DNA from: Gonapodya sp. JEL0774
Lineage: Eukaryota > Monoblepharomycota > Monoblepharidomycetes > Monoblepharidales > Gonapodyaceae
Length of the DNA stretch: 64,000 nt
Direction: 5' to 3'
NCBI GenBank assembly: GCA_027604505.1
Contig: JADIIX010000003.1
Location: 62,001-126,000 of the forward strand
Under the pieces are notes generated by a model. It was not told where the DNA came from. It saw only the letters and a list, made by a program, of their open reading frames with translations, and did not search any database. The position numbers and the translations under genes are program-made. Positions 1-64,000 of this stretch are shown here, piece after piece (position 1 is the first letter of the stretch; each line of letters begins with the position of its first letter).

Positions 1-1128
1 AGAACAACGCAATCGCTGGTCGCTATCCTCATTATCCTATGATGCCACCGCGCATTCCCTTGCGATTGTCCATTTGCGGGGCACCACAGGGGTAAACATA
101 CTTCCGCGGGAAGATTCGCATTCACCATTTCCAACTCTGTGACCAATACAGCCTGTCTAGACTCCTTGCTTACAGCACGCAGACGGTCGGAAATCTCCTG
201 CATCGTGCTAAAAAACATGATTGTAGAGTTGAAATAATTCTGTGAGCTGGTTTCCGTTTCCAAAGGTGTGAAAGCGACTCCGTGTCGAAAGGCTTCCAAG
301 GACGGACGAAGGGCACTTGGACTGGTGGTGTTCACAGCTGAGTCTCGTGAAACGTTGGATGTTCTAGATGCGGAGTATGCTGGCGAGATGAGCGACCCCG
401 TGTTGTCCTCGTCTTCCGGTGACTCGTTTCTGTTTGCATTCAGAGACGCTAGCTCAGATTGATGCTGTACATCACCATTCAAAAACCCCTTTCGTTTCAG
501 CGAGAGGGTGGTTTGGTGTGAGCTCTCTAGCACCCCGGGCTTAGTGGTGTCGGATATACTGAGAGTCACAGCTGCTTCCGTGATAGGAGTCCCAGTGCTA
601 GCTGATTCAAAGATTGTCCGAGAGAGTCTCTTTCTCGCTTGCAGTTTTTCCTGCGACTCCTCGTCTCGCCAGTCATTTACATAACAAGCGAGAATCCAGA
701 ACAGCATCAGAGCGAGATGATGGTTATGTTGGGCTCTCTCTGTCAGAAAACGCTCCAGTGAAGTGTAGGATTCTGGAGTAACAAGAAAAAGATGTAGGAG
801 CTGGGGAAGGAGAAACTCAATCTCCTCCGAAGGATAGCGGGCGAGCACGTGTGATGAAATGTAGGTCATGATTTCTGGATCGTTCGCATGCTTCGTTAGG
901 TACGACAAGCACATTCGACTGTCAAATAGCTCGGAATCGAACAGACGTCGAAGCCTGACGTCCCATCGAGTGTTATTGAGAATGGCCGGGGGGATTATAT
1001 GGTTACATCCGCCGTCGACTTCGGATTTCTTGAATGGCGCTCACGTACCACGTATTCTTTAGTGAGGAGGGCACGTCTTCAGTTTCTTGACGGTTATCCA
1101 GATTCTCAGGAGACTTCTGCCCACCCAT
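1..1128 (-). CDS. PIK1: Phosphatidylinositol 4-kinase PIK1/PI4K-beta, N-terminal part (runs off window)
   Basis: Exons read on the minus strand are 1049-1128 and 954 down to 1, joined across a 94-bp intron (donor GTACGT, acceptor CAG). The frame is then open to the window edge, so the catalytic kinase domain lies outside. The predicted start is the first ATG at 1128. The start of exon 2 reads RRLFDSELFDS then a LSYLTKH segment, followed by an EFLLPQLLHLFL helix pair, typical of the lipid-kinase-unique helical region of the PIK1 family. A Ser/Thr/Asn-rich linker follows. Near the window edge the frame reads LEMVNANLPAEVCLPLWCP then HHRIMRI, which is the conserved segment before the kinase domain. 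The family makes PI4P at the Golgi and in the nucleus. The family call rests on remembered family motifs, not on an alignment. Confidence 0.85.
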
Positions 1129-1253
1129 TGCTGCGATGGGCACAAGTAAGTTAGTTGAAGGGCTTCACCTGCCATCCCTGAAGGCGACCAAAGGATGGAC
1201 AGGAAACCACAACATCTTTATTACATCATTTTCCTTCCGTGAGAATATATTCA

Positions 1254-3078
1254 CTAGTATTTGCCCGCTCCTTGCCTCCACGTTTCTCGCATTTTCGCCA
1301 GGAAACTTAATCCTAGGTGTCTCGTGGTTGGTGAACTTGCACTTCCGATCTTGGGAGAAGAGCCTGACAGACCTGTTGTTCATCATAGCATTCTCGGACC
1401 GTACAGTTCGATTGCCTTGATGTTCTCTTCATTACGCACCTTCGTGACTTCGGTCCTCTGAAAATCCCATGTTTCCAGAACTCGATGTGCTCGTCGGCCA
1501 ATCCGCAGAAGAGCTGGTTACGCTGGTGGAGGGCGCGAAGCGGCGAGTGTCCGTACTCTCTGATCCTGAATCAATAGACGGTGTCCACCTCCACCAGGGC
1601 CTTCTGTACGGATTTGCATCGTTGGATCCTCTGCTGTCGGTCACCACATCACCGAGATCAGATCTGAGAGCTCCTTCAGTTTCATCCTTGACGGCTGCTG
1701 AGAAAGTTTCCTCCGCATCTACGAAATCATATGCCGTTGATCTCCATTCAAGATTCACCTCTGCCGTCCCTGGACTCGTCCTGGATTTGTGCTCGAAAGA
1801 TGCCAAGATCTGCTGGTTTTCATCTTCCTCGTGAGCGCTGTCAGTCGTACGGTAAGAACTGGCATTCTTCAAGATCTTTCTTTCAGAGCTAGATCCATCA
1901 TCTACCCATTGTGGACGTAGTTGAGCCACTTCTACGGTTGGCGGACGCCTTGGAGGGCCTGACACGGGACTTGGGCCAGATACACTGTGCAGTTCTTCCG
2001 CCCACATTTCAGTTGACTGCGCCATTCCACCTTCTCCTCCCACCCTATTCTCTTTATAGCCCAGTGACTCTGAGCTTCCTACCTCAACGGGCGCCCCTTG
2101 CATACTCCGCGCTCGGAGGGCACCCTTCCACCTCGATTTCACCGCTACACGATCAGTTGGTCGATCAGCGGTGACGTCCCCACTTGAATCAACCCTCTCA
2201 CTCCTGGATGCAAACTGCTCATCGGGCTCCCCGCTTTGATGAGATCGTGCGGGACCGGCACTGGCCGCTCTCCTCTTCGCGTGGCCACCCGATCGCGCGC
2301 CTTTCCCCTCCTCCCTCTTCAGTTTTGTCTCTTCGGCGCGGAGTTTCCAACTATACTCCCTCTCCCGTGAAGAATTCCACCCCCTCGTGTCGTCTTCCGC
2401 TCGGTGGAGCGTCCGACCACGCCGATGCCGTTTGCTCGCGTTTTCCGCGGGGACCTCCGACGCCGTTCGCCGGCTTATCACCGGTTTACTCCAACGGTGC
2501 TCCATGCTATGGTCGGGTGCCACCGAAGGATGTGGATCACTCCGCCGATGATGGTCCGTCGGACGATGACCGCTCGCGGGTGAGAACTTGGAGGTCGGCG
2601 ATTTCGGTTTCTGCCGCATTTCTTGTTCCTTGGGCGTGGAACCTCTCGGATACTTGTGGCTTTGTCGTGTGAAGGATGGTGGCCCGCGAGTTTGGCAAAC
2701 TGCCCGAGGTGGGCAGGGGTGACGTCACCGGAGCCACCACAGCTTAAACAAAATGCAACACACCATCAATCAATATCGTATACGCCTGACTCAGCTGCGA
2801 AAACCACCGTTGAGACTGGTTGTGGGGATCGGTGGGTCGAAACCACGACAAAACATCCGACGGACCTCTTTGAACTTTTCCGTGGCAGCGGCCTTTTCCA
2901 CAGCAACGACCTTGTCCGGATGACACGAGCGGGCCAGGCGAAGATAGCTCCTGCGGATCTCAGTCTCCTCCGCGCCGAATTCTAGGCCGAGGAGAGCGTA
3001 GCAATACGAGAGGCGCATTGGTGTGTGATGGTGTGAGGAAGTGATGCGTCTCATGGCACACTCATCCCCTCCAGCCAA
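1254..3078 (-). CDS. J-domain (DnaJ/Hsp40-type) protein with long disordered C-terminus
   Basis: Exons 2866-3078, 2764-2794, 1440-2699 and 1254-1372 join in phase to 1623 nt (540 aa). Exon 1 carries most of the J domain: [20 protein letters not shown], then LARSCHPDK with the diagnostic HPD. Exon 2 supplies the [10 protein letters not shown] helix IV. The roughly 420-residue remainder is rich in Ser, Arg, Glu and Pro with no domain I recognise, so its partner is unknown. J proteins stimulate Hsp70 ATPases. The J domain most resembles DNAJC-type (class C) members, since no G/F region or zinc finger follows. Start is either 3078 or the in-frame ATG at 3018, directly before the J domain. The last exon join (donor at 1439, acceptor at 1373) is the least certain; without it the frame stops at 1432. 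The stop lies only about 125 bp upstream of the PIK1 start. Confidence 0.7.
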
Positions 3079-3360
3079 ACAACTATAACAACGACCTCCT
3101 TTTCACAACACCACAACAGGCACGACATACCAGAGACAATAAAGCGACAGCGTAAATGACAAGCACACCAAAACAACAAGACATGATATGTGCAGCGGGT
3201 TTATATTCGTCTTGTGAGCATACAAGGTTCGGCTCCCAAAGGTCATACACTCCCGCATCCAGGACCGACGCGCGACTACATGCATGTTGGTAAAACGCCG
3301 AGAACGCAGCCAAGGAATCAGTCTGACGGTATCCACAGAGTCTCCAAACAGCCAAGCCGC

Positions 3361-4598
3361 TTAGAAGACACGGACGGGCTTGCCTGAAGGAGTGGGGAAT
3401 GTGAGGAACGAGAATCGGGAATGCGTCGTTCGAGTGAGCCGGGTCGCGGAGGGTTAACCGAAGACCCTGGATACACTCACCCATGGAGGATTTGATGTAG
3501 AGAGACTTGACGTTTTGCCAGTGCTTCTTGAGAAGCGAGACCAAGAAGTTGATACTGAGCATAATGTTGGTCACGAGCTGGTCCTCGGTCATCTCCACGT
3601 TGCCGACGGCGACACCGAGGCAGAGCACCTTCTTGAGCTGGAACCTGATGGTGGACTTCAATTCGGCGATCTTGGCGTTGATGTCGTCAGAGTGGGTGAT
3701 GGGCGTGGGGAACTTGCCGGCCTTGGACAGACCGGGTCCGAGGAGACGGGGGATCTGCTTGATGAGGGCCTCGGAAGCCAAGAACGCGTCGTATTTCTTG
3801 GCTGGTTGGTTGGTGGGCACGAAGGAGAAAGTGAGTCCAAGCCTCCCGCATTCAACACAAAACGTGTCGCCCAAGACAAAGGTCAACAAAACGCACCCAA
3901 CTTCTTGATGATCTTCTTGTTCTTGTTCATCTTCTTCAAGTCGTCAACCGACATGTGCTCAATTCCGAGGGCTTTGGCCTCATCGCAATGCTTGGCATCA
4001 CCAAGAATGCAGACGTTGAGCCTGGGCCGGGGAATGTGGGGGAGCCTAGAGTTTTGGAGCGAATCCAATGAATGCCATCGTCGTCCTTGTTCACCACATA
4101 GAAGCCACGTTCACGACTCACTTGACAGTTCCGCTGAAACGCTTGTCCCTCTGCGGGTCGTAGTTCTTGAGACCGATTTGGAGCTCAACGGTCTCAACAA
4201 ACTTCCTGGGCTTCTCGTTGGCCTCCTTCACCACTGATAAGTGACACTCAGATCAGAATGTGGACATAGCAGAGTGCCAAATAAATTCACGATGTGCTCA
4301 CATTCCTTGACACGTTCTCGGACTGTTGCGCTCGCAAGTTTCTGTGAATGGTTTAGCAGGGGGAACGGACGAGGAGGTTCACAAGGAGAACAGACACAAT
4401 GAGAGTCTGGTAAGGGGCAATCTGAGCGGCAAACTATTCCAAACAACTCCTGCCCGGCAAAAGGTCCGTGTCCGGCGCTTGTCAACTCTGAAGATCAACC
4501 CGTCCACCAGACTGCTAGTCCCATCCCCCAAGTCCCCAAACCCCAGCATCCCAGGATCCCATACACGCGAAAATCTCTTCTCGTCGACTCACGCTCAT
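3361..4598 (-). CDS. RPL10A: 60S ribosomal protein uL1 (L10a)
   Basis: Six exons (4593-4598, 4302-4341, 4122-4233, 3897-4045, 3481-3801, 3361-3383) join to 651 nt, 216 aa, the usual length for the family. The protein begins MSKLASATV, contains [54 protein letters not shown] and the [15 protein letters not shown] loop, and ends MGKPVRVF. uL1 forms the mobile L1 stalk that contacts the E-site tRNA. Exon 1 encodes only Met-Ser before a 251-bp intron, a gene structure common for ribosomal proteins. Every junction is GT..AG and in phase. Confidence 0.97.
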
Positions 4599-4920
4599 GT
4601 TGACGAAAAGTGGACTTGACCCGCGGTTGCTGCTGCTGCTGCTCCTGGATAGTTTTGTGGATAAAAGGCAAGAAAATGGGACGAAAAAGCGGGCAAATGT
4701 TTAAGAGCAGATAGATGCGGTCAGTGGAAGTTGAGTTGTTCCAGTGTGGAGTCTGTCGCAGTTACCTGTCCGATGGATGGATGTGCTTTCTTCTCCTGTT
4801 GCTGGGTCTCTCGAGGCAGCCTTGACACACAGTGGACCACAGCACCAGCCGATCATCCCCACTCCCCAGTCCCCTTTTATTCGACCCGTTTTCATACCAA
4901 ATACCAAATTAATTGCATTT
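4599..4920 (-). promoter_or_regulatory. RPL10A leader and promoter region, probable 5' UTR intron
   Basis: Reading the minus strand toward the RPL10A start, a donor-like GGACAG|GTAACTG (near 4760) and an acceptor CTATCCAG (near 4650) bracket a pyrimidine-rich stretch. The second exon would be a leader with a run of GCA/CAG triplets just before the ATG. This suggests an intron in the 5' UTR. It is inferred from sequence only. Confidence 0.35.
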
Positions 4921-5193
4921 TTATCTCTTCTTCCTTTTTACATTCATTTTAACACCCGACTCGGTTGACAGCTGGCCCTTCCACTGATGATCAAGACAGA
5001 CGTGCAACACGCAACCAATGATGAACACAAGGCCCTCCCGAGCGACCACCACGCATACTCCGCTCGCGGGAGCCGCCAAGATGGGCTTGGTCTGGAACAG
5101 CACCATACGTGTGTTGCAATGAGAGCTGGTTCCCAAGCGGATGCTCTTGGTGTGCCTGCTCTTCCCCACAACCAACAGTCTGCGTACCTCCAC
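4921..5193 (-). CDS. Possible small membrane protein (unrecognised)
   Basis: A 90-codon open frame with a hydrophobic stretch (LVFIIGCVLHVCL) after a basic N-terminus; an alternative start at the internal ATG (5103) would give a shorter protein beginning MVLFQTK. I recognise no family. It sits just upstream of the RPL10A leader on the same strand and could equally be chance. Splicing may alter the C-terminus, because a GTGTTA donor-like site lies near the end. Confidence 0.2.
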   Translation of the reverse strand: MEVRRLLVVGKSRHTKSIRLGTSSHCNTRMVLFQTKPILAAPASGVCVVVAREGLVFIIGCVLHVCLDHQWKGQLSTESGVKMNVKRKKR

Positions 5194-5376
5194 CTTTGCG
5201 TGCGCACCAAAAAGTGCGGTGCAAAAATTTTGAGCTCTAAATGGAGGAAATGCATTCTACGTAGCCGATCAAATTGAGCGAATCTCAGTTCAACATCACA
5301 AGTATTAAACACATTTCGCATAAACCGTCATTGCGGGAAGCACTACACAACACCACAAACAAGTTATTTTTGAGAA

Positions 5377-6177
5377 TCATTCCCGATGACATGAGCATCG
5401 ACAACCACCACCTCCACAGCTCCGAATTCGAGTCCGCAAGTCCGTGTTCTCCGATTCAAGCACACGCACTCTGTCCAAAAGAGTTATAAACAGCGAAAGG
5501 GATTCTTCGTCTTCTCCATTTCTCGCCGCTTCCCGAATGGCTGCTTCGAGTTGCTTGCTCGTTGACGAAGAAGGTACGTAGTGAGCGGCGTGTCGAGGCT
5601 CATCACGTACGTGGATGTCCTTCGGTCCTCCAGATACTCCACAGTTGAGAAGGTTCTCATACAGATCAAACCCATCATCAGCTGGATGTGAAACTGGTCG
5701 ATCCTGCGGCGGGGCAAGGTCCCGATGTTGCGAGCCCCTCTCGGCTGTCTGTCGTCCCGCGCTCTGTACCACGGGCGACGTCGCATGAACCGACACCGCG
5801 GGGGACGTACACCGGTTCAAGTCCGGAAAATGGGCGAGTAGGAGAGCGGAAACCGATGTGTCCCTCGTGCGAGGTCCGGGAGACGCGGCCGCATCCGTCG
5901 TACTGTGTCGTGAGACGGTGATGTGCATCGGTGACGGTAAAGGCGGCGGCGAACACGCGGTGCCGTCATCCACTGGCTCGGGCGAGCATGGTCCCATGAC
6001 GCTTTCCATCGAGTTCCAGGACTCGAAGCGGTGGTGGCCGACGTGGGCGGATCGCGGCTGCGTTCATCCGAGCACGCAGGCATGCCACAAACGGTATGAA
6101 ACAAGGGGAAGTGAAATGCGCACGGGTTTCTCGTGGTGTTACTTGCACGCGGAGGAACTCACAGTGTCGTTATCCAT
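5377..6177 (-). CDS. Hypothetical coiled-coil protein
   Basis: Two exons (6163-6177 and 5377-6057) join to 696 nt, 231 aa. Exon 1 encodes only MDNDT, followed by a canonical GTGAGT donor. The N-terminal two thirds are Pro/Ser/Thr-rich and probably disordered. The C-terminal 50 residues (SKQLEAAIREAARNGED, then LLDRVRVLESENTDLRTRI) have heptad spacing typical of a short coiled coil or leucine zipper. The last residues are Gly/Cys-rich (CGGGGCRCSC). No basic DNA-binding region is obvious before the heptads. Function is unknown. Confidence 0.55.
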
Positions 6178-6544
6178 GTAGGGAGACGGCCGATTGGTGA
6201 TGACTCAACTCCATCCTTGCTGATTCACCCTCCCTCTGGATATATGTATGATGATCCCTCAAACACGTAGGATTGGAAATACAAGAACAAGACAGGGAAA
6301 AGAACATAACTAACAATCTAAGAGAATGAAATAGAAAAACGAGCAATAAAAAGCAAAAAGCAAAAACTTTTTCCGTGATGCATTTTTCTGGGCATGTGGG
6401 TTTCGCCAGGTAAACTTTTTCGATAAACTTTTTCAAGGTGGTTTGCTTTTTCGGTTTAGGGTGCTGACGGGGAGAACAAAATCGTGCGTGGTGGTGTGTG
6501 CGTATTATACTGGGTATTCGGATTGGTTTGGTGGGGGTGTTGCA
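6178..6544. other. Intergenic spacer
   Basis: AT-rich spacer between the coiled-coil gene and the end of the GATA-factor gene. I see no gene or structured repeat in it. Confidence 0.6.
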
Positions 6545-7642
6545 TCATGTTCGCCTCTTCTTGATGCACTTTTCTGCAGATTCATCCGTGAACTCATGTT
6601 TGATCAATTCGATACGGGGAGTAATGGTCGCGTGAAGAGGGCGGTGTTTCCCATACTGCTTCAGGTACAGACCTGCGAACGCCCAAGAAACTTTCAGAGA
6701 AGTCCTCGGACACAGGGAACACAGTGACAAACGAACCGCAGGCGTTACAAAGGGGAAGCTTGTTGTCGTCGGGAGTCCTCCGCCACAACGGGGAGCTTGT
6801 CGTGAAGCAATTGCAACTGTGATTCAATAGACAGCGCCGCATCTCGGGTCAGCACATATGCAGTATTCGTGAGAATGTCGAAACCGTTCACCATGACAGT
6901 CCTCGCTCCAATTCGTTCCTTATCTTCTTCCGAGCAGCCTTGACTGCCGGAGACATGGCTTGCCGTTTGCTACAAGAACGAGAGCTCACTCGTGGAGATT
7001 TCAAAACAGGAGGACAGGAGGAGACAGGTTGGTCGAGTTCGGGGACCGCAATATTGATCTTGCTGATGTCCACTGACACAACGTTGGAGCCCGGTGCTTC
7101 CATGTTGACCCTGGCGACCACCTGGCCAGTCATGAAGAGAACAGCGAGCTTCGCCAATTGCTCGGTGCAGGTACCGTCCGCGAGTAGTTTCTGCATGATA
7201 GCGTCCTCTGCATTGGTGGCCAATAAGTCTGCGACTGCATTCGAGGAGCGCTGCGAATCGACTATCGGACTGTCCACATTGTTCGTCCGCTCGCCGTCAA
7301 TCGTTGAGGACGAGGAGTCCTTTGAGGAGTCGGAGAACGCATCGCTGGAATCGAGTTCAGCACCAATATCGTCAACCAACCCATCAAAGAGTGTCGGGAA
7401 ATCCAGTTCGGCGAGCGTGGTGGGGTCGCTCTTGTCTGAGTCGGGCGAGGAGAAAGTAGGTGAACCGACAGCGGGGAAATCAAGGAATTCTAAAAAAAAA
7501 GTAGGATGAACGCTCTGTTTGCAATTATTGTTCAAAAACACAGTACTCTACCTTCCAACCTCGACAATTCAGCACACTCCAGCTCCTCCAAGGTGTCGAA
7601 ATTTGCGGGTGCGTGTCCCGTACCAAAATGTGCGGAGTCCAT
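6545..7642 (-). CDS. GATA-type zinc-finger transcription factor
   Basis: Exons 7552-7642, 6892-7489, 6737-6816 and 6545-6672 join to 897 nt, 298 aa. The zinc finger is at residues 230-257. Cys230 is split across an intron (TG|T) and completes C-x2-C, followed by TTSSPLWRR, then LCNACGLYLKQYGKHRP, so the four ligands are Cys230, Cys233, Cys253 and Cys256. A basic segment (KAARKKIRNE) precedes the finger. The N-terminal 200 residues are acidic and Ser/Asp-rich (SPDSDKSD, SSDAFSDSSKDSSSS), which could be a transactivation region. GATA factors bind HGATAR sites and in fungi control nitrogen, light or iron responses; which applies here cannot be told. The interval between the Cys pairs is 19 residues, slightly longer than the common 17. 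Confidence 0.88.
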
Positions 7643-8115
7643 TCGGTTGTGCGGCTAATGAATTGTAAATGTCACGACTCGGTTCCAAAGTCTAAAGTGA
7701 CAGAAGCCGGCATGGCGTGAGTTGTGATGAATTGTGTCAACCGTGGTTCAGAACAGGGACTCGGGAGCATGAGACTCCATGACAAGGGCATCATCAGTGC
7801 GATCGGGCATCAATATCAGGTTCTACGAGGGTAGCACGTTTACAAGTGCAGAAGGTCTATGTGCAGTCGGTGATCTGATGCTCTCCCCCCAATGACGTCC
7901 AACTCTGACCCGAAACCTTGTTGCGAAGCGAGCGAACTGAGTGAACACTCACGTGGAAAAGTAGGAAGAGGGGGATCCGATGCGCTCAGAACGGCTGGAC
8001 GCGGGGTATTCGGTGGGAGAGCCGATGAATGAAAAAAAAAAAAACAGTTCGGGTGACCGCCCAGGGCTGATTGTCAAAATACGCGCCATAAAATGCTCAT
8101 ATGCTTTTTGTGCTA
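7643..8115. other. Intergenic spacer with short oligo-A tract
   Basis: Separates the GATA-factor start from the G6PD stop. It holds an A11 tract near 8033. No ORF or RNA gene is evident, and it presumably contains the GATA-gene promoter. Confidence 0.5.
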
Positions 8116-10237
8116 CTAAAGTTTGGAGTGACGTTCTCCCTTCTTGTCATAAACATGATGCCAGTCATACGGCAAAACGTGCCTTTCAAATCCATGTTTC
8201 GCAACGAACTCGTCCAAAATGTCGGGACCCCTCGAACCGTATTTGTAAGGCAAGGGGACAATTTTCTCGCCTTCAATTTTATGTAGCAGTGGCGTGAAAA
8301 TGCGCCATGCTTCCCGCAGTTCGTCGTCTCGAACAAAGTTTGAGTGGTCTTGTGAAACAAACCCATCAGAGCGGGAAAGTTTACGAAGCGTAGTTGATCC
8401 GAGAACTCACCACCCTGTAAAACATCCAACAATAATGCCTCATACGCGTCCGGAATTCTCTCCCCGACATATCGCCTTCCGTAGTTCATCTCAAGCTCTG
8501 ATATGATCGGCTCCCCGCTCATACCTGGACGTTTGTTCATCATCTTCATGTACACCGCCTCGTTTGGTTGAACTCGAATGACGAGCTCGTTTCGTGCAGC
8601 ATTGGGGTATAACGTGTTGCCTGGAACGTCGTTGAATTGGATGCGAATCTCCACTTTGCCATCGTCCAGTGCCTTTCCGCACTTAAGGATAAAAGGTACT
8701 CCATCCCAACGCTCATTCTTACAAAAGTCCAATCGAAAGTGGGAGCAATACAGATAAGCTCCCTAATCCAAACTTTCTGTTGACACCACGGTCTCGCTCA
8801 CCGGAATGAAGAATACCGCAGCGGCGAACGTCGGAGCAACCGAGTCCTTCGGTACCGTCTTATCTTCCTTGTAACCGGGCTTCTTCCCATCCGCCGATGC
8901 TGTGTACTGCCCAATGAGAACGTCGTCGAGGAGTAAAGGTTTCATGTACCGCAAGACTTTAACCTAGGATATCATTGACAGGACGTTGTGAAACCCTGAG
9001 AACAAAGTGCCCATCACACCAAAGTTTCCCCGGTCAAGCCTCACTTTTTCATCCCGAACATGTTCCGGGTCCAAGCTAATCGGCTTCTCCATCGCCACAA
9101 GAGTGAGGACCTGCAGAAGGTGGTTCTGCATAACGTCACGAATAATACCGAATTCATCAAAGTATCCTCCTCGACCTTCGGTGCCGAATGGCTCCTTGAA
9201 AGTGATTTGTACGTTGGAAATGTGTTGCCGGTCCCAAATTCCGCCGAGGAATTGGTTCGCGAAACGAAGGATGAGAAGGTTCTTCACCATTTCCTTCCCC
9301 AAGTAGTGATCGATTCGGTAAATCTATACCAGACATGGACAGGAAAGTGATAGCCATGAGTGGGGTCAAGTACTGTTCCAGGACACGACCGTTCCCCCAT
9401 ACCTCCTCCTCTTTCCAGTACCGTCCAAGCGCCTCTCCCAATTCATTTGAGGTTTGCAAATCTCTTCCGAAAGGTTTCTCCACAACGACGCGATTCCAGC
9501 CGTTATTAGTGTAGACGTTCTCCTTGAGTCCCTTCCCAACTGATCCAAAGACATTTGGTGGCAAGGCCATGTAGAAGAGGCGATTGCGCACGCCTTGTGA
9601 AGGTTCGAGACGGCGGATAAAAGAGTTCAACTTTTGAAACGACTTTATCGGTGGCATGTGACACGTTCACGCAAAAACTTTGTCATTATCACATTGCTTC
9701 CACAAACTGACACAATGAACTCACTTCTGCTTGATCATACTGACCGTCCACGTATTCTAACATTTCCTTGAACCGCTCAATCAGGTCTTTATCCCTAGCA
9801 TCGCCAACTTTGATCTGACTAGTAACCCGCTCCCTGAACTGCGTCAAGGGCATCTTGGTGCGGGCGTATCCCACAATCTGGACAGGTTGTGGGAGGAGCC
9901 CGTTTTTGAGGAGTCCAAAGATGGCGGGGAAGGTCTTTTTGAATGCGAGATCCCCAGACGCACCCAGTACTGACAGAGGGGAATACAAACGGAAGCGATA
10001 TAAGCTGGATTGGCCCACCATATAGAGAACTGCCCCCTTGAGTCCACTTTGTGGGTACCAAAGGCGGAGTATGCCCATTTCGTACCATCCGACATCGGTT
10101 TCGGAACATAAACGTTAGTTCCGACAAGACACAACCAAGTCATCTTGTGTTGGAAGTCGAAGTTCCCTACCATTCGCACCTGTCGACCGCGATTACTCAC
10201 CAACGATGCACGTGTTTTCTTTTGAGGGAGTAGTCAT
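8116..10237 (-). CDS. ZWF1: Glucose-6-phosphate 1-dehydrogenase
   Basis: Seven exons (10201-10237, 9725-9969, 9403-9642, 9045-9323, 8802-8963, 8414-8717, 8116-8348) join to 1500 nt, 499 aa, normal family length. It catalyses the first, NADPH-producing step of the oxidative pentose phosphate pathway in the cytosol. Visible motifs are the nucleotide-binding [13 protein letters not shown] loop, VEKPFGRDL, the active-site signature RIDHYLGKE with its catalytic His, [43 protein letters not shown], and the C-terminal [14 protein letters not shown] and YGSRGP. Each junction is in phase. The start [12 protein letters not shown] at 10237 precedes a 231-bp first intron. It is divergent to VIRMA with a 1.2-kb spacer. 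Confidence 0.97.
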
Positions 10238-11474
10238 GATTGCAGACTGTTGCTCAAACACTTTTGAGTTGATCCCGTTTCCGCAGTTCGCTATTAAGAC
10301 TCCGACCAGGGTAGAGAAAGCAGCAAGCGCGGCAAACGAAAACAGCGTGATGGACGATGTGGAATGGTGTGGACGATGATCGTTTTACAAATGGAAGTGT
10401 CTGGGGTCAGATTCAAAATGTCGCCAATCATTTTATTATGTAAATCCAAGGTGCGCAAGGAACCCGTCTGAACATCTCAAAACCTGCTGGAAGTTCGTTT
10501 CAAAACCCTCAGCACCACCGTAATATGGACTGAAATAGTGTTGGTTTCAAATGGTGGGGGTAGATCTTCTCCATGACAAGGTTCACTCACTCTTCAATAA
10601 TACGACGTCCTTGTGCGTCAAATGCACCGAAGAGGGACACTGAAGTTCAAAGAGTTCTTCAAAAAGATTGAAGTATGTGAACCAGATTTATGTTTGAACT
10701 CACATTTTGCTCTAGAGCCTGCTGGCCCCGATGGGCGACGGCTTTCGGCATCTCGCAGGTTTGCTTCATCCATACACAGTATCCAACTTTTATGTTATGT
10801 ATGTCCAGAGTCCAGAAAGGTCCAAGGATTTCGATGAGGAGTCTCTTTCAGATATAAGAATTCAAAGAAACCCACTCAAACTGGGTGAAATCTTGCTTGG
10901 AAAGCTGCCGCGCGCGGTGGGACACCTTCACGCCGTGTCGGTTGCATGTGGCAGTGGATCGGGAATCGGGAAGTTCACCTGCGGAACATGAAGCATTTGA
11001 AACAGCTCCAATTTGTTGCATGCCACTTAATTTATTTTCACTTGCCAATGTGATATGCGCCAGTACCGGCACTGTCTACGTGGAATCTGTCCAGCCGACA
11101 GAAAGGTGAAGCGTCGAGGTAATAGAGAGATGTCGAATCAACTAACCGGGATGCGAGTCCACGCTTTTCCACAGTGTCTATGAAAACAGCTTCCGCTGGA
11201 GAATGCTACGCTTGGATGTTGGAGCTTGACATGGATGCCGCCACACACTTACCCATGGGACTCCGACAGATGTTACCGAGACAGAGAAAGAGAACATTGA
11301 TTGTCGGTTCTGTATTAGCCATGGGGATGTTGGATTTATGTACGAATTGATCGCGTCAACTTTATGGGTGATGACCAGTGCCCGCCGGGTCGATCGATTA
11401 TTCGCAATACATTTTCACAACAGCAGCGGCTAGGAAAGACGAACCGCCCTCAATAAGAGTTTTCGCTCGCCGTA
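10238..11474. promoter_or_regulatory. Long divergent intergenic region between G6PD and VIRMA
   Basis: A 1.2-kb stretch between two divergently transcribed genes. Only short unrelated frames occur on both strands. I recognise no tRNA or repeat. It presumably holds both promoters and the leader exons. Confidence 0.4.
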
Positions 11475-14400
11475 ATGGACGTGGATGCTCAAACTTTCCC
11501 AACGCCCGAGGCGGCGATTGGAGTACACCAACGCACAGTTTCCTCGCCTGCCCAGCCTGCCACTGTTCCAACCCCATACATCCTCTATTTCGGACATTTG
11601 GGTAACTCGCATCCGGATCCAGTGTCTCCTGGTGTGCAGTACCCTCAGAGGGATGAAGAAATCAGTCTGTCTGAGCCAATGATGGTTCGGGAACTGAGAC
11701 TCGTTCCAAGAGGGCTTAAACCTGTTCCGTCATATTCAGAACTGGGGTGAGTTCTGATTAACTCATTTCATCCGAAAAGGCGAGATTAAGGGTGGAGTTG
11801 TCGGGGGCAACCGGTCCCAACCACCGTATACGAATTGCCCTTTTCGGCCCGAGATGTCTCGAGATATCTCGAAATGGCCCGAGGGAAATGTCGAGACACA
11901 TCATACTTTTCCGTGTATGTGCACTCGCGTGTGCAAGCCCGTGCTGAATATATCTCGAGTTTTGTGTCGTCTCAGAAAGGCACCTTTTTTCGTTATGTCA
12001 GATATTTTCTAAATATGTTTTTCACTTGTCAATTTCAGTCGAACGAGTCCGTCCACTTTCCCGGTGGACGTGTTTTACCTCACTAGTACACCCATCGCTC
12101 CCTCTGACCCTCAATTGCAACCACATTCTGGATCCTTGCCGACGAGTTCCTCGGAGGGTTCTTCGCACACGGCGAATTCTGTTAATGACACACCCTCTAT
12201 CACGTCGCGCTGGGAGCTTTTGACCAAGAAACCGGTAAAATACGATGAACACCACAAGGTCCAGAGCATGTACACAAGCAAGTTTACCGGCACGGGAAGA
12301 CCAGTAAGTCAGCATTCTACCACACGATTGGGGCGAGCGGTAGACTCAAATCTCATGCTGTCATCTGGAACCATCGGGGAATGATGGCTTTAAATCTCTG
12401 ACCTCATTGCTGTTCTTCACATCCTTCCCTCCGACTTTGGCGATCATGAATGTGTTTAGATAGCTACCAGAGCTCTCCGCTTTCGTGGAAGTTTCGATTG
12501 TTTGTCGGTATGCGTCCTTGGCTGGACTGTTGCAGATGTGCGCCGGGGGCGAGATCCCGCTAAGACAGGTCGAGAGAGAGAAACTTCTCAACAAGGAACC
12601 GATGAAGCCAACCGATCGGATAGATTGCTCTCTAACGGATCTTCAGCATTGGCTGCTATAGTTCCCATAACGTCGGGTTTCGCAGACGTTCGCGCTAGCG
12701 ACGCAGGGCTGCCAACTCCCGAACTTGCTGTACGGGTGTCGCAGACTCAGCAAGTCCTTGAAGCCCAACATGCTAGAGTAGAAAGTGGATCGGTAGTACA
12801 GGAGAATCCGGGCCGAACAGTGCTCACTCAGCAAGATGGTGAATTTCACAGGAGGAATCCGTCGTCTCTTCCTGTTCCTGGCAGTCGTCAGGAGTACTCG
12901 TCGGATGCAGTTCGTGAACCCCTAGAGTCACTCGAGAGGGTTCATCCTCGGCAATCACAATCAAGTGGTAACGGCAGCTCTTGGTCGCGAGAGCGGCCGC
13001 CCGCTCGTGATCCCTCCCCTCGTGGTCGCGATCAAGAGCTCAATAGTATGCGAGATCGTGAATATTCTACTCGCCCTGCAGCTAGAAGTTCGCGATCCAG
13101 GTCACCACCAGCCAGAAGGGACAGTCGGGACAGACTTGGACTTCCAGCTCTAGCTGAACGGGACTTGCGTGATCGAGAAATTCGCGACCAACGTGAAAGG
13201 GAACGGAACGAAAGAGAGCGTGAACGGGAGCAGCGGAAGGAGCGAGAACTCCGCGAGCAGCGAGAACGAGAACGAGATCAGCGGGAACGGGAAAGGCAGC
13301 AGGCACGGGAGATTGGGACTGAAGAGATGAGTGTGACATGGGATCAGGGGGACGGAGGTGAACCTGGCAAGACGGACGACGGAAAATCTCAACAACCAGT
13401 AGCGGTGGAAGATTTCGATGAGGTGAAGCGAACTTCCGGTTACACCAAACCGAAAAGACAACCCCCATTGGAAGGCGTAATAATAGGATATGAAGATTTG
13501 GCGAAGTCTTGTGTGAGTTCAGCTGTGCAAGTTATCAAATTTGGGTGTCCCTCCAACCTGTCTTCTATGCTGCTCAGCCTCCCCTCCAGCCGCCCTCATC
13601 CACTCTATCGTCGATCCCAGCACCTCCCAGTACAGCGTATCCGGCCTTTCTTGCCCGTGCCTCGCTTTTGCGTTCTCATCTTTCCCGAGATCCATCGAAT
13701 AACGGTGGTGAAGATCCACCACAGTTAACAAAAGTTAGGGAGTGGGGTGGGGTGTTGGCGGACATGCTTGCCGGGGATGATGGTGGCAAGTGGGTGGTTA
13801 ACGGCTTGGCAGGCTGGATGAGGCAAGAAGCCGGAGGGCTGAGTGCATTGAATCGTGAGGATGTGGTGTACATTCTCGAAAACCGTTCCCTCGGACGCTG
13901 ACGAGAATTACATCACCGCAAATTCTCCAGCCGCTCTGGTCGATATTGGCAGCGCAGTATATTACGCTCTAAACCCTCGGGGATGTTGGCAATCAATGCG
14001 ACTTTTTAGAATCGGTCTCGAGTTATTCTGCTTGATGAGTCGCTGCGGGGGCCCAATTGCGCGGGAGGTTCTGGTAAGAAGGCTGAAGGTGTCGATGCCT
14101 TCACTACCATTAGGGTCTAATGCATTTGCCGACAGCGAGTTGGTTGCTTGCCATTGCTTGTGCAGCTATCAACTCATACCCTCTCCACATCACCGTTGCG
14201 GTCGTTGGCTCTCCAAGCACTTCTCGATGCTCTCGATGAGCCCCAGGTCGCGGAGGCCCTTTTGGGCTGGGAAAATTGTCCGCCAGTAGATGACGATCTT
14301 TACGGGTCTCAAATCCTTCCTATGTTAGTTGCACCCACCGGGGAAAAGGGAGTCGGTGCTCGAATTTCGAGGCAAGCTGTGTTGATTGCTCGGAAAGTGG

Positions 14401-17400
14401 CGGCTTACGAAGCGGTAGCAGGGTTACAAGAGGTCGCACAAATCATTAAGATCAGGGAACCTTGTGGAACTCCTCTTGCCGACAACTCGGACAAGCAAGG
14501 TGTCATGGAGTACCGAGACGCAGACCATCAGAATTCGAAGGGTCCTCAGAGATCGTTCTCCTTGGATACATTGAATATGGACGGCCCTGACCTTCCGAAC
14601 CCTCTCACAACTGCCGCAGCATGTCTTGACGTCATCGCAACTGCCAGCGCGACCACCATTGGATGGTATGAAAATGACCTTGTTGATGACTTCGGCATCC
14701 GCCTTGGCAAAGTTCCTCGGTGTTTCAGTGTCCGATACTTGGATCAGCGACAATTTGTCCCTTCAGTACTCACTGTGCTCACCTCTGATCTTTTTAAAGG
14801 GACCATTGAGAAAATATCTGTTGCAGATTCGGAATTTGAACCAGATCAAAACATCGCACTGAGCATTATGGCCGCCGTGACTCGGATATTTGCCTCGCTG
14901 CTCTCTTCCCGCGAGGGCATTCTGTGGCTTTGCACAGAGTCGGGTCTCCAACTCGTTAGTGGACTATTTGCAGCCGCCACCCCTACTGCATCGGTGATGC
15001 ACGATGAGATGATTATTGAAACCTCAGAGAATAGTTCGAATGATTGGTATGCGGACTTAGTTGAGAGAACTCCGCCATTGTCGCAGGTGGCGCAGACCTC
15101 GGGCCTTGGATTTGGGAAGATGACTGAGAAGCACTGGGATTATCGTGACGATGAGGATATCCTTGCTGCGAGGAGGGTGTCCTCGGTGGAAGCTGCTGTG
15201 GCAACCGAAACAATTCCAAGTCATTCTGTATCCGGGGGCTGGGCTGATGTAGGACAACTGATGGTGATGCTGATTTATCACCTCTACGCCGCTGGACTCG
15301 TTCGACAGCTTGTTGAGCTCATCAAATCAACTTTACGAGTCAATGCAATAGGTTCTATTCATGTGCCGGGTCTGAGTAATCTCAGGATTGCAGACAAGCT
15401 TCAAAAGCTGAACCTGATATGCGTCACCCCTGTCGGACGGTGTGCCGCAGCTTGGGCAGTGCATCTCTTTGAAGGCTACAAATCTATCCTGTCAATTGTG
15501 AACTCCGTCGCGGAGCCAAAGGAGTTCAATTCGATAACCTATCAAAGCTTGGATGAGAAAATAGACCCCATTTATTTGGCTGGACTCGAACTGCTGCGTT
15601 GTCTGAGTCAAACCTCTGTGGGAGCTAGTGACCTTTTGGACAGGGGAAATTACGTGCATCTGCATGCGATCGCTGAAGGAGCGTCATCGTTCTCGCCTAA
15701 GGAGCTCCAGCCCGTTGTGCGGATTAATGCATCTTTGGGGACACAACTTGCAAGCAACACTCTTGAAGGTATTAATGTCATCGTTCAGACTCTTACTGCA
15801 GAAACAGGTGGTTTGCGGACACTGCAACCAATTTTACTTGATCGGTCGTCTTTGACTCTAGCCGTCATCTGCTTACGAGCCATTTCTATGTTCGTTAGTC
15901 AAGATGCTGCAGGCTGGAATATGTGGGGACTCTTGAGGGTGTGGGAGAAACTTGACATTGTTGCGTCGAATGTGAAAGCTGCTGAGAAGCACCGTGGCGT
16001 CGGCCTCATAGTGGGCTCCGAACTTGCTGAGACTTTGGAGGTTCGTCGGAGTTTCATAGCGTGGATCATTAGTCTTCTCGAAGTTGCTTCGGATAAGTTG
16101 GCAGAGCTGCAGATTGATGCACCTGCATCCAAGCAAAACGGATCAAAGGATCAGCTTCGTCGTCATCGAAACAGTTTGGTTAATGGAACTGGATCCTCTA
16201 CCCCTAAAGTCGGACCCGATAAAGCTGGAGTTTTTGCTCCAATGGATATTGATGACCCTGCCAACCGAGAACGAATGGACGCTACCGACTCATCCAAAAA
16301 TAAATCGGCAACTTCTCATGCAATTGCTTCCCCGGGAATATCTCTAGATGACCTGCAGACGCAGTCCGCATTAGTGGACCTAATCGAAATATGCGTCTGT
16401 TTAGTAAACAAAGTCACCTCTGTGTGTTACGATGTTGGGGTTCCGCAGATAGCGCTCGGCACCACACGAGAATGTGTTCCAATTGGTGCATTGGACGAGA
16501 ACATGGTACCATATGTTCAATTTACAAACGAACTGCTCTCCTCAAAGACTGGTCGGGACTTAGATCGGATGTCTTCATTGATGCGACCTGTCTCAGTCAT
16601 GTCAATCGTCACACCTGGACTCTTGAAGGCCTACGGCACTTTGGAGCGACTGAATATCTCGCGGTTCTATTTTGCGGGGGGAGCACTTGCAACAGCCAGC
16701 ATCGTCTTCGGATCTGGCGCGAATCTCTCAGATCTCTCTGAATCTGAACACCAGCAGAAAATTTCTCCCACTAACACCTATTGGAATGTGCTTCAAGTGA
16801 AGCAGATGATAGTCAGCTTCCTTAAGGAGACCACGTCGTTCATTATTTCCGAGGTTTCCCAGACACAAAAGTCAACTGATATCGTCGAAGCAGCTATTCG
16901 TGGAGTCGCGCGTTTATCGGTCAAGGACCTGACTGAAGATCGAGAAACTCCGGAGTTGGATGTAATTGTCGTTCCGCACTATTTTGAGCCTCCAGTCAAG
17001 GTTATTGACGAAATTTTGAATGGATTTATGTGGGAGAGCACCGAGAACATTCTGCACGCTGCTCAGTTGCTGAACGACCTTCTCCCTTCATGCTTGCCGA
17101 TAGTTCAAACGAGCTCGGAAGACGATGAAAATGAGGACGATCTCACCGTAGAAGATCTTTCCAGACAGGCTCGGGCTCTCAGAATTTATTGGCAGAGGAA
17201 TTTGGTTCCACATGTTGGGGGGCTTTGTAAGGCTATTCGTGTCTTGGGAGCAACCAGCACGAGGGAGCTCCACCTAGCGACGCGAGCACTTGTATGTCAG
17301 TTAGTGGACTTGGACTTGGAGGACGTCGGAGTCGCTCGAAGTATTTTGAGTGTCATCGTTGAGGAATTGGAAATGACCTATGAAAATGTCAAGGCGGTCG

Positions 17401-19699
17401 TCACACCGTTCCGAAACCGAATTATTCCCGAGACGGGCGCTCCACTGGACGAAGACCTTGAGCGGAACTCGATTCTCCGCGTGACCACACCTCTGGCACG
17501 ATGGCTCAGCATCTTATCAGCTGCTACAAGTATTTCTTCGGGAAAAGCCTATTTTTTGATGTGCTCCTCAGATACATCAAGTGGAATTCCATTCGCGGAG
17601 CGCATAGTTCCCTTGCTTCTGCAATTACCAGACCTTCTCTCTACTGGAAACATTGTTGCAGATCTCGGACTCGAAATTCTGGCTTCACTCTGTGATCAGC
17701 GCTTGTCATTACTCGGTGGCGACTACGATGAGCATCCGCAGCAGAACAATCAATCACCCTCCGAATATGTGAAAGCAGTGACTACTGCCACATCCAGCGC
17801 AGTTCCATCGGATAGCACCATCGCAAAGATATCATCAACCCTCTTAGAGGTCATCACCCGAGTCAAGGACGTCCGGCTGCAGCTTCAAATCATTCTGTTC
17901 TTGGTGAACGCATTTGAATCCAACAAGGTGGCTGAGGTTGTCTGTACCACTCCGCACCTTCACGGTCTTATCTGCGAGCTCGCAGATTGGATTCTGCGGG
18001 AGCTTTTGTCGGGGGTTTCGGACAAAACCCGGAGTATGGATCCCGTGGCAGTCGAAGGGGCACTTCAGGGCTTGACATTCATCCGGATGGTGCTCGACCG
18101 ATCTGGACAGCATTCGGAGTTTGAATGGAGTCCACTGTTGGCGGCATTTGCCGATGATATTCGTAAGTATGAGTGGAGACTCCAGCAGCTCAAATCCGTG
18201 TCCAGAGGAGCCGCTGAAATCGCACAAAGCACGGCGAACTCTTTTCAGCTTCAGCAGCAGCGGATGGCAGAACGAGGCACACAGGTGCTCGAGGACGAAG
18301 AAGAATCCATTATCGATCCCATGATATTCACGACCATCTCCGACCTAGCTGAGTACATTGGGGAGATCTTATCCAGCCCGTCAGGCACTGCTGCGCCAAG
18401 TCCGGCTACTGGTGTTGATGGCATGGGCGGGGAGGCAAAAGACTTGTCACCACTGAAAGACACGAAGAACAGAGGGTCTCAGAAGTTGATGATGTTGATG
18501 AAGCGTCGAATTATTATTTCATCAGGTAAAGAACGCTGTGCAAAGCCACAAATCCAGGCACGACTGTTAATATGGTCCTCCTTTTACATTTTTCTTTTAA
18601 GAACGTTATGAAAGCCTCCAGTTGTTTAATGTTGACGAGGAGTCAACCCTTCTATGGGAAGTTGGGGATGAGCCCACTGATCTGTACAAGCTTGCGAAGG
18701 AAGTTTTGCCTCCGACTGCACTCGAAGGTCGCTTCCGGATGTTCGATGACAGTGTGAGTTCGCTCGACACACAACACGGCCGACCATTACAGAGGCGCCA
18801 TCCTCCCAAACCCCATCGAACCTTTGTGAAGAACGATTTCCGGTGAGAGTTGTCTTGAGTGATGGGGGTTGTTGACGGTGTCGAATCTAAATCTTCATGC
18901 GAAATTGATGTTTGGAAGGAGCAACCACGCCTCTCGAAAGAACAACTCAAGCAGGCCACCTTCGATTCATGTGGATGACTTTGTCAAAGGCGCCAATTCA
19001 GGTTCATCGACCAACGCCGCCAACAGAGTGCATTTATCTGGGAGCTCTTGGCGCGACCCTCGGATTAATGACAACCAACCGCCGCGCCGAAATAGCGGTG
19101 GCTACTCGCACACACTTGGTGGTAATAGCTCACGATTCGCTGCATCTTCAAGTCGGGATGGACGTGGCCACGCGTCAACTCTCCCCCGGTCGTCAACATC
19201 GCACAAGCCTGCAGACACCACCACCGCACGATCCGCAGCCATTGCAAACGCAGTAGCTATCACAGCCGCGCAGTACGCTATGGGGCTTTCCGGATTCGGA
19301 GTTAACACGGCTGGCATGTTTGTTCAAAGTGGCAGTTGGGCTTACCCACAAGACTCATCAGACTCGCGATACACGGGGAGTTCGTGGATGAGTCCGTACG
19401 ATACGTGGGGAGGTTACGATGGGAGATATGAGACCACTGGATCTTCTGGCACTCAGGGGTATTCAGGCTCGGGGTCAGCTGGTTACTCAGTGGGAAGCGG
19501 CTACGTTGGTCCCGGTGCCAATGGCTTTGTTTCGTCGGGAGCTGGTGGATATTCGAACACCAGTAGCAACGCTGCCTACGCAAACTCGGTTGCGGGGAAC
19601 TACCCACACTCCGGAGCGGGGTACTCAAACTCAGGTGGTGGTTTTGATTACCCTGCGCCACCTCCACCACTGTCTTCCTCGTCACGGTACCGGCGCTAA
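11475..19699 (+). CDS. VIRMA: Virilizer/VIRMA homologue, m6A methyltransferase-associated scaffold
   Basis: Nine exons (11475-11746, 12039-12303, 12460-13512, 13578-13854, 13931-14073, 14166-18525, 18602-18753, 18793-18842, 18919-19699) join to 7353 nt, 2450 aa. The N-terminal Vir_N domain is recognisable: VRELRLVPRGLKP, then TSPSTFPVDVFYLT, then ALRFRGSFDCLSVCVLG, in the same order and spacing as animal VIRMA. Residues around 411-463 form a highly charged RE/RD repeat tract. The centre (mostly the 4.4-kb exon 6) looks all-helical and repeat-like. Near residue 2203 the conserved RPPSIHVDDF motif follows KNDFR, and the tail is Gly/Ser/Tyr-rich. VIRMA scaffolds WTAP and recruits the METTL3/14 writer. 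The join at 18525/18602 is in frame but the few codons before it look less protein-like than another frame (end near GTAAAG), so that border deserves checking. Animal VIRMA is about 1800 aa, so this one is long. Confidence 0.9.
11848..11896. repeat. Palindromic CTCGAGATATCTCGA cluster inside VIRMA intron 1
   Basis: Intron 1 (11747-12038) contains overlapping CCGAGA/TCTCGA units around a near-perfect palindrome. It could form a hairpin or be a footprint of a small element. Nothing else is known. Confidence 0.4.
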
Positions 19700-19955
19700 T
19701 AATATCAATTTGCATGGGGATACGTTTCCCCGATTTCCCGGAGGAAATAGGTATGCAGAAGCTCAAACCAAATAATTTTTTGAGGACTGTAAATAGAACA
19801 TCGTCTCAATTCGGGCTGCAAAGAACCGTATTCTTCTCCCGTCGAACTGAAGATTTTGTATTCGGTTGCGAGTAATCAAAAATGTAGGTCGAGAGTAGGA
19901 GCTACAGTCTAATGAGATAGAACGGACGCACCGTGACTTGGTGTCCAAACATAAA

Positions 19956-22259
19956 TTAATCAATTGAGTCCCGTCTGGCTAAGACTTTAGGAGGGGTATC
20001 TAAACCCCGGGGAAATGTTCCCGGCGCCCTTCCCGCACCGCTCACACCACTCGCGCTCATATCACCTTCACCTTCACCTTCCGTGTCGGGATCCATTTCA
20101 ACTCCCCCAGAGCCTTCCTCTCCACCCATTCCAATATCCCCTCCGATAGTCCCACCACTTTGACGTTCCTGGTCAGGCCCCCCCCGTAACCAGTCCTTTG
20201 CAACCTCCATCCCCTCTCGGGCCTTTTGCAGCCTCTTGGAACCCAAACCCCACGGAACTTTTATAGTCACCCCCTCCGGCTCCACTGCCTGCTTCACGAT
20301 CCTCTCTCGGATCCATCTGGTGAGCATGGTCGTCAACCTGGGTAAATCTTTCACCTTCGTCTTGTGCCCGACTAGGGAGCGCACGTCGAGATCGAGTTGA
20401 AAGTCGGGGAGGAGAGATATCCGGAGAGAGATGTCAGTCGTGGTGGATTGAGGGTCCGTGGTAGGTGAAGTGGGAGATGCCGAGGAGGTCGGAGATGTGG
20501 GCGAGTGAGGAGGTGACAGTGACGTGGGAACACCAGCGGAGGGTGGTCGAGCAGTGGCATCCAGCACCGCAGGAGGCGTGGGTGGAGCAGATGCGACTCC
20601 GTCGACCACAATAGTACCTGGAAGGATATTACTGAGAAGCGCGCCAGTTGTGGACGAGAAAAACAAGTCCGCGCTTTCAGCAAGCGGGTCTATCGTGGGA
20701 GGTTGTAGTGGGGGTGGTGATCCGAACTCCCGGTCGAACCCAAAATCGGCTGTAGTTCGGGGTGGTCCCGAACCATTGGAGTACCCTGGCTGTGCGGGTC
20801 TAGATGTGGCGGATGCAGCAATCGGGACAGTTTCGGTAACAAATTCTAGTGTGATCTTTGCATACCAAGTACAAAACATCAGGGCGTGGTGGAAGTAAGA
20901 CATGAAGCGAACCAGTTCCCCGTGCCGGAAACTCGCCTCAGCCCCATTCAGTAACGAACAGGTCACCCACCTTGCCTTCAAACTTCACCACGCTTACAGT
21001 TAACTGTAGCGGTAACGACGCAATGAGAGGCTTCGGCCAATTGACGAGCACGGATGTGTCGAGACCCAACGTGATGTGGTCGTGGAGAATCAAGTCCAGT
21101 TCGACTCTCTAAGGGAAAGAATCACGGGGAAGCTAAAATTAGCAGAGCAGCCGACCTGTAACGAACGAACCAAAAGCAGCCCGTGCACGTCAAGTTGTCA
21201 GCTGCACGCCACAGTCTGACTCACCACGTTCGCCCCTCCCCTGGCTGGTCTGACTCTTGCTGCGGTAATTGTAGGGAATTCCTCGCCCATCGAAAAGTCG
21301 GTGATGGTGATAGGCCCCTGTGGTGGGCATCGGGGGAAGGTGTGGTGAGTTGTTGGAAACAGCATCCAGAGGCATCAGACTCGGCGAATAACCGCCGGTA
21401 GGTCTTGTGACATTGAGAAAGACAGGCACTGCTCGCTCCAGCGCACACAACTTCAAATTTCCATCCCTTGATACAATAACCGATCATCCCCGACTCTCCT
21501 CCAATCCTCAAATTCCCTCTCCCTGCTGCAGAAACCCCACGTCCCCCGTTCTTACACCCACCAACCACCCTGGCCTGGTCTCTGGATTCATCACCTCCCC
21601 AACCACCTCCACCACCCTCTCAACAAACACTTTGTCGCTCCTACACCGAGAAACGACTTGTGCAGCCAGAATGTTGAGCCAAACGCAGGATTCTGCGGGG
21701 AGGGAAGAGAGTTGGGCAGGTGTTGTGTATTGGGGACCAAGGAGGCGGGAGAGTGGGGGAGGGTTGGAAGGTGGGGGCTGGTCGTGTTTGATGTTGGCAA
21801 AGGCGAAAATGTGGGGGGAGATGAGTGCGAAGTGAGGAAGTGCTCACTTTTATCCGCACTACAGGCTTCTTCCCGTCTTTTGCACCGTCCCCCAATCCAG
21901 AAGCAGCCTCGACAACCCTCTTCGTCTCTCTCTCGCTTCTGAAAAACGCCGCGCGGAGCACCACGAATATGAGAAGAAGGAGGACGACTTGGCCGAGGAG
22001 GAACCCCAGAATTAGCGTGGGGAGGCTAAGGCTTGTTGGGACTAGAGGAGCGCGGGGGAGGGAGAGTGACAGAGTAGACAGAAGACGAAAAGTCGGTGGA
22101 AGTCAGTGGGATCAGGTACATGACATTGAGAGTCAGAGCCGTCATGTATACACCAAGACTCCAACGTATCCCCGCACTGTAAAAGCGTACGAACGAGCTC
22201 TTACGTTCCTCCGCATATACTCTGTCACCTGTGTCCCGGTTCCCATCGGACCATGTCAT
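19956..22259 (-). CDS. MMM1: MMM1, ER-anchored SMP-domain subunit of the ERMES tether
   Basis: Six exons (22229-22259, 21848-22041, 21562-21777, 21225-21317, 20971-21108, 19956-20855) join to 1572 nt, 523 aa. Residues 19-40 are one transmembrane helix (TLILGFLLGQVVLLLLIFVV), the Mmm1 signature membrane segment. The SMP lipid-transfer domain follows: ESCVWLNILAAQVV, ITITDFSMGEEFPTITAARV, VELDLILHDHITLGLDTSV, NWPKPLIASLPLQLTVSVVK, then after an insert SLLPDFQLDLDVRSLVGHKT. ERMES tethers ER to mitochondria and moves phospholipids. The insert inside the SMP domain is roughly 120 residues, Pro/Ser/Thr-rich, and the C-terminus has a long acidic, Gly-rich tail, both longer than in yeast. The short first exon (31 nt) is the least certain part. 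Convergent with VIRMA, 256 bp apart. Confidence 0.9.
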
Positions 22260-22533
22260 CAAGCACCCAGCAAAATCCACATTGTCGGTATTGTCCACCA
22301 ACACCACATGACACTTGTTATCGAGGTCCAAATCAATCCTCACAAAATGACCTCACGGTTCCTCTTCTGATTGATCAGCAGTCATTTGCAGGATCCCACA
22401 TTCGTGTCTGCCCGAGGCAGAAACTCTCTCCGTGTCAGTGCACACGATTCTCATCCCCTCGCCCCTCCACACCACGGTGCTTTTGTTGCTGTTCAAATTT
22501 GTTTAGCTGTCATTGAATTTGGCGACAGGTTCG

Positions 22534-23575
22534 TCAAAGCTTGCGACCTCCATCAAACCAGACCACAGGCCCTGGAAGCCACTGGAGCCTTTCCACATGC
22601 TTGCACCTTTCCCGCATGCTTGCACATCCCCCACGGGTCGAGCACAAAACGCTCACCTGCGCTCTTCCCCTGTTCCCCACTATCTCCAGTTCCGACTCTG
22701 GTTCCTGCTCCGACACTCACGCCTGTCGGTGACTTTCCGGTACTTTCACCGAGTGCAGGGATCGCGTCCTCGACCGCCTGTCCCGCGGAGGTATCGCCTA
22801 TCACAGGTTGTGCATGAGAATGGTGGGAAGGAGGAACTGCCAGGGGGGTGTAAGAGGAAGATGGTTGTGCGGATGGGGAAGAGGAGTGCGCGGGTGGGTG
22901 GGAGTGACTTAGCGCTTGTTGTTGTTGCGCTGGTGGTGGGGGTGGTAATGGAGATGTCGTCGTGGTAGAGGGGGCCGTATTTGAATGGGTATGCGATTCT
23001 GGATAACCGGTAGACGCTGCTCCGCCTCCTCCTCCACTGCCGTCGCCGGCGTACCCTCCCGATTGATATCCTGTCTGATATGCCCCTTGGTAAGAGTGAG
23101 GGTATGCGTTGTGGTGATGCGGGTGCGCGTTTTGGGAGTAGTGGGGTGGGAATGGGTAAGGATAGGGATAAGGGTACGGATACGGATACGGATTTGCGTG
23201 TACGTTGTAAGGATAACCGTCGTACGATGACGCGGGTTCGTATGGGACTGGATCAGGGTTGACGGGATGTTGGTGGAGTACGACAGTGGCGACAGTGACG
23301 AAGACGGTTTGAGTAAGTGGGGGCAGGGTGGTTGTCGGGGGGGGTGGTGGGGGAGGGAGGGGTGGACAGTGGNNNNNNNNNNGGGTGTGTGGGGGGGGGG
23401 GGGGGGGGGGTGGGACGAGCGGAGGTGCGGGCTCTGGGAGAGATGTACAGGTTGCGGACGAGACAAGCGAAGCGGTGTGGAAGGGGAGTTTGTGGGGTGT
23501 ATCTATGGAGACATGACTGTGAACGTGAAGAGCAGGGTCCGGATCAGGTTCCAGGGGATCGGAAGTTGAAGCCAT
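22534..23575 (-). CDS. Pro/His/Tyr-rich hypothetical protein (contains assembly gap)
   Basis: Exon 22657-23575 and a 38-nt exon 22534-22571 join in phase (about 318 aa, counting the 10 N positions as given). The start is the ATG at 23575 in a good context (CCGCAATGG). The protein is low complexity: poly-Pro runs around the gap, a (Pro-Tyr) repeat of about six units, His/Asn-rich and Gly-rich stretches, then Ser/Pro-rich sequence. No folded domain is recognised. Long open frames occur in other phases too because of the base composition, so whether this is expressed is uncertain. The gap lies in a G/C homopolymer, so the true length and frame there are unknown. Confidence 0.45.
23373..23382. 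other. Assembly gap (10 N)
   Basis: Ten N bases beside a run of more than 20 G. A homopolymer of this kind is a common reason for a gap, and the real length is unknown. Confidence 0.99.
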
Positions 23576-25568
23576 TGCGGGTGGTAGATGTTGGAGCAAA
23601 CCACTGAGAGTAAGAATAGTTGGGGGGATTATTTGGGAAGAGGGAGAACTGAATGTGAGAACATGTGTAGAGTGTGGTTTGTGCATCAGGATGGAATGAG
23701 CCTCCGTGCCACCGCCCGTCAAAGCTCGCCGCAATCGGCGAAAATGTGTCACTCTTGTCGCTGCCGGTGAGCAATGGACGAACTGTCAGGCAGTGTCGTT
23801 CAGGGTGTGGTGAGTTGAACGATCAGAGACAGGGGTGAAGGAATCCTCAACCACTACCGCATTCTGCCCATCCGACATCGACAAAGTCATAAACTGAGTT
23901 GCTCGGAGATGGTAAACCAAGTCAGATGCTCATGCCGAATGGGCAATTTCGCCCAATTGGAGCTTCGACTTTTGATTCCGCTTGTCCGAACTCAGTCTAA
24001 TCCGACACGGTTAGCTTTTCCGACCGCGAGCTGTGCATGGAATCAATATGACAATCCGTCCTCGAAATGATTGGTGCACTATGCAACGCAGTGATTTTCA
24101 GATGGCAGTTGGAATGTTGAGAGCATGTTCCTGTTGGCCGATTCCTGAGCGAATCCCCGAGAAAGAATTGGCTTTGATGGACTGAATTGCATCGGTTGCA
24201 TCCACAGCCAAAGGTGGAAATATGTCGCGGCAATCGCGAAAACTCTGAACATCGAATATTTGACAGGAAAGAAGGAAAAAGCACAAGGACGGCGTGGGAG
24301 ACAATGGGAGACACTCACGTGCGAACCAGAACTGACTCAGATTTGCTCCTCACTCCTTCAGTCGGGATCTCGTGTGGGCGTGGGGCTGGGGAACAGAATG
24401 CTGCTATTATGAACCACGTCACACCGACCCTGCAGACCACAGCACCATAATGGGTGTAAAACATTACGGATATAACACAACAATTCAAAGTTCCTATGTC
24501 GTCTCTTTACAATTATGACTTGAGGGGATTTGGAAATCCACCGGCGGGCTGGGACGTCACAGATCCGTCACACTTTCGAAAACATCCCCGTGTCGCAGTC
24601 GGAATCAGTAATGATCAGCATAGTTATTGAGTATATTAACAGAAATATATGTGCGTGGAGATCAGGCCATGCCTCCGCGTGGCTTCTCTGGGCACATCCG
24701 TATTCTGGAGTGCCCTATAAATTGTTCGCGAGTCCATCAGAATGTCAAAGTTTTGGTAAACGAATGGAAAACCATCCTTTGCAGGCCTCTTGCCATTTTG
24801 TGGTTGCGAGAACCATGCTTGTATAGCCTTACGGATCCATCTCTGTTTGGCGAAACAGAAATCATTGGTTTGCAGGAAGCAAAGTTGGCCAGGCTAGAAT
24901 TAGAGCGCTCACCTTGTTCTTGACATCGATTTCAAGTTCACGTCTCGGCTACAAAAAAAGTGTGACACAAACATTTGTTTCGTGGCTCGTTCCCTATCTC
25001 CGGTAATAGCAATATAATGACAGGCTCAATTGTGCGCCTTACCAGCCATCTCCTCTGGTGTTGGTTGCTGAGTTTGAAAAAGACTGTGATAAGTATTGGC
25101 AGATTATGGAGACAAAGTACATTTCATGTGTTCTCACATTGTAAAGGACATAGATCCGGCAACGGGGTTGTATCGGATGACATGTCATTTGACCCAATCT
25201 CAATGAGTTTCAGCATACTTGGCAATAAAGTTGGGTGGTGGAGACTTCGCTTCGCTGCAAACCTCTTTTTGGAGCCACGGCACTAAGGGGAGTGGCTTCC
25301 CCTGCCATTGTCGTGCGCCGTGCCCGACCGACGTGAGGATGGATCGACCCGTCCTCATCCCCAATCGTCTCAGCGAGACTGCGAGATTTTTTTGCTTTTC
25401 GTTCGCTTAGAGTGTGTTATTTCTCCGCGTCCGATCCGGTGCTTTCGTGTCATCCTTGTCGTTTCATTCCATCCCTCTTCACGGTCTCCCTCGAGCCACT
25501 TCATCCTGCCATCTTCCGCCCTGGGCCCCATTCCAACGTTGAGCTCTTTGTTCGTGTTTCTCTCGCCT
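23576..25568. other. Gene-poor 2-kb region
   Basis: No supportable gene on either strand; only short frames. It precedes the gag-like remnant and may contain further decayed element sequence, but I cannot identify any. Confidence 0.4.
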
Positions 25569-26759
25569 ATGTCAACCGTGATCCAGCACCTTCAAGCACA
25601 GATCACCGCTTGCGTGTCAGCCCGATTGGCTCGGGATCGTATCGTGGACGAGCAGAACCGCGCACGGGATCGCAGGGAGCAGGAGTTGCAAGTACCGCAT
25701 AGACCGTCTTGAGCGTACCCTCGCTGCACTTATCCAACCTGGGACTGTGGATCCGGCCGCACCACCTTCCTCTGGGGCAGCTTCTACTCCTTCTTTGCAA
25801 CCTTCCACCTCCGATCTTCCACCTCCATATTTCGGGAACACTTTCGGACCCCGCACCACCCCCCACCCCCCCCCTCCCTCTGGTGACGCTGTTCTCCCCG
25901 ATAGAAACGCGGTGGGGGGTGCTCTCCATCGCGACACCTCGTTGTCACGGGACCATAATGGCAGTTCCTTACTCCCCGAAGCCTGCTCCGTAAAGATATC
26001 CTCAAGAAGCTTCCGAGACACCTTTGGTGTTCTCAGTACGTTCCCGATCGTATACCCGGGGGACCTCATGAATGGGATTCGAAGGCCCAATTCAAGGAGT
26101 TCTCCATCGGTGCCAAGATCGGAATCATCCTTGGCAAGGATCTGGAGCTATCGGCTCTTGCTGGTCCGGTTGATGTCCTCTTGCGGTCCGGCTCTGAACG
26201 TCTCTTTTGGAAAGCCTCGTGGAACCTCGTCGAGTCCCTCAGCACCCTCGGCATTTCGGAGCACAGCCACCGCGCCTACATCCAGTGGCTTCATCAATTT
26301 CAAACTCAATCTGATCCTTCAGTGGTCTGGCAGCAGCTGGTCGCCCTCGACGACATCATTCGCTCGGTCCAGCGGGTGGCGGGATTCGCCTTCGATGACG
26401 TTCGCATGATCGCCTTCGAATAGGCTATCACTGAGGCTCGCCGTGGCTCCCTTGTGCTCAAGTCTTTCGTCAGTAAATCAAATCAGCAAGCGTCGGGTGG
26501 CACGCCGAAGGTCTACTGCCACCTCTTCAACTCCAAGGACGTCTGCAAAGCCGCACCTTGCCGGTATCCACACATCTGCCGGGACTATGGTGGTCCTCAC
26601 ACCACATCCTCCTGCTCTGGAGCTGCAGCGCCCACTACTACCCCCGCTGCTGCCACCACAGTTGTACCTACAGGTGGTATTGGTATTAACCTTTCTGGAG
26701 CCCCCGTTGCCGGTCCCCCCATTACGTCTCAGCGGGCAGAAGCTGGAAGGCGGGCTTGA
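25569..26759 (+). pseudogene. Decayed retroelement gag-like ORF with C3H/zinc-knuckle motif
   Basis: A coding sequence can be followed through several frame changes. It begins with an ATG at 25569 (coiled-coil-like, Glu/Arg-rich), shifts frame near 25690 into LERTLAALIQPG, shifts again near 25990, and ends at 26757-26759 after an in-frame TAG near 26421. The middle reads like a helical capsid-type segment (WKASWNLVESLSTLGISEHS). The end has a Cys/His cluster, CHLFN, CKAAPCRYPHIC and GGPHTTSSC, of the type found in gag proteins of fungal retroelements and DIRS elements. No reverse transcriptase, tyrosine recombinase or LTR is visible, so this is a truncated, inactive remnant. The exact element family is not determined. 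Confidence 0.6.
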
Positions 26760-26904
26760 GTTGGCTCGGGTCTCCGGATGGAGTGTTGGAGGCACGGACT
26801 TCGTGCTATGGTGTACCGCGGTTTCGCCCTTCTGGTAATCTGCTTCGTGAAATGATACGACCCAAGGACTCGCCTTGCTTTGAGAGGTTGGCTTTTAGGG
26901 CGGC

Positions 26905-26984
26905 TGAGTGGTGGTTCTCGTAATGAGATCGGTGCATATGGCCTTGAGTGGTGGTTCTCGTGATGGGATCGGTGCATATGGCCT
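26905..26984. repeat. 40-bp tandem duplication (two copies)
   Basis: The unit TGAGTGGTGGTTCTCGT... ending GGTGCATATGGCCT occurs twice head to tail with two base differences. It lies just downstream of the gag-like remnant and may belong to the element's 3' end. Confidence 0.85.
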
Positions 26985-27156
26985 TTCTATGGGGGACTGT
27001 ATGAGCGTTTCACTTTTCTCTTGTTCTTTGATTAGCTACCTTCTAGTGCCTGAGATTTTACCATTCTGTGTTTGTTAGAAAAACCATGGTGCAGGGGCCC
27101 TATCCTGTCTTCGCATTCATTCAGTCCCTTGCAGTCATCCACTAGCACAAACCAAA

Positions 27157-30100
27157 ATGAAACGCCGCTCAACCGGTACTACAAATACCCGCCAGCCGCG
27201 CCAATCGCAACTTCCTTCTTCTCCCTTTGCTGCTGCTGCTGCTGCTGCTGCATCTGCGTCTGCACTTAAATTATCACAAATCAAATCCCATTCCAAGTCT
27301 CCTGTTGTGCCGGCATCAAAGAATTCATCACCTAACGCTCACTCGCAGATACCAAACTCATTGGTGGAATGCCCTGTATGTGCTTCCTTTGTCCAGCAGA
27401 CTCAAATCAATGCACATCTCGATACGGCATGTCCCGGTCCGGATTCCGCAATCGAATCCAACTCGGGGGCGATGAACAAGCCAAGCACCACCGATGAGTC
27501 AGAAATGATGATGGGAGTAGTGATGGCTCAAGGACCATCGTCTGACGTTTTGGACACTGATGCGAATGCAAGTGGAGACCTCGTCCACGAAGTAGCGATC
27601 ATCAGGGACTTGAAATTGAATGGAAACGAAAACGGAAGCGATAACGGACATCGGACTCCTCCCCACACGCTCCTAAACCCCGTGAAGACCACCGTCATCG
27701 CCTCTACCCACACTCACACTTCGAGCACCATGCCCCCCCCACCAAACCCATATCCGAATCCCAACCCTCTTAAACGCCCTTACTCTCAGTCCACCCCCGC
27801 CCCTTTCTCCTTATCCTCCCACGACGCTACCAATACACACCCCAACCCGCTATCCTCCACATTACAACCTGTCAACCCCTTCTCGCTCTCCTCCAAACGC
27901 CTCCGTACCGACATGGAGGACAAATCCCGACCGCTTTCCGAAGTAGCCCGGCCTAGCGTGTGGGATGATGTCTTTGGGCAGGAGGAGGTGGGTTTGGTGG
28001 GCGAGATGGGGAAAGGGGCCGTGGCTGGGTCGCCGGGGTGTGGAATGTGAACTTGTCTGGGAAATGAAACAAGCTTGTGACAAAGCGTGCTGTGGTGTTA
28101 AAAGATGTTACAGGTGTGCCAAGGCCTTTGAGTTCAGTCAGGCCCATTTTATCGTCTTTCGTTTACCTGTGTCAAACGCTGTTTCTCATCCGCTCCATCA
28201 CGTCCTCATTGTCCCCTATCCCCTTGCTTCCTCCCATAAGCTTGTCGGCCCCAATTCCCTCCTCCGCATGCTCGTCGAGGAGAAGAGAGTGCCTAGTGTG
28301 GTGTTTTGGGGACCGCCAGGTAAATACTCTGTTGCAAAGCACACGGGAGCTCCAAAGTTCGGGTTGGCTGAGAGTAGATTGGTGTGGACGACCGTGAATC
28401 GAGTGTTCTGTTGTGAAAAATCTGGAGAAAGCGAAGTAGGGGAAATTGAACGTCGCATGCATCAGTAACAGCCATGTGCTGGTCTGCTATAAATCTGATC
28501 ACACCTTCCCCTGTCGCCACCACACAATTTGCACCACTCACCTGTTTGTGCGTTAGGAACGGGCAAGACCTGTCTCGCTCGCATCATTGCGAAGGCTCAG
28601 GGGGGTTTTTACAGGGGTGAGTGAACCTGCTCTGCCTCTATTCTTGTATTTCGGGCCCTGTTTCGCCCGTTTGTCGAGCCCGTGGTGAAATATCTTGCGA
28701 AAACTATCCACTCGTTGCTTAAAACCAACTACGAACCACCATCATGCAATGCCCCAATTCCACAACATATTCCTGGTACTCCTCCTCCTCAGAACTTTCC
28801 GCCGTGACCGACAACCTTCCTGCTGCCAAAAAGCACATTGACGACGCCCTGCAGTACCGCCGCACCCACCCCGACTCCCCACGACCCTTGGTGTTTGTGG
28901 ACGAGGTGCATAGGTTCACGAAGGCTCAACAAGACTTTTTCTTACCAGGCGTTGAGAAAGGGGACTACACGTGAGTTGGCCGGAAGGTGACATAGAGGAG
29001 ATGCCCTACGGGGAGCTTTGCGCCTAGGTGGAAATTGCAGACGCAATTTTGTGGAATGATGCTGAACCCATTTTCCGTCCCAACCGCTAATCTCGCCACC
29101 ATAACGATTCCATCTGCCCAAACTGCCCACCAGTCTTTTATCCGCGACCACCGAGAACCCCTCCTTCCGCATCAATGCCGCTCTCCTCTCCCGCTGTCGC
29201 GTCTTCACGCTCTCCAAACTCACACCCGAGTCTATTGAGCGCGTGGTGGTACGGGGGGCTCGATTGAAAATCGCCAGGGTCCTCGAAGGGTGGAGATGTG
29301 TGGTGGGGGAGGTGGATACGCAAGGCAACCTGATGAATCAAACGGAGGGGTTGGATGACGAAGGAGAAGCGGTGTGCTCGCCGAGTGGATCGGCCGAGAC
29401 GGGGTCCACTTCCACCACTCCAGCTCTCGGTACCCCTACGGCAGTTGCCTCGGCGCCCCCACCACCGACCCTGTACCTCCACCCCACCGTCCCCACACTC
29501 CTCTCGCACTCATCGGACGGTGACGCTCGGGCGGCGCTTAACGCGTTAGACATGGCGGTGGACATTGTGGTGGCGAGGTACCGGACTGAGGTGAGAGAGG
29601 GGAGGACGTGGCTTTCAGTGGAGCCCGCAGAGGTGAGGGAAGCGCTGCAGAAGACGCACTTGGTGTACGATCAGAAGGGGGATCAGGTGGGTTTAGGTGT
29701 GTAGGTGAGCACAGGGTACGCATAAAAGGCACTGATGGGCATGTAAAATGGGATTCTGCCGCCGAAAGCATTACGAGGTGATCTCGGCGCTGCATAAGAG
29801 TATGCGAGGTGGGGATGCTGACGCAGCTGTGTATTGGTGAGTGAGAACGGCCACCGGTACTCCACTCGTCTCCGCACGATCAACTAAGCACCCACCGTTC
29901 TCACCGGTCCAACACACGTCACCAAGGCTGGGTCGCATGCTCTACGCCGGTGAAGACCCCCTCTACATTGCCCGCCGCCTGGTACGCTTTGCTGCCGAGG
30001 ACGTAGGGATGGCTGACCCGTCCGCGCTTCCTCTGGCGATCGCAGCGTGGCAGTCTGCCCAGTATTTGGGCATGCCTGAGTGTGATGCGGCGTTGGGGGA

Positions 30101-30681
30101 GTGTGCGGTGTATTTGGCGAGGGCGAACAAGAGTGTCGAGGTGTACAGGGGAATGGCCAAGGTGGGTGTCGTGCCGGCAGGGGCTTGCTTGGGGTTGTTT
30201 TGGAATCCCATTTATTCTTGACTGTGTCCCTGTGCATGGGGCTTTATTGATGTGATCGAACTTCTGCACCATTAGGTGAAGGAGTACGTCCAAAAGGAGC
30301 GTGCGTGGCCGGTCCCGTTACATCTGAGGTGAGAGGTGCTCGACGTCCGGTAGTGTTTGGAGTTATTCACTCAGGATGTGATGTCTGTGTGTTGCGTCCA
30401 TGAATGGATTGTCCGGGCAACGTATCGTTGTTTGAAATGTCTCAGGAACGCTCCGACATCGCTAATGAAAGAGTTGGGATACTCTGAAGGATACCAGTAT
30501 AATCCTGGTGAGCTTGTGCGGTATTGAGCTTGTGCGGTACTTTCTAAGCTGGATCTCCTAATGTGCGCTTATTTGTGTTTGACCTTTCCGACCCGTGGAA
30601 CATACAGACTTTGCGGATCGAGGAGAACCAGTGACGCAGGAATATTTGCCTCCCGAAATGAGAGGTGTCAAGTTTCTGTGA
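27157..30681 (+). CDS. MGS1: MGS1/WRNIP1-type AAA+ ATPase with Rad18-type UBZ finger
   Basis: Ten exons (27157-27987, 28241-28319, 28557-28616, 28793-28970, 29134-29686, 29769-29836, 29927-30161, 30276-30328, 30446-30507, 30608-30681) join to 2193 nt, 730 aa. Near residue 70 is a UBZ4 ubiquitin-binding finger (ECPVCASFVQQTQINAHLDT then C). The AAA+ core has Walker A GPPGTGKT (split by an intron), Walker B VFVDEVHRF, sensor-1 SATTENPSF and the arginine-bearing LLSRCRVF. The C-terminal part carries HYEVISALHKSMRG and RMLYAGEDPLYIARRLVR, both typical of MGS1/RarA. The family acts at stalled replication forks. A CTG/GCT run encodes about eight alanines near residue 27. An insert of about 60 Ser/Thr/Pro/Gly-rich residues sits between the sensor region and the helical lid. 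Confidence 0.94.
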
Positions 30682-31325
30682 ATTTTGCTGGAGCGAGAGT
30701 ACCGAATTGAGGGGTCTTTTTGTGCAGGTGATTGTTGAGAGATAAACCATTATTGATATCTGTAATGTTTGCACTTGTTGTCCTTGTTTGTTAGAACTCA
30801 GATATTGATGTTGATTACCACATACAGACATAGGTTTATAAGGATGACGAATCAGGAGGGAATGCCAGTATGTAGCCGTATCGTACGGGACAGATGTTTC
30901 AACGATCGGAATTGGTCCCGCTCAATCAAGTTATGTATTATTATAGATTAAAGTACAGAGAATGTAAAGATTGTTTCTTGTTGTAATCTCTGTGAGTGTG
31001 CCAGGCGCAACCGTGATCTTAGTTGTAAGCAGTGTAGCCTGCGATCAGTACTGACTGAGAGGATATTTTATATCTCTGTACACAGCTCCAAGAAAGTGGG
31101 TTTCATTCCTCTGATCAGCGACAAATAAATAATATTTTGACTTTTTTAAGTTTGATATCACGTGGAAGCCCATTGAAGGTTCATCCGAGTGGGGACCAGG
31201 GGCATGTGGTGGAGGAATCTTTACCACAAGAAATACAAACGCGATAAATTTGCTCCCTACGTCTGTCGTTGTGAGAGTTTCTCGTAGTAGTTACCCCGTG
31301 GACAAAGTAGTGGACGGTACCGAAG
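30682..31325. other. Intergenic region
   Basis: AT-rich spacer between MGS1 and DGAT1, both on plus. It probably contains the MGS1 3' UTR and DGAT1 promoter. No gene was seen. Confidence 0.5.
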
Positions 31326-33999
31326 ATGAGCGTAAGAAGAATTCCATCCCTGCCGGTGAGCTTATCGCGAATCAGTGCTGCCTGACGGTGTCTCACGGAA
31401 TCGGTTCCGTGCTCGCTTCTTCCTCGATGACATGTGACTTCATCTGTTTCACAACTCTCAGGGCGTTGTAGGCTGGTTCTCAAACGCGATCGGGACGTCG
31501 AAGTCAACTTCAGGCGTGTCAAACGGTTCGGCAGACCTGTCCTCGTCCAAGAACTCTACGAAGAAGCGGAGGCTAAAGCGACAAGACACTATGGACTTTG
31601 ATGGTGCTGACGATAGCTCTGGAAAAGGAAGAATCGCCAGGGGTGCCTACTCTCATGCCCTCCCCATCCACACTGAAATTACATTCAGCCCCTTCGATAA
31701 GGACTACGGCTCTGAGATCTCGGGGACAGTCTCTGAATCGCCCAAAGGATCACCGTCAGCAGAGAAAACGAGTAGCGAAGCTACCGAGAAGAGTCCGAGT
31801 GAGATAGAAAGTGAGGAGGAAGCAGCAGTTGCCAAGGAGCACAAAGAGCGGGCACAACGGAGAGTCGCAACTGGTGACAAGCTTGATCTGAAAGGATTTT
31901 GGAACTTGTCGATGTTGTTGCTGTGAGTGCCATCTTCATGAATCGCGACACATCAGTCTTTAAATTATCTCCCAAAAGTGGAGTTCAAAACCTTCGCCTC
32001 ATCGCTGAAAATTATATCAAATACGGACTTTTGATAACCACTCAGCATTACGAAATTGTACGTGTTTTGGCTATCAGAAAGAGCATTTCGATATCAGCTC
32101 ATCGGTTGTTGTTCCCCCACATAGTCCATTGGAGATTTGGCGTGCGTCGCCATCTGCTTGGGCTTAATGCCTCTCCACCTATTGTTTGCTGTTTTCATTG
32201 AAAAGCTTGCGCTGCGATTCACTGATGCCCACATTCGTCGTCGAGCAGTGGACCTGGCCACCCCATCCAACCCCGCAAACTATCAGTCAAACCAAAATGG
32301 AACATCAAACGGAAAGCAAACCGTCAGTGAAACTACACCTCTTCTTTACACTCAGTCGACACCTGCTACGGAAGACCTTCCGTTCACACTCACCGTTCTC
32401 ATACCTATTTTGGGATATACGAACGCCCTCATTCAAATCTTTGTGCCAATCTTCATTATCTGGAACATCATGTTCCACCCGGCTCCTGCTACCATCGCTC
32501 TCTTTTTTCCCCTCATCCTCTTTTTGAAACTCCTGTCCTACTACTGGGTCAACGAGGCTCTCCGCACTGAATATCTTCGCAACTCAGCTGCATCTGCAGC
32601 GGCCAGAGTTCGTTTGGCTTCGAATGATGCCAAGCCTCCTTTAGTGCCCACTCCGCCGTCGCCGAATCCGTCGAGACCGCCCGTGACGGTGTCGCACGCT
32701 TTTTACTTCTGGGTTGCTCCTACCTTGTGCTACCAGATCTCGTACCCGAGGACGAAGAGGGTACGGAGGACCTATGTGATGAAAAGAGTTTTGGAGATGG
32801 CGGTGGTTGGTCTTTTCATTTGGTTTTTGATAGAGCAGTATGCCATGCCGACTCTGAAGGTATGTTGCCTAGCAGAACGTGAAGCGGCTTCCCCCATGTT
32901 CACCGTCCATTCTGAAAATTGGATCAAAGAATGCAATGCAGCCAATGAGTGACCTTAGTTGGCCTAAAGTGTTTGAGAGGGTTTTGAAACTCAGCTTCTC
33001 CTCTCTGTAAGTGTTCTCACGATCAATCCTCAGTGTAAAGTACTGACGAAACTCCATATGATTTGTCTACCCTCGCTGATCTTGATTTCGCATGCCCCGT
33101 TTTTAAACTGACAGCTACATCTGGCTCGGTGGATTTTATTTCTTCTTCCATTCATTTCTCAACTTCACCGCGGAGGTTGGTCTGATGTTGATGTTGGATC
33201 AAGCCATGTGCACCGTTTCAATATTAGTATTACTTTCATTTCATTAGCTCCTTCGTTTTGGGGACCGCCAATTTTACCTGCCGTGGTGGAACAGCGCCTC
33301 GATTGGAGAGTACTGGCGATTATGGAATATTCCTGTGTACACCTGGGCCAAACGCCACGTGTACCTTCCCATGGTTCTCAACCTTGGATGGAAGCCATGG
33401 GCGGCGCAGTTGGTCGTGTTTTTGGTGTCTGCGGTGCTACATGAGGTTGTGGTGAGTTTTTATGGATTGGTCCCTGCATTGACTTTCACCCTGCATTTAC
33501 TTTCACAATGACAGGTCGGTATTCCAACCCACCTTCTCTACGGCTGGGCTTTCATCGCGATGGCTGGCCAAATCCCACTCATCTGGCTCACGCAATCGCT
33601 ACAAAACCTCCGACTGCGATGGGGACGGATTGCCAGAAGAGCGAGTATGGTTGGTGTGCCAAGGCTGGGGAGACCAGCGGCTGATGTTGTGGATACAGTG
33701 AGTGAACGGGAGGGTTGGTTTATCTTGTTGTGCATGTTTGGCTCTCGTGGTAACAGGTCACGTTCCACCCGTTTACCACGTTGGAAACAAACAAACAAAC
33801 AAAAAAAGTCGGGCAATATGATATTCTGGATTTCGTTTTGTATCGTAGGACAGGTGCGTTCCTTATTGGTCATGTTGTGCGAAACCGGTCTGTGTTCAAA
33901 ACATATTATTGCGTCCGTTTCGTTTCCTCCAATGGCCAGCCTCTTGCGATTATGTTGTATTACCGCGAGTGGAACAGAAAATACGGTACAGGGGCCTGA
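31326..33999 (+). CDS. DGAT1: Diacylglycerol O-acyltransferase 1 (MBOAT/ACAT family)
   Basis: Ten exons (31326-31355, 31462-31922, 31979-32057, 32125-32859, 32942-33006, 33115-33175, 33248-33451, 33515-33697, 33809-33853, 33940-33999) join to 1923 nt, 640 aa. The N-terminus is hydrophilic and charged. Membrane and catalytic motifs follow: LRLIAENYIKYGLLI, FWVAPTLCYQISYPRTKR, FGDRQFYLPWWNS (the FYxDWWN-like acyl-CoA site), WNIPVYTWAKRHVYLP, and VSAVLHEVV with the MBOAT active-site His, then LLYGWAFIAMAGQIPL. It makes triacylglycerol in the ER. DGAT1 rather than sterol acyltransferase is favoured by the order and wording of these motifs. The first two exons (start at 31326) are chosen because they keep the frame open; an internal ATG at 31591 is an alternative. 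The 56-bp intron at 31923 is the shortest in the gene. Confidence 0.93.
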
Positions 34000-34343
34000 G
34001 TTGTGGACATAGTCATTGTCGGCCATCATTGGACAGCATATGGTTTTGGTTTGGATGTTTTGCTCGATTGAAACGTGTCTGCGTTTGTAAATGCCAGGGA
34101 TTCTAATTCTACCACAAGCTCTAGAATATTGCTTCCGAGATTGCTCTCTTTCGTTCTGATGTAATTGGTCTTAAAAATCATTTTTTTTTTTGTTTCAAAA
34201 CACCGAGATCAGTCAACCGCGAACGTTCAAGGGACACATTACGACGCGTCATCATGGTGTTCTGTGGGACACGATTGGACCAAAAGGTACTGAAGATGAA
34301 TCGATGTTCAGTCATGAATTCCTTACGCGGGTACACAATGTCA
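34000..34343. other. Convergent 3' spacer
   Basis: Lies between the DGAT1 stop and the histidine-phosphatase stop; contains a T11 tract near 34184. No gene was seen. Confidence 0.5.
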
Positions 34344-35292
34344 CTACGACCTCAGAGAGCTGGTGCTCGTTCCCAACTCCCTCCATCCTGCCGTCTCCAG
34401 GTGTGGTAAGCTTCTATGCCGCGACGGGTCGACACCGGCGTAGGCAGCGAGGAGAATCTGCAGCACGTCTCCGTGAGCTGCAAGAATGTGAACGGTGTAG
34501 GTAGGAGTGGGCGAAGAGGGAGGAGCTATTTTAGTTGCAACAATGGTCTCAACGACGCGAGATGAGCGACAGAGGACGGCAAGCACGTCCTCGACGTTGC
34601 GAGAGTTTCTGCTGGGCAGGACAGTGGAGGTTTCTCCTGGCTCCTGGTCGGTATCGGCATCGGATATTGTCGATCCATTCTTGTCTGCTTTGAAACCAAC
34701 GCCGAGCGTCGAAAGTTCGTGGGGTCGATCAGGACCAGCAATGTAGTTCGAGTTCCACCACCTGGAAAGTTGAGACGGTGCGGGTAACATTTCATCTTCT
34801 CTCCACACATCCTTGTAGTGCACGTCTGGCCCAAGATCCCAATCGCCAAAAAATCGCTCACGAAGGTCGGGATGCACGATTAGGTTGTTGCATACAGAAA
34901 ACACACTGTTCGATTTGAATTCTTCGGAAAGCGCGTCCACTACTATGCGTGCCGTTGTACGCGCACGGAGAAACGGTGAAGAATGTACATAAATGTGAAC
35001 ACTCTGGTGTGAGGAGTGCTGGGCTTGAGGGAATCGGGCACGAAGAAATTCTGCAAACGCGAGCGCTGATTCCTGAGCCTGGGACCTGCCGAGGTCAGAA
35101 AGATCGTAAGAGTTCGGACCAACGGAGGGGGAGGAAACGATGAGGCCTAATAATGCAAATTCCTTGGTGCTCCCATTGAAATGATTCCAAGAGCAATTGT
35201 GGAAGGAACACACCTTGCACGTTGGCTTCAGATTGGCCATGTCTGAACGCAAAGATGGAAGTGGTGGGAGGAATTGGACACAGAGGGGCCAT
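34344..35292 (-). CDS. Histidine phosphatase superfamily (phosphoglycerate-mutase-like) protein
   Basis: Exons 35214-35292 and 34344-35146 join across a 68-bp intron to 882 nt, 293 aa. The catalytic RHGQSEAN motif near residue 17 includes the phosphorylated His. HSSPFLRARTTA supplies the second Arg, DLRERFFGDWD the acid Glu, and HILAAHGDVLQILL the second catalytic His, so the full active-site set is present. Substrate cannot be predicted from the motifs; metabolite phosphatases and phosphofructo-bisphosphatase relatives are possible. A low-complexity insert lies between the Glu motif and the second His. It is convergent with DGAT1. Confidence 0.88.
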
Positions 35293-35750
35293 TGATTGAT
35301 CACTTCAACAACAGTTGTACGTGTGGACTGATAAGGCGAACTCGTGGGTACGGCGACTATGTAATGTACATACACAACCCAGGATTGTGAGCAAACAATA
35401 AAAGATTCGGACGGCAAGCATCAGAGGAAAGCGGAACAAAAAGCATTTTCTTGTTTTCTTTTTGTTCGGAAATGGACCGAAATTTCATTCTGCGACGCCC
35501 CTGGCCGCCTTCCTGAGGTCCCCTGGCCGCCGTCACAAGAGGCTAAACGATCACTGAGAACATCAACTACATTTTCACCACACGCCTGCATTAATCGCGA
35601 TATTCTGAAGTTGGAAACTAGCGCTCAAGCTCTCTTGTGCCTGCCAAGCGCGTGACTCGTGTGATTCTCCACCCTTGGAAGCCGTGACTCTACGTGGGCC
35701 ATTGCCTCCTCGAGATCGCAGACGCTATTTCAGCGGTCGCCCGCATTGGA
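35293..35750. promoter_or_regulatory. Divergent promoter region (histidine phosphatase / NRAMP)
   Basis: 458 bp between divergent starts. It includes a short direct repeat of CCCCTGGCCGCC (35501 and 35521). No other feature was seen. Confidence 0.4.
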
Positions 35751-38283
35751 ATGGACGCACAAACTCCAGACACGCCTAGAATGTCAGAGGCTTCCACTGC
35801 TGTTGGGTCTGACCGGGAAGGTCCTGCAACCACTACCCTGAACTTCCCCGTCATCCTTCCGCCGCCATCTTCCGTGCATCCTGGCTCCAGCTCGAGAGCC
35901 ACTGAAACCAAACAAAGCATAGCTGTGCCTCCTTCGCTTACGATTGAGCCGACTGAGCGCTCCCGACGCAAATCGACCACTTCTGCCAAAACTCCCAGGT
36001 CTCCGACACAACCCACCACACCAAACTCCCTCCACGCGGTCGCCTCACGTCCTCCCGGAACCTCATCCCTATACCCACTCACAGTACAGCAGGCTTCTTT
36101 GCCACCTGTTGAACATATCATTCACCTTCCGTCCTCACTGGAAATGAATGAGCAGAGCTCGGCACCCATCCGCTCGTTTCTGGGCCGTGCCATTGACTAC
36201 TGGCGAACTCTGTTAACGTACCTGGGACCGGGATACATGATTGCTGTAGGTTACATGGATCCAGGCAATTGGGCGACAGATCTGGCTGGTGGGTATTACA
36301 AGAATGGTTGCGCGAAGCTGAATTCATACTGCCCAGAACCGCAAAAGGGGTTTGTTGCACCTTCAGTGACGGGTGTAAGCATCACAGCGTGGAGGAGATG
36401 ACGACTCCCGACATTCTTGTTTTTCTCATTCTTCGCTGAAGTTCCAACCAAACCATTCTTGATGGATGGCCATCCAGCTTCACTCGTCTGCTGGGCGGAG
36501 TTATTCTTCGGACTTCAGATTTCGCTGATACTCTTCCATACCCTTATTTATCCCTTAAGCCGGCTCCACATTCAATTACAGTCTCCTTCACATCGTCCTC
36601 ATCTCCAACCTCATGGCAGTCCTCCTCCAGTCCCTGGCTATCAAGCTCGGCATCGCCACCGACCGCGACCTTGCCGCCAACTGCCGTGCCAACTTCAACC
36701 CCCGTGTCAACTTTGTGTTGTGGCTCCTCGCCGAGTTTGCAATCATCGCCACCGACCTCGCCGAAGTCATCGGGACCGCCATCGCTCTGAACCTGCTCTT
36801 CAACGTTCCCGTTTTGTGGGGCGTGTTCATCACGGGATTGGATGTACTGGTCATTCTACTTGGGTGGCAAGAGCGCACCCTCCGTTTCTTTGAGATGGGC
36901 ATAGGCCTCCTCGTGGCAGGCGTGGGAGTGTGTTTTACAGTACTCCTTGTTGACTCCAGACCCAATTTCGGAGACCTCATGGTAGGGTTTGTTCCCACTC
37001 CAAAGCTTTTCTCGGAGCCTGGCATGCTCTATCTGGCAATGGGCATCATTGGAGCCACCATTATGCCCCACAACCTCTACCTCCATTCCAACATCGTTCT
37101 GTACAGGAGGCGGGAGGCAGAAGCGCTTGCCAAGAGCGAAAAGGAGAAGGAGAAGGAAGGCGCACATCTCTCCAAGAGCGTTTCTGGGTCGTCTGAAAGT
37201 GGTGATGTGTACCGGCCAAGAGCTCACTCCCCCAATCCTCGCACTGGTACCGTCGGTGTCGATGTCGCAGGCGCTCACCGCATTTCTTCTGGAACGTCCG
37301 ATGATGAAGTTGAGATGAAATTGGCGCGCGAGGGAAAGGGCGGCGGCACTAGAGGTACATTTGTCGGCGAGTCGGTTGCGACTCCAAGACGAGGCGCTGC
37401 CCCAGAGGCATCGTCGGGAGACTTGAGAACAGCAGAGCCTGGGGAGGGCGAAGCCGCTGTGATCGTGGTCGGGACGATTCCCGCTTCCCATATCCCCGGT
37501 TCGGTTCGGTCTGCAGGATCGGACGTTGGAGATCTTCGCCGTACGACGGTGTCGCTTGACTCGGCGGACGGTTCCGGCTTCGAACATGACCCCATGACTC
37601 ACCTACCCACAACGCTCCACTTCACTATTCTCGATGGTGTTCTGGCTCTCACCTTCGCACTATTTGTCAACGCCGCCATCTTGTCAGTTTCGGCTGCGGC
37701 GTTCAACTCCCGCGGCGTGCCAGTTGATGAACTGCAAGACGCGTATCGTCTCATGAACGAAACACTTGGTGCGACGGCGGGCACCTTGTTTGCCCTTGCG
37801 CTGCTCTTTGCCGGACAAAGTTCCACCATCACTGGTACATTGGCGGGTCAGGTGGTAATGGAAGGATTCTTGGGGCCGGCGGTGGTCGGGAAAGTGAAGC
37901 CCTGGGCGCGCCGGCTCGTCACACGTGGATGCGCCATTTTGCCAGCTGCCATTGTGTGCATCGTGCGCGGAGAGTCGGGTGTCAATGACCTGCTGGTTGC
38001 GAGTCAGGTTGCTCTATCGGTGCAGCTTCCCTTTGCTGTGTGGCCTCTTGTGTGGTTTACGGCGAGAGGAAGTGTAATGGGTGTGCGACGGAGGCGGAAA
38101 GAAGGGTATAGGGAGTTGGCGGGTGGGGATCCGGAGCAGGACGACTCAGCGGAACAGGAGCACGAAGTGGACATGCGTTTTGTGAACTCATGGTGGATAA
38201 CGGTACTTGCCGTTCTGGTGGCAAGTCTTTTGACAGGACTCAATGTGTGGTTGTTGGTGCAGGTTGCACTGGGCCAAAGTTGA
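35751..38283 (+). CDS. NRAMP-family divalent metal transporter
   Basis: Exons 35751-36292 and 36582-38283 join to 2244 nt, 747 aa. After about 145 Pro/Ser/Thr-rich residues comes TM1 with [15 protein letters not shown] (the DPGN metal-site motif), then [16 protein letters not shown] and [10 protein letters not shown], and TM6 with [15 protein letters not shown] (MPHN motif). These motifs coordinate Mn2+/Fe2+ in proton-coupled NRAMP (Smf-type) transporters. Between TM6 and TM7 lies an unusually long cytosolic loop of about 180 residues, rich in Ser, Glu and Arg. After the splice the sequence reads AGG then LLHIVLISN, so the few residues normally between them (an FGYS-like patch) are missing. 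Either a micro-exon was missed in the 289-bp intron or the protein differs there. The first in-frame ATG was taken as start. Confidence 0.9.
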
Positions 38284-38524
38284 TTTGTTCCACGTTTTAA
38301 CAATAATGTATCACTGCTGACTTGCATCCTGCCACCTTTTTTACAGTATTCATCTAGAATTGCATGTAAATATCTCAATTCTTTTGCTCCACACGCATGA
38401 TCCGATTTCACGTGCGATTTGATCGGTGAGATTGATTTTAGCTCGTTGGGATCCAGGATAAACCGGGATGTGCCGACCGTGTGAGGTTATGAGGCCCCAC
38501 GAATATCCGACGCCCAGGAACCGA

Positions 38525-39399
38525 ATGTCCACAACTTCACGACGTGAACAGGAAGAAGAGCCCCTACTCGCCGACAGCGAACCGCGTACGAAATCCAAAG
38601 GCTCATCGGTCGCTAGATTCGCCCTCTACTCGCTCGGTGCAATCTTCATTTCACTCATCGTTCTCTCTGTGGCAGACATGGGTTGGTACGTAGTAGTGCC
38701 TGATGCCCAGCAACCTGTTGACGCCTGCGCCTCATCTCACTTTCGGTCCGCTTCGGGCAAATAACGGGTTTGCAGGGACGTTTCTCGGGATATTGCTGTA
38801 AATGCCCCAATCAAGTACGCAGCGACTGTTTTGAATGATGTAGCTACGTGGCCACGATGGGATGTTGACTTGAAGAAGTGGTGAGTGATTGAGTACCCCG
38901 GGAATTTCGGAAAAACTGCCCATTGATCATCGGATTGCCTTGTTCGTCTGTCGGGATGCCAGTGATTTAGATAAAGGAGCAACTCAGCCCGCGATTGGAG
39001 TAACAGGAACACTTCACATGAAATTTGGAATGTCATTTCCCATGTCGTTTGTCGATGTGAATCTGCCAGGTACGATGCCAGTTGTCGGACCCCGTCTCAT
39101 TGAGGCACACCTCTTACGAGTACTCGCTTCCAGATCGAGTCGCCTACAGCACTCCATTCACGGGAGCTAATCTGAATTGGTATTGGCAATTCCCCGCGGA
39201 GAAGCGTACAGACACTCAATTCACTACTCAGATGGGAGTGTCGTGCACCGGGCCACTTTGCTGGGCGTATGGGTTGATGCTGAAGAATCCAAGTTTGAAA
39301 GCTTTCGATAAGTGTCTTCCACTCCTGAAACAATGTATTGAGGGCGAGGCAACGGGCAACCCCGTTCCCTTTGTTCCGGACCCAGATCCGACGAAGTAG
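38525..39399 (+). CDS. Membrane-anchored SRPBCC (polyketide-cyclase/START-like) protein
   Basis: Exons 38525-38685, 38776-38880, 38963-39069 and 39134-39399 join to 639 nt, 212 aa. A cytosolic-type N-terminus (RREQEEEPLL) precedes one hydrophobic helix (ALYSLGAIFISLIVLSVA). The rest fits an SRPBCC lipid/hydrophobe-binding fold: VSRDIAVNAPIKYAATVLND, VATWPRWDVDL, then later WQFPAEKRTDTQFTTQMGVS and a C-terminal helix (LKAFDKCLPLLKQCIEG). The first strand plus the WPRWD pattern is typical of this superfamily; the ligand is unknown. The last intron has an alternative border pair that would change about eight residues. An upstream in-frame ATG at 38468 is possible. Confidence 0.7.
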
Positions 39400-39758
39400 A
39401 GATTTTCATGGCAGCTTTGGAGCCACACATTCCGTTGTAAATTTTCCAATATCACGTCTTTCCATCCGTTTACAGTTTATCATTTCACACATCGCGTATT
39501 CAGACAAGGGACATCTGCAAATCCTCCTCGACTTGAACACGTGTACTAAATGCAATACAAAAAGGTTCATTTATTCATTAGTTTTTTGCGATGTTGATAC
39601 AAGCATTTTTGGAGTTAGCAGTTGATTTCCGATGTGTGTAAAGATATGGATAAGATGGAAGTCGTGTGAAGCAATCAGGTGAAAACTATGCACAGTTGTC
39701 GATACTCGAAAAGATTACCCCAAGTGAAACAACGACCAAACTCCTCCATCACGCAGGA
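39400..39758. other. Convergent 3' spacer
   Basis: Lies between the stop of the SRPBCC gene and the stop of the RING-VWA gene. Nothing distinct was seen. Confidence 0.5.
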
Positions 39759-42342
39759 TTACCATCCCCTGAAGGGAGGACAGTCACATGTTGGGTCAGC
39801 GAACAACGTGACAAGACAATCAATTCCTTCGGTCGCTCACCTTCCGAAAGGCGGTGGTGGTGGTCCAATCGAATTAGTTCCAGCATTGGGTGGCTGGAAC
39901 CGCGACGACATTCTGTCCGAATACTCGCGACTCGTTACTGACTGGTAGATCCGATTGGTCGCAGTCGTGTTGGGGTTTGTGGATCTTTGTGTAACCATGT
40001 TGCTGGTCTATCAGGTCCCGTTTGCCAGAGTCATTTCACATTGCTGAGAAGTTGTTCTCGACGATGACCACTCACCGCTTCCCTCATCCAGTGCGATCCC
40101 CCAGATGTCTCGTAGCTGTTGTACGACGAGACCCTCGACATGGCGGTATTCACATCCGAAAGCATGGCGGTATAATAGGCGCGGTCCGAAATCAGCGTCG
40201 CTGGATCATTTGGAGTCATTGCCGGATCAGGCAGTGTCCCGTCGACACCTCGGATAAGAAGCTCGAGCTCGGCCTTCACGGGTTGTAGGGTTTCCCTCGC
40301 CGTACTGTAGTTCCGGCCCTCTGCATTCTGGGAGGCGGCCTTGATGGCATCAGACACACGGAGGCGGATGATTTCCCGGACGACTGCGCGGCGGCGGAGT
40401 GGCTTTGGGGTCGCTGCAGAATCTTCTGTGCGGAGCACCGTAAGAGGCGCTGGCAAGCGAGCGATGACAACGCGAGGTGATGATTCCGCGGCTCCGATCG
40501 CCCGGAACGAACCCTCCACAATCTCGAGGACCGGTTGCGCTCCCAGCGTCTGCGTTCTCGGCAGAACCGATTGAAACACGACCACCTTCTTCTCTCCATA
40601 GATCATGTCGGCATACTTCACTGTGACTTGCTTCCTGTTGGAGCTGAGGACATCTTCGCTCGCCTGACTCCCCGACTTTACGTTGGTAAATGTGACGTCA
40701 CCGGGACAGTTGTAGGTGGTGACGAAATCCTGGACGCATTGGCCTGACAGGGCTCCGAGAGCGCCGGCCATAGCGGGTCTAACCGAGAGTTGGTGTAGCA
40801 ATCAGCGGCATATACATTTTTGAATTGTGGCAAGATTTGACTCACCTGAACGCATCCACGCTCTCTGCGTAGTTGAACGAGCCGCTAGTCCGGGCCGAGA
40901 TCTGCGACAGCAAGTTGGAGTCGTGACCCGTTCCGAAACCGAAGCTGTAAATAGGGCAGCTGGCAGACAAAACAAGTATTGTAAATCAGATCGGTTGAGT
41001 CTATTCACGCCGTGTTCTGACAAGCGTGTCGTCGCCTGCTCACTTCATATCAGCAGCTCCTGCAACATGAGCAGTCCAATCTTGACCTTCCGTGTCTTGC
41101 CCATCGCTCATCAAAAATATGGCCTTGACTGTGTTTCTTTGCGTGCGCTTGGCCATGATGTCGATACCGAGCCGCAAACCCAGAGCAATGTTCGTGCCAC
41201 CACCCGCGTTGAGGCTTCGAATGGCGTCTGGTTGCGGGTTTTGGATTACGAAGCTTGAATTTATTTCGAGGTCGAAAATGAGAATTCACCTTCCAATCTG
41301 TCTCTGTTCTGTGGAGACACGCAGACAAGGGGCAGCACTTCCCGGACCTGTGTGTCGAACGCCACGAGTGACAATCTGTCACCTGGGCTCATTTCCTCAA
41401 TCATGAATTTGAGCGTTTGGCGAACTGCATCCATTTTTGAGCCGCTCATAGAACCGGACTTGTCGAGAACTGCCACCAGGTCACAGGGTGGTCGAGTGGT
41501 GGTGACCCTCTCGGGGGGAGCAGACTTTGCCTGAATAAAGCACGCGAACGTTGCTGGCCCTGTTTCGCGGGTAAGGTCACTGTGAGGAAGTGACTGGACA
41601 AACAAATGACAGGGGGCTAACACAATACCCTGTTGATTTGCAGGAATCGAGTCGAACTCGGACTCAAAAGAGTACTCCAGAAGACTCTGTTGGTCCACGT
41701 CAGCTACAGCTACTTGACTGGCCACTTCCGGTAACGGATCATCGCGAGTGGGATCGTGTGGGGTGAAAATCGAGAAGCGGTCGCTGTTCCGGCCGACAAA
41801 GGCGGCTTGCTGTTGCTGTGGAGGTCCGCGGTTGTATAACCAACCATGATTCAAATTAATTTGAGGAGGAGGCACGGGAGCGGTATGGGCTGCTGGTGCT
41901 ATCGGTGGACCAGGCATGGCCATGTCGGGGAAGTCCTGTGTGGAGTTGCGGTGATTTGACAAGTCAAGTTGAGAGAATGCCGCGGCAAAAAATTTGGTCA
42001 TTACAAACTTTTTTGCAAATGCCGCACTTTTTCTGGTTGGAAGCGATATTCTGGTTGTAACAGCGCATGTGAAGGAGGTGACCACAACCTGTTGGTTTGC
42101 TATTTGCTTCAGAATCAACCACGGAATGAGTGCGAAATAGGCTCCATTCTCTCACCAGGATTGAATATGGGTTCTCCGCCCCGCAGTTCCATTCTGCCGA
42201 GGCAGATGTAACAGTCGTCCCTCTGTCCTCCGGATTGAGACGGTGGAGCGGACAGCACACCCTCCGCGGGCGATACAGTCAAGAGGGGACCCGAGCTCTG
42301 AGGTGAATTCGTGTTCTGGTTGTTGGCAGACATGGCGTTCAA
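39759..42342 (-). CDS. RING-finger plus von Willebrand factor A domain protein, probable E3 ubiquitin ligase
   Basis: Eight exons (42156-42342, 42009-42088, 41290-41935, 41044-41227, 40846-40959, 40076-40778, 39841-40007, 39759-39768) join to 2091 nt, 696 aa. The N-terminal RING has DDCYIC, then CGHLLHMRC and KKCGIC, giving the C-x2-C, C-x-H-x2-H-x2-C and C-x2-C pattern; it is split by an intron. The VWA domain starts LVAVLDKSGSMSGSKM with the MIDAS DxSxS motif, continues LSLVAFDTQVREVLP, GGGTNIALGLRLGI and AIFLMSDGQDTEG, and ends YSFGFGTGHDSNLL. A beta-rich region follows (DVTFTNVKSGSQ, VKYADMIYGEKKVV). This RING-then-VWA order is known for plant WAV3-type E3 ligases; the resemblance is from memory, and the substrate is unknown. 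The last exon encodes only the final Gly-Trp and stop. Confidence 0.85.
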
Positions 42343-43881
42343 AGAGTTCTGTTGGATTCTTTGTGCCGGTCAAGTCTGCTTGGACTTTATGGGACTCGGT
42401 TTGGAGTATGCTGTGGCCCCACTTCAAGCAAACTCCACAGCTGAATATCAAGCCTCACCCTAAGAGCCACTCAACAACGTGATAGGAAGAGCTTGGCGTG
42501 AGAAGCCCACTCTCACAAAATAATGGCTGCCCGAAGGAGATCTTCGGCACTACACAATGCTAGGAAATTTTCACAAAATAATGGCAGCCCAGTCTCGAGA
42601 CACCTCTTACCCTATAATATTTGTCTCGCCGACGCTCTTGCACAAATCACCCAGTAAGGGCCTGCGCAGTGGGACACTTCACAAAACACACGAGTAGAGA
42701 TAAAAAACAATACCAGGCTTTGTAACGAATAAGCAGAAAATAGATCTGACTCAGCAGTGGTCTAACCGATCCTTTGCGTCAGGCACCTCCTCCTTCATTT
42801 GCCCCTTTCCGCTGGATACCACATATGAAAAGCACTTGCGTTCTTTACTGTAACGAGAAATGTTGACGTGACGGAGACAGCTACGAGGCTGGATCGCCGG
42901 TATCAGCATTGCGCGACTGCAAACTTGGCCTGACACACCCTTTCACTGATGACAATACTGCTTTGTTCCATATCACATGCGTAGCCGAACTCTTCGAGCT
43001 CAGCCAAAGAGGTCTCCAGCAACCGCGAATGGTGGCGGAGTGCCATCAAATTTCATAGTCTACCTTTCCACTCACTAGAGCATGTACATCATACTACTGA
43101 AGGTGCCGTGGACGTTCTCCAAGTATTTCGTGATACCGCTGAGAACTTTGCAATTGGGCGAGAGTCCCACCTCCGATCAAAAAGTGCAGATGTGAGCCGA
43201 TGAATTTGTTTCTATCATATTCTACTGTGGGATTCCGCTGCTCACCGAGCCATCACCTTTTTTGCTGAAGCTGCAAATGCGGATTTGGCGTGTACCGCCG
43301 TTATTGTGTCTTCATATGAAAGAGTTGTATTTGCAATTGCTATCCTACATCCACGTCGGCAATGAACAGGGAGAAGAAGACTATTGAATTGTCGCTGTTG
43401 TGTCTGGAAACGTAGATACAAGCCCACATTATAGTTTGCATCGATGGCCGCTCTGATCATCGAACAAGACAAGACCTCAAATCAAGTTCGCGTGGTTACC
43501 AAAGAACTCAGCATGCAACGGCCTTCTGAGCTGGGATTGTCGACTGGTCCGACTTGGGTGCAGATTCCGGATATAGTGTTTCATTTGTTTACCCGAGGGT
43601 CTGTAGCCGTGCCAAGAAGAATTATCGATCCCGTCCGGTGCCCTTGCAGACAGAATCGGATGCGCATAAACGGACACTTCGACACATCCCGTTTTTCCCG
43701 CTGAGTCTCGTCCGGATTCTCAGTACCACAAACGCTATTTCATTGTTTATAAAAGAAATGCATCGATCGTTGTCTATTTCAGTCCGCCTTCTCCCGTTCT
43801 CCCTCTATTCTTCCCCTCTTCAATCAATCCATCTCATTGCACACCTCGACCTCCTTCTTTCCACTATACGATCAAGAATCA
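42343..43881. other. 1.5-kb spacer with a direct repeat
   Basis: Between the divergent RING-VWA and ABC transporter genes. The motif TCACAAAATAATGGC(T/A)GCCC occurs twice (near 42514 and 42570). Otherwise only short unrelated frames occur; it presumably contains both promoters. Confidence 0.45.
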
Positions 43882-46800
43882 ATGACGCTTCCAAAACAGT
43901 ACGACGCTCATAGTGTCATCAAGCTCGACGAAATCAAGCAGGAAGAAACCAAACCCTTGCCGCTTGCACGCCATCTCTCGACAAGGTCTCTCACCTCGCA
44001 ATTTGGATTGTCCGGTGAGTCGCACGTGGAGAGATGAAACAACCTGAATACCGTTGTGCTCGAACTCAAACTACGGGGCTCGGTTATTTTGGTAGCTGCG
44101 GAGCTTGCTCCTTTCCTGAACAAGGTCCGACGACTCGCGATAGAGAAGGGTTACGACAAAAAGGAAGCAACGCTCGTATGGCGGGACGTGAGAGTCGTCG
44201 GGAGCAAATCATTGGTTTCGGAGGGGATTCCAAATTTCCTCGAGGTAGGCGACTTTAGAGTGTTGCCTTTCTGGTGGTTACACATCTCAATCGCACTTTC
44301 TTGGCTTCCAGGCCTGCTTAGCACCTTTCCTCGCCCCGTACGCAATATTCAAATCACTCACGCAGAAGGTTGATCCCACAGACACTTCAGCGACCATCCT
44401 CCATCCCACCAGCGGGTTCCTACGGCCAGGAGAAATGCTGCTCGTTCTTGGAAAACCCGGTTCAGGAACGGCACCGTTTGTGAGAGTTCTGGGTAAGACT
44501 CCGGGAAGGATAGCGACATTATACAAGGAAGTGTCTGGTGATATTACGATCAACGGGATGGAGAATGGAGAGTTCAAGGTACGCTTGCCGCGTGATGTAT
44601 AGCAAACTTCTTTGCACTCTGTGTAGATGTAAGTCGGCTCAAGTTTGTGTGCTTGTTTCAACAGAGACTCTACCAAAACGAGGTGCTCTACAGTGGAGGT
44701 ATGTTCCATATCGGAGGTTCGACTTGGTAAACTCGTATCATTTCCCCTTATCGTATTGTTTGGTCTTGTTCGATCAGACAACGATCTCCACATTCCTAGT
44801 TTGACTGTCAGGGAAACACTCGCCGTAGCCACCGAATTCAAAATCGGGGCTTCCACAGCCGAAGAGGGCGTGCAGAATGTACGAAACGAATACATGGAAT
44901 TCGTGGAAGAATGGTTGGGAATGAGTAGGGCCATGGACACCATCGTCGGCAATGAGTTTCTGCGAGGCGTCAGTGGTGGAGAAAAGAAGCGGGTGTCAAG
45001 TAAGCCCCCATCAGTCCTGTAACACACACTCGTACTCATTCTGAAAATTCCGCGTCGCAGTTGCTGAACAGTTCTTGGGATCCGCCGCGCTGAACGTTTG
45101 GGACCAAACGACGAGAGGCCTCGACTCCACTTACGCTCTTCAAGTTATCAAGGGGCTGAGACTCGTAACGAGTGCCCAGAAGCGAACCACGGTGGTGCAC
45201 AGTGAGTGTCACTTTGTGGATGCTATGAAACCACAGGTTCCGCGCTCAATACTCAGAACAACTCGCCCTCAATGAATCGTCAGTCACTCAAACCGGTGAC
45301 TCCATCTTCAAACTCTTCGACCGGGTAGCTCTTTTTGCCGAAGGTCGAACGATCTATAGTGGACCCACCTCTCAGGCCCACGAATACTTCCGCAAACTGG
45401 GGTTCCGGCCCCTCCCTCGACAGAGCACTCCCGACTTCCTCAACTCAGTGACTGAATTGAAGGAAAGGGTATTGGCGGATGGCGTAGACCCAAACAGTGT
45501 ACCGTCCACCGCACAGGAGTTTGAGGATGTATGGCTCAAGTCTGAGGTGGGTTGAGAACGTTGAAGATTCTGCACATTTCAAGTACTTATGAACACGGTC
45601 TTTTTCTATTTATACGTAGAATTATCGAGAAATGATGTCGGAGTTGGCCGAAGTCGAACAGCAAAACCTGAAAAAGAAAGTAGCGGAATCTTTCGACGCA
45701 GCAGAAAAGGCGTACCGCAGAGAAACATCCAGTGCTTCCCAGGACTCCGTCTACGCAAGGAGCAATTGGGAACAATTCAAAGTCGCTCTCAAACGCGAGA
45801 TTCTTCTTATGAACGGGCAACGACAAGAGGTCATTTCGAACGCAATCTACGTTATCCTCATTGCAATTGTGCTATCGTCGGTCAGCTACCAAATGCCCCT
45901 CACACCACTGGGTGCCTTGGCACGTGCTGGTCTTGTCTTTTTCGCTTTGTGGGTGTTTCTTGAGTGTCGTCACTTTAACGTTGTTTTCAACTTGTTCTTT
46001 TCTGTGGGTTGCAGGCTCTTCAGCGCAGTACAAACTCAGACGGACGTACCTGCCTTGGTCTCGGGGCGATCTTACGTTTACAAACACAAAGAATGGTCTT
46101 TCTATCATGCGGGAATTCGCTTCGTAAGTGGTTCGCCGATTCCAACGGCCCTCACCGTGGCTTCAATGTTTATGGCATAATTTAATTCTTCTTAATAGAT
46201 CTCATGGTGTGCTGCCGACGTACCAACTCGTGTCATCAACACTATCACTTTCGGAACAATACTTTACTGGATGGCTGGACTGAATCCCCAGGCTTCTCGT
46301 TTCTTCATATTTTTATTGGTCGTCTTTTTCACTGGATTCGCTTACGCTGGGTTCAGTCGGTGAGCGTGTGGTGACCCGCGGTCCTGCTGTAAATATTCTT
46401 ATAATTCACCGTCAACATGCTTGTATCCTAGGTTCATCACAGCTATTTCACCAAACGAAGATACTGCTATTCGCATGAACGCCGTTTATCTTATCCCGTG
46501 TCTCAGTAAGTTCCCTTTCATCAGGCAGAGTAGGGACTCACTAGTTGAGCTGCACCTTGCCATCAGTCTACAGCGGATTCTTGATTCCTTATCCACAAGT
46601 ACATCCTTGGTTTGTTTGGTTTGTCTGGTTGAACCCGTTGGCATACGGGTACCGAGGTATGTAGAGGTGACGCCGGCCAATATTTTGGGCAATACATCGT
46701 CGACCTAACAGTTTGCTGTTACAGCTCTCATGGGTAACGAGTTCCGTGGGCTGACTTTCCAATGTGAAGGTGTTTCAGTCGTGCCACCGTATCCTGATGT

Positions 46801-49599
46801 CAGTGATGCGTACAAGACTTGCAACGTTGCGGGTGCCACTCCTGGCAGTCTGCTCATCGACGGCAGTGACTACGTTTACCAAGCTTTCGGATTCACGGCA
46901 TATTCTTCAACCGTTTGGTGGAACTTCGGGGCTGTTGCTGGGCTCTTCGTCATTTCGATTCTGATGGCCGTGAGAGAAAGCCTTTTAGAAAAGTTTTTTT
47001 CTTGCATTCTAAAGTATGAACTTTCCATAGGTTGTTGTCTCGGAGATCGCTGAGTTTGGGGCCAGCGGAATCAACAGCATGATTTACAAGAAAGGCAAAT
47101 TGCCCCGTCACCTCGAGAAAGCTGACGACACCTCGGTGGAGATCAACGAAAACGCAGTTACTCGCGTCGCTTCTCTTGAGATGAGCAATAGCCTCAACTT
47201 AACCTGGCGAGGGCTGAGCTATTGGATCACTCTTCCAACCGGAGAGCGTCAACTCTTGACAAACATCTCCGGTGCTGCCCGCCCCGGTCGAATGCTCGCC
47301 CTCATGGGATTTACGGGCGCCGGTAAAACTACCCTTCAAGATGTGCTTACTCGGCGAAAGACAGACGGACGGATCGAAGGGTCCGTGTATGTTGGTTCTC
47401 TGCCACAAACCTCTGGATTCAAGCGAATCATGGGATACGCAGAACGTGAGTCTCAAATTCTGGCCTTTCGTGAATGAGTGTTGTGCTCTTTGTGATTCCG
47501 TCACTCCTATTCAGAAATGGACGTTCACACTCCGACAAGCACGATTCGCGAAGCGTTGCGATTCTCCGCTTACCTTCGTCAACCCCCGGAAGTTTCTGTC
47601 GAGGAAAAGAACCGATTTGTTGAAGAGGTAACTTTTGTTATTATCACTGATTGCACTTTCCGAATATGACGATCGTTTTATCTTAGATCATCGAACTAAT
47701 GGGCTTGACCGATATCGCAGATGCTCTGGTCGGCAAGCTGGAGACAGGGGTGGGCATCAATCTCACCGATCGTAAGCGTCTCACAATTGCAATAGAGCTT
47801 TGTGCTCGCCCCGAGTTCCTCGTACTTGATGAGGTGTGTTTCGCCTCTGGCTATATTGTCGATTCAATTCTCTTAGTGTATTTCCTTGGCAGCCGACGTC
47901 TGGCCTCGACTCCTTCGCAGCTTTCCAGATTGTTAAGCTTCTGAAGAAACTCGTGAGCTTCTATTACCTGTAAAACTACTTGCGATACTCTGACATGTGC
48001 TTGTTTAAACACAGGCCGAGAAGGGGCAGGTGGTTCTTTGCACGATTCACCAACCTTCCGCGATCCTCTTCGAGCACTTTGATGATCTTTTGATGCTTGG
48101 TCCTGGTGGTAAAACTCTTTACTATGGAGAGATCGGGCCGAGTTCCAAAATTGTCACGAGCTATTTTGAAAAGCGCGGCGCAGCACCCTATGACCCGAAC
48201 GAGAATCCCGCCGAGTACGTTATGGATGCCGGTAATGGTTTGAGGAATGACGACATCGAAGCCTCAGTCGATTGGGTTGCGCTCTGGAAGGAATCTGAGG
48301 AAGCCAATGCTCTGGAAGCTATGATAGATAGACTTCGCAACATCCCAGTGGACGATGGGGCTCAGGAGTTGCAGAAGAAAGAGTACAGTCTAAACACACT
48401 ACAAGTGAGATGATCATCCGTTTTCTCCTCTTCCTGTTAGTTACGTACTCATCATTCAAAAACTTCCAACTCTTAGCAAATTCCAATTGTCTTGGAGCGA
48501 ATGATGTTGGCATACTATCGCAACCCCGACTACACTTTCGGCAGGGTGACAGTCGCTCTGATCAACACACTTATATTGAGTTTCTCGTACTACCAAGTCA
48601 GTCACGATGCAGGGGGAGTATCCAACCGCATCTACGCAATCTTCAATGCAGCCACGTCTGCTGTTGCCACGATTATGGTGAGCAGCTCCGATGTACATTC
48701 AGGATGCGATCTTGCTTACCCCCCGCGCCGTAGATATCACTACCTCACTTCCTTGAGCTGAAGAAGTACTTTAAGCGTGAAAACGCTCAGGGTTTCTATA
48801 ATTGGTTTTCCTTTTGCACCGCTATTACAATCGCTGAAGTGGGTATTGACTCGCTAAAATTGATTTGATGAACTTCACTCATTGGCCTCCAACATTTAGA
48901 TTCCGTACACAATTATCCAGTCCACTGTATACTTCGTGATCTTCTATTATGTCATTGGCCTGTCCAAGTCATTAGCAGACGGTGCGGTCTTCTGGGCATT
49001 CTTCACTCTCCTCCAATTCTTCGCCGTGTCGATCGGCCAGTGGATGTCGGCTTTGTTACCCAACCTTCCCTTGGTCACTGTCCTGGCATCTCTTATTACG
49101 ACAGTTTTCCCAGGATTTGCGGGCGTTGGTACACCCATATCGCTCATCCCGAAATTCTGGTATTGGATGTATTACCTTGACCCTTATTGTGAGTTGGTAA
49201 TCGTTTGTAGAGTTGATCAGCATTTGGGATTAATCCGCGATCTCGTTTATTCTAGACTACTTTAGCGAGGCGACTTTGGAGACGGAAATGCACGGCCTGA
49301 ATATCCAATGCCAGGACTCCGAGTTCCTTCGTTTCGCACCCCCTCCCAACAACACCTGCGAATCGTACATGGCCCCTTACTTTGCCGCAGGAGGACCTGG
49401 TTACCTGCAAGACCCTACTTCTACCACCCTGTGTGGACTTTGCCAAAGCGCAAGCGGTGAAGCTACTCTGGCAAACCAGTTCTCATTTTCTCACGACAAC
49501 ATTTGGCGCAACTTTGGCATTCTCGTCGCAATGATCGTCATGAATCGGGTGTTGTTATACGTGTTTATGAGGAGGAACGCTATGGTGTCTGCCAAGTAA
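43882..49599 (+). CDS. PDR-type (ABCG) full-length ABC transporter
   Basis: 22 exons spanning 43882-49599 join to 4281 nt, 1426 aa, the normal size for fungal PDR pumps, with layout (NBD-TMD)x2. Exons are 43882-44014, 44096-44244, 44312-44578, 44665-44698, 44778-44999, 45061-45201, 45284-45546, 45620-45948, 46015-46123, 46199-46359, 46432-46505, 46567-46656, 46725-46969, 47031-47445, 47515-47627, 47687-47833, 47893-47952, 48015-48404, 48477-48677, 48734-48838, 48900-49188 and 49256-49599. NBD1 has a degenerate Walker A ([12 protein letters not shown]), an intact signature [13 protein letters not shown] and the Walker B region [13 protein letters not shown]2 has intact Walker A (GFTGAGKTT) and LVLDEPTSGLDS but a divergent C-loop ([11 protein letters not shown]). 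This asymmetry is typical of PDR proteins, which export hydrophobic drugs or lipids at the plasma membrane. Extracellular Cys-containing loops precede the last membrane helices. The substrate is unknown. Confidence 0.94.
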
Positions 49600-50085
49600 C
49601 CGCATTTAGTGAAGGGATAAGTGCACCTTGGGTCCCAAACTTCAGTTGCAATCTCGTTGGATATACGGCAAACTCGGTCGCAAACCACTGATAGATTAGA
49701 ATGGTCATATTTTCTCCGCATCGCATAAATTGAATACATAGATAGTCTCAGTGACGCTTTGCTGCCTGTGTGAATCAACGTGAAAGTTCTTGCAAGCACA
49801 TCCTTCGCTCTCGTTCATGCAATTATCACCCGCTACAAATGTGGATGAAAACCGTGTATAAAAGTGGTGGTGGCGTACGATCCCAGACTACTTCAACTCC
49901 AGTCGCCACAACTTCTACTATGTAACAATTGTAACCCCTCCAGGAGGATATCCACGATCTGAACCAGGGTATGAGGAGAAGTCTTCAAAGAGTACCCGCC
50001 TTAGAAGTTGTCACCCTCACCATCCAAAAACACGGCAAAACAGCAGGTCCCTCAAATAGGAGGTGAGACCTTCACTTATCGACAA
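49600..50085. other. Spacer including conserved U6 upstream block
   Basis: 3' flank of the ABC transporter. The last 55 bp (50031-50085) are identical to the sequence upstream of the second U6 copy and must contain its promoter elements; a CTCAAATAG stretch lies at about -36. Confidence 0.55.
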
Positions 50086-50190
50086 GTCTTCGGACCTCTG
50101 TCATCTAGAAAATTGGAAACGATACAGAGAAGATTAGCATGGCTCCCTGTGCAAGGATGACACGCAAGTTCTGAGATGGATCTCAAATTT
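50086..50190 (+). ncRNA. U6: U6 spliceosomal snRNA
   Basis: It begins with a short 5' stem-loop (GTCTTCGGAC), and contains the highly conserved block AATTGGAAACGATACAGAGA followed by AGATTAGCATGGC, and then AAGGATGACACGC, in the correct order and spacing. ACAGAGA is the 5'-splice-site-pairing box and AGATTAGC pairs with U4. One deviation from the common form is CTCCCTGTGCAAGG where many species read CCCCTGCGCAAGG. A T-run follows directly. The exact 5' end is inferred. Confidence 0.95.
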
Positions 50191-50197
50191 TTTTTTT
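50188..50197 (+). terminator. RNA polymerase III terminator of U6
   Basis: Ten consecutive T on the sense strand at the U6 3' end. Confidence 0.9.
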
Positions 50198-50470
50198 CTA
50201 TTCCCATAGTCTCTCTTCTCCCCGGGACTCAAGTCACTCTCCTACTCACTCTCCTGGTCACTCTCCCCGGGACTCATGTCGTCTCCTACGCTTAGAGTCA
50301 TCCATCTCAGGACTTGGGAGACTAACGTCACTGGAGTCTGGCTGAAATAGAGACGGACTTCAGTCACAGCGTACTACACAAGTCACTGTTGGGTGTCGAC
50401 AAGTCTGTTCAGTACTCCCGTTTCCCACCGCATGATGAACATATGTACATATCAACATATGATACACCTA
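50198..50470 (+). repeat. Left arm of a long inverted repeat
   Basis: This 273-bp segment occurs as its reverse complement at 52737-53013. By eye the two differ by one 4-bp insertion (GGCC) and one substitution. It starts with CTATTCCCATAG, exactly after the U6 T-run, and contains CACTCTCC repeats and the palindromic ATATGTACATAT. The arms enclose a short-chain dehydrogenase gene. No clear target-site duplication is visible at the outer ends. Confidence 0.97.
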
Positions 50471-50915
50471 TTGACATAACTCCCCGCAAATCAAGCCCGA
50501 GCCACGGTCTTGTCATTCTCGGTAACAGTCGGAGAAGGGGAGCATTGCTCACAACCATTGCTATTGTCAACGGCCTCACCGAGCTCATTTCACATGCGTA
50601 AGCCGTGCCGTGGCCCCGATCATCTCAAGCTGGCCAAAGAAGCACGTAAAATCCGCGAAACTCGAACGCAACACAGGTTGATCGAAGCATGCGAATGCGT
50701 ATAGCCGTACTTTTTACACAGAAAACATTTCAAATTGAGAGGCGGAGTCACGCGGAGCTTCATATCGAACTGTCCTGACCGTACCTGGCGCCACGTTTCT
50801 CATCAACGGAATAACGACCTTTACCCGTCTCTGCAATATATCAGCGCCTTCGATCTTGCATCATTTACCCTCTTGATCACTGAAAAGTATTGACTGCAAT
50901 TACATCACCGACACT

Positions 50916-51983
50916 ATGAAGTTCGAAGAGTTCAATCCTGCCCGCGACATGCCAAGTCTCTCGGGGAAATGCATTCTCATCACTGGAGGTGAACATTGAT
51001 GTTTCGCACTGGAAGGGTGGAGAGTTCTGTTACCTATTTAATATCTGCCTGTCGGAAAAACTTCCCGGCCGTATTACTCACTAGGCACTGCGGGACTCGG
51101 CAAAGACGTCGTTCTCGCGCTCGCCAAGATACAAAATCCTCCATCGAGAGTATACTTTACTGGCCGCGCTGTATCAACTGACAAGGCAGCTGCAGTCGAA
51201 ACAGAGTTCTTGGACGCCCTCCCACTTCAAGCCAAGTCCACCAGCAAGGCGGTCTTTGTGCCTTGCGATCTCGCATCGCTCGCAAATGTGAAACAAGCAG
51301 CTGGATTGCTCGTAACATATCTCCAAGAGAACGACCCCGCTGCCACACCTCCGCGCCTTGATGTTGTCATTTGCAATGCCGGGATCATGGCTGTCCCTCC
51401 ATCGGTCACCAAGGACGGCTTCGAGATTCAGTTCGGGACAAATTACATGGGTCACGCACTGCTCGTCAAGCTTCTCCTTTCAAACCTTGTTGCCGCCAAA
51501 GGTCGCATCGTCTCGGTAACGTCGCAGGGACAGGGGTTCGCTGACATCATTCCAGGCGGTATTGCGTTCTCCAGTCTCTTGTCGGAACAAACTGGATCTG
51601 GCTTTGGGTTCTTGGGGACCTGGAAGAAGTACGGTCAATCGAAGCTAGCCAATGTCCTTTTTGCACGTGAGATTGCCCGACGGTACCCCGACGTCACAGC
51701 CATCTCCATTCACCCTGGCGTAGTTAATACGGGTCTCGTTTCTACGCTTGGTTTCTGGAACAACCTGTTGGTGAAAGTAGGCGCTCGTTTCAATTCCCCC
51801 GAAGATGGCATCAAGAACCATCTGTGGGCCATTGGGTCGGAGAAGTCGGCTGTTAAAAACGGAGGTTACTATGAGCCCGTGGGAGAGCCTGGAAGGAAAA
51901 CGAGATACAATGAGGACAGTGAGCTGGCAGCAAAGTTGTGGGACTGGACGGAGAAGGAGCTGGGGAAGTGGACTACGACGTAA
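50916..51983 (+). CDS. Short-chain dehydrogenase/reductase (retinol-dehydrogenase-like SDR)
   Basis: Exons 50916-50988 and 51085-51983 join to 972 nt, 323 aa. The cofactor motif ILITGGTAGLGKDVVLAL (TGxxxGxG) is split by the intron. It is followed by FVPCDLASLANV, the ICNAGIM strand and the catalytic YGQSK (Y-x3-K), with a Ser in VSVTSQG, so the active site looks complete. The SDR is of the WW-domain oxidoreductase/retinol-dehydrogenase type; it uses NAD(P)(H), substrate unknown. It is the only gene inside the 2.8-kb segment bounded by the long inverted repeat, which suggests it could have been moved or duplicated as a unit. No transposase lies in the segment. Confidence 0.9.
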
Positions 51984-52736
51984 ACATTGCAGCAAGTGAC
52001 TACGTATCATTGCATTTGAGTTATTGTTCTCATTTTATATATAAGTGTCTGAGACCGTTGAATCCACAGACGCAGACACTATAGCCACAACCGACTTGTT
52101 CATTCTCGGGTAACATCTGCCGAACATGAATATCATAAGGCCCCTTGACGACTCTTTCTCCGAAGTTATTCTGTAAGTGAAAGCCACGTTCTATGCGTGC
52201 CGGATGACCTCCAATGTAGGTGCACGAGGTGCACTGTGTTCGGTTCCATGATCCAATATTGTGGAATCGATGGAACCACCTTCACTAAAACTTCCAAGCT
52301 CGCAGAGCAAATGGAAATCATGACGCTGTGGTAGTTACGCAATGGTGTGGTGAATGTATAATGTGTGCATGCCTGATGAGTGGAACTCATCGTTCAAATG
52401 CTGTAAGGTACCCTGTACGTGCAAATGATCACTCCCACTCCACCAAAATTCCAAATGTGCATGTAAATATTTGATTCTGTGAAACAGCTACTCCAGAGCG
52501 GTACTCTTAGTGTCTTTGACAATACTTCCTTTCGCGCAGCCTTCAAAGCTGCTATATCGCCTCGCCCTTTTCTACAGTAACGCTAAATATAATATCTGTG
52601 GGTGTGGCGTGTTTTTGGTATATGGTGATATGATATAGTACGGCAGATTCACAAAAACCGTTCCCAAACCTCTGGATCAACTGCCACGCATGAATCACCA
52701 CCCATCGGCTCAACAATACGTTTATTTCGTAATGTC
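51984..52736. other. SDR 3' flank inside the inverted-repeat segment
   Basis: AT-rich 750 bp between the SDR stop and the right repeat arm. No gene was seen. Confidence 0.5.
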
Positions 52737-53013
52737 TAGGTGTATCATATGTTGATATGTACATATGTTCATCATGCGGTGGGAGACGGGAGTACTGAAC
52801 AGACTTGTCGACACCCAACAGTGACTTGTGTAGTACGCTGTGACTGAAGTCCGTCTCTATTTCAGCCAGACTCCAGTGACGTTAGTCTCCCAAGTCCTGA
52901 GATGGATGACTCTAAGCGTAGGAGACGACATGAGTCCCGGGGAGAGTGACCAGGAGAGTGAGTAGGAGAGTGACTTGAGTCCCGGCCGGGGAGAAGAGAG
53001 ACTATGGGAATAG
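52737..53013 (-). repeat. Right arm of the long inverted repeat
   Basis: Reverse complement of 50198-50470 with a 4-bp insertion (CCCGGCCGGGG versus CCCCGGG). The high identity implies a recent origin or gene conversion. Confidence 0.97.
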
Positions 53014-53594
53014 GAGAAGGCACCCTCAGACCCTGAGGCTCCTGCGGCACACCTGTGGGATGTCGTCAATATGTGGTACGATCACCACAACACCCCACAC
53101 GGACATCCCCGTCAGGCTGATGTTACAATGACACGAGGAGAAAAAAAATTACGAAGCGGTTGATTTGGAGGCATTGTGTGCCAACGTCGACTTGAATCTC
53201 GGCCTGCCTTCTGTTGCTGGCCTCAAGCAGTGGTAGGGGACGGCTTTTCTCGTCGTCGGCGATGGCTGGACAGCAAGCCCGTGGATGGATTATTGATTCC
53301 GGCGGTTGGTCCAATGTTCGGACCACTTGCTCATCTGAAGGGCAATAACCTAAAGGTGGTATACGTATATGTTATACAGGGCATTGCTGTACATCAATTT
53401 AAAAACTTAGGGCACGAAAGAAACCCTGAAGAGTCGGAGCACTCCTTGGGAATGGGGTGGTGCCTGATCAGGCAATCTGGCGGCGGATTCAGTTTGAACC
53501 TTCTTAGGGAACATTCCTGTTTCCCTACTGAAAATCGGCGTCAATACGAATGGAAGAAACACAACAATCTCACCCGAAATTGAGAAAGGAATGC
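53014..53594. other. Spacer upstream of the recombinase-like genes
   Basis: Between the right repeat arm and the start of part A. No gene was seen; presumed promoter. Confidence 0.4.
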
Positions 53595-55455
53595 ATGACT
53601 CTCGAGCAAGTGAGACCTTCCATCTTGCTTCACGAGGAGGTTTGCGACGACTCCCCTCACTCCAAATCAACGTGATTCGTCACCTGTTTCGTTTCAAAAG
53701 CTCCCTCTCCTCCTCATATCCGATATTCAGAACCATCTGAAGACCGGGCCTCTCTCTCACGTGTTCCGGGACATTACCTTTGCTCCATCTCAAGAAGTCC
53801 ACATTCCAGGCACCTGGGCAAATTTACACACGAACGAGACTCTTGATGCAGAAAACCTCGACACTGCACTTATCCCCCAGGTTTCAGTGAAACTGTCGGA
53901 GGGGCTTGTGGAGTTTCCCTTACCGAATGCCTACTTCTCATCGCTCGAGTATTGGCATGCGAACCGCCTGGACCGCACAGCAGGGTCTGAAGTCCTCCGG
54001 CACTCCAAAAGTACGCAGGGTGGAGCAGCGAACTTCCTCTTTACTTCAAAGCAGTGGATTCGTCTTCACTTGCACTCCCCAACCATTCCTGACCACCATG
54101 CTCCAACTCTGCCAGCATCTCTCTTCTCCACCCTGACCAATAATTCTTCATCTGCTCTTGCCATGGAACCTAGGCGGAAATCGGGTGCTTTTGCGCAGGG
54201 TGTGGCGCGGCGTGTTGCAGGTGACCTACCGGAACAGGATCGGGATGACTACTGGAGGAAACTCTATTTGGCATGGTGGCTCCTGCTGAATTTGAGGCTC
54301 AACGCAACAGATTTGAGTGGTATTGTGGACGTGGCTCCAACAGCGCAAGGCTGGGTCAGTTTTCCAAAGCACAGGAAATCCTTTGTCGACAGTCTCACCA
54401 AGATACTGCGGGACCAAAATTGTGCTCAGCTCGCTCTGTATGTTGGCCAAAGTCTACGAGAACTGAATGACAAGCTAAAACTGTCAAAGCTGGCTACACT
54501 CTGTCAACGGTTCGAAGTTGCCCATGGTATTTTTATAGCCCGAACATTCGGCAGGTGGAGATCAGGGGTACTCGTCAGACTCTCCAAACCACCACATAGG
54601 CAGTTCCAATCTGTCATGTTGCTGGATATTCTTGGAGTGTGGAGTGTTGGCCTCTTGCTGAAACACCACGATGCTGGTGCCGTGGTCGTTGTTGGTGGGG
54701 ATGTTCGAACCCTGGAATCAGAGGCAGCACTCGCAACCATCAGCAATCAACTTGGAGACGCAGTGAATGTGGTCTGCCACACCGTGGTTGATCTTTTTGA
54801 GCCCCCTTTCAATCCGGACGGCAGCGTTCGTGCTCAGACAATTGATTTGCTCAACAACTTGATCCGTCGAAAACTACTTGGCCAAGAGCGGCAACCAATA
54901 AAGGACAGCTTCAGCGCTATTAGCTGCTGGGAGGAATCCGAACCCGATGTTGTCTTCCCGCTGATTGTTATTGTGATGCGTGTGTCAGACTTTTGGCAAG
55001 CCGTCCGAAACGGAGCGCTTCTGGAGCAGCAGTTGGTTGGACTGTTCTTCGGGATCCTCAATGGACAGTGGGATGAACTGGCGCAAGTGGAAGTTGACGA
55101 TGACTTTGTTCTCGGTGACAACGGAGACAACTTTGATGGTGCATTCGACGCATCGGAAGTGGAGTCAGCGGCGCAAGCAAAACCCACCGGGAAAACCAGT
55201 GCTCGCATTTTCTCGCCAAAAGTCAAGATTATCCTGGAATTTGCGTCGTCAAATGTGCATCCCCTGAAAAGTCGCACGTTCTTGTCGTCCTGTCTCAACA
55301 ACATAGCCGATTCGACTGGTGGAATCCTCGCGACCATTCACCCAGATCGGTTGACTCGCAGACCAAATGAAGTACGCGAGGTACTTTCCGCTTTGCGTGC
55401 TAAAGGCCTCACATGGGAACTTCTGCATCGAAACGGAACGAGATGGTCAAAGTAG
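53595..55455 (+). CDS. Serine-recombinase-like protein, part A (two resolvase-type modules)
   Basis: Exons 53595-53609 and 53731-55455 join to 1740 nt, 579 aa; exon 1 encodes only MTLEQ. The N-terminal 230 residues match nothing I know. Module 1 (about 236-345) has ALYVGQSLRELN where resolvases have Y-x-R-x-S, then VVVVGGDVRTLES where they have the D-R-x-x-R helix, so its key arginines are lost. Module 2 (about 412-560) has VIVMRVSDFWQ with Arg422 and candidate nucleophile Ser424, then LLEQQLVG, Arg520 in LKSRTFL, and ATIHPDRLTRR (Asp544, Arg545, Arg548). These match the catalytic arginines and Asp of serine recombinases. An acidic insert of about 60 residues interrupts module 2. The frame stops at 55455 and overlaps the next one. 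The module assignment rests on motif order only. It could be a transposon gene or a domesticated one. Confidence 0.55.
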
Positions 55456-57066
55456 TTGAGGAGAAGGTGATGAAGCAAGTGGAGCAGGGCCGAGCTCTCG
55501 CCCAGCAACAAGCGTTTTACACCAGGTCACAGATGTTCCAGCGCCGAGTCTTGGCTTCACTCCTTTCTTTCACTTGCACTTCCACCTCACACAGTTCGCT
55601 CTTGGAAGTACAAGCGGGATTCCGTCGTGTGGAGTTTCCGATAAAAGGAATTGCGCGAACAAGCCCTGTGGCGTGGTGAGTTGCTCCTTTGCATAATCTT
55701 GCTTCTTTGTATGGGGGGAAATGGCCTACGGGCGGTGGGACTCATTTGGGTAGATTCGAGATTTCGATCGACTTTTAGCAACACCGGTGATTTCTTCATT
55801 TCTAGGGGAGCACGGGAACCATCTGAGCTATCGATTACCACTCAAACTTCCTTCTTGAAATCCATCGTGGGACAGGAACAACTCCATGTCGTTCCTTTGG
55901 AGGCCGTGACTGCCTCCGAAGCAGACGGTGGCCGTGTGCTTGAATTCATTCAGTCTTGCGAGAGGAATGCTATCGTCGTTGCAGTCTCGTTGGATCGTAT
56001 TAGTCGTTCAACATCGGGCCTCCAAAGTATCCTGGAACTGTGCTCAGCGAAAAGCATCCGGATCATTGTCCTCCTTTGGCACCTCGAGTCGTTTCTCCAG
56101 CTGAGGGGCTCTCTCTCTTCTTGTGCTCCACGTGACATAGCTGGATGGCGAACAGAATTTGCTCGCACGGTGCTTGGACTCCAATTCTCCTGGGATCCAG
56201 ATGTTGCGCTGGCTCACCTCCCTGAACTTGAGTTCTGCGCATCCAGTTCTTACACCATGCCGCTTTGCTTTCCAGGCGACCTTGTACACCTCGGAATAGG
56301 TAACGCAGCGATGAGGATGGAGCTTCAGTTCGGTGAAGATTTTGCCAAAAGTGGAGCACGAAGAGGAAGGGAGGCTGCAAGGTTTGAGCGTCCGGTGGAA
56401 CAAGATATCTTGAGGCTCGAGATGAAAACAGACGTAAGGAACGGTCTCTTGACACCCCGAGCCCAGGATGCCGTTGGCAATGTTGCGCAAAAATTTTTCC
56501 CGGGAGCGTCCATCGAAGTTTTGTCGAGCTCAAACCCCATTGACTGCTTCTGTGTCCATCTCCCTCCTGGAACTCCCCACGCCAGTGACTGCCAGTGCCC
56601 CTGTCGCGGATGTCAGAGACTTCGACCGTGTATTTCACCTGATTGTTGTGCTGACAGAGAGCTCACACCCTGCACATGCTCTTTGCTGTGTTCTTGCACC
56701 TGTTTGTCGTGTCACAGGGTTTCTGTTGAGGCCGAGTTGCAGTCCGATCCAGACATTTCAACAAGCGACGGTGTGGTCGTGTCAGGAACAGAGGAGAGCA
56801 GGAAGCGGGAAGTGGAGCAAGCTCAGGAAGGGGACTCGGAAGACGCGGATGACGGTTCTGCTGTACCTTGTATTACGCTGTGTGGACGGAATCGGTCGGC
56901 AAAGACAAAGTGGTGCTCCAAAGAATGCTATGTTGATTACAGCAGGAACAACGGGCACGTCGTACGCACCTGTGACTTTTCCGGCTGCACAAACATATGT
57001 CCACCCGGTGCAGGTTTGAAATGCGAGAGTCACGTGTGGCGATGTGCAAAATTGGGGAAGCGTTGA
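55413..57066 (+). CDS. Serine-recombinase-like protein, part B (third module plus Cys-rich tail)
   Basis: Exons 55413-55675 and 55806-57066 join to 1524 nt, 507 aa; the intron is GTGAGT..TTTCTAG. The start overlaps part A by 43 bp in the -1 frame. The first residues (EMVKVVEEKVMKQVEQGRAL) look like the long helix that follows a resolvase catalytic domain, so parts A and B may be one gene interrupted by a frameshift. Module 3 has GIARTSP (Arg82, Ser84), SELSITTQTSFL, Arg131 in GGRVLEF, and VAVSLDRISRS (Asp151, Arg152, Arg155), a complete set of resolvase hallmarks. Two Cys clusters follow: about 334-393 (DCQCPCRGC, CTCSLLCSCTC) and about 445-507 (CGRNR, KWCSKEC, CDFSGCTNIC), probably zinc-binding. 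The role is unknown; DNA recombination is the inference. Confidence 0.55.
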
Positions 57067-58121
57067 CCCAGGCTGGGTGTACGATTGGAGGGAAGTATGT
57101 TAATGGGTGTTTTGAATAGGCGTTATGATCCGGACGTGTGACTTGTAGTGCGAGTAGAATGAACAGACTTGTTGACACAACGGTACCGTCCAACATCTCG
57201 AGAACCACCAGCTCCCGAGTTACGACAGCTTACGCCGCACCTCTCATAGTTGGTGGTTCTGTTGCGAGGGTAGGCGTATACAGAGCGGGTCCAGTACCCT
57301 AGAGAGTCCCCGGCACGGGTTTGTCCGACCTCATTCTCTCACCTTCCCCGAGGCACGTTGACTCCACAGTATCCACCGACCACGTAGAGCACCTTTTCAT
57401 TGTGTTTGATGTTTTCGATTCGAGTCGGATGTTGGAGCAGCTCGCAGTGGGCGAGAAAGGTGGTGCGAGAGGAAAGAAGGTCAGCAACCGCGAGACCGAG
57501 AGCGAATGTTGATTCGGCCATGAAAGCAGTTGCGGCGCCATCACACACTCTGGGCGAAGCTATAATCACAGTTTCTGATTGGACGGAGACGAAAGATTGG
57601 ACGGAGGCGACAGATTGGACGGAGATGAAAAATTGGACGGAGACGGAAGATTGTACGGAGAACTGCGTCCAGTACATGACATTGAACGATCATTGCAGCC
57701 GACGCGCTAACCTTTACCCAGAGCTGATTCGATCAGCTATCCTCCTTTTTTCCATCGTTCACATATCATCATCCCGTTTGAGACCCACGACAGGGGTCGT
57801 CGCCGCTATGGCTGTCCGGTTCTCTCAGTCCAGTGACAGGTAGGTGTCTGATATCCAACCACACCAGAAGGCCACTCCCGTCCATCAAGTATCCAGTCCA
57901 TCTTTTTTATTGATTTTGCCGTGCTCGGGTAGTGAGAACGGGGGTAGGTGATGAGTGAATGCGGATCGTTGCTTGGGCGTTGGACCCACATATGTACAGC
58001 ACAAGTTCTTTTTTCCCCTGCCGACTGGACTGACACGCACAGCAACACTGAATGGAATGCTCATCAGAATCTGTGGAGAGCGAGGATCGAACCACCCATC
58101 TTCCTTGCCCCGGGCTAAGAC

Positions 58122-58147
<26 letters not shown>
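57067..58147. other. Spacer with tandem repeat and T26 run
   Basis: Contains the 18-bp repeat, a short segment (57155-57180) resembling part of the inverted-repeat arm, and the A26 tract (58122-58147) that forms the T-run terminator of the minus-strand U6. No supportable protein gene. Confidence 0.45.
57577..57663. repeat. 18-bp tandem repeat, nearly five copies
   Basis: Imperfect copies of GATTGGACGGAGACGAAA. Both strands are open through it (Trp-Thr-Glu repeats on plus, Ser-Val-Gln repeats on minus), which is a composition effect rather than proof of a gene. Confidence 0.9.
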
Positions 58148-58152
<5 letters not shown>

Positions 58153-58249
58153 GATCCATCTCAGAACTTGCGTGTCATCCTTGCACAGGGAGCCATGCTA
58201 ATCTTCTCTGTATCGTTTCCAATTTTCTAGATGACAGAGGTCCGAAGAC
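58148..58249 (-). ncRNA. U6: U6 spliceosomal snRNA, second copy
   Basis: Identical to the copy at 50086-50190 through the whole RNA, in the opposite orientation. The 55 bp upstream (58250-58304) are identical too, so the promoter was copied. The T-run is much longer (26 versus 10). Confidence 0.95.
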
Positions 58250-58304
58250 TTGTCGATAAGTGAAGGTCTCACCTCCTATTTGAGGGACCTGCTGTTTTGC
58301 CGTG

Positions 58305-59564
58305 CATACCACACAGGCCGCAGTCGTTGCGCCACACTGTCTGCCGCAGCACTTTCTCGTTGCACTCATTCTTCAGTCCAACGATTTGTGACTCTTTCCC
58401 TCCGTCTCAACCGTGATGTTCAACTCATGTGATTCCAGCACGGTGGCGATCGCGAACTTGGCACTCGCCAATCCCCCTCTTTCCCTTGATCCATCCCACA
58501 AGCTGTGCCGTCTTGTTTTCTCATCGTCATGTCGTACCCGCCCCCTCGGATTCTTCCCCTAATGCCCACCTCGCCACTCAACTGCGAAAGACACACCGCC
58601 GGGAATTGATTGGGACCTCGGATGTTGAGACCTCGGTCTTTGATGTGCCAAACTGTTGCTCCATTCAGTGCCCAAACTTGACATTCACTAGAGAGCCTCC
58701 AATCTTTTTGCACAAGGGATCATCATTGCTAATGAAATCTCGTGACGGCAAAGAATTTCACGCTGAATCCTCCGATGGGTGCAAACCACGGCATTCTGAC
58801 CTACCCCCTCCACTCCGTTGAGATTACCCACTTGAACGTTACTCGAAACCCTCACATCTGCAGCGACTAACCGGGCGCTCGCGCTCACTTCGAAATCACG
58901 TGAACCAACTTTTCCCAACTCCACTCGTTTCTCTCCGCCAATTTGACCTGCCGGAGAAGCAACCCTCGAACGCGCGCTCCGTCTATAAATCTCCTGTGAA
59001 ATGACTTGCCCTGAACTGCAGCTATAAGTGCTATTGCATCGCGTCTCGGACACCGCCCCACTGTGCACATTTGGGACATCCTGGAGCACACGTTCGTCTC
59101 CAAAAAGTGTTGCCAACGGCACCGCAAATCAGTAAATGAAGATCCCGAGCGAACGAAACCTCAGATTTATCATTTATGTAGTCCACCCGCCATAACGAAC
59201 ACGAAGAGTTTCGGAATCTCATCACATCAGGCCTCCCTCGAGTTGGAGCCACTCCTCAACAATACACCAAAACGACGTGCGGGACTTTGTTGCGGAAATT
59301 GTTGACGTCACAAGTACATCTTCATGAGCCGGTTCTGTACAGACTAGTATATCATCGGTAGAACGTAGTTACGAGATGCTAACCTTGTGAAATGAGATTC
59401 GACATAGGTTGTGAAACCGTGTCGACGGGAAGAATGCCCAATCAGTGTAATTTACCCAAGTAGGCTCTTGAGGAGGTACCCAACGTAATTCGTGGGAGTG
59501 GGAGTGCGGGTGGTGTTCGGCCTGCACATTCCGACCTTCCCCACCACGAACCAAATCCATCACC
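58305..59564. other. Spacer upstream of the enoyl-CoA hydratase
   Basis: 1.3 kb with competing short frames on both strands (one of 130 codons on plus, one of 144 on minus near 58688-59122). Neither looks like a known protein, so none is annotated. Confidence 0.4.
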
Positions 59565-61461
59565 ATGGGATTCGACTACAGCATCCTCGTCAACATCAAA
59601 GTCGACATTCGTCCCGATGGCATATGCATCCTCACGTTGAACAGGTACCCCCTTGTTCTAGCCCCCCTGTTTCCCGCGGTGGACGTTCGGAATCCCCACA
59701 AAACCAACCCGGCTGCCCCCCCTACCCTATTTTTGTACATAGGCCCGAACGCATGAACTCGTGGAATGATTTCATGGCCATGGAACTTATTGTATGTGTA
59801 GGCTGGAGTGGGGAAAGAGCAAGAGTGGTTTTGGATTCAGGAGCTCTTGTGGTTTGAAACGATGTCCATCCCCATCACCAATTTCGATACCCACCCAACT
59901 CTGCCGCCAATCACGCTTGGCCTCGGACTATGGCCTCCTCACCTGCATTCTCTAACCCCTCACCCAACCCGCACCCCACCTCCTGTCCTCCCCTTTCCCC
60001 TCATATCTCCAGGTCGCCTTCGAAGAACTCGACCGCGACCCATCCGTCAAGGCCATCATCGTCGCCGGAGCCGGCCGCGCATTCTGCGCAGGCGCGGATC
60101 TGTCCCCTGCCGGTGCGAAAATTGCTGCGAGTCGAAGGGTGGACAGGATGAACCAGCACAGGGATTCGGGGGGGCAGGTCACGGCCAGGATCGCGAAATG
60201 TAGGAAACTCGTCGTGGCGGCAATTCATGGGCCGGCTGTGGGCGTCGGTATCACTATGGTGGGTCGTACTCTCGGTCGGACTTTTGACGGATTCGCAACT
60301 CACAGATTTGTGTCGCTGGTGTTCACAGACTCTCCCCATGGACATTCGAATCGTGTACAAGGGCGCAAAGATTGGGTGCGGCTCGGTGGTGTAGCTCTCG
60401 CCTTTCATACGCAGGGGATTCATTCACCAACAAACCCCCACTCAAACTCCAACCTACCCGTTTTCCTTCAGCTTTGTCTTTGTGCGGAGAGGAATATTAC
60501 CAGAAGCCGCGTCGTCCTGGTTCCTCCCACAACTCATCGGAAAGTCGCAAACGCAAGCCCTGTTCATGCCTGGACGGGTCCTCACGTGAGCGAGAGAGTC
60601 GCCTACACTCGTCGGGTCATTGCTCTGTCGAGGCTCAAATAGCACGACCGTGTTCCTCACTCACCCACTTTTGGAAAAGTGCCGACCATCATCTCTTTAA
60701 CGGGCTCTTCTTCGACCTCATCGATTCGCCGGACAAGGTTCTCCCTGCGGCTATCGAATTGGTTAAGGAAATCGTTCAGAACGCGAGTTTGGTGTCGATC
60801 GCGATTACAAAGGTGCGTTGGAGATACAACCTTGAATCTTGAAACCGGCATCTCGAAACTGTGGTTCACGTGGCTCGTCAGGCAATGGTCTGGCACGACC
60901 AGGGTTCACCAGAGGGACAGCATTTGCTCGACTCCAAGGTTAGTGCGGGTTGTATCCTAATATTCGTCGCTTGCTATTTGGGCTTACATATGTGTTTCTG
61001 AAAAGGGCATCCTCTACACTGGTAACGGAGCGGATTCTCGCGAAGGAACATCGTCGTTCCTGGAAAAGAGGTGTGCTGGAACGTCGTGATTTCTCTTCGT
61101 AAACATCCACGATGACTCTCTATAACATTGAATTACTAGAATTCCCGAGTTTCCTGGTCGGATCGACGGGCCCAGTGGAACATACGGTGAGTCGCTCGTA
61201 CCCGTTCTTTGGATTCGCTCATTCACCTCAACCACTGATACATTCAGGCCTTCCAAGCTACTATCCGTGGTGGAACTCTCAAGACATTAGCAGTCCCGAT
61301 TGGGTGAGCTGAGTCGCAGCGCTCCTCGCACTGGGGATTCACTCTGGCTGGTAGACCTTTGCTGACCACGGTTGTCTACTACGCAGCCCACCGACCGTGC
61401 TTCGCAGCTCGCGCTGCTCGCACAATTCCGCAAAATTGAGGCGGAGAACAGCAAATTGTAG
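59565..61461 (+). CDS. Peroxisomal enoyl-CoA hydratase/isomerase (crotonase) family protein
   Basis: Eleven exons (59565-59644, 59743-59791, 60013-60258, 60329-60375, 60472-60585, 60680-60812, 60882-60938, 61006-61070, 61140-61186, 61248-61303, 61387-61461) join to 969 nt, 322 aa. Crotonase motifs are ILTLNRPERMNSW, AIIVAGAGRAFCAGADL (oxyanion-hole region), LVVAAIHGPAVGVGITM, GFVFVRRGILPEAASSWFLP and SPEGQHLLDSKG. The Glu in LPEAASS is the usual catalytic acid position. The C-terminus is Ser-Lys-Leu, a canonical PTS1 signal, so it should be imported into peroxisomes for beta-oxidation or dienoyl-CoA isomerisation. The tail (PSYYPWWNSQDISSPDW) is shared with the paralogue at 63318. The exact reaction cannot be fixed from motifs. 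Confidence 0.9.
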
Positions 61462-61710
61462 ATGGAAGTCTACAAGGTCGGTTGGGGTGGCCAGCTGCTG
61501 ACGTTCTGGGAGCCGGAATGCATGTATTTTAACCCAAACAAGAGGTGGTCTACAGTTGTGCTTACTCGCAACTACTGAAATCCATTATTAGGAGTGGGGG
61601 AGAGATGCATCCAGAAAGCCAAACTCCGATAACAAAAATGTTCTATCCTTTCCATCACCTTGTCCTTCTGATCAAACATAGCATCATTAAATGTCCCCCA
61701 ACCTTCAGTC

Positions 61711-62687
61711 TCATTCCTCAGTCACTTGATATGACTGCAACCGCCTCTGCTGTTCCTCTCGCACTTGGTCCTGTTTCCGATGCACCTTCGCCGATTCGTT
61801 GACTTTGAATCCAAATATCCTAGGCACATATCGTTCTGCAGGTTTTGATGGTACAAGGTTCGGATACACCTGAAGCAGCAAGTGCGGAAGGGTTGTTCCA
61901 AAGTAGGATCCGTCGATTCCGGCGTGTCGTCGGAGGGGGGGGTGGTACAAGTCCTCGCACTTTGGGCAATAAATCTTCACCGAATTTTCCATGGGCACAT
62001 CCGACAGCCCAGCTGGCAGGACGGGCTGATTGTGACAGAGCACTCGTGGACAACGTCCAAACTCTGCCCGTCGGAATTTCTCAACCATTTTGGCCAAACC
62101 TCGTGAGGTAATGACATATCGAGCATGTATCAGTCCATAAAGATGCCGCGCTGATCGTTCAACCTCTGCCCGTGTATCGTCGTCCAGTTCTTCTTCAAGT
62201 GCGTCGGTTATGAGGTCCAGTGCCAGCTGGTAGTGTGTGACCTCTGTGTTTAGTCCTGTCAAATTGAAGCGGTCGAGGATATACTCCTCGTCAATCTCAG
62301 AGAAAAATTCGTTTCCTTTCAGAGACAAGAACCACTGCGGGAAACGGACGGCAAAGGAGACGTTAGCCACACCCTTCATCCGACCTCTGCAATCCCCACA
62401 CTCCACTTCTTCTAGCGTTTCCTACAGCTATCCCGGTGATAGGGAGAATCAACCCAAACGTGCCAGTTATGCCATGCCTTACTAACCTCAATCCAATATT
62501 TGGTGTAATCGTCTGATGCCGCATCCTCCATGCCCGCTGAAGATATCACGGATCCGATACCACCAGGCACAACTGAAGTCTCGTTACTCATCAGTGCACC
62601 CAGTCCTGCCATGCTCTGTCCTCCTCCGGTGGGTTCCTCTTCAGACTCCTCAGAGGTCTCCCCCGTTCGCCCCGGCTGGTGCCCCAT
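61711..62687 (-). CDS. CKB1: Casein kinase 2 regulatory (beta) subunit
   Basis: Exons 62487-62687 and 61711-62334 join to 825 nt, 274 aa. Diagnostic segments are WFLSLKGNEFFSEIDEEYI, DRFNLTGLNTEV, LYGLIHARYVITSRGLAKM, the zinc finger with CPRVLCHNQPVLPAGLSD and IYCPKCEDLYHPP, and DGSYFGTTLPHLLLQVYP. The beta subunit dimerises through the zinc finger and stabilises and directs the CK2 catalytic subunits. The start used is the ATG at 62687. The frame stays open upstream to about 63170, including a basic Arg-rich stretch, but I find no ATG there, so an additional upstream exon is possible. The residues before WFLSL are Gly/Ser/Glu-rich, which is longer than in animals. Confidence 0.93.
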
Positions 62688-63317
62688 GGTAGCCAGTTTT
62701 GAAACGTCTTCCGGGAGTGATTGACTGCGAGGCCTCTTTTCCGCCTTCTCCGTGTCTAGATCGCGAGAACGATCAACCACGCCAATGTCCAAGGAACCTT
62801 CTTCGGAGGTTCGCTTCCGCTTCAGGCGGTTGGCAGCTTTCCGGATCACCGGCTGAATGCGCTGAGGCAGCGAAGAATCCGTTTTTGTATCGTCCAGGCT
62901 CGCGATTAAGCGCGAAGACCGGACGTGATAGGACGAGGTGAGAGCAACGAGGGGTTGGATGCCCAGAGAACGGCCAGGAAGTGAACCCAAGGACCGCTGA
63001 AAAGGGAATCGATCGAATGTTTTCTTGGCGGACGCGGCAAAGTGTCTGGACGGACGTCTGTTACCGCGAATGTCCGGCGAGTAAACGGCACAATGGAACA
63101 GTCTGGAGCCTTGGAATCCTGAATGTGTGGGCGGGGCCTCGTGATTCGGAGCTCACTGGCGCTGCTTGATTCTGAATCACCCTCTCAAGTTCGTCGCTAC
63201 GGTGCGATTCACTGGTGACCGTCGTTGAACGTTTGGAATGACAAACCCTCTCCCCTCACAGGTTTGGGCTTTGGTCACCATATCAACAACCCACTGTATT
63301 TGTATGTTATTCTCCAT
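62688..63317. other. Spacer or upstream coding extension of CKB1
   Basis: The minus frame that feeds the CKB1 start stays open through an acceptor-like CTTTTCAG near 63000. It may encode more of the N-terminus or be leader sequence. No separate gene is supported. Confidence 0.35.
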
Positions 63318-64000
63318 TTAAATTTTCGAGGCGGAAGCCTTCAACTCAGCTCCTCTTCGTCTATATTCCTCAATGTTAGAAGGCCAGAGAGGATCGGAGC
63401 TGACATCGGTGTGCTGCCACCAGGGGTAGTTAGATGGTAGGCCGTACTTTCCATTTGCTGGATCGTTCTTTACATTGAGACGGCCTGCAAATGCAGGAGG
63501 TCTCTTCTCTAAGAACGAAACGGCTCCTGTGCGTTGAAGAATAAAGTCAGTTGCATGCTCGTGCAGGCCACCAGAAGGTGAAGGTACGACGGACCTTCCA
63601 ATCGATCAGTGCCAGTGCTGGTGTGGTGAAGCATCTGGGAGTCAAGCAGATGCTGGCCTTCTGGAGTTTCGGCACCGTGCCAGACCAGTGCTTTGGTTAT
63701 CGCTGTTGACACAACAGAACATTCCACTGCGATTTCTTTCGCCAGTGCAAGTGCTGCAGGCAACACCTGTTCCGCCTTGTCGACAATCTCGGTAAAGAGG
63801 CCTTGAAACAGATGGTTTGATGCGGGAAGCACACGCCCAGTCATCATGAGAGCAAGGGAGCGTGACTTGCCGATGAGTTGTGGGAGGAAGTATGACGACG
63901 CCGCCTGCAAGTTTGCGTGAAAAGAATGGAAAGTTTGTGTTGCGCAACGCTGTCACACGTTGCTATGGTACGAATGGCGGCACTGAAGGCGAACTAACCT
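63318..64000 (-). CDS. Enoyl-CoA hydratase/isomerase family paralogue, C-terminal part (runs off window)
   Basis: Exons 63999 to beyond the window, 63595-63904 and 63318-63526. The visible part matches the C-terminal half of the gene at 59565: AASSYFLPQLIGKSRSLAL, GLFTEIVDKAEQVLPAALAL, TAITKALVWHG, EGQHLLDS, SFLEKRPPAF, then LPSNYPWWQHTDVSSDPL. It ends Ser-Lys-Ile, a PTS1-like tripeptide, so peroxisomal location is likely though weaker than SKL. The two intron positions differ from the paralogue: the segment from AASS to LLDS, cut by three introns in the other gene, is one exon here. The N-terminal half with the oxyanion hole is outside the window. Confidence 0.88.

Follow-up and report, generated by a model that had tools for sequence, protein, structure and literature searches.

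A gene on the forward strand of the window (the whole 64,000-nt stretch of Gonapodya sp. JEL0774 DNA that was analyzed) probably encodes, judging from its sequence, a pair of serine-recombinase catalytic domains (modules 2 and 3) one after the other in one chain, which would make its product a two-headed fungal serine recombinase. The spliced working model of the protein matched PF00239 in two stretches with an E value of 4e-9 (24,736 models), and the core DR[LIMV][ST]R occurs twice in the protein (two or more occurrences in 2 of 20,000 shuffles). The initial annotation had proposed three tandem modules, of which modules 2 and 3 are supported by PF00239, shuffles, and residues, and module 1 is not. 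Taken jointly, these observations lead us to lean, if slightly, toward tandem cleaving domains that form a built-in dimer, the protein being the present or past recombinase of a mobile element in fungi.

Gene structure and reading frame

The coordinates of the gene and its surroundings are collected in Table 1. The start proposed here, at 53550, differs from the start at 53595 used in both the initial annotation and the NCBI model, and the first intron of the NCBI model differs from the proposed 53610-53730 intron. Frame 1 is open from 53614 to 55452 (613 codons), and the reading then switches from frame 1 to frame 3 within about 55437-55470, through either an indel or a short intron. We trained hexamer and synonymous-codon models on 36 long ORFs, taken from 20 ten-kb stretches and from the window's first 50 kb. 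By hexamers the order favored overall was frame 1, then 3, then 1, with both C-terminal Cys clusters as the exception; the synonymous-codon model separated the frames poorly, and a test of donor-hexamer enrichment was uninformative.

Splicing out the NCBI intron at 55350-55405 removes the Resolvase match of module 2. Because this match vanishes, and because the block is conserved in an Aureobasidium pullulans protein (P0002, described below), the NCBI intron looks wrong, and the stretch is more likely coding. In the NCBI model the recombinase gene is also joined with an enoyl-CoA hydratase that lies 3 kb off, and this fusion looks wrong as well. The gene is present as a single copy in the genome.

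The initial annotation numbered residues in two parts, namely part A (exon 53595-53609 joined to 53731 onward, in frame 1) and part B (55413-55675 joined to 55806 onward, beginning in frame 3 and returning to frame 1). With the offsets of both parts recomputed against window positions, its placement of R422-x-S424, R520, and D544-R545-x-x-R548 in module 2 (part A numbering), as well as of R82-x-S84, R131, and D151-R152-x-x-R155 in module 3 (part B numbering), proved correct.

Table 1. Features of the recombinase-like gene and its surroundings, in window positions
Feature	Positions	Strand	Basis or remarks
Inverted copy, two flanks joined directly (empty-site-like)	50031..50480		Lacks exactly 53014-58137
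Second U6 snRNA gene, convergent to first	50081..50192	+	Rfam RF00026, 81.4 bits
Left flank	52729..53013		Inverted copy at 50198-50480; 97.2% over 287 columns
Segment holding the gene, 5,124 bp	53014..58137		Missing from inverted copy of flanks
Proposed exon 1	53550..53609	+	ATG at 53550; GTGAGA donor 53610 and CAG acceptor 53730 join in phase to frame 1
Principal coding stretch in frame 1 (conserved N-terminal region and module 2)	53731..55452	+	Order same as P0002
N-terminal block W-x3-R-[LV]-D-R-x2-G-S-x-V	53941..53994	+	BLASTP, P0002 97-114; 44% over 18 columns; E 0.13 alone
N-terminal block LRL[NS]ATD[LV]S	54268..54327	+	BLASTP, P0002 214-233; 40% over 20 columns; E 0.13 alone
Module 2, serine-recombinase-like catalytic domain	54931..55449	+	PF00239, 16 bits; shuffles; P0002; viral alignment
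Module 2 residues	R 54979-54981, S 54985-54987, D 55345-55347, R 55348-55350, R 55357-55359	+	
NCBI-model intron removing module 2 D-R-x-x-R helix	55350..55405	+	More likely coding
Stretch in frame 3 (helix that follows module 2, linker, initial strand of module 3)	55453..55675	+	Piece matches P0002 545-572, E 0.06
Module 3 residues	R 55656-55658, S 55662-55664 (before intron); D 55993-55995, R 55996-55998, R 56005-56007	+	
Intron within module 3	55676..55805	+	GTGAGT...TTTCTAG, 130 bp; sequence and phase; P0002 alignment spans join
Module 3, rest of second catalytic domain	55806..56160	+	PF00239, shuffles, hhalign
C-terminal region to stop	56161..57066	+	Cys cluster 1, 56593-56718; Cys cluster 2, 56875-57063
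Dispersed repeat within segment, 3' of gene	57195..57938		18 matches elsewhere besides self, 64-82% identity
Right flank	58138..58304		Inverted copy at 50031-50197; 100% over 167 bp
U6 snRNA gene, 3' T-run touching segment	58143..58254	-	Rfam RF00026, 81.4 bits

A relative with the same layout and the catalytic residues

Used as a query, the module 2-3 region returned P0001 and P0002 among 3,796 candidates. P0002, a 790-aa protein of the ascomycete Aureobasidium pullulans, reached only E 3.8 in a search against 5.8 billion sequences, and the support for its kinship comes from pairwise tests rather than from that value. In direct BLASTP it is colinear with the locus, three pieces matching in order at 23-37% identity, and none of 500 shuffles was as good in each of three tests; of the long matches in the frame-1 part, the one of highest identity is the stretch containing DRLTRR-x-NEV. 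Both modules lie, in the same order, within the single annotated chain of P0002. Gonapodya sp. JEL0774 is an early-diverging fungus. Since an ascomycete has the same layout as such a fungus, it is unlikely to have arisen by accident in a single assembly. P0002 is represented by one member sequence on one contig, a single occurrence that is compatible with, though no proof of, a patchy presence.

In an alignment of the four fungal modules (two from Gonapodya and two from P0002) and 11 known catalytic domains, just five columns were invariant across all 15 rows: R, S, D, R, and R, which we take to be the gamma-delta resolvase catalytic positions R8, S10, D67, R68, and R71. R-x-S and D-R-x-x-R are present in all four fungal modules, and two live catalytic sites are plausible from these retained residues. 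Tyr6 is substituted in all four modules, and the Arg45 position is not uniformly kept, with neither P0002 module having an arginine there. AlphaFold2 models were of low confidence (mean pLDDT of 36 and 45).

The loss of Tyr6 in every module and of Arg45 in some is what would be expected of a rather unlikely alternative, namely that the two-domain architecture is real while recombination has been lost, the protein being domesticated or decaying and its domains binding DNA or drifting. The frame switch and the single genomic copy point the same way, as does the fact that searches of proteins and solved structures matched the sequence to no known recombinase. However, R, S, D, R, and R are invariant in four modules from two distant fungi, and drift without catalytic use is disfavored because it would not be expected to keep these residues.

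Profile evidence for modules 3 and 2

Module 3 alone matched PF00239 with 25.8 bits (cut-off, 23.3; E 1.2e-5; 24,736 models) and a PHROG "DNA invertase" family with E 3.8e-4. None of 1,000 shuffles was as good with a combined profile, in Gonapodya or in P0002, and the fungal module 3 pair aligned with 15 resolvases at P 6.7e-6 over 109 columns (hhalign). A stricter strand-plus-R-x-S pattern was absent from Gonapodya module 3.

Module 2, which contains an insertion of about 50-60 aa, scored 16 bits alone against PF00239 (E 0.013; 24,736 models), under the gathering cut-off of 23.3, and matched nothing in NCBIfam or PHROGs; hhalign gave P 9.3e-4 and a probability of 22.5. With an IS607-only profile, 33 of 1,000 shuffles were as good, and module 2 was weak with an invertase-only profile too; for P0002 module 2, two of three profiles were equaled by 120 and 23 of 1,000 shuffles, respectively. 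Modules 2 and 3 did not match each other by direct BLASTP, and the module 2 R-x-S motifs of the two fungi align only in the larger alignment, not pairwise. The low Pfam score, the absence from PHROGs and NCBIfam, and the weak single-family profiles would suit the quite improbable view that module 3 alone is a serine-recombinase domain and that module 2 is a chance likeness around DRLTRR. This view is at odds with (i) the combined profile, whose score was reached by 1 of 1,000 shuffles in each fungus; (ii) the high identity to P0002 of the stretch containing DRLTRR-x-NEV; (iii) an alignment of module 2 with 15 viral relatives, in which R-x-S, Q, R, and D-R-x-x-R are kept and 13 columns are invariant, including R17, S19, R115, D139, R140, and R143; and (iv) a mutual match between the module 2 and module 3 profiles around the motif (P 0.0063).

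N-terminal and C-terminal regions

The second N-terminal block shared with P0002 lies near the start of module 1 as initially annotated and is without resolvase signal. Module 1, which had been suggested to be a dead recombinase module, was tested as two candidate segments, 1a and 1b. A chain of at least three modules with a dead first one is highly improbable: the upstream R-L-S letters and strand-like stretch, and the 1b counts of 41 of 1,000 shuffles with the IS607-only profile (Gonapodya) and 48 of 1,000 with the combined profile (P0002), are outweighed by combined-profile counts of 647 (1a) and 266 (1b) of 1,000 in Gonapodya and 632 of 1,000 (1a) in P0002, by hhalign P values of 0.58 (1a) and 0.44 (1b), by the absence of a Pfam resolvase match for 1b or for the N-terminal 293 aa (which hold 1a) and of a PHROG match for either segment, and by the R-L-S of segment 1b not being common to P0002 in the pair alignment.

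The Cys-rich tail seen in the initial annotation is present in the letters, but the NCBI model places its cluster 1 in an intron, and P0002 lacks a tail of this kind. The hexamer signal of frame 1 is poor over both clusters, frame 2 being best around 56520-56640. No zinc family matched either cluster. With P0002 also being without the tail, the proposal that zinc-binding Cys clusters replace the usual HTH is not supported as a trait of the family. Neither a DNA-binding domain nor an HTH family was found by comparing the spliced chain and the N-terminal 293 aa with Pfam, and NF033518 was unmatched by modules 1b, 2, and 3. PF07508 was absent from the protein and gave 0 genome matches at E 1 in a search blind to introns. 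Among the profile searches suggested at the outset, PF00239 was recovered for the spliced chain and module 3, and PF07508 and the zinc ribbon were not.

The segment that holds the gene

The flanks of the 5,124-bp segment have an inverted copy in the window in which they adjoin directly; from 52738 on, the left flank and its copy differ only by a single mismatch and a 4-bp indel, and the remaining differences sit at the outer edge. The break lies in the T-run of a U6 gene. Because the near-identical inverted copy of the flanks is without the segment, an insertion is suggested; the same picture would result from a deletion in the inverted copy or from a fault in the assembly. As for a recombinase footprint, the junctions share no crossover dinucleotide, and no further gene copies were found in the genome. 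Target-primed reverse transcription was also considered as a possible route of insertion: a sense-strand A-run end against the U6 T-run fits it, but the 55676-55805 intron and the absence of any target duplication argue against it. We regard it as unlikely, though worth stating, that the segment of about 5 kb represents a fungal mobile element of a new class, whose single gene would encode a naturally occurring covalent-dimer serine recombinase and which would enter U6 3' T-runs without terminal repeats or target duplication, much as the 3' ends of tRNA genes serve phage integrases. If the insertion reading is true, it would also point to a eukaryotic element that lands at a U6 gene.

Proposed mechanism and relation to known recombinases

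Serine recombinases act as assemblies of four single-domain subunits. In the mechanism that we favor, one chain would carry two tandem catalytic domains behind its N-terminal region, each predicted to make a serine-type DNA break in which the R-x-S serine would be the nucleophile and the D-R-x-x-R arginines would surround the phosphate. The chain would be a built-in dimer, a single polypeptide cutting the two strands at a crossover site; a pair of such polypeptides would form a four-headed complex for strand exchange, versus four subunits in other serine recombinases. The protein would serve as the recombinase of a fungal mobile element or be retained as a former one. Two catalytic domains per chain would fix subunit pairing, a natural counterpart of an engineering aim.

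The likeness to serine recombinases of the PF00239 type (gamma-delta, Gin, TP901-1, and IS607 TnpA) lies in the PF00239 matches and in R-x-S and D-R-x-x-R in both modules; the window protein differs from them in having two catalytic domains per chain, an intron-containing fungal gene, no detected HTH, PF07508, or zinc ribbon, and the module 2 insertion. Large serine integrases, such as TP901-1 and phiC31, carry a single catalytic domain at the N terminus, after which come recombinase and zinc-ribbon domains. Their R-to-D spacing is similar (71 in L035, a TP901-1 relative; 59 and 74 in the P0002 modules), whereas the window protein has the catalytic domain twice, behind a long N-terminal region.

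Protein searches, which depend on shared 5-residue words, returned no protein at E 1 for the part-B frame among 7,999 candidates scored and, for the spliced chain, nothing at E 10 but the NCBI entry of this very protein among 8,000 candidates; given the word requirement, more distant relatives may exist. Scans of viral_contigs for encoding contigs gave no relatives of the part-B frame or P0002, and a scan of genome_contigs gave none of the module 3 pair. A sequence search of solved structures had no hits for part A or for module 3; the part-B frame gave a single row at chance level, and module 2 minus its insertion gave five. Direct comparisons of L002 with part B, of part A with part B, and of L002 with phage records gave no match.

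A fungal precedent is provided by the IS607-family genes of Saccharomyces kluyveri (PMC2715888). The Gonapodya genome itself holds one pair of an IS607-type TnpA and a Fanzor/TnpB (L001), which resembles the window gene in placing a serine recombinase in a fungal genome. In contrast to the window protein, this TnpA has a single catalytic domain behind a MerR-type HTH and matches NF033518. Scans of genome_contigs and viral_contigs returned no relatives of it, though plasmid records contain some.

Gene structure of the locus

The gene occurs as a single copy in the 25-Mb genome (381 contigs, the window being part of contig C3), and its reading frames are listed with the other features below. Because the residue numbers given in the initial annotation for part B, the second of its two translated pieces, agree once the 130-bp intron is removed, this intron had evidently been spliced out there. 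The switch from frame 1 to frame 3 lies at about 55437-55470, and our working model of 1,063 aa contains a 74-bp GT-AG intron (55452-55525), which was picked from 50 choices retaining one frame. P0002, an Aureobasidium pullulans protein, matches on either side of these bases, which suggests that they are also coding; the 1,063-aa model is therefore not the final gene structure.

The NCBI protein matching the gene, HDU93_005164 (P0001) of Gonapodya sp. JEL0774, is annotated as a "hypothetical protein," and its model fuses the gene to an enoyl-CoA hydratase. Gonapodya belongs to the fungal phylum Monoblepharomycota. Since the resolvase match of module 2 is gone under the NCBI splice, and since P0002 retains the block that this model removes as 55350-55405, we treat this block as part of the coding sequence and regard the fusion to the hydratase as spurious. 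Two enoyl-CoA hydratase-like genes are present in the window, at 59956-61458 (plus strand) and 63306-63907 (minus strand), the first of which is the one fused into HDU93_005164.

Features of the recombinase locus and of related loci
Feature	Position	Strand	Remarks
First intron (initial annotation)	53610-53730	plus	in phase
Frame-1 open stretch	53614-55452	plus	613 codons
NCBI-model intron	55350-55405	plus	deletes most of the module 2 D-R-x-x-R helix
Frame-3 stretch	55404-55679	plus	reading frame of locus
Second frame-1 stretch	55645-57066	plus	reading frame of locus
Intron	55676-55805	plus	GTGAGT...TTTCTAG, 130 bp; links frame-3 to second frame-1 stretch in phase
NCBI-model intron over Cys cluster 1	56593-56718	plus	NCBI splice
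Dispersed repeat	57195-57938		inside segment; looks non-coding
Inverted flank copy	50031-50480		450 bp; 52729-53013 joined directly to 58138-58304
U6 gene (right flank)	58143-58254	minus	
Second U6 gene	50081-50192	plus	
ATCCATCTCAGNACTTG sites	50165-50181, 50300-50316, 52891-52907, 58154-58170		window
Frame-1 piece vs P0002	P0002 residues 503-550		34.6% of 52 columns; E 8.8e-4
Frame-3 piece vs P0002	P0002 residues 545-572		36.7% of 30 columns; E 0.06
Exon 4 vs P0002	P0002 residues 631-725		23.2% of 95 columns; E 7.8e-5
Two short N-terminal blocks vs P0002	P0002 residues 97-114, 214-233		E 0.13 each
L001	G000:C314:2769-6158; 1351-2073 and 240-2309	minus	IS607-type TnpA beside TnpB/Fanzor-like 689-aa frame
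L002	G000:C379:1233-4556; around 874-2000	minus	third serine recombinase; PF00239 E 2e-6

Profile evidence for the modules

The initial annotation had described three resolvase-like modules, the first of them perhaps dead. PF00239 scored 13.5 bits against part A (E 0.076), 22.9 bits against part B (E 9.8e-5), and 37.2 bits against the spliced chain (E 4e-9), where it matched two stretches. Taken alone, module 3 scored 25.8 bits (E 1.2e-5; cut-off 23.3), and module 2, with 16.0 bits (E 0.013), fell below the cut-off. We further scored the modules with a combined profile of 26 catalytic domains, some near-identical, from invertases, TP901-type integrases, and IS607-type transposases, from which phiC31 (misaligned) and one IS607 copy containing stops were left out. 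From the shuffle counts with this profile and with its IS607 and non-IS607 members, module 3 is firmly assigned as a serine-recombinase domain and module 2 with less margin, whereas module 1, scored as two candidate segments (1a and 1b), does not stand.

Shuffles, of 1000, reaching the observed score (module 1 was matchless in two cases, where the count is of shuffles giving any match)
Module	Combined	IS607-only	Non-IS607
Gonapodya 3	0	0	0
Gonapodya 2 (minus its insertion)	1 (0)	33 (13)	4 (5)
Gonapodya 1a	647	768	606
Gonapodya 1b	266	41	738
P0002 3	0	4	0
P0002 2	1	120	23
P0002 1a	632		
P0002 1b	48		

In PHROGs, module 3 matched "DNA invertase" (E 3.8e-4), and neither module 2 nor either module 1 segment gave a match. 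Alignment of the fungal pairs with 15 resolvases by hhalign yielded P values of 6.7e-6 for module 3, 9.3e-4 for module 2, 0.44 for module 1b, and 0.58 for module 1a. Modules 3 and 2 aligned with each other in hhalign (P 0.0063), and BLASTP of one against the other found nothing. When module 2 and 15 relatives from viruses were aligned by MAFFT, 13 columns were invariant, including R17, S19, Q23, Q33, R115, D139, R140, and R143. AlphaFold2 gave a mean pLDDT of 36 for 54214-55452 as a single sequence, and one of 45.1 with a pTM of 0.38 for module 2 with 15 relatives; both models are of low confidence.

A relative in Aureobasidium

A protein search with model residues 540-770 returned, among 3,796 candidates, only P0001 and P0002 (D6C99_09911, 790 aa) at E ≤10. 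The E value of P0002 in this search, 3.8, is at chance level when taken alone; on direct comparison with the NCBI model by BLASTP (E 8e-5), the similarity is not one of chance, and none of 500 shuffles of P0002 equalled the observed match in each of three tests. The pieces of the locus match P0002 in order (BLASTP); module order is kept between the two fungi, with P0002 being colinear and of the same layout. P0002 itself matched PF00239 below the cut-off, over residues 620-723 (21.4 bits, E 2.9e-4). It is a single member sequence at 90% clustering, from a single contig of 6,437 bp, which may point to a patchy presence. D6C99 presumably belongs to the fifty-genome Aureobasidium project. The title of that project appears among the references listed in PMC9535773.

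P0002 terminates shortly past module 3 and has neither Cys cluster, so the proposed zinc-binding tail is not common to the gene and its sole known relative. The hexamer coding signal is poor over both clusters, and Cys cluster 1 (56593-56718), which may be either coding or an intron, has a pyrimidine-rich, acceptor-like 3' end.

Catalytic residues and putative activity

When the four fungal modules are aligned to 11 known catalytic domains, the sole invariant columns are R, S, D, R, and R, which we take to be gamma-delta resolvase residues R8, S10, D67, R68, and R71. If the two module 2s are aligned with each other alone, the insertion leaves the R-x-S unpaired; its conservation in module 2 therefore rests on the larger alignment. 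The pattern DR[LIMV][ST]R occurs twice each in the Gonapodya protein and in P0002, and two or more occurrences arose in 2 and 0 of 20,000 shuffles, respectively; in 264 kb of the genome, the 797 open frames with a length of 100 aa or more contain it three times, twice inside the gene. A stricter pattern, in which R-x-S must follow a hydrophobic strand and precede the core, is matched by three fungal modules; the fourth, Gonapodya module 3, does not match it.

Serine recombinases attack the DNA strand through a serine. Each module would thus attack one strand through its own serine, and we infer by analogy a dimer-like chain, in which two modules would behave as a resolvase dimer and two chains as a tetramer. 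Conservation of the five residues across two distant fungi argues for this putative activity, whereas the loss of Y6, the lack of a clear R45 in some modules, and the missing DNA-binding domain argue against it. Motifs A, B, and C of the family are also named in PMC2715888.

A segment behind a U6 gene

The gene lies in a 5,124-bp segment (53014-58137) that is absent from the inverted flank copy. This copy is 100% identical to the right flank over 167 bp and 97.2% identical to the left flank over 287 columns, with only one mismatch and one 4-bp indel from 52738 onward. Two U6 genes, the only ones detected in the genome when 47 of 1188 candidates were scored, are convergent, lie 8 kb apart, and have the 450-bp flank in common. 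The breakpoint falls within the U6 T-run, which reads on the plus strand as 10 A in the short copy and 26 in the long one. Insertion of the segment behind U6 would be the simpler reading; alternatively, a deletion in the other flank copy or an assembly fault would explain the missing 5,124 bp, or target-primed reverse transcription may have moved the segment. The junctions have no target duplication and, contrary to a serine-recombinase footprint, no dinucleotide common to both ends, and no inverted repeat turned up at the segment ends in a search for repeats. A circular-intermediate model with an overlap dinucleotide is given for IS607 in PMC4058570.

ATCCATCTCAGNACTTG, which belongs to the 3' region of U6, is repeated in inverted orientation in the flanking DNA immediately downstream of each U6 copy; it has four exact matches in the genome and no others (0.03 expected in the window at ≤2 mismatches).

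Members of the dispersed repeat family on other contigs (L184-L190) have up to 1.6 kb in common, at 67-82%. Neither the gene nor a recombinase-profile match was found near these seven copies, at locus L182, or in 20 ten-kb stretches. On one contig, the 3' and 5' parts of the segment have short matches at G000:C4:235359-235596 and C4:240857-240929, which are 5.3 kb apart and in opposite relative orientation, and the stretches examined contained no recombinase-like frame.

Other serine recombinases

Among the literature matches listed, no title or abstract opening named a tandem serine recombinase. PF00239 identified three loci in the genome, namely the gene, L001, and L002. The L001 TnpA matched NF033518 with 139 bits, and its 689-aa frame matched NF040570 with 98 bits (cut-off 100); by sequence, L001 is an IS607-Fanzor element in Gonapodya. 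In L002, the D-R-x-x-R position reads N-R-V-S-R, and a Y-A-R-M-S strand lies upstream in a different frame, so this locus seems to be intron-split and fungal.
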